A DNA stretch of 26,740 bases. Source: a bacterium. GTDB lineage: Bacteria; NPL-UPA2; JAUVJM01. The DNA is taken from NCBI GenBank assembly GCA_030606215.1, contig JAUWGW010000024.1, forward strand, positions 1 through 26,740, in the 5' to 3' direction. This document shows positions 1 to 26,740 of the stretch, one piece after another. Position 1 is the stretch's first letter; each line of letters starts with the position of its first letter. The translations under genes were made by a program, and so were the position numbers. The notes beneath the pieces are model-generated. The model saw nothing but the letters and a program-made list of their open reading frames with translations, made no database searches and was not told where the DNA came from.

Positions 1-89
1 TCAGGCGGCATTAGACCGCGAATAGATGAAGACAACCTATAAGGAACATCTACCAGAAAAGAAAGGTTATTGAAATGTAATAAGTTCAA
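1..89 (-). CDS. N-terminal part of an unrecognised protein, runs off the left edge
   Basis: On the minus strand a TTG codon at 89-87 opens a frame with no stop before the window edge, so only about 29 residues are visible. They begin MNLLHFNNLSFLVDVPYRL and end with IRGLMPP. An AGGAG motif lies six bases before the TTG (96-100), and the start falls immediately after the stop of the 44-codon ORF at 91-225, which suggests translational coupling. I do not recognise the family from this fragment. It is probably the last visible gene of a lacI/URO-D transcription unit. The TTG start is inferred from the ribosome binding site; a start elsewhere is possible. Confidence 0.5.
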   Translation of the reverse strand, partial: MNLLHFNNLSFLVDVPYRLSSSIRGLMPP

Positions 90-90
90 T

Positions 91-225
91 TCATTCTCCT
101 ATCACATACGGTGTTACAATAGCAACGCCGACATAGATGAAGCTTTTCATGTGTTGACTCGATACATTTATCCGAAAACTGTGCTTAAACAAATAAGCCG
201 CGTTCCGTAAAAATCTTTTGCTCAT
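91..225 (-). CDS. Small 44-residue protein with perfect Shine-Dalgarno, unknown function
   Basis: The frame runs from ATG (225-223) to TGA (93-91) on the minus strand and encodes 44 residues, beginning MSKRFLRNAAYLFKHSF and ending AIVTPYVIGE. The start is preceded by AAAGGAGGTGA, complementary to the full anti-Shine-Dalgarno at good spacing, which is the main reason to believe it is translated. The N-terminus is basic and the C-terminal third is hydrophobic, but there is no convincing transmembrane span. It sits 73 bases after the URO-D-family gene and directly before the gene at the left edge, with stop and next start almost touching. It could be a true small protein, a leader ORF for translational coupling, or the broken front of a larger gene. 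Confidence 0.5.
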   Translation of the reverse strand: MSKRFLRNAAYLFKHSFRINVSSQHMKSFIYVGVAIVTPYVIGE

Positions 226-233
226 CTTTATAG

Positions 234-244
234 TCACCTCCTTT
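234..244 (-). promoter_or_regulatory. Perfect Shine-Dalgarno site for the 44-codon ORF
   Basis: Reading the minus strand, AAAGGAGGTGA lies eight bases before the ATG at 225. It is an exact complement of the usual 16S rRNA 3' tail and is among the strongest ribosome binding sites in the window. This supports the small ORF as translated. Confidence 0.6.
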
Positions 245-298
245 AGATAACCCTTAAATTTTACCCTATTTCCCTAAAGAGTCGTAAAAAAATAACTT

Positions 299-1417
299 TT
301 ACATTTCATATAAAGAAATATCTTTTGATATCCTGTTGGGAATCTTAAATAAATCTCGTTTTACTTCAAGGTAATAGAGGTAATTTTCATAAGGAACATC
401 TGCTTGTACTCTATGGTCAATATGGGGTATATATCCTCCTTCATCAATAAAAGGTTTCAGTTTTAAAAGTTCTTTTTTAATGTTTTTCTTGGTGTCCGGA
501 AGAATAGTTTTATCCACACCTCCCATCATTCTTACCCCGGGATTTTCTTTTCGTAACGTTCCAGGGTGAACTCCGGCAGCAACTTCTAAAGGAAACATTA
601 TATTTACTCCGTTGTTAAGCCAAGTGGGTACTAACTTTCTAAAATCTCCGTCACAATCTACATATCCGTATTCTGTTCCAGCAGCTCTATAGATATCCAT
701 AACTTTTTTGTATACTTTACCGCATTTTTTATTAAACCATTCAGGAGTAACAATAGGGCCATTTTTAAAAGCCATATCTTCCCACCATGCTACTAGGTCA
801 ATTTGTAAGTACTTTGTTAATTCTTTTGCGACTGATGCACTTGTATTACTCATATCTTCAAGTATTTCATCTAAAAGTTCTGGTTGGTCATAAATATTGA
901 GACATATATTTTCAAAACCCATCCAATTTCTGATTATTCCTGCAGTACTGCCACCCGGTGCTTCTAATATATAGTTTCTATTTTTTACCTTTCCAGCCAA
1001 TTCTTTGATGTTCATCTTTATTCTCTGCTCAAGTTTTAGCTGAAGCCTTTCCTTAAAGGGTTTGTAAGATTTGTGGTCTTTGATGGGATAGTCAAGATAA
1101 TGGGGAATTGTATCTTTTCCGTCAGAAAAAACTTCGCATTTTACCCTATGCGCGTCATAGATAATCTTATGTTCTCCATCGTCAGATATCACCTCGGGTT
1201 CAAATGAAGGTTCTAAATACGGGTTTACAGGTATACTCTTTTTCCATTCATCAAAACTAAAATAACTATCTGCTTTGTCATTATCGTCCACATATTTTGG
1301 CAAGCCCTCATTGTGCCACCTTTTTAGAGTGTCATTCCAATACCCGAATTCAGTGTCAATAATTCTGTCTGGTTTTTTAAAATCCATAATCGATAAAAAT
1401 CTTTCCCGGGGTGACAT
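299..1417 (-). CDS. Uroporphyrinogen decarboxylase (URO-D)-fold family protein
   Basis: The product of about 372 residues starts MSPRERFLSIMDFKKPDR, the usual opening of MtaA/CmuA-like URO-D-family proteins, which are methyltransferase relatives of HemE rather than haem enzymes. The barrel shows the family pattern through to a C-terminal block with GGYIP. Where zinc-dependent MtaA has His-x-Cys, this protein has YVDCDGD, and near the C-terminus HIDH replaces the usual Cys, so a different metal or no metal is likely. I chose the ATG at 1417 because an AGGA motif precedes it. The frame is open to an ATG at 1492, which would add 25 residues without a ribosome binding site. It lies downstream of lacI, separated by a transposase fragment. 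The substrate cannot be told from sequence. Confidence 0.8.
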   Translation of the reverse strand: MSPRERFLSIMDFKKPDRIIDTEFGYWNDTLKRWHNEGLPKYVDDNDKADSYFSFDEWKKSIPVNPYLEPSFEPEVISDDGEHKIIYDAHRVKCEVFSDGKDTIPHYLDYPIKDHKSYKPFKERLQLKLEQRIKMNIKELAGKVKNRNYILEAPGGSTAGIIRNWMGFENICLNIYDQPELLDEILEDMSNTSASVAKELTKYLQIDLVAWWEDMAFKNGPIVTPEWFNKKCGKVYKKVMDIYRAAGTEYGYVDCDGDFRKLVPTWLNNGVNIMFPLEVAAGVHPGTLRKENPGVRMMGGVDKTILPDTKKNIKKELLKLKPFIDEGGYIPHIDHRVQADVPYENYLYYLEVKRDLFKIPNRISKDISLYEM

Positions 1418-1505
1418 TTCATTCCTGCCAACAGAAACATTTTCAAAACTCCTCCGCTTACTGAATAACTCCTGAAATTCTTCAGCTTCCATTTTTGGGC
1501 TCGCT

Positions 1506-1640
1506 AATCTTATTCCATTTGCTTGTTCCGGGAGGATAGTGACAAACTGTTATTTCCATTTCAGTTTCGTTTGCCAACTTTTGTAATTTTACTTTCCACA
1601 GCCTTACTCTATATCCGTTACTGCCACCGCTATCTGCGTA
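1506..1640 (-). pseudogene. Fragment of an ISAzo13-family (Rhodopirellula-type) transposase
   Basis: Between lacI and the URO-D gene, the minus strand has an open stretch of 45 codons with no start. It contains ADSGGSNGYRVRLWK followed by ITVCHYPPGTSKWNKI. These match, from memory, the conserved core of ISAzo13-family DDE transposases (GGGSNGYR.RLWK and CHFPPGTSKWNKIEHRLF). Homology stops sharply after the final I, where the family continues EHRLF but this sequence reads SEPKNGS and a stop. The upstream end overlaps the last codons of lacI in another frame. Both ends are therefore missing and the piece cannot be functional. It marks an old insertion and deletion at this site. No terminal inverted repeats are visible. 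Confidence 0.75.
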
Positions 1641-2667
1641 AATTTGCTCCACAAGATTTTCTGACTACCAGAGTGGGCTTCAGAATAATTTTCTGTGTAT
1701 CTTCTCTCTCCTCTCTCTCCTTTCCTTCAATCTCTTTGAGGATAATCTGAACTGCTGTTCTGCCCATCTCCATTACTAGCTCCCTTACAGTAGTAAGCGG
1801 TGGATCAACAATCGATGCTGCTTCAATATCAGCAAATCCGACCACCGCCATATCCTCCGGCACCTTCAATCCCCTTTCTTTGAGAGCCTGCATAGCACCT
1901 ATAGCAGCCATATCCGTCACGGCAAAAATCGCTGTCGGTTTCTTATCCAGTTTTAAAAACTTCTCCGCTGCCTTATAGCCATCCTCCCGCTGAAATCCGT
2001 TCTCCTCTACCAAGCTAGGGTCGAAAGCGACATTATTATCAGCCAGGGCTTGACGATACCCTTGTAATCTACCCTTCGCAGTTGATGCGCTTTGGGGGCC
2101 TCTTATATGAGCAATGTGCCTATGACCCAAATTGATCAAATGAGTAACCGCTTCATAGGCACCTGCCCTGTCATCTGTGCCAACAAAATTACATTCTATG
2201 CCGTTCAGACACTTATCCACTAAAACAAAATTCATTCTATCATTCAGCAACTGTATGTAAATGTTGACATCCTGACGATCATGAGCGGGGCTAACAATCA
2301 AACCAGCTACTCTATACTCCAGCAATAAATTTATCTTCTCCACTTCTCTCTGACAATCATCATCCATATGGCAGAGAAGTATATGGTAACCATTTTCACG
2401 GGCGGTTTCCTCAACACTGCGTGCAAGTTGAGGCCAAAAGGAATGGGTAACACAGGGAATAAGCAGACCTAATATATTGGTCTTTTTCATTACTAAGCTT
2501 CTGGCTATGTTGTTGCGCCGGTAGTTTAATTGCTGAGCAGTTGCTTGGATTCTTCTTCTGGTTTCTTCACTAATGCGTTTTTCTTTCCACTTGTCATTCA
2601 GGACATCAGAGACTGTCTGCCGCGAAACTTGCGCCTTTTTTGCTATGTCCATCATTGTCACAATCAT
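1630..2667 (-). CDS. LacI-family transcriptional regulator
   Basis: The 345-residue protein has the LacI architecture. An N-terminal helix-turn-helix (MMDIAKKAQVSRQTVSDVLN) is followed by a hinge helix region (RRNNIARSLV) and a periplasmic-binding-protein-like sensor domain from about residue 62 (NILGLLIPCVTHSFW) to the end. Such proteins repress or activate sugar-use genes in response to a sugar or phosphosugar. The ATG at 2667 has a GGAAGGGG ribosome binding site; a later in-frame start at MMDIA is possible. A consensus promoter and structured leader lie upstream. The last few residues (ANLRR) are read from sequence that also belongs to the transposase fragment, so the native C-terminus was probably replaced by a few codons. 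Likely targets are itself and the downstream URO-D gene set; the effector is unknown. Confidence 0.92.
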   Translation of the reverse strand: MIVTMMDIAKKAQVSRQTVSDVLNDKWKEKRISEETRRRIQATAQQLNYRRNNIARSLVMKKTNILGLLIPCVTHSFWPQLARSVEETARENGYHILLCHMDDDCQREVEKINLLLEYRVAGLIVSPAHDRQDVNIYIQLLNDRMNFVLVDKCLNGIECNFVGTDDRAGAYEAVTHLINLGHRHIAHIRGPQSASTAKGRLQGYRQALADNNVAFDPSLVEENGFQREDGYKAAEKFLKLDKKPTAIFAVTDMAAIGAMQALKERGLKVPEDMAVVGFADIEAASIVDPPLTTVRELVMEMGRTAVQIILKEIEGKEREEREDTQKIILKPTLVVRKSCGANLRR

Positions 2668-2727
2668 ATGTCAACCCCTTCCGTACAAGAGTAAAGACTG
2701 TTGCCCGCTCGTGCGGATACGGACTCT

Positions 2728-2767
2728 AAAAAAATCCCCTTTCCCATCTAAGGATAGATAAAAGGAT
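2728..2767 (-). terminator. Terminator-like hairpin with T-run in the lacI leader
   Basis: On the minus strand ATCCTTTT (2767-2760) can pair with AAGGGGAT (2741-2734, two G-U pairs). Directly inside, ATCTA pairs with TAGAT around a TCCT loop, leaving a four-base bulge. The stem is followed at once by a run of T (2733-2728). This is the form of an intrinsic terminator. It lies after the lacI promoter and before the lacI start, so it could act as an attenuator. It could instead end transcription from the ATPase gene upstream. Confidence 0.45.
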
Positions 2768-2802
2768 ACATTTAGTAACACTTTCCTTCTCCCATCAATT
2801 CA

Positions 2803-2831
2803 ATTATACCGACAGATTCAAGTCCTGTCAA
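2803..2831 (-). promoter_or_regulatory. Consensus sigma-70 promoter for lacI
   Basis: Minus-strand TTGACA (2831-2826), a 17-base spacer and TATAAT (2808-2803) match the consensus at all twelve positions. The predicted start of transcription is near 2796, giving a leader of about 129 bases before the lacI ATG at 2667. Confidence 0.8.
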
Positions 2832-2931
2832 GCCTTATGTGATTTGGGTTTGGATTTTATGATTCTCAGGCAGATTTACTAAGTTAAGGCAAGCATTTTC
2901 CCTTGACATCTGACAGAGCCATAGTTAGCGT

Positions 2932-2945
2932 TGAAACCGGTTGAA
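2932..2945. promoter_or_regulatory. Possible LacI-family operator
   Basis: TGAAACCGGTTGAA is a CG-centred near-palindrome with core AACCGGTT. It fits the general LacI/GalR operator form TGnAAnCGnTTnCA at seven of eight fixed positions. It lies about 100 bases upstream of the lacI promoter, farther than a simple repressor site usually is, so its role is uncertain. Confidence 0.35.
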
Positions 2946-2966
2946 TAAAAGCTTTCTTTATTTTCA

Positions 2967-4208
2967 CTATCCCAATAGCCCCAGAAAACGCCAGGCTGAA
3001 ACAACATATCTATTGTCTGGATATGCCTCAACAATATCGTAATCCGATACCAATTGATAATAAGGGATCTTCAAGAGCTTATTGAAGTAAGCGCCCGACT
3101 TCGAGATATTGGTCTCGCCTTTTTTGGCCTCAAACAAAGCAAAAGGCTTTCGATCCTTTATTACTACAAAATCAACTTCCTGGCCTTGCTGATTCCAGAT
3201 TTGCCTCAACTCAAATTTGCCAAGCCCCAGCTCGTTCCATCGGCAGACCAAACGTAACAAGAATACCGCTATCGCATTCTCAAACCTTGTTCCTTCACCA
3301 TCGGCCATTGTCCAGTCAAAAAAATAGTATTTCGCCTCTTTTTTGATAGCCTTTGAAATACTCTTTGACCAGGGCATTATTGAAAAAACCAGATAAATTT
3401 TTTTCAATGCCTCAAGCCAGCTCGAAACCGTTTTGTGACTCACCTGTAAATCATCCTTAAGAGAATTGACGCTAAGAGGTGAGGCTACTCTTTCAGGTAG
3501 AAGCAAGAGCAATTGTTCGATTCCCTTAATATCCTGAATACGAGTCAAATCCCTTAAGTCTTCATGTATCAGAAGTGACTTGTAATCTCTTTTCCATTTG
3601 TTTGAAAAATTCCTTTTGGCTTTGAGAAAAGGTTCGGGGAAGCCTCCATAAGTCATCAATCTCTCAAAAGGTCTCTTGAATATTTTCTCACTCATTTTTT
3701 GGACAGTGCGTAAAAAGTTTTGTTTATCCGGATGTGTCAACATAGTATCGTCTGCAAGTACAAAATCAAAATTTTCTGCCGCCTCAGCTAATCCAAAGGG
3801 AAGTAATCTGTAGGAGAAATATCTTCCAACCAGACTATCACCTGATTGTCTGAAGTAATCCAGCCGAGCGCTTCCAGTAACAATAAACTGAGCCTCTTCA
3901 AAGTGTATATCATAGAGTCCCTTTAATATGTTTTTCCATTTTTTGTGCTTATGTATTTCGTCAAAGGCTACCAGGGGGAACTTATTCTTTGCCCTGGCCA
4001 GGCGGGCTTTCAAAAAATGAGGGTTTTTTGTGTATTCTCTTCTTACATAGGGGTCATCCCAATCGAAGTAGAGTTCTTCGTTCTTAAGCTCTCTCAGTTT
4101 ATTTTTGACAAATGTTGTTTTACCAACCTGGCGGGGACCAGATAAAAATATCATTTTGCCCGCATTGATTTCAGAGTCAAATAGATATAGAGACTGTGTC
4201 CTTTTCAT
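2967..4208 (-). CDS. DUF4143-type AAA ATPase
   Basis: The 413-residue protein has an N-terminal ATPase domain with Walker A GPRQVGKTT (residues 24-32) and Walker B VAFDE (80-84), then a sensor-like strand IVTGSAR near residue 110. The C-terminal half looks like DUF4143, with a PD-(D/E)xK-like pattern EVDFVVIKDRK...FEAKKG. Proteins of this type are common accessory genes in bacteria and archaea; their role is not established, though they are often found near toxin-antitoxin and defence genes. The ATG at 4208 has no Shine-Dalgarno; a consensus -10 box ends seven bases before it, so the mRNA is probably leaderless. It lies downstream of, and on the same strand as, the AbiE pair but has its own promoter. 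It appears intact. Confidence 0.88.
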   Translation of the reverse strand: MKRTQSLYLFDSEINAGKMIFLSGPRQVGKTTFVKNKLRELKNEELYFDWDDPYVRREYTKNPHFLKARLARAKNKFPLVAFDEIHKHKKWKNILKGLYDIHFEEAQFIVTGSARLDYFRQSGDSLVGRYFSYRLLPFGLAEAAENFDFVLADDTMLTHPDKQNFLRTVQKMSEKIFKRPFERLMTYGGFPEPFLKAKRNFSNKWKRDYKSLLIHEDLRDLTRIQDIKGIEQLLLLLPERVASPLSVNSLKDDLQVSHKTVSSWLEALKKIYLVFSIMPWSKSISKAIKKEAKYYFFDWTMADGEGTRFENAIAVFLLRLVCRWNELGLGKFELRQIWNQQGQEVDFVVIKDRKPFALFEAKKGETNISKSGAYFNKLLKIPYYQLVSDYDIVEAYPDNRYVVSAWRFLGLLG

Positions 4209-4215
4209 GTGGATA

Positions 4216-4243
4216 ATTATACACCATAGTATAAAATTGTCAA
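4216..4243 (-). promoter_or_regulatory. Consensus promoter giving a leaderless ATPase mRNA
   Basis: Minus-strand TTGACA (4243-4238), a 16-base spacer and TATAAT (4221-4216) match consensus fully. Only seven bases separate the -10 box from the ATG at 4208, so transcription should start at or within a base of the start codon. No Shine-Dalgarno is present, in keeping with a leaderless transcript. Confidence 0.7.
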
Positions 4244-4249
4244 GATAAA

Positions 4250-4267
4250 TTTATACAGTTGTATAAA
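4250..4267. repeat. Inverted repeat next to the ATPase promoter, possible operator
   Basis: TTTATACA and TGTATAAA form perfect eight-base arms around two bases, just upstream of the -35 box. A related imperfect copy, TTATAC and GTATAA with six bases between, spans the -10 region (about 4217-4234). Two similar palindromes on either side of the -35 suggest binding by a dimeric regulator. Confidence 0.45.
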
Positions 4268-4285
4268 AATCAGTTTTGTCAGTAG
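4263..4285. repeat. Direct repeat, left copy, bracketing the AbiE locus
   Basis: This stretch shares the 17-base core AAAAATCAGTTTTGTCA and its flanks (ATA before, TAG after) with 5858-5881. The copies differ by one A in the A-run and one G/A change. They sit on either side of the toxin/antitoxin pair. It overlaps the end of the inverted repeat at 4250-4267. Confidence 0.7.
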
Positions 4286-4377
4286 AATGCTATGGCAAGG
4301 CTTGAAATTTAACTTGACATATTAAATATTAAGGGTAAAACAACAATCATGAAGCCCAGAGTTTTAGCCAGTCTATT

Positions 4378-5019
4378 TTATGATGTTGCTGGACCAAATG
4401 TTTTTTCTTGTAGAATGAAATTTAATTTTTGGTGAACATAAGAACGTATTCTGGGATCGGGGACTTTTTCTGTCCACTCATTTACTTTCTTGAGACTAAA
4501 TGACTCAGGAAAGTGCAATTCAGGAAAGTGCCCAAATTGTTTTTTCCTGCGCGCCGAAAGATATAAACTGTCAATCAGTGCCTTCTCAGGCTCCGCGATC
4601 AAGAAACTGCCTGTTCCTTTATACCAATTAAATCCATCAAAAAACAGAGGTGTGAGCTGATGAATGGAAAAAGTCCCTATCTTGGTATGGATTATCTTTG
4701 TATGAGAAGTTGATGCCAGGCTAATTTCCTGAGGGATTTGTTCAATTATCCCGTGTAAATGCAAGGCACTTATAAAAGAAACATAGGCGCGGTGCCCCGG
4801 GAGTAAAAACGGTATTACTGTGTAGGGACTCAAACGTTCATTGCCAGTCTCAGCCCAAATGCCTCGATATATCTTGAAAACCAATCCTTCTCTCTGGAGA
4901 AAGTTAAGTGCCTGTGTTGTAGCTGATGAGGATCTCCCGGAAAGGATAGCCAATTCATATGTTGTAAACACTGGCCGATTTAATTTCTTAATGGATGTCA
5001 GAACAGAATGTCTACGCAT
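4378..5019 (-). CDS. AbiEi-like antitoxin / winged-helix regulator
   Basis: The product of about 213 residues begins MRRHSVLTSIKKLNRPVFTT. Its N-terminal winged-helix region (YELAILSGRSSSATTQALNFLQREGLV) has the form of the AbiEi antitoxin DNA-binding domain, followed by a C-terminal domain containing IAEPEKALIDSLYL, typical of the family. AbiEi-type proteins repress their operon and neutralise AbiEii without direct complex formation (type IV systems, established for AbiE). I chose the ATG at 5019, which overlaps the toxin's last codons by eight bases and has GGGGGA before it; an ATG at 5040 would add seven residues. It is downstream of the toxin gene, the reverse of the classical AbiE order. 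Confidence 0.75.
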   Translation of the reverse strand: MRRHSVLTSIKKLNRPVFTTYELAILSGRSSSATTQALNFLQREGLVFKIYRGIWAETGNERLSPYTVIPFLLPGHRAYVSFISALHLHGIIEQIPQEISLASTSHTKIIHTKIGTFSIHQLTPLFFDGFNWYKGTGSFLIAEPEKALIDSLYLSARRKKQFGHFPELHFPESFSLKKVNEWTEKVPDPRIRSYVHQKLNFILQEKTFGPATS

Positions 5020-5791
5020 GTTTCCCCCGCAATTCATCAATAAAGTTGGCTACCTTTAACTTAATTTCGTCCCACGAAGATGATGAATTATATACAGTCT
5101 GCTCTCCAGCAGATAAATAAAAAATTACTGTATCACGGAATTGTTGAAAACCCACCTCAAACAGATTTTCACATGCTTTTGTCAGGTGAGCATCATTCAT
5201 TTTAATCTCTTCTGTCTTAACTGGCTCAAACTGAGAACTTAAAATGTACAGGTCGAAAATGTCCCTGGCTTGAATTATAGCTCTGTTTGCCAGAGCCCCT
5301 ATCTTTTGCATTGCGGCAGATTGGATATCATAATGTGCCATCAATAACGGCGGTAATTTATATGCACGTAAGATAAGATTTGAAACAGGTTGAACAATAA
5401 CCCTGCCCTTAAATCCTCTGCGTGAAAATTCAACTTTGGCGGGGAGATCTTCGCCGGCAGAGGTTATTAAATGGATTTTAAAACGTTGCGTTGTCTGCGT
5501 CTGTTTTGCCCGGCTAATATCCGGCGGGACAACCCTTTCCACGCCAAATGGTTTGAGGTTATCCTGAAAAGATGTAGACTGTAATATTTTCATAACTATA
5601 TCTTTGAGAACAATTATATCTACGCCGGATGCATCCAAATCCATGTTTTCTGAATAGCGAAAACTCTGGAAGAAAAACCGAAGGTTTGCTCCTCCTTTGA
5701 CTGCGTAATACTCTGGTTTAATTTTGCGACCCAGCCACCTTACGAATTCCAGATGAAATATTTCCCTTAATTGTAATGAACTATATACCAT
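5012..5791 (-). CDS. AbiEii/AbiGii-type nucleotidyltransferase toxin
   Basis: The 259-residue protein has the AbiEii signature near residues 31-53: KGGANLRFFFQSFRYSENMDLD, split as KGGANLRFF then RYSENMDLD. A basic region with the K-x-E strand AKVEFSRRGF and a later ARDIFDLYIL helix, both typical of the family, follow. AbiEii toxins are nucleotidyltransferases, and related members transfer nucleotides to tRNA. In the family the metal-binding motif normally reads SEDxDxD; here the first Asp is Asn, which may weaken catalysis unless the following D-L-D takes over. The ATG at 5791 has GAGGGG five bases upstream. It is first in a two-gene operon with the antitoxin, overlapping it by eight bases. 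Confidence 0.8.
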   Translation of the reverse strand: MVYSSLQLREIFHLEFVRWLGRKIKPEYYAVKGGANLRFFFQSFRYSENMDLDASGVDIIVLKDIVMKILQSTSFQDNLKPFGVERVVPPDISRAKQTQTTQRFKIHLITSAGEDLPAKVEFSRRGFKGRVIVQPVSNLILRAYKLPPLLMAHYDIQSAAMQKIGALANRAIIQARDIFDLYILSSQFEPVKTEEIKMNDAHLTKACENLFEVGFQQFRDTVIFYLSAGEQTVYNSSSSWDEIKLKVANFIDELRGKHA

Positions 5792-5830
5792 CTCTGCCCC
5801 TCATAATATGTATGGTAATTTAGTTGTATC

Positions 5831-5854
5831 TAACTAATAATACATTATTAGTTA
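5831..5854. repeat. 24-base palindrome upstream of the toxin gene, likely operator
   Basis: The arms TAACTAATAAT and ATTATTAGTTA are perfect 11-base inverted repeats around two bases. The site lies about 40 bases before the toxin start and about 75 bases before the alaS -10 box. AbiEi antitoxins bind inverted repeats in their own promoters, so this is a natural candidate site for autoregulation. Confidence 0.55.
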
Positions 5855-5857
5855 ACC

Positions 5858-5881
5858 ATAAAAAATCAGTTTTGTCAATAG
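5858..5881. repeat. Direct repeat, right copy, bracketing the AbiE locus
   Basis: This is the second copy of the repeat at 4263-4285, with the same orientation and the shared core AAAAATCAGTTTTGTCA. On the minus strand it contains TTGACA, so it could also supply the -35 box of the toxin promoter, although no good -10 follows at the right distance. Confidence 0.7.
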
Positions 5882-5905
5882 CTTGATTATTTGCAAAAAA
5901 AGGAT

Positions 5906-5933
5906 TTGCCTTTTCACTGAGAAAGTTTATAAT
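5906..5933 (+). promoter_or_regulatory. Probable alaS promoter
   Basis: TTGCCT (5906-5911), a 16-base spacer and TATAAT (5928-5933) form a good promoter with a predicted start near 5940. The leader of about 43 bases is too short for a T-box. Confidence 0.6.
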
Positions 5934-5982
5934 AAAGTGTTGTAGTTCGCTGAATATTTACGATTTATGAGAGATGGGTTAG

Positions 5983-8568
5983 ATGAAGTCTGATGAATTA
6001 AGAAAAGTATTTCTTGATTTTTTCAAGGACAGGGGACATTCGGTAGAAAAGCCGGCATCCTTGATACCCGAGGATGACCCGAGTTTACTTTTCACAGGCG
6101 CGGGGATGAATCAGTTTAAAAAGTTTTTCTTCGGGAGAGGTAAGTCAGACCTTAAGAGAGCCGCTACTTGCCAGAGATGTTTCAGGGCAACTGATATAGA
6201 AAATGTTGGGAAGACAACCAAACACCTGACTTTCCTTGAAATGCTTGGAAATTTTTCTTTTGGAGATTATTTCAAGAAAGAAGCTGTTTCCTGGGCATGG
6301 GAGTTTTTGGTAAAAGTGCTTGAGATTCCTGAGGAGAAATTGCTGATAACTGTGTATAATGACGATAATGAGACTGTTCGTATATGGGAAGAAATGGGTG
6401 TCCCGCACGAGAAAATTTTCCTTATGGGGGAGGAACATAACTTCTGGAATATGGGGAAAACCGGTCCATGCGGTCCCTGTTCGGAAATAGTTATTGACAG
6501 AGGCGAAGAGTATGGTTGTGGAAAGAGCTCATGCGGTCCAGCCTGTGATTGTGCTCGGCATGTTGAACTCTGGAACTTAGTGTTCACTCAATTTAACCGC
6601 CGTGAGGATGGTAAGCTTGAACCACTGAAACAGAAGAATATTGATACAGGTATTGGGCTTGAGAGACTCGCATCTATAATGCAGGATGTACCATCTGTAT
6701 TTGATATAGATATCATTCAGCCCATTGTATGTGAGGTCCAGGGTCCAGAGTCCAGAGTCCAAAGCGCTCGCATTATTGCAGACCATGTAAGGGCAGTTAC
6801 CTTCTGCATTGCAGACGGAGTCCTTCCATCAAATGAAGGGAGAGGTTATGTCCTGAGAAAACTCATAAGGAGAGCTGTTGAAAATGGGAGGAGTCTTGGG
6901 AAAAAGAAGCCGTTTCTGTATAGACTGGTTCCACTTGTTATAAGTGGGATGAAAAGTTTCTACCCGGAACTGAATGGTAGAGCGAGTAATATTGGTCTCG
7001 CTGTGAAGTCTGAGGAAGAAAGGTTTTTTACGGTATTTCAGAGGCTTCCTGAACTGGAGGAAGAAATCAGGAAACTTTCCCAGAAAGGCGACAAGCAGCT
7101 TCGGGGAGACCTCTACTTCAAATACTATGATACATACGGAATTCCACAGGAGACTATCAGAGGAGTGGCTGGAGCCGCGGGTATGCAGGTAGATGAAGAA
7201 GGTTTCAGAAAAGCTCTGGATTCTCAGCGCCGGCGTTCGCGTAGCGCGAGTGGTTTTGCTGCTTCTCATGAGGAATTCTTAGAAATAAAAGGAAAAACAG
7301 AATTCACAGGATATGAAAAATTGGAGGCTGAGGCTAAAATACTTGCCATTATAAAAGAAGGGAAAGAGCTCTTGGAAACCAGGAAAGAGGAGGGTATAGA
7401 CCTTGTTACTGATAGAACTCCATTTTATGGTGAAGCTGGCGGACAGGTTGGTGATGAGGGGGAGATTACGGGGGAAAAATGGAAGTTCAAGGTAACCAAT
7501 ACTGTCAGATTCGGAGAAACGATAGTGCATCGGGGAATTGTTGAAGAAGGAGTCTTGAGGAAGGGAGAAAAAGCGAAACTTTCTGTTAATGGTGAGAGGC
7601 GTTCAAGTATTGCGGCTAACCATAGCGCGACACATCTTCTTCACTACAGTTTGCGGGAGGTTCTCGGCAAGCATGTTCGTCAATGCGGTTCTTTTGTTGG
7701 TCCTGATAGATTGCGTTTTGATTTTACACACACAAATGCAATTTTCCCCGAAGAACTTTCAAGAATAGAAGAATTGGTCAACGAACTGATTATGAAAAAT
7801 TCCAAAGTTGAAATTTTAGATTTACCCATACAGGAAGCAGAAAGAATGGAGGCAATTGCGCTTTTCGGGGAAAAGTATGGTAAAATTGTCAGGGTTATGA
7901 AGATAGGTGATTACAGTCTTGAGTTGTGCGGTGGTACACACGTCCGCTCTACTGGTGAGATCGGGATTTTCCTAATTGAAAATGAGAGTTCAATCGCCGC
8001 TGGAGTGAGGAGAATTGAAGCGGTTACTGGCGGTAAAGCTTATTCGGGGATTAGAAAAAGCAGATTGATTCTCTCTGATATGGGGCAGATTCTCAGGACA
8101 TCGCCTGTAGATTTGCCGCAAAGAGTGAGTAAATTGGTAAAGAAGATGCATGCTCTGGAGAGGAAGGTGGAAAACCTTCAACTGGAAAAAGTTATCTCTA
8201 AGGTTGGTGAGTTTATCTCACATGCAGATGTAGTTGGTAGTATTAAGGTTGTCGCTGATGTAGAGAAAGGTCTATCAAAAGATGGACTGCGCAAGCTTAC
8301 TGATGTTCTGAAGGTAAAGTTGGGTTCAGGGATTGCGGTTTTTGGAACGGTGGCTGATGGGAAGGTGCTTCTCTGCGCAGGTGTAACTGATGACCTGGTA
8401 AAACAGGGATTACATGCGGGGAAATTAGTAAAGGAAGTGGCAGACATAGTTGGGGGCAGTGGTGGAGGGAGAGCTGATTTTGCTCAGGCTGGCGGGAAAG
8501 ATGCAAATCTACTGAAGGATGCTATAAAGGCTGTTCCTGAAATTGTAAGGAAACAGATAAATGAGTAG
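5983..8568 (+). CDS. alaS: Alanine--tRNA ligase
   Basis: The 861-residue protein is close to the usual AlaRS length and charges tRNA-Ala in the cytoplasm. It has the class II catalytic domain at the N-terminus (LFTGAGMNQFKKFF, TFLEMLGNFSFGDYFK, TGIGLERLA) and an anticodon-side helical part (IADHVRAVTFCIADGVLPSNEGRGY). The editing domain shows HSATH (His547, His551) and CGGTH (Cys649, His653). A glycine-rich C-terminal C-Ala domain ends GGGRADFAQAGG. The segment just before IADHVR, normally a variable loop of conventional sequence, is coded by four near-identical 7-base units (6735-6762). The start has only a weak ribosome binding site (GAGAGATGGG). The gene heads a tightly packed operon and overlaps ruvX by eight bases. 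Confidence 0.98.
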   Translation: MKSDELRKVFLDFFKDRGHSVEKPASLIPEDDPSLLFTGAGMNQFKKFFFGRGKSDLKRAATCQRCFRATDIENVGKTTKHLTFLEMLGNFSFGDYFKKEAVSWAWEFLVKVLEIPEEKLLITVYNDDNETVRIWEEMGVPHEKIFLMGEEHNFWNMGKTGPCGPCSEIVIDRGEEYGCGKSSCGPACDCARHVELWNLVFTQFNRREDGKLEPLKQKNIDTGIGLERLASIMQDVPSVFDIDIIQPIVCEVQGPESRVQSARIIADHVRAVTFCIADGVLPSNEGRGYVLRKLIRRAVENGRSLGKKKPFLYRLVPLVISGMKSFYPELNGRASNIGLAVKSEEERFFTVFQRLPELEEEIRKLSQKGDKQLRGDLYFKYYDTYGIPQETIRGVAGAAGMQVDEEGFRKALDSQRRRSRSASGFAASHEEFLEIKGKTEFTGYEKLEAEAKILAIIKEGKELLETRKEEGIDLVTDRTPFYGEAGGQVGDEGEITGEKWKFKVTNTVRFGETIVHRGIVEEGVLRKGEKAKLSVNGERRSSIAANHSATHLLHYSLREVLGKHVRQCGSFVGPDRLRFDFTHTNAIFPEELSRIEELVNELIMKNSKVEILDLPIQEAERMEAIALFGEKYGKIVRVMKIGDYSLELCGGTHVRSTGEIGIFLIENESSIAAGVRRIEAVTGGKAYSGIRKSRLILSDMGQILRTSPVDLPQRVSKLVKKMHALERKVENLQLEKVISKVGEFISHADVVGSIKVVADVEKGLSKDGLRKLTDVLKVKLGSGIAVFGTVADGKVLLCAGVTDDLVKQGLHAGKLVKEVADIVGGSGGGRADFAQAGGKDANLLKDAIKAVPEIVRKQINE
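6735..6762 (+). repeat. Four tandem 7-base units inside alaS
   Basis: The units GGTCCAG, GGTCCAG, AGTCCAG and AGTCCAA follow one another without gaps; on the other strand each reads TGGACYC-like. They encode the loop EVQGPESRVQSA in frame. The array resembles the 7-base-period arrays at 12772-12799 and 13333-13367. Confidence 0.7.
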
Positions 8569-9001
8569 AATAATCGGATTGGATGTTGGGGAGAAAAGGA
8601 TAGGGGTTGCTCTGAGTGATGAGCTGGGGATAGCTGCACATCCTTTAACTGTCATCATGAGGGATGGATTAGAGAAAGATTTGAGAAAAATAAAGGAAAT
8701 AGTTCAGGAATATTCTACTGTACAAATAGTGGTTGGGATACCTGTAAATATGAATGGAACAATTGGTGAGAGTGCGAGGAAGATGCTTTCTTTCACCGAT
8801 TTCCTTAGGAAAGAACTGCCGGTTTCTATCGAAACCTGGGATGAAAGGTTAACGACTGTATCCTCCGAGAAAGTTCTGCTTGAGGCAGACCTTTCTCGGC
8901 GGAAGAGGAAGAAGGTGATTGATAAAGTAGCCGCAACTCTTCTTTTGCAGTGTTACCTTGACAATAGGAGAAGTGAAAGTGGAGAGAGAAAAACACGGTA
9001 A
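8561..9001 (+). CDS. ruvX: Putative pre-16S rRNA nuclease / Holliday junction resolvase YqgF
   Basis: The 146-residue protein is of standard YqgF/RuvX length with an RNase-H-like fold. It opens IIGLDVGEKRIGVALSD, has the strand IVVGIPVNMNGTIGE, and ends with the conserved WDERLTT and the KKVIDKVAATLLLQ helix that carries a conserved Asp. In E. coli the family trims the 5' end of 16S rRNA. Its start is read from AATGAG at the alaS stop with AAGGA upstream, so translation is coupled to alaS. The alaS-ruvX pairing is common in bacteria. Confidence 0.95.
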   Translation: MSRIIGLDVGEKRIGVALSDELGIAAHPLTVIMRDGLEKDLRKIKEIVQEYSTVQIVVGIPVNMNGTIGESARKMLSFTDFLRKELPVSIETWDERLTTVSSEKVLLEADLSRRKRKKVIDKVAATLLLQCYLDNRRSESGERKTR

Positions 9002-9776
9002 AATATGCGACCTGGTCATCGGATTCTTCAGGATAAAGAAGAAGTTCGGAGAGGAATTTGACCATTACGAGAAGAGCGGAAAACTCAATTTCAGAAGTCT
9101 GGATGAGCTGGAAAAAGCTCTCTATCAGCTTAAAAATGAGACTCATGCTGTATTCAGATATGACGCAGAAGAAACTCTTCACAGGGAGCACCTTTTTGAT
9201 CTGATCATTGGTTCAATATTCCATGAAGCGCTCCACCTGAAAGAGTACGTATATACACTTGAGAGGTATGAGCCAAGATATAAACTTTTCGCAGAGAGAC
9301 AGGGGCGCATGAGAATTGACAGCCGTCAGGACACTTTCCTTCAACACAGTAGAGAGATATTGAAGGAAGCAGAGGAAAATCTTCCAAAGAAGGCGGTTGA
9401 GGTGACAAACCTTTTTAAAGATGCGCTTTCACTAATTGAGGGTGTATTAAGAAAATACCGAGCCGGTAGAAGACTTATAAGGGTTCTCTATCTGGAAAGG
9501 GAACTTCTCAATAGTATCTATGGAGGGAATGGTCTTGAAAATGTATATAGAATTATGTATAAAGGTGGTCCCATGGAAGGATATTTCCGCGTAGGAGCAA
9601 GTTTCCTGAAGGATGGTTTTTATGAGCTTGCCGTGAAAACTTTTGAAGAGGCTCTCAATAAAGGTTGCGGGAGTACGCGCGAACATGAGTTGCGGGAGGA
9701 GATTAAGAAAAGGTGCCGACTCCTTCAGAAAAAACGGCCTGGAATGGCAAAGAAAATACTTGCAAGAATAGGTTAA
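8979..9776 (+). CDS. Unrecognised cytoplasmic protein, possible TPR-like C-terminus
   Basis: The protein has about 265 residues, is highly charged and helical, and has no signal peptide or membrane segment. I do not recognise the family. Two parts stand out: FHEALHLKEYVYTLERYEP near residue 75, and a helical pair near residue 200 (GYFRVGASFLKDGFYELA, then VKTFEEALNKG) that looks like a single TPR-like repeat. The GTG at 8979 is preferred because AGGAG lies eight bases upstream; the frame is open to a TTG at 8958. It overlaps ruvX by 23 bases and the next gene by up to 64 bases, so it belongs to the alaS operon. Its position between ruvX and a lipid acyltransferase-like gene does not tell its function. 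Confidence 0.7.
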   Translation: MEREKHGKICDLVIGFFRIKKKFGEEFDHYEKSGKLNFRSLDELEKALYQLKNETHAVFRYDAEETLHREHLFDLIIGSIFHEALHLKEYVYTLERYEPRYKLFAERQGRMRIDSRQDTFLQHSREILKEAEENLPKKAVEVTNLFKDALSLIEGVLRKYRAGRRLIRVLYLERELLNSIYGGNGLENVYRIMYKGGPMEGYFRVGASFLKDGFYELAVKTFEEALNKGCGSTREHELREEIKKRCRLLQKKRPGMAKKILARIG

Positions 9777-10393
9777 TTCCATTCCTGGCGTCTCTTTTTA
9801 TATATCTGGTTGGGAAGACTATCAAGTTGAAGGTGGTTGGTGAGGAAAAGATAAGAACTGCAAGAGAGAAGGCAGAAAATGTTATTTATGCTTCCTGGCA
9901 TAACAGGATATTGCTCCTTGTTTATACACATCGTCATCAAGGAATAAATGTAATTGTCAGCCGTAGCCGCGATGGGGAATTAATAACCCGGACTATTCAG
10001 CGATTCGGGTTTGAGACAGTGCGCGGGTCAAGTTCGAGTGGAGGCAGTTCAGCTTTGCTTAGCTTGTTGAAGAAACTGGCAGGTGGAGTAGATGTTGCAA
10101 TTACCCCGGATGGTCCACGCGGTCCCAGATATCATGTGCAGATGGGCGTGATTCATCTTGCTCAGAAAAGCGGTTGTCCTATTGTCCCGTTTACAGTGGG
10201 TGCAAGCAGGAAATTGGTTCTCAGAAGCTGGGACGGGTTTCTGATTCCCTGTCCATTTGCAAGGGCTATCCTTATTTATGGGGAGCCTGTTGAAGTTGGT
10301 CCGCATTCCAATCTTGAAGAGAAAAGACGTGAACTTGAACAAAGACTTATGGAAATTACTCAAAGAGCAGATTCATACTACATATGGGGGTGA
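9713..10393 (+). CDS. DUF374 / lysophospholipid acyltransferase-like protein
   Basis: The product of about 226 residues carries the DUF374 blocks: YASWHNRILLL, IVSRSRDGELI, FGFETVRGSSSSGG, and the hallmark TPDGPRGPRY, followed by QKSGCPIVPF. These proteins resemble LPLAT/LpxL-type acyltransferases and in diderm bacteria often sit near lipid A or KDO genes; the reaction is not established for this branch. A hydrophobic segment FLASLFIYLVG near the N-terminus suggests membrane association. The GTG at 9713 has GGGAGGA twelve bases upstream, which is long spacing; the conserved part begins near 9780, so the true start could be later. It is packed between the unknown gene and the M42 peptidase, four bases from the latter. 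Confidence 0.85.
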   Translation: MPTPSEKTAWNGKENTCKNRLIPFLASLFIYLVGKTIKLKVVGEEKIRTAREKAENVIYASWHNRILLLVYTHRHQGINVIVSRSRDGELITRTIQRFGFETVRGSSSSGGSSALLSLLKKLAGGVDVAITPDGPRGPRYHVQMGVIHLAQKSGCPIVPFTVGASRKLVLRSWDGFLIPCPFARAILIYGEPVEVGPHSNLEEKRRELEQRLMEITQRADSYYIWG

Positions 10394-10396
10394 GAA

Positions 10397-11452
10397 ATGG
10401 ATATTGATTTTTTGAAAAAGCTTGTGACAACACCAAGTCCATCGGGGTTTGAACAGCCGCTTCAGGAATTGGTGAGGGGGAAGTTTGAAGGTTTTGCGGA
10501 TGAACTGAAAACCGATGTCCATGGGAACGTCTTTGGTGTCAGGAACCCTGGAGGTAAGCCGAGAATAATGCTCGCCGCGCACAGTGATGAGATTGGATTC
10601 ATGGTAAAACATATTACAAATGAAGGATATATATATTTTGCGCTTGTTGGCGGCGTTGATGTGAATCTGGTTCCAGGGCAGAGTGTTGAAATTCATACTA
10701 AGAAAGGTGTTGTGCCGGGTGTGGTTGGGAAAAAACCTATCCATCTGATGGAAGAGGAGGATAAAAAGAAAAAGCAGGAAATTTATAATCTTTGGATTGA
10801 TATTGGTGCAGGCAAGAAAGAAAAGGTGGAGAAAATAGTGAGTATCGGTGACCCTGTTACCTTTTCAGGGAAGTTTAATATCTTGCAGAATAAACGGTTA
10901 GCGGCCAGAAGTTTTGATGATAAAGCGGGAGTTTTTGTGCTGACAGAAGTGATGAAAGGACTTAGAGGCAAGAAATTTTCTGCGGCTGTTTTCAGCGTAG
11001 CAACCGTGCAGGAAGAAATTGGTCTGCGCGGCGCAAGGACAAGCGCATATGCTATAGAGCCCGATATAGGGATTGCGATTGATGTTGAATTCAGTTCAGA
11101 TTACCCTGAAATTGATAAGAAGAGGGTTGGAGAAATTTCTCTCGGGAAAGGACCTGTGTTATACAGAGGTGCTAATATAAATCCTGTTCTTGGTGAATTC
11201 CTCATTCAGACCGCTGAGAGGAGAAAGATTCCTTATCAACTCTCAGGCTCGCCAAAAGCAACGGGAACGGATGCAAATGTCATGCAGTTAACGAGAAGTG
11301 GAGTGGCAACGGCTGTTATCGGCATACCAAACAGGTATATGCACACTCCGGTTGAGGTTATCTCTACAATTGATCTGGAAAATGCTGTGAAACTTCTTAC
11401 ATCTTTCATCCTCAAGGTTAAAAAGGATATGGATTTTATTCCAGGGAGGTGA
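10397..11452 (+). CDS. M42-family metallopeptidase (glutamyl/deblocking aminopeptidase type)
   Basis: The 351-residue protein is of normal M42 length. The dinuclear metal ligands of the family are visible: AAHSDEIGF (His), RSFDDKAG (bridging Asp), VQEEIGLRG (catalytic Glu and ligand Glu), AIDVEF (Asp) and YMHTPVE (final His). M42 enzymes form large tetrahedral cytoplasmic peptidases that trim short peptides; older names include endoglucanase M. It begins SPSGFEQPLQELV, as is usual. The stop codon lies within the ribosome binding site of lipA, so the two are tightly linked in one operon. Specificity (glutamyl, lysyl or leucyl) cannot be told from sequence. Confidence 0.93.
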   Translation: MDIDFLKKLVTTPSPSGFEQPLQELVRGKFEGFADELKTDVHGNVFGVRNPGGKPRIMLAAHSDEIGFMVKHITNEGYIYFALVGGVDVNLVPGQSVEIHTKKGVVPGVVGKKPIHLMEEEDKKKKQEIYNLWIDIGAGKKEKVEKIVSIGDPVTFSGKFNILQNKRLAARSFDDKAGVFVLTEVMKGLRGKKFSAAVFSVATVQEEIGLRGARTSAYAIEPDIGIAIDVEFSSDYPEIDKKRVGEISLGKGPVLYRGANINPVLGEFLIQTAERRKIPYQLSGSPKATGTDANVMQLTRSGVATAVIGIPNRYMHTPVEVISTIDLENAVKLLTSFILKVKKDMDFIPGR

Positions 11453-11458
11453 TTTGAA

Positions 11459-12340
11459 ATGGAGGCAACAAAACGACTCCCTGTGTGGTTTAAGCAAAGA
11501 GTTAAAAGTAATTATGAGATGGGTAGAGTTTTATCTGTCCTTGATGAACTCAAGCTTAATACTGTATGCGAGAGCGCCTGCTGTCCAAACAGAAGTTACT
11601 GCTATAGTCAGGGGACAGCTACTTTTATGATTCTTGGTGATACCTGCACGAGGGGATGTCGTTTCTGTGCTGTCAGGAAAGGCAAACCGCAGCCGGTGGA
11701 TGACGAAGAGCCTGAGCGCATCAGTCTGGCAGTGAGGAAACTTGGATTAAAATATGTTGTTATCACTTCAGTTACGCGTGATGACCTTGCTGATGGTGGA
11801 GCAGAGCAATTTGCAAAAGTTGTCAGGGAGGTGAGAAAATTAACTCCTGCTGTAGCAATTGAGCTTTTAGTTCCGGATTTTCAGGGGGGGGGAGAGCTTT
11901 TGAAGATTGTCCTGGGTGTTCATCCTGATGTCATAGGTCATAATCTTGAAACTGTTCCCAGATTATATCCCTATGTAAGGCCGGAGGCTGTGTATGAAAG
12001 GTCAATTAAGTTATTGATGCATGTTAAATTGGGAAACAGCTCAATTTTAACCAAATCCGGATTGATGCTTGGGCTTGGGGAAACAAAAAGTGAAGTGGAA
12101 GAAGTTATGTGTGGACTTCACAGTGTTAGTTGTGATATTCTCACGCTCGGGCAGTATCTTCAACCATCAGAGGAACATCTCCCTGTTGTGGAATATATAA
12201 GCCCGGAACAGTTTCAGCAGTACCGAATGATTGCTTCCAACTATGGGTTTAAAGCGGTCGCCTCAAGCCCGCTTGTGCGTAGTTCATATAATGCGGAGGA
12301 GATTTTTAATGAGCTTGCTGACTGTAAGGAAATACGGTGA
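11459..12340 (+). CDS. lipA: Lipoyl synthase
   Basis: The 293-residue radical SAM enzyme inserts two sulfur atoms into protein-bound octanoyl groups to make lipoate. The auxiliary cluster cysteines are Cys37, Cys42 and Cys48 (CESACCPNRSYC). The radical SAM cluster is CTRGCRFC (Cys63, Cys67, Cys70). The C-terminal RSSYNAEE provides the serine that ligates the auxiliary cluster. The start has GGGAGGTGA upstream. A run of nine G at 11884-11892 codes QGGGE in the strand after VPDF. No lipB or lplA lies in the window. The 3' end overlaps def by 32 bases, and the def ribosome binding site is inside lipA. Confidence 0.97.
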   Translation: MEATKRLPVWFKQRVKSNYEMGRVLSVLDELKLNTVCESACCPNRSYCYSQGTATFMILGDTCTRGCRFCAVRKGKPQPVDDEEPERISLAVRKLGLKYVVITSVTRDDLADGGAEQFAKVVREVRKLTPAVAIELLVPDFQGGGELLKIVLGVHPDVIGHNLETVPRLYPYVRPEAVYERSIKLLMHVKLGNSSILTKSGLMLGLGETKSEVEEVMCGLHSVSCDILTLGQYLQPSEEHLPVVEYISPEQFQQYRMIASNYGFKAVASSPLVRSSYNAEEIFNELADCKEIR

Positions 12341-12806
12341 CCCGATACTGAGGGAGACCTGTCAGCCTATGAATGAAATTAGTGATTCTGTCAGGAATTT
12401 GATAGATGACATGGTAAAGACGATGTATGAATATAGGGGAGTTGGTCTTTCTGCTCCTCAGGTTGGTGTGAAGAAAAGAGTAGTCGTTGTTGATGCCGGT
12501 CGGGAATTGATTGCTCTTGTTAATCCGGAAATTCTATCTAAGGAAGGCAGGGAAGTTGCGCTGGAAGGATGTTTGAGTATTCCGGATGTTCAGGTTGATG
12601 TTGAACGGGCGGCGAAAATTATTGTAGAAGGGCTTGACCGCGAGGGGAAACATGTAAAGTTGGCTCTTGATGGATTGGCTGCACGGGCGATACAGCATGA
12701 GGTTGACCATCTAAATGGTATTCTCATAATTGATTATTTGAGTTTTGTAAAACGCCAGCTTATTAAGAAGAAGCTTTCAGCTATCGGCTCTCAGCAGTCA
12801 GCTTAA
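12309..12806 (+). CDS. def: Peptide deformylase
   Basis: The 165-residue enzyme removes the formyl group from nascent protein N-termini. All three family motifs are present: GVGLSAPQVG near residue 44, EGCLS with Cys88 as metal ligand, and HEVDH (His130, Glu131, His134). The ATG at 12309 follows GGAGGAG at good spacing and gives the usual start MSLLTVRKYGDPILR; the open frame extends upstream inside lipA but that extension is not plausible. The last seven or eight residues (AIGSQQSA) are coded by a 7-base-period repeat rather than conserved sequence, so the end of the gene lies in repeat DNA. Confidence 0.97.
   Translation: MSLLTVRKYGDPILRETCQPMNEISDSVRNLIDDMVKTMYEYRGVGLSAPQVGVKKRVVVVDAGRELIALVNPEILSKEGREVALEGCLSIPDVQVDVERAAKIIVEGLDREGKHVKLALDGLAARAIQHEVDHLNGILIIDYLSFVKRQLIKKKLSAIGSQQSA
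12772..12799 (+). repeat. Four 7-base units at the 3' end of def
   Basis: AGCTTTC, AGCTATC, GGCTCTC and AGCAGTC fit the pattern RGCNNTC at a 7-base period and are followed by a partial fifth unit. The array codes the divergent C-terminal tail of peptide deformylase. Confidence 0.6.
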
Positions 12807-12820
12807 AGGGGGAGGAAACC

Positions 12821-13351
12821 ATGCTTACAGAAGTTCTGGAAGAGGATTTAGTTATAACCGAACTTAAATCGAAAAGGAAAGAAGATGTGATTAAAGAGAT
12901 GGCAGGCAGATTTGTGGAAGTGGGAGTGGTTAAAGATGAGAATAAGTTTGTAGAAGCTCTAAAGGAAAGGGAGAAAATAGAGACTACAGCTGTTGGAAGT
13001 GGTGTAGCCATACCACATGCTCGCTCGGATACAGTGGAGGGGTTAACTGTTGTTTTTGCGAAATCTGAGGAGGGAGTTGATTTTGAATCTGTGGATGGTA
13101 AACCAGTACAATTAATTTTTATGATTGCCTGTAGCCTGGATATCAACAGAGAGTATCTTCAGATACTGGCAAGAATTGCAAGACTTTGTAAGAATTATAA
13201 GATGAAGGATGGACTTATAAAAGCTAAGGATAAGAAGGAAATTATGCACCTTATAAAAGGTTTTGATGCAGGTTCCGGTAAGTTTGAAGAGATAAAACTG
13301 AAGAGAGGAAGAACAGTTTATCCGAATAAAACAACAGACCAAAGACAATAG
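12821..13351 (+). CDS. PTS EIIA domain protein (fructose/nitrogen type)
   Basis: The 176-residue protein is one EIIA domain of the fructose/mannitol/Ntr class. The phospho-accepting histidine is His66 in AVGSGVAIPHARS, and the preceding helix region has REKIETT, as in the family. No EIIB or EIIC gene is nearby, so a regulatory role like EIIA-Ntr is more likely than sugar transport. The ribosome binding site GGGGGAGGA is strong. Past the EIIA fold, the C-terminal tail ends NKTTDQRQ, coded by the start of a 7-base-period array. It lies immediately upstream of a CPA2 antiporter and a PII-like gene and is probably co-transcribed with them. Confidence 0.9.
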   Translation: MLTEVLEEDLVITELKSKRKEDVIKEMAGRFVEVGVVKDENKFVEALKEREKIETTAVGSGVAIPHARSDTVEGLTVVFAKSEEGVDFESVDGKPVQLIFMIACSLDINREYLQILARIARLCKNYKMKDGLIKAKDKKEIMHLIKGFDAGSGKFEEIKLKRGRTVYPNKTTDQRQ

Positions 13352-13367
13352 ACCATAGACTGTAGAC
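13333..13367 (+). repeat. Five 7-base units spanning the EIIA gene stop codon
   Basis: The units AACAGAC, CAAAGAC, AATAGAC, CATAGAC and TGTAGAC share AGAC at exact 7-base steps. The EIIA stop codon (13349-13351) lies within the array, and the rest fills the gap to the antiporter gene. Confidence 0.7.
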
Positions 13368-13389
13368 AAGAGAAAGTAGTGGCTGGTAT

Positions 13390-14556
13390 ATGAATATATA
13401 TTTGGCATGCGGGCTAATTTTTCTGTTCGCTTTAGTTTCCTCTAAACTGCTGAGCCGGTTAAAGTTCCCGGTGGTTACTTCTTATCTTTTACTGGGTATT
13501 TTAATCGGTCCATTTGGATTAAAATTAGTCCCTGAAAATTTGGTTAGGGCTACTGATTCCATTGGTTATTTTGTTCTGGGAATGGTTGCCTTCACTCTCG
13601 GACAAAATTTCCTATGGAGGGAATTCAAGCGGGTTGGCAAGGAGGTAATAGCTATCTCAATAGCTGCTGTGCTTGCTGTTTTAGTATTTGTTAGTGTAGG
13701 CCTTTGGGCAGTTGGACAATCATTTTCAACAGCCATTATTTTAGGAGCAGTTGCTACCGCCACAGCGCCAATGGCTACACTTATGGTTGTCAGAGAATAC
13801 CGTGCAAAAGGTCCTTTTACTAATATCCTTCTGAATGTAATAGCTATTGATGATGCCTGGGGGATGATTGTTTTTGCTGTAGCTATTGCCATTGCAAAGA
13901 TTACAAGTTTCCCAGGGATAGAAAACCATTTTGCTAAAACATTAATTGGAGTGGGGGGGGGGATATTTGGGGCTTTGGTTTTGGGGTTAACCTTAGGAGT
14001 TCTACTCTCTATAGCATCCCGATATTCAAAAACTCAAATGGAGACATTTATCTTTGCACTGGGTTTCATTTTAACTACTACAGGAATAAGTTTAAAACTT
14101 GGTTTCTCACCCCTTTTAGCCAATATGGCTTTAGGAGTAACAGTGATAAACATAACCAGAAGGCATCTTTTCTTCGATGTTTTAAAAAGAATAGATTGGC
14201 CGTTTTATCTTCTTTTCTTCGTCCTGTGCGGCACTTCACTCCAGATACCTTTTTTAAAAAATTTAGCCCTGGTAGGTGTTATTTACATAGTAGCCAGGAT
14301 ACTCGGTAAATACGCAGGCGCTTATCTGGGAGGGAAAATCACACACGCACAGGAGAATGTAAGAAGATATTTAGGTTTTGGGCTCATACCTCAGGCTGGA
14401 GTAGCTCTGGGATTAGCTATCATGGCTAAGGCTGAATTTCCGTCTTTTGGCAATTTAATCTTTACTACTATTATAGCCACGACCGTAGTCTTTGAGATAA
14501 TTGGACCATTCTGCACTAAATTTGCTATCGCTAAAGCAGGAGAGATAAGGAAATGA
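13390..14556 (+). CDS. CPA2-type cation:proton antiporter, membrane domain only
   Basis: The 388-residue protein is almost entirely hydrophobic, with about ten to twelve membrane segments. It has the Na+/H+ exchanger (CPA2/KefB) signatures KFPVVTSYLLLGILIGPFG near the N-terminus, the ATATAPMATLMVVRE region, and NVIAIDDAWGMIVF with the paired Asp expected at the ion site. It exchanges a cation (Na+ or K+) for protons across the inner membrane. There is no TrkA/RCK or universal stress domain at the C-terminus, so regulation must come from another protein. A run of ten G at 13953-13962 codes GVGGGIFG. The ribosome binding site is weak. It overlaps the frame of the PII-like gene's upstream region and is probably translated in one operon with it. 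Confidence 0.9.
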   Translation: MNIYLACGLIFLFALVSSKLLSRLKFPVVTSYLLLGILIGPFGLKLVPENLVRATDSIGYFVLGMVAFTLGQNFLWREFKRVGKEVIAISIAAVLAVLVFVSVGLWAVGQSFSTAIILGAVATATAPMATLMVVREYRAKGPFTNILLNVIAIDDAWGMIVFAVAIAIAKITSFPGIENHFAKTLIGVGGGIFGALVLGLTLGVLLSIASRYSKTQMETFIFALGFILTTTGISLKLGFSPLLANMALGVTVINITRRHLFFDVLKRIDWPFYLLFFVLCGTSLQIPFLKNLALVGVIYIVARILGKYAGAYLGGKITHAQENVRRYLGFGLIPQAGVALGLAIMAKAEFPSFGNLIFTTIIATTVVFEIIGPFCTKFAIAKAGEIRK

Positions 14557-14570
14557 AAAAGGAGGGCAGG

Positions 14571-14912
14571 ATGAGACTTCTCATGATTATCCTCAACAAG
14601 GAAGAGTTCCTGGATGATATTCTATCAAGTCTGGTGGAGTTTGGAATAATGGGGGCAACAGTGATAGAGTCTACCAGGATGAGCGAGATTCTTATCCGCG
14701 AGATACCAATATTTGCCGGATTAAGGGAAATGAGGAGAAGTAGTAGAGCGTATAATCGTGTGATAATCGCCCCTGTTGAAGAAAGGGAAACAGTAAGCGA
14801 ACTTCTGAAATTGCTCAAAGAGATAAATATTGATTTCAGCGATTCTGAGACAGGGTTTCTCTTTACTATTCCTGTTGAGGATTTCAGCGGCAAACTTGAC
14901 GATTATTTCTAA
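14571..14912 (+). CDS. Small PII-like protein
   Basis: The 113-residue protein starts MRLLMIILNKEEFLDDILSS and continues LVEFGIMGATVIESTRM. It has the beta-alpha-beta pattern of PII/GlnB-fold regulators: a first strand, a helix, GxxGATVIES as the second strand, a loop with IPIFAGLREM where PII proteins have the T-loop, and VIIAPVEERETV as the third strand. The uridylylated Tyr region of GlnB is not recognisable, so it belongs to the broader PII-like group that binds nucleotides and often regulates a neighbouring transporter. The ATG at 14571 has a near-perfect GGAGGG site; an ATG at 14553 overlapping the antiporter stop is less likely. The identification is from pattern, not a strong motif. 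Confidence 0.65.
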   Translation: MRLLMIILNKEEFLDDILSSLVEFGIMGATVIESTRMSEILIREIPIFAGLREMRRSSRAYNRVIIAPVEERETVSELLKLLKEINIDFSDSETGFLFTIPVEDFSGKLDDYF

Positions 14913-14952
14913 CCGGAATGGAATCAGTAGTCGGGCGCAACTTTCTAAAGGA

Positions 14953-14981
14953 TTGACGGAAAGAAGCAGCTGTGTTATAAG
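14953..14981 (+). promoter_or_regulatory. Strong promoter for ferredoxin-amidase-tRNA-His
   Basis: TTGACG (14953-14958), a 17-base spacer and TATAAG (14976-14981) match consensus at ten of twelve positions. The predicted start is near 14988, about 60 bases before the ferredoxin gene. Confidence 0.7.
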
Positions 14982-15010
14982 ATTTCTGGTAAATATGAAA
15001 GATAGATGAT

Positions 15011-15028
15011 GTGGGAGACCTTTCCCAC
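15011..15028 (+). promoter_or_regulatory. Hairpin in the ferredoxin leader
   Basis: GTGGGA and TCCCAC form a six-base stem around GACCTT, starting about 23 bases after the predicted start of transcription and ending just before the ribosome binding site (AGGGAGGG at 15035-15042). It has no T-run, so it is not a terminator; it may stabilise the mRNA or affect translation. Confidence 0.4.
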
Positions 15029-15048
15029 AAGTGTAGGGAGGGATGAGA

Positions 15049-15222
15049 ATGGCGGCGGTAGTTGACGAAGCAAAATGCACTGGATGTGAAATCTGTGTAG
15101 ATGCCTGTCCTGTGGAGGCTATTACTGTTGACGACATAGCTAAGATAGACCCTGAGGTATGTACTGACTGCGGTAGATGTATTGAGGAATGTCCGAATGA
15201 TGCTATAAGTAGCGGGGAATAA
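15049..15222 (+). CDS. 2x[4Fe-4S] ferredoxin
   Basis: The 57-residue protein has two complete cluster motifs: CTGCEICVDACP and CTDCGRCIEECP. This is the classic clostridial-type ferredoxin that carries low-potential electrons in anaerobes. The first residues are MAAVVDEAKC. The ATG at 15049 is six bases after AGGGAGGG; an ATG at 15043 is in frame but too close to that site. The stop TAA overlaps the ATG of the amidase gene by one base. Partner enzymes are not in the window. Confidence 0.95.
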   Translation: MAAVVDEAKCTGCEICVDACPVEAITVDDIAKIDPEVCTDCGRCIEECPNDAISSGE

Positions 15223-15983
15223 TGAGCAGGAAAGTTAGAAGGTTCAATTTTGTAGTTGCGGCCGTTTCGCTGGCCGCTGTTGTATTGATATACTCCGGTG
15301 GGTTTGCCACTGTTAATGGAGTTTATCACAGAGTGAGAAAGGGAGAAACGGTCTGGCGAATCAGTCGTGGATACTGTGTTCCCATTGAGCAGGTAAGAAA
15401 AGCAAACAATCTCCCATCTTCTATGAAGATTAGAGCTGGGCAGTATCTATTCATACCCGGTGCGGAGAAAGTTGTCAAGATTGAGCCCGAGGATTACCAG
15501 ATAAGGTACATCCTGCGGTGCGGAACTTCAAACCGGTGGAAGTATGTCGTTATCCATCATAGTGCAACCGATAAAGGGAGTGCGCGCGTATTTGATAGAA
15601 ATCACCGCAGGCAGCGTCATTTTCGCCATGGTCTCGGATACCAATTTGTAATATGTAACGGTAGTTACGGGAGAAAAGATGGGCAGATTGAAGTTGGATG
15701 GCGTTGGAGAGAACAATTAGACGGGGCGCACTGTAGAGCAGGTAATGGCAACAGAATTGGAATTGGAATATGTCTCGTTGGTAATTTTAATGAAACAAGA
15801 CCGAGTCGGAAACAGTTCAATTCGCTCATCCATCTTGTAACGCATCTGTGTTATATGTATAATATTCCTGTTGAGAATGTTAGAGGACATGGTGAAATGC
15901 CAGGTGCGAATACTGAGTGCCCTGGCAAGAATTTCCCCTGGAGTGAGTTTAGAAAAGCGCTCTATGAGCGAGTTTGTAAATAA
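15222..15983 (+). CDS. LysM-containing N-acetylmuramoyl-L-alanine amidase (Amidase_2)
   Basis: The 253-residue protein has a basic N-terminus and one hydrophobic segment (about residues 9-29, FVVAAVSLAAVVLIYSGGF), so it is anchored in or exported across the membrane. A LysM domain follows at about 35-78 (YHRVRKGETVWRISRGYCV to GQYLFIPG), which binds peptidoglycan glycan. The C-terminal Amidase_2/PGRP-type domain has zinc ligands VIHHSAT, GAHCRAGN and the TECPG cysteine. It should cleave the bond between MurNAc and L-Ala in peptidoglycan. The gene is translationally coupled to the ferredoxin gene and is followed after 19 bases by tRNA-His. Confidence 0.92.
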   Translation: MSRKVRRFNFVVAAVSLAAVVLIYSGGFATVNGVYHRVRKGETVWRISRGYCVPIEQVRKANNLPSSMKIRAGQYLFIPGAEKVVKIEPEDYQIRYILRCGTSNRWKYVVIHHSATDKGSARVFDRNHRRQRHFRHGLGYQFVICNGSYGRKDGQIEVGWRWREQLDGAHCRAGNGNRIGIGICLVGNFNETRPSRKQFNSLIHLVTHLCYMYNIPVENVRGHGEMPGANTECPGKNFPWSEFRKALYERVCK

Positions 15984-16002
15984 CATATTGGATAGCGCTG
16001 GT

Positions 16003-16080
16003 GGTGGACGTAGCTCAGTTGGTTAGAGCACCAGGTTGTGGCCCTGGGGGTCGGGGGTTCAAATCCCCTCGTTCACCCCA
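16003..16080 (+). tRNA. tRNA-His (GTG anticodon)
   Basis: The sequence folds as a cloverleaf with acceptor GTGGACG/CGTTCAC, anticodon stem CCAGG/CCTGG and anticodon GTG at 16038-16040, T loop GTTCAAAT, and an encoded CCA. The extra G(-1) at 16003 faces a C discriminator, as expected for tRNA-His. Confidence 0.97.
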
Positions 16081-16098
16081 ATTCATTTCTATTTAACC

Positions 16099-17259
16099 AT
16101 GATAGAATTTAATTTTTACTGGCCCACAAGATTTGTGTTTGGTAGGGCTAAGATAAGAAATATTGGTAAGCTCGCACGGGAAATGGGCGGGAAGATGTTA
16201 CTTGTAACAGGTAGAAGTAGTATGAGGAGAACAGGTATTCTTGATATGGTTATTAATAGTGTGAAAAGTTCCGGAGTAGAGGTAGTTCTCTTTGAAGGAA
16301 TTGGTCCAAATCCAAAAGCTGAGTTGATAGATGAGGGAGGTAAGATTGCAAAGGATGAGAGGTGCGAATTTGTGACGGGGATTGGCGGTGGAAGTGTAAT
16401 GGATGCGGCAAAAGGAATTGCAATTTCTGCAACACATCTCGGCTCCATCTGGGAATATATAAATTCTTTCTCTGAGTTTAAGGAAGTTACATCTTTAGCT
16501 TTGCCGCTGATGGAGGTGCCGACAGTTGCAGGAACTGGTTCTGAGGGAAACGGGACTACTGTTATAACAAATGAAAAAACACATGAGAAATCTTTTGTTA
16601 AGAGCGAGTTTATATTTCCGAAGGTTTCTATCATTGACCCTGAGTTAACTTTATCAGTCCCCCCTGAAATAACAGGTGAATGCGGGGTTGATATAATCTG
16701 TCATGTTCTTGAACCATATCTTACAGCAACTTCCCAATTTTCTGCTTCATTCCGCATAACCGAGGCAATTATAAAAGTAGTTGTTGAGAGCTTGCCGGTG
16801 GCAGTCAAGGATGGGAGTAATATCAATGCAAGGGAAAATTTATCATGGGCCGCTACTCTTGCATGTTCTCCTTTCAGAGGGCTTGGTCTTTCTGGGACCG
16901 GTCCCCTTCATCATATAGAACATGCAGTAAGTGGCTGGTTTGATATATCTCATGGAGCAGGACTCTGCGCGCTCCTTCCTCACTGGCTTGAATATATCGC
17001 AGATGATATTTCCGAAAGACTCAGAGAATTCGGGATGGAAATATTCGGTGAGGAAGATGCAATTAGAGCACTGAGAAAATGGATTGAAGGGATGGGGATA
17101 TATAAGACTTTGGGTGAACTTGGGGTTGATAAGAAGCTTTTCAATCAGATGGCAGTTGATACAATAAGGGTTTGTGGGAGGGGAGAAGATTTTATATTGG
17201 GTGGAACAAGAAAACTTTTTGTTAATGACATCACCAGAATATATGAAAATGCTTTTTAG
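16099..17259 (+). CDS. Iron-containing alcohol dehydrogenase
   Basis: The 386-residue protein belongs to the group III (Fe-ADH) family. Cofactor-binding GIGGGSVMDAAKGIA is present, with VPTVAGTGSEG after it. The metal ligands follow as DIICHVLEPYL (Asp, His), LHHIEHAVSG (His) and DISHGAGL (His). It probably reduces aldehydes or ketones with NAD(P)H, like butanol dehydrogenases. The ATG at 16099 gives the usual start MIEFNFYWPTRFVFG. It lies 18 bases after the CCA end of tRNA-His and shows no ribosome binding site or separate promoter. The substrate is unknown. Confidence 0.92.
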   Translation: MIEFNFYWPTRFVFGRAKIRNIGKLAREMGGKMLLVTGRSSMRRTGILDMVINSVKSSGVEVVLFEGIGPNPKAELIDEGGKIAKDERCEFVTGIGGGSVMDAAKGIAISATHLGSIWEYINSFSEFKEVTSLALPLMEVPTVAGTGSEGNGTTVITNEKTHEKSFVKSEFIFPKVSIIDPELTLSVPPEITGECGVDIICHVLEPYLTATSQFSASFRITEAIIKVVVESLPVAVKDGSNINARENLSWAATLACSPFRGLGLSGTGPLHHIEHAVSGWFDISHGAGLCALLPHWLEYIADDISERLREFGMEIFGEEDAIRALRKWIEGMGIYKTLGELGVDKKLFNQMAVDTIRVCGRGEDFILGGTRKLFVNDITRIYENAF

Positions 17260-17344
17260 ATACTTTTCATTCCCCTTTTAATTCTCCTCATATATTCCCT
17301 CAAAAATTCTCTCAAAACTTTTCCTCATTGTTGGGATGTCCTTA

Positions 17345-17353
17345 TGATATAAT
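17345..17353 (+). promoter_or_regulatory. Extended -10 promoter for the URO-D pair
   Basis: TGATATAAT combines the TGn extension with a perfect TATAAT (17348-17353). There is no good -35 box at the right distance, which extended -10 promoters can do without. The predicted start is near 17360, about 73 bases before the first URO-D gene. Confidence 0.5.
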
Positions 17354-17432
17354 CTTAACAAAGATGGATAGAAAAGAGGTAGTGTATCATCTAACCAAAT
17401 AGATACAATTCTTAAGTAAAAATAGGAAATGA

Positions 17433-18512
17433 TTGTTCGGTGAAGCTGTGTTATCTAAGAAAAGATTTGAATTAGTTGTAGCGCATAAAGAGGTGGATAG
17501 GCCTATAGTTGATTTTCAGGCGGCAAGGGAGATTATAGAAGGGCTGAAAACTCACTTCCAGGTAGAAACAGAGGACGAACTCTTAGATTGTCTACAGGTT
17601 GATGTCCGTAGTGTTGCCCCGGATTATATAGGTCCTCCTTTGAAAACATTTCCTGATGGAAGCAAGGAGAGTATTTTTGGAGTGAGAACAAAGGAGATTA
17701 AAAACCCCTCTGGAGTAAGTAATGTGGAAGTTTATAATCCTTTATCTGAAATTGGTACGATTGACGATTTCCGGGAAAGATATTCTTTTCCTTCTTATGA
17801 GTATTTTGATTTTGAAGGAGTGAAAGAGAAAGTGCGCAGATACAATAAGTATGCTTTGAACACCGGGTGGATGAGTATTTGGTATCTTTATTTTTTTCTG
17901 AGGGGGATGGAGAAAGCTATGATGGATATGCTTATAGAAAAGGAATTCTTCCGTTATGTCATGAATGAATGTGCTAATTTTTATAAAGGTTATATGAAAA
18001 GAGTTCTGGAGGAAGCTAATGGAGCTATTGATTATGTAATGACTTATGAGGATTTTGGGTCAACAGAAGGGCTCTTAATCTCTTTAGATGATATCAGAAA
18101 TGAAGTGCTTATTTATTACGAAGATTTTGCACAAATTTTTTCTAATTATGGGGCAAGATTTGCTTTTCATTCTTGTGGAAGTGTACATGAGGTAATACCT
18201 GACCTTCTAAATTTAGGAGTTTCTATTCTGGATCCGGTTCAAGTTTCAGCCAAGGGGATGGATATTGAGTTATTGAAAGAAAAATATGGAGATAGGCTAA
18301 CCTTCAGAGGAGCAATTGATACAACGGAACTTTTGCCTCGTGGGACAGAAGAGGAAGTGAAAGAAAAAGTGAAGCATACAGTTGATGTGTTAGGAAAAGA
18401 TGGAGGTTATATTTTTTGCTCCTCAAACGATATTAATGCAGATGTTGCTTTAGAAAATGTTTTGGCTATGTATGAAGTTGCATTAGGAGATAAATTCTGG
18501 GAAGGGAAATGA
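17433..18512 (+). CDS. URO-D-fold family protein with MtaA-like zinc motif
   Basis: The protein of about 359 residues has the URO-D/MtaA-type opening SKKRFELVVAHKEVDRPIVDF. It keeps the zinc ligands of MtaA: His246-x-Cys248 (FHSCGSVHEVIPDLL) and a distal Cys329 (GGYIFCSSN). MtaA-type enzymes move methyl groups between a corrinoid protein and a thiol such as coenzyme M; here neither a corrinoid protein nor a partner methyltransferase is nearby, so substrate and acceptor are unknown. I chose TTG at 17433 because AGGA lies five bases upstream; GTG at 17448 is the alternative. It overlaps the next URO-D gene by four bases. Confidence 0.85.
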   Translation: MFGEAVLSKKRFELVVAHKEVDRPIVDFQAAREIIEGLKTHFQVETEDELLDCLQVDVRSVAPDYIGPPLKTFPDGSKESIFGVRTKEIKNPSGVSNVEVYNPLSEIGTIDDFRERYSFPSYEYFDFEGVKEKVRRYNKYALNTGWMSIWYLYFFLRGMEKAMMDMLIEKEFFRYVMNECANFYKGYMKRVLEEANGAIDYVMTYEDFGSTEGLLISLDDIRNEVLIYYEDFAQIFSNYGARFAFHSCGSVHEVIPDLLNLGVSILDPVQVSAKGMDIELLKEKYGDRLTFRGAIDTTELLPRGTEEEVKEKVKHTVDVLGKDGGYIFCSSNDINADVALENVLAMYEVALGDKFWEGK

Positions 18513-19510
18513 GTCAAAAAGAAAGGTTACTCACTGCTCTTCAAGGCGGAATTCCTGACAGAGTGCCGAATTTTGAAGTGTGGTGGGGAGGGCACGGAGA
18601 GATAGAGGAATATTTCCTGGGTCATCCAGTTGGAAATGAGGAAGATGTAGTTAAGTTTGCTAAGAAAATTGGCTGGGGTTCGGTGAATGGAGGATATTTT
18701 GGACTGGGCGGAGGAGTTTCTCAGGAAGCTTCTGATGGTGAAACACATTATGCTGGTGGTTCCTGGAGAACCTGGGAAGATTATGAAAAGCTGGAATTCC
18801 CCTTTGATTCTTTAGAAGAGAAATTAATCTACCTTAAGAAGATTTCTAAAATTGCCCGGGATGAAGGTTTGGCAACTCATATCTACATTCTTTCCTCTTT
18901 TCACGCAGTGGCTACTGGAATGGGGCTGGAGCACTTTTCCCTTACCTGCTATGACGACTTGAAGTTAGTTGAGGCGGTTATGGATAAGGTTGAGGAGTAC
19001 AATCGTTTGGTTCTGGAAAAAGTCTTGAATGAAACAAAAATAGACTTTATAGTTCTTGATAATGATTGCGCTTTTAAAAATGGTTTAATGGTTTCCCCGC
19101 AACTTTTTGAAAAGTTATGGTTTCAGCGCACTAAAGAGACTATTCAGATTTTGAAAGATAAAGGAGTAGTCTGCACAATGCATACTGATGGTAAAGTAGA
19201 TGAAGTTATTCCTCTTGTTATTAAACTTGGTTTTTCGGCTATTCACGGGATTGAGGCGGCGGCTAACGATTTAGGTGAGATAAAGGAGAAGTTTGGAAAA
19301 GAGATTTCTCTGTTAGGCAATATGGATATAGTTGATTTGACTAAGAAAAGTCCTGCTGAAATTGAAGAAGAAACTAAGGAAATGCTTGTGCAGGGCAAAC
19401 AGGACGGTGGCTATATAGCTGGTTGTAATACTCTTGTAGCGAAATATATACCTGTACAGAATTACTTGGCAATGGTTAAGACTATAGATAAATTTGGCTG
19501 GTACAAATAA
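18509..19510 (+). CDS. URO-D-fold family protein, second tandem paralogue
   Basis: The 333-residue protein begins MSQKERLLTALQGGIPDRVPNFEVWW, a typical start for the family. Where the neighbour has His-x-Cys it has His-x-Asp (CTMHTDGKVDEVIPLVI), while a C-terminal Cys is kept (GGYIAGCNTLV). It is therefore a divergent paralogue rather than a copy, and may bind metal differently. The ATG overlaps the upstream stop (ATGA) with GAAGGGA as ribosome binding site, so the pair is co-translated. A truncated third member follows two bases downstream. Confidence 0.85.
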   Translation: MSQKERLLTALQGGIPDRVPNFEVWWGGHGEIEEYFLGHPVGNEEDVVKFAKKIGWGSVNGGYFGLGGGVSQEASDGETHYAGGSWRTWEDYEKLEFPFDSLEEKLIYLKKISKIARDEGLATHIYILSSFHAVATGMGLEHFSLTCYDDLKLVEAVMDKVEEYNRLVLEKVLNETKIDFIVLDNDCAFKNGLMVSPQLFEKLWFQRTKETIQILKDKGVVCTMHTDGKVDEVIPLVIKLGFSAIHGIEAAANDLGEIKEKFGKEISLLGNMDIVDLTKKSPAEIEEETKEMLVQGKQDGGYIAGCNTLVAKYIPVQNYLAMVKTIDKFGWYK

Positions 19511-19512
19511 CG

Positions 19513-19632
19513 ATGTCTTATAAAAGTGGTATGGCGACCTTAAACTTGGAATTCACTGATAGAGTTCCAAGAACAGAGTATTCAGCGCAAAATTATCACT
19601 GGCCACTGGTTCAAGCAGTGATGCGAGTATGA
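19513..19632 (+). pseudogene. Truncated third URO-D-family gene
   Basis: An ATG two bases after the previous stop opens 39 codons: MSYKSGMATLNLEFTDRVPR, then TEYSAQNYHWPLVQAVMRV and TGA. The NLEFTDRVPRTEYS block looks like the first 25-30 residues of a URO-D/MtaA-type protein. The frame is cut short five bases before the 3' end of the convergent fucose-isomerase-like gene. Nothing of the remaining 300 or so residues is present. It has no ribosome binding site of its own and would rely on coupling. Identification rests on a short match and on its place in the tandem. Confidence 0.65.
19595..19622. repeat. Inverted repeat between convergent genes
   Basis: ATCACTG and CAGTGAT are perfect seven-base arms around 14 bases. 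The structure lies just past the end of the fucose-isomerase-like gene, followed on that strand by AATTTTG, so it may be a weak terminator; it also marks the junction where the URO-D remnant ends. Confidence 0.35.
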
Positions 19633-19637
19633 TACAG

Positions 19638-21356
19638 TTATCTGCCTGCGAGCCTAATCTTTGCGTTAGTCTCCCCGCCGTTCTGGATGTAGAGAAGCGG
19701 CATAGGTCTGTCCGCCCCTTCAACAAACTGTGGTCTCCCCTGCCATGGTGCTGCCGAGAGCACATTGTTCAGGTCCATCCAGTACTCCAGCCTCGCCGGA
19801 TTTAGTCCCCATGTCATATGGAAATGATTGGCGGGGGCAAACTGTTTGTACTCACCCATAGTAGCATATTTAGGAACTACAAAAGTATGCGGCCAGGTGG
19901 GTGTAGATGTTTTGCATACTGCTTCTGCCAATTTTCCCGGCAGGTCAACTGTAACTGCCTCATCCCAGATGAGCGAGAACATACCTGACAGGGAGCTGTA
20001 AGCCAGTCTTCCAGCAGTACCTTCAATCCCACCTGGCGAAACAAAGCTTACCGAGTTGCCCAATCCGGGGAAATAGAACTCATCTGCTAATGGCATGGAA
20101 ACTCTGGACATAATCTTCTTTACGGATGAGTTGGGTTTAGCTGCCCAGTTAAAAGAGGCACTGCCTGAATTATCACCGTCCACAAAACCTTTCCTCTCCC
20201 AGAGCGTAGTTTCACTGAGCCCATTGATTTTTAATCTATGCGCGAGGGTATTTATCTCCCATGGTTCCCAGACTTTGCGAAAGTCCATGAAGAGTGGTGG
20301 ATTGCCCCCTGTGAGATAGGTGAAGAAAAGCATTGTGAGAAGACCCTGGACATCAGCTTCAGTGGCATATGGCACAGGCGGTTTTGGCCCGTTGTGGTCG
20401 AAGGTTGAATTAAACAGGGACTCCATCACATCAGCAACAGGGAGTGGAATACCGCGCATATCGGAACCCCACTCTAACTGGCTCATAAATCCGCCGCCGA
20501 CAGCATTTAGTTCTATCATCAAGTCGCGCTTAATCAGGTACATAGCTAAGCTCTGGTTAAGACGATGGCTATCCTCTTCATTGCGCAATTCAATTCTGTT
20601 CCCGACCATTTTATCAAGCCAGGCGCGCAGACTAACAAGCTCGCTCTTGGAATATGCTTGTTTCTGGAGCATATCCGAGAAGAGTTTCATATCAAGTCTT
20701 GTAATCTCTATTCCAAAGACATTGCGCGTGGGGATGATATGCGCAAGAGCTGTTTCCATGCCCATTGAGTCATGACCGAAGATGACAACGCGCCGCCCTT
20801 TAAGCGCCCGGGTTGTTAGCGCTGCATAGCACCAGTCAATGAGTTGGGTAGCTGTGTCTTTGGTCATCTTTGGTCTGGCTCCCCTGTCCGGCCAGGTCCC
20901 GACATTTATGTGGACCAGCCGCCCGTACTGGGAGATAGCGCCGCTGGCCGCGTGTGTGAAGACAACACCTGGTTTGGGACCGCTATTACCGCAGGTTAGA
21001 TTGAGAGGTGTGTCAGCAGGAAATTGCTGCAGGAGTGAAATCAGGCTTAATTGGGGGAACGCCCATGTATCGGGTGCGCAAACCAGGATATCTACACCTG
21101 CCTGGCGAAACTGAGTTGCAACAATATCCGCTTGAGCCTCCCCGTCCACCAATACTGGTGACCACACTACCCTAACCTGCGTCTTATCTGGTAAAGTTAG
21201 AGCACCAGCAATAATATCGGCGGTCATTTCCACAATGTTTACTGCTCTCTGCCGGGAAGCAGTATCAATACGCGGGTCACAAGTTGCGAACACACCGAAG
21301 GCGGGAATATAGGGTTTAATTTTTCTCGTAACCGGTAAACGTTGTGCTTTAGACAT
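19638..21356 (-). CDS. L-fucose isomerase-like protein
   Basis: The product of about 572 residues resembles L-fucose/L-arabinose isomerases, which interconvert an aldose and a ketose with Mn2+. Metal-site residues in the E. coli FucI order can be picked out: Glu near 334 (ATEADVQG), Asp near 357 (LFMDFRKVW) and a His near 511 (ANHFHMTWG). The GHDSMGMETA block near residue 190 is also family-like. I use the ATG at 21356, which has GAGGGGG before it; an ATG at 21386 is in frame but unsupported. It has its own promoter and is convergent with the URO-D genes. It is visibly richer in G+C than they are (39 of 60 bases at 20881-20940 against 24 of 60 at 18601-18660), which suggests separate origin. 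The real sugar could differ from fucose. Confidence 0.8.
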   Translation of the reverse strand: MSKAQRLPVTRKIKPYIPAFGVFATCDPRIDTASRQRAVNIVEMTADIIAGALTLPDKTQVRVVWSPVLVDGEAQADIVATQFRQAGVDILVCAPDTWAFPQLSLISLLQQFPADTPLNLTCGNSGPKPGVVFTHAASGAISQYGRLVHINVGTWPDRGARPKMTKDTATQLIDWCYAALTTRALKGRRVVIFGHDSMGMETALAHIIPTRNVFGIEITRLDMKLFSDMLQKQAYSKSELVSLRAWLDKMVGNRIELRNEEDSHRLNQSLAMYLIKRDLMIELNAVGGGFMSQLEWGSDMRGIPLPVADVMESLFNSTFDHNGPKPPVPYATEADVQGLLTMLFFTYLTGGNPPLFMDFRKVWEPWEINTLAHRLKINGLSETTLWERKGFVDGDNSGSASFNWAAKPNSSVKKIMSRVSMPLADEFYFPGLGNSVSFVSPGGIEGTAGRLAYSSLSGMFSLIWDEAVTVDLPGKLAEAVCKTSTPTWPHTFVVPKYATMGEYKQFAPANHFHMTWGLNPARLEYWMDLNNVLSAAPWQGRPQFVEGADRPMPLLYIQNGGETNAKIRLAGR

Positions 21357-21388
21357 AACATTTCCCCCTCTCACATTATTTATCACGA

Positions 21389-21417
21389 ATTATACAAGAA
21401 TTAAGGTCTTCTCTCAA
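21389..21417 (-). promoter_or_regulatory. Promoter of the fucose-isomerase-like gene
   Basis: Minus-strand TTGAGA (21417-21412), a 17-base spacer and TATAAT (21394-21389) match consensus at eleven of twelve positions. The start of transcription should be near 21382, about 26 bases before the ATG. Confidence 0.7.
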
Positions 21418-21469
21418 GTAAAAAAACTGAAAAATTTTTTGCATTTTTTTGCGCCCCAAAAATTAACTC

Positions 21470-21498
21470 TTGACCTGGAGTATTTGGTTCAGTAAAAT
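21470..21498 (+). promoter_or_regulatory. Promoter of the tRNA cluster, possibly also tig-clpP
   Basis: TTGACC (21470-21475), 17 bases and TAAAAT (21493-21498) form a strong promoter with a start near 21505. It is the only good one seen before the three tRNAs and tig. Confidence 0.65.
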
Positions 21499-21516
21499 TG
21501 TAACTGTTCGGCGAAT

Positions 21517-21558
21517 CACGTGTCATTGCGGGGGACGGAGTCCTGTGGCAATGACGTG
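21517..21558. repeat. REP-like cruciform element
   Basis: TCATTGC (21523-21529) pairs with GCAATGA (21548-21554), extended by CACG/CGTG past a two-base bulge; inside, GGAC pairs with GTCC around GGA. The form, with CATTGCG on one side and GGCAATGA on the other, resembles dispersed palindromic repeats seen in many bacterial genomes. It lies in the leader of the tRNA transcript. Confidence 0.5.
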
Positions 21559-21565
21559 ACTGTAT

Positions 21566-21641
21566 GCCCCCATAGCTCAGTTGGAAGAGCACCTGACTCT
21601 TAATCAGGGTGTCCCAGGTTCAAGCCCTGGTGGGGGTACCA
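21566..21641 (+). tRNA. tRNA-Lys (CTT anticodon)
   Basis: Acceptor GCCCCCA/TGGGGGT, anticodon stem CCTGA/TCAGG with anticodon CTT at 21599-21601, T arm CCAGGTTCAAGCCCTGG, and encoded CCA. First of three tRNAs in a row. Confidence 0.95.
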
Positions 21642-21644
21642 TTT

Positions 21645-21731
21645 GCGAGGGTGGTGGAATTGGCAGACACGCTAGCCTTAGGAGCTAGTGAGGGAAACCT
21701 CTTGCGGGTTCAAATCCCGCCTCTCGCACCA
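21645..21731 (+). tRNA. tRNA-Leu (TAG anticodon)
   Basis: The long tRNA has acceptor GCGAGGG/CTCTCGC, anticodon stem CTAGC/GCTAG with anticodon TAG at 21679-21681, a class II variable arm (TGAGGGAAACCTCTT), T arm GCGGGTTCAAATCCCGC and encoded CCA. Confidence 0.95.
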
Positions 21732-21760
21732 CAAACGGCAAATAGTATTTAGTATTGCGG

Positions 21761-21835
21761 GCGGAAGTAACTCAGTGGTAGAGTACAACCTTGCCAAGGT
21801 TGGAGTCGCGGGTTCAAATCCCGTCTTCCGCTCCA
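21761..21835 (+). tRNA. tRNA-Gly (GCC anticodon)
   Basis: Acceptor GCGGAAG/CTTCCGC, anticodon stem CAACC/GGTTG with anticodon GCC at 21793-21795, T arm CGGGTTCAAATCCCG, discriminator T and encoded CCA. Confidence 0.95.
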
Positions 21836-21871
21836 TTAACAACTAGTCACTATATTTTACCGGGGGAGAGA

Positions 21872-23137
21872 ATGAAGGTAACTGTTGGAGAACTGCCGCA
21901 AAGTAGAAAACAAATTCAGATAGAGTTGGAAGAGGAAGAAGTTAATAGACATTTTGATAGCTCGCTCAATCAGTATGCTAAGGTGGCGCAGATTCCGGGT
22001 TTCAGGAAAGGGAAGGTTCCTCGTCCTGTTCTTGAGATGAAGTTTGGAAAGAGTTTGCAGGCGGAGGTTCTTGAGAAAATTGTCAATGAATCTTATGAGA
22101 AAGTCCAGAAAGAGGAAGGAATAGAGCCCGTCTCTCCTGCATCTATCGATACAAAGGATGTCATGCCTGAGAAGAATAAACCGTATTCATTTAAGATTAC
22201 AGTTGATGTAACGCCGGCAGTTAGAATAGATGAGTACAAAGGACTGGTTCTTGAGAGGGGAAAAATTGAAATTACGGAGAAAGATGTCAATGCAGTTCTC
22301 AAGCGGAAACAGGAGGAACATGCCGAGTTTCTGCCCGTTGCAGATAGACCTGTTATGAAGGGCGATTGGGTCTTGCTGGATGGGGACATTTTACTTGATG
22401 GAAAAGTAATTCAGGATTTGTCCGGTCAACTGGTTGAAGTCGGGTTGGATAATCTCCCGAAGGAAATGAGTGAGGCATTGATTGGCTCTTCGGTTGGGGA
22501 TGAGAGAAATGTAAATTCTAAAACAGAAAGTGGTGAGGAGATAACTTACAGATTCAGGGTAAAGGCAATAAAAGAGAGGCGGCTTCTGATTGTGAATGAT
22601 GAGTTTGCGAGAGACCTTGGAGAGTTTCAGAGTCTTGATGAATTAAAAGCTGATATAAGGAAGGAACTTTCTGCAATTGTTGATATAAGGGTTAAAGAAG
22701 GTTTAAAAAAACAGATAATTGATAAACTTGTTGATAAGGTTGAGGTTGAGTTTCCTCCCGCGCTTACAGAAAGACAGATAGAGCGTATCAAGGTGTTATC
22801 AAAGGTCAGAGGAGATGGCAGTGTTGAGAAGCTTGGCGAGAAAGAGCTTGGAGAGCTTGCAGTCAGGAAGTTAAAAGAATATTTTATCCTGGATGAAATT
22901 GCAAAAAGAGAAAATATTACCGTGACGGATGAGGAGCTTGAGAAAGTAAAAGCCAAGATTTCGGAGGGGAGGAAGGATGCAGAAATAGATATGGAGAATG
23001 TGCGCTCAAATCTTATGCAGGGGAAAGTTTTTGATTTTCTGCTTTCAGCGGCAAGCATACGTGATAAAGAGGAGTCACTGATTGTGAAACCTAATGATGT
23101 AAGTTTTATCAGGAGGGGAAAAGATGAATTGGAATAG
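21872..23137 (+). CDS. tig: Trigger factor (ribosome-associated chaperone)
   Basis: The 421-residue protein has the trigger factor layout. The N-terminal ribosome-binding domain contains the signature GFRKGKVP at residues 43-50. An FKBP-like prolyl isomerase domain spans roughly 150-235 ([15 protein letters not shown] to [16 protein letters not shown]). A long helical chaperone domain forms the C-terminus. It binds the ribosome near the exit tunnel and shields nascent chains. The ATG at 21872 is after GGGGGAGAGA; the frame is open upstream into tRNA-Gly but that is not coding. It overlaps clpP by 14 bases, the standard tig-clpP arrangement; clpX does not follow here. Confidence 0.96.
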
Positions 23138-23747
23138 GTTACCCGGTGTAATAGAAGAAGACAGTCGCGGCAGAATAACTGTTGACATATTTGATAGACT
23201 TCTGAGAGACAGAATAATTTTTCTCGGAGGTTCAATGACAGTTGTTAGAGGCGGTTCTGCAGTCATTTCCGACCTCGAGGCAAATATTCTGATTTCTCAG
23301 TTGCTTTACCTTGATTCACGGGACCCGGATAAGGATATTGACCTCTATGTCAACAGTCCTGGAGGTTCAGTTACAGCAACGCTTGCTATCTATGATACAA
23401 TGCAGCATATAAAGGCAGATGTTCGCACAATCTGTGTCGGTCAGGCCGCAAGTGGAGGAGCACTTCTCCTTGCAGCTGGAGCAAAGGGGAAACGCTTGGC
23501 ACTGCCGCATGCGAGGGTTCTGATACATCAGCCAATGGGAGAAGTTGGAGGGCAGGCGAGTGATATAGATCTTCAGGCGAAGGAGATACTCCGTCTGAAA
23601 GAGGAATTGAATCAGATATTTGCAAAACATACAAGTCAGCCAATAGATGTGATTAAAAAGGACACAGATAGAGACTTTTTCATGTCGGCTGAGGAAGCAA
23701 AGAAGTACGGTATTGTTGATGAAATAATAACCACAAGGAAGAAGTAG
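23124..23747 (+). CDS. clpP: ATP-dependent Clp protease proteolytic subunit
   Basis: The 207-residue serine peptidase has the ClpP triad Ser110 (GQAASGGAL), His135 (VLIHQPMGE) and Asp184 (DTDRDFFMS), with the usual spacing of 25 and 49 residues. It forms the tetradecameric barrel that works with ClpX or ClpA. The residue after the catalytic Ser is Gly, where most ClpPs have Met. After IIFLGG (residues 31-36), where ClpP normally reads xIDDxxAN, there are about nine additional residues ([18 protein letters not shown]), which shifts the triad numbering. The ribosome binding site AGGAGGGG lies inside tig. Confidence 0.95.
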
Positions 23748-23760
23748 AGAGGAGATTTTT

Positions 23761-24899
23761 ATGAAGAAGAAATATCTTTTCACACCAGGTCCTACAACAG
23801 TTCCGCCGGAGTGTCTCCTAACAATGGCGCAGCCGATTATTCATCACAGGACACCTGAATACATGAAGATTTTTGGTGAAGTAAGGGAAGGTTTGAAGTA
23901 TGTCTTCAAGACAGAGAACGAAGTCCTCACATTTGCCTCCTCAGGAACAGGTGCGATGGAAGCAAGTGTTTCAAATCTCCTCTCACGCGGTGATAAGGTG
24001 ATTGTTGTTAAGGGAGGTAAGTTCGGGGAGAGGTTTGCGGAAATTGCTGCAGCTTTTGGTGTTGATGTGATTCCGGTTGATGTTGAGTGGGGGAGAGCGG
24101 TTGAACCTGAAGTGGTCAGGAAGAAACTTGCCGAAGATAGTAATGTCAAAGCAGTCTTCACCACTCTCTGCGAAACTTCAACAGGCGTTGTGAATGATAT
24201 TAAGGAGATGGGTGAAATTGTCAGCAAGTTCAATGCTGTCCTTGTTGTGGATGCGATCAGTGGTCTTGCGTCAGTGGAACTGAATACCGATGAGTGGCAG
24301 GTGGATGTTGTTGTGTCAGGTTCGCAGAAGGGTTTGATGATTCCGCCCGGGCTTTCCTTTGTAAGTGTTAGTGATAAAGCGTGGGATTTGGTTGGCGTAT
24401 CAAACTTACCGAAATATTATTTTGATTTCAAGAAGGTAAAAAAGGCGCAGGAGAAATCAGATAGTGCATTCACTCCGGCAATCTCTCTGATTATTGGTTT
24501 GCGTCAGGCTCTCGGGATGCTTAAGGAAGAGGGGATTGAGAATGTCATCTCCCGCCATGCGTGTCTTGCTGAGGCAACACGGCGAGGTATGAGTGGTCTT
24601 AATCTTGAACTTTTTGCAGACAGACCTTCCAATTCCGTTACTGCAGTTAAAGTGCCTTCTAAGATTGACGGAGCTAATTTCGTAAAACGGCTCAGGGAGA
24701 AGGGAGTAAGTATTGCGGGAGGACAGGCGCAGCTCAAGGGAAAAATATTCAGACTGGCGCATATGGGTTATATGGATAAATTTGACATTCTTCAGATGGT
24801 TTCAGCAGTTGAGGTAGAGCTTCGGGAAATGGGTTATGAACTTCAACTCGGGAAAGGTGTGCAGGCAGCCGAGGAAGTTTTTTTGAAGGAGATAGTTTG

Positions 24900-24900
<1 letters not shown>
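23761..24900 (+). CDS. Class V aminotransferase (alanine-glyoxylate / phosphoserine type)
   Basis: The 379-residue PLP enzyme opens KKYLFTPGPTTVPPECLL and HRTPEY, typical of the alanine-glyoxylate/serine-pyruvate branch of fold type I. The PLP lysine is Lys190 in VSGSQKGLMIPPG; VVDAISG carries the pyridine-binding Asp. Its stop shares a base with the serA start. In several bacteria and in methanogens, members of this branch act as the phosphoserine aminotransferase beside serA, which is the most likely role here, since no serC is visible. AGAGGAGA is the ribosome binding site. Confidence 0.88.

Positions 24901-26740
<1,840 letters not shown>

Follow-up and report, generated by a model that had tools for sequence, protein, structure and literature searches.

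When a phosphotransferase EIIA protein, a cation/proton antiporter and a small PII-like protein are encoded side by side, the question arises whether the two small proteins control the transporter. Such a set lies at positions 12821-14912 on the plus strand of the window, by which we mean the whole 26,740-nucleotide stretch of DNA from an uncultured bacterium that was analysed, and the sequence reads as one tight run of three genes. The first gene (12821..13351, plus strand) encodes a 176-aa EIIA of the PTS_EIIA_2 (EIIA-Fru/Ntr) type. It is followed after 38 nt by the gene for a 388-aa antiporter of the CPA superfamily with a transmembrane domain only (13390..14556, plus strand) and, after another 14 nt, by the gene for the PII-like protein (113 aa; 14571..14912, plus strand). 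For this last gene, the ATG at 14571 is likelier to be the start than the ATG at 14553; an AGGAGG ribosome site is found 5 nt upstream, and the resulting protein has the same first residues as its relatives. Upstream of the EIIA gene, across a gap of 14 nt, are def and lipA. These belong to a housekeeping run (alaS...lipA-def), and in this bacterial family the three-gene set sits directly behind def. In a promoter scan of 11400-15300, sites were no more numerous than in shuffled sequence. Coordinates, strand and Pfam matches bear out the preliminary description of this DNA, which had placed an EIIA, an antiporter without a regulatory domain and a PII-like protein in one run. Elsewhere in the window (17433-19510), two adjoining URO-D-type proteins, one recognized by Pfam and the second by its look, are encoded behind an iron alcohol dehydrogenase; these are possibly corrinoid methyltransfer genes.

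The small protein taken singly has a weak match to Pfam P-II (PF00543; E 0.02-0.025, below the curated cut-off), and a phmmer search of the PDB with its sequence alone returned noise only, so that a family profile was needed. This profile of 73 rows was made from relatives gathered by sequence alone, with their neighbours ignored. Among these family members, 45 of 73 match PF00543 at E<=0.1 (best 7e-11), and when the profile was run against all PDB sequences PII proteins came first, with 2gw8, 2eg1 and 1pil at E 2.8e-5 to 2e-4. AlphaFold2 with the family alignment gave a model with a pLDDT of 88.7 and the element order E-H-E-(T-loop region)-E-H-E, that is, a predicted ferredoxin-like fold (beta-alpha-beta-beta-alpha-beta) whose strands 2 and 3 are joined by a long loop. 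The top rows of Foldseek and VIA-align searches with this model were of the PII superfamily (GlnK, PotN, SbtB, CPII, PstA and CutA; Z up to 10.7). Judged by predicted fold and family profile, the small protein belongs to the PII superfamily, and the fold on which the preliminary description had staked its reading is thus the one that the model shows.

The genome holds a separate canonical PII on another contig, and the window protein is a second, divergent one. In canonical PII proteins (GlnB/GlnK), Lys90 and Arg101 are ligands of the ATP phosphates. In the alignment to E. coli GlnB, whose numbering is used here, the family has Ile, Leu or Met in the Lys90 column and mostly Gly in the Arg101 column. 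The T-loop Tyr51 is absent from the family, and its region is taken by a PIFAGL motif (14706..14723, plus strand, in the T-loop-equivalent region), which is the most conserved part of the family (P in 68/73, F in 67/73 and A in 56/73 members). The window protein has none of the canonical residues Lys90, Arg101 and Tyr51. Since the Lys90 and Arg101 equivalents and the T-loop Tyr are missing, the alignment makes ATP/2-oxoglutarate sensing of the usual kind unlikely, and the 'nucleotide state' that had been proposed as an input to the transporter is not supported as stated. The protein may instead bind another ligand, by analogy with SbtB or PstA, or a protein partner.

The antiporter matches PF00999 (Na_H_Exchanger) with an E of 3e-38 over residues 12-376 of 388, and no other domain was found. 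It carries no C-terminal RCK or CorC domain, and the chain ends 3 residues past the transmembrane domain match. It had been labelled CPA2, which is firmer than the matches allow: TIGR00932 (CPA2) is the best family model at 47 bits, far under its cut-off of 238; PRK05326 (potassium/proton antiporter), which we take to be the YcgO/CvrA model, and TIGR00831 (CPA1 type) are close behind; and among solved structures NhaP-type antiporters are the nearest. From what is known of NapA/NhaA-type antiporters, Asp154-Asp155 of the DD motif (AIDDAWGM; 13849..13854, plus strand) are the ion-binding pair of this superfamily, and DD is present in 43/59 antiporters of related loci. No second PF00999 gene was found in this genome, which is ~93% complete. 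Twelve named relatives of the antiporter (35-40% identity) have neither an EIIA nor a PII-like gene nearby, which indicates that such antiporters can do without these regulators in some cases; the contig search with the antiporter matched mostly alphaproteobacterial antiporters, without the regulators.

The EIIA protein matches PF00359 (PTS_EIIA_2; E 5e-37) and scores over the cut-off of TIGR00848 (122 bits, cut-off 103.5). Against the PtsN equivalog model TIGR01419 it reaches 71.8 bits, below the cut-off of 138.7, and it does not class as a PtsN equivalog; PtsN proteins are its nearest solved structures. His66 in GVAIPHAR (codon at 13016..13018, plus strand), the phosphorylatable histidine of this EIIA class, is intact, and the same site with its IPH is kept in nearly all EIIAs of the module. 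The C-terminal tail (residues ~147-176) is common to the nearest of these, with K-x-G-R-(T/V)-(V/I)-(Y/H) found in the window protein (as K-R-G-R-T-V-Y), L031, L081 and L082. Phosphoryl donors are present in the genome: HPr (2e-32) is encoded at G000:C13:72815-73054 with EI adjoining, behind genes reading as kdsC-lptC-lptB-hpf. The sole other EIIA found in the genome forms the C-terminal part of a 617-aa protein reading as an amino-acid permease (L140 1468-3321, G000:C13, minus strand). EIIC (PF02378) and EIIB (PF02302) were found in 0/49 genomes having the PII-like protein and EIIA, which leaves the window EIIA without a sugar permease from these families to supply. We rejected EIIC absence as a mark of module genomes: 4/49 module-free controls have EIIC versus 0 in module genomes, so EIIC is rare in controls too and its absence is mostly background, not an association.

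A search of 386 genomes drawn from across bacteria with the neighbour-blind profile found the PII-like family in 66. We surveyed 74 loci in 47 families, counting as a neighbour any gene on the same strand within 3 kb. An EIIA and/or a CPA antiporter was nearby in 58/74 loci (37 families), and both were present in 35/74. An EIIA was a neighbour in 47/74 loci, with or without an antiporter, versus 0.38 expected by chance, and in 12 loci EIIA and PII are fused into one protein. A model of the fusion from one locus predicts two folded domains on a flexible linker with no fixed domain contact (pTM 0.57). Neither partner was nearby in 16/74 loci (11 families), including the same-phylum genomes G003, G005 and G006. 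The gene order can be EIIA-antiporter-PII, as in the window, antiporter-EIIA-PII, or EIIA-PII-antiporter-antiporter. Co-occurrence of the three genes, which the preliminary description had made a test of its proposal, is therefore conserved across relatives in membership and variable in order. In the sister genus the genes are arranged as in the window, with lipA-def-EIIA at one contig end (L131) and antiporter-PII at another (L027), the contig break falling between EIIA and antiporter; the genes downstream of PII differ from those in the window. The same order of genes followed by different downstream genes marks the set as the conserved unit.

The trees show a similar picture. The window PII falls in a 28-row clade (support 99/97) from ~18 families, all 28 of which lie beside a CPA antiporter, and neighbour type is strongly clustered on the PII tree as a whole (13 changes vs 36.8 in shuffles), to which near relatives contribute. 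The window EIIA groups with L131, L031, L081 and L082 (98/96), which are the same loci as in the PII tree. An alignment that combined fusions with single-domain sequences broke the PII rows apart and was left out.

Beyond the one locus with which the preliminary description was concerned, the pattern extends to the EIIA-PII fusions and to the pair beside Mrp and ClC transporters, which adjoin other PII clades; a P-type ATPase and MlaE are further neighbours of the family. In L070, L072, L074 and L032 an Mrp/Mnh antiporter operon follows immediately after the PII-like gene, and three of these four loci also have EIIA; in L076, L085 and L089 a ClC-type transporter that carries CBS domains lies close to an EIIA-PII pair. 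A 557-aa chain in L129 (4635-6305, plus strand) joins a HAD-like domain, EIIA and PII, and in L038 (5974-10135, minus strand) a PII-like gene is flanked on one side by a P-type cation ATPase and on the other by an amino-acid permease. In six loci (L090, L098, L101, L102, L103 and L106) two antiporter genes of CPA type stand in tandem behind EIIA-PII; one lacks the DD motif and the other has KD or similar, an arrangement that resembles a heterodimer in which one subunit has degenerated. L084 (8603-10243) has a second, divergent PII-like and antiporter pair on the opposite strand, adjoining an EIIA-antiporter-PII set. In L028, L029 and L030, from the window's phylum, the PII-like gene is directly behind a putative cofactor-independent phosphoglycerate mutase, with purine genes and no antiporter; this is a different use of the family within that phylum.

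Several known systems resemble the set in part. Control of bacterial antiporters is known case by case, for instance that of KefC by glutathione. GlnK, whose T-loop is the docking element, is a PII protein encoded beside its transporter, AmtB, as the window protein is beside the antiporter; unlike GlnK, the window protein lacks the canonical ATP-phosphate residues and the uridylylated Tyr51. PotN and CPII match its predicted fold with a Z of about 10 and about 20-24% identity over the fold alignment, and we know of no EIIA partner or antiporter for either. On the EIIA side, genetics and co-purification have shown that unphosphorylated PtsN (EIIA-Ntr) of E. coli binds and inhibits the K+/H+ antiporter YcgO/CvrA, which carries RCK and CorC domains, the C-terminal CorC domain being the PtsN site (PMC11808508). 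The window shares with this system a PTS_EIIA_2 protein with a phospho-His, here encoded beside a cation/proton antiporter; it differs in that the antiporter has neither RCK nor CorC, the genes are adjacent and a PII-like protein is added. SbtB, in turn, controls the bicarbonate transporter SbtA (PMC10710835, PMC10117731), and a C-terminal redox R-loop, CGPxGC, is widespread in SbtB (PMC10117731). Here too a small protein of the PII superfamily is encoded beside a transporter, and SbtB chains (Z about 10) are among the closest folds to the window protein; the transporter family is another one, EIIA is an additional partner, and the window protein lacks CGPxGC and indeed any Cys.

Our preferred reading, to which we assign a probability of roughly 60%, is that the antiporter is gated by EIIA and the PII-like protein acting together. 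The antiporter, being a transmembrane domain only, would be regulated in trans, by these two small proteins of the cytosol instead of a built-in regulatory domain. EIIA would be phosphorylated on His66 by the EI and HPr encoded elsewhere and so report the PEP/phosphotransfer state, while the PII-like protein, a trimer by analogy, would provide a second signal by binding a small ligand or EIIA itself. The PIFAGL loop may dock on the antiporter or on EIIA, and in one of its states the EIIA/PII pair would keep the antiporter closed, in the manner of unphosphorylated PtsN acting on YcgO and of SbtB acting on SbtA. In this scheme we infer the phosphorylation, the physical contact, the direction of control, the ligand and the transported ion. 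Support comes from the genes themselves, the predicted PII fold, the intact EIIA site, HPr and EI, conserved co-location, fusions and matching trees. Against it stand the indirect nature of all the co-location evidence, the 16 partnerless PII-like loci, the 12 regulator-free relatives of the antiporter, the missing CorC site, the fusion model without a fixed contact and the rarity of EIIC in the control genomes too. The regulated transport module put forward in the preliminary description is supported in part, in its co-occurrence, its PII fold and its phosphotransfer arm, the last strengthened by the active-site His, HPr with EI, and the PtsN-YcgO precedent; its nucleotide state and firm CPA2 label are not supported as stated.

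The alternative that survives best, although we consider it unlikely, is that EIIA and the PII-like protein make up a signalling cassette of general use, with two inputs and several targets, for which the antiporter would be one client and maybe not the main one. Pairs or fusions of EIIA and PII without a CPA antiporter, beside Mrp (L070, L072, L074) or ClC (L076, L085, L089), fit this idea, as does the HAD-EIIA-PII protein of L129; yet the unbroken association with CPA antiporters in the window's own PII clade makes the client look fixed here. Less probable still, and in our view rather doubtful, is that control of the antiporter falls to just one of the small proteins, which could be EIIA on the PtsN-YcgO precedent, and that its companion acts on some other target or is a sensor of the ion being moved. 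In L037, L112, L114, L117 and L128 a PII-like gene accompanies an antiporter with no EIIA in the stretch examined, and elsewhere EIIA and PII occur with no antiporter, but the 12 fusions link the two proteins to each other, as does the agreement between the EIIA tree and the PII tree. That three functionally unrelated genes were swept by chance into the housekeeping operon would suit their place behind def, and is nonetheless highly improbable given the 37 families in which the PII-like gene has EIIA and/or antiporter as neighbours, in numerous arrangements and genomic settings, the excess of EIIA neighbours over expectation, and trees that exclude near-clonality of the families.

PII-like proteins that control transporters and EIIA proteins that control antiporters are already known kinds. 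We found no description of the EIIA/PII/antiporter set or of the EIIA-PII fusion in the open-access literature searched, and one may exist elsewhere. Recurrence of the conserved set in dozens of families, sometimes in fused form, suggests a widespread and apparently undescribed switching of ion transport with metabolism. At about even odds, EIIA and the PII-like protein, whether as two chains or as one, would be a portable regulator that reads both the phosphotransfer state and a further signal. Across families it would have been joined to three or more unrelated kinds of ion transporter, among them CPA antiporters, Mrp complexes and ClC transporters, and would couple ion and proton homeostasis to energy metabolism. 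If true, this would give a general answer to the use of EI, HPr and EIIA in bacteria without sugar PTS permeases, and the PII superfamily would gain a branch that meets the PTS directly, in the fusion proteins. It would also provide a testable claim on the means by which pH and Na+/K+ are set by metabolism in many families of bacteria that have been little studied.
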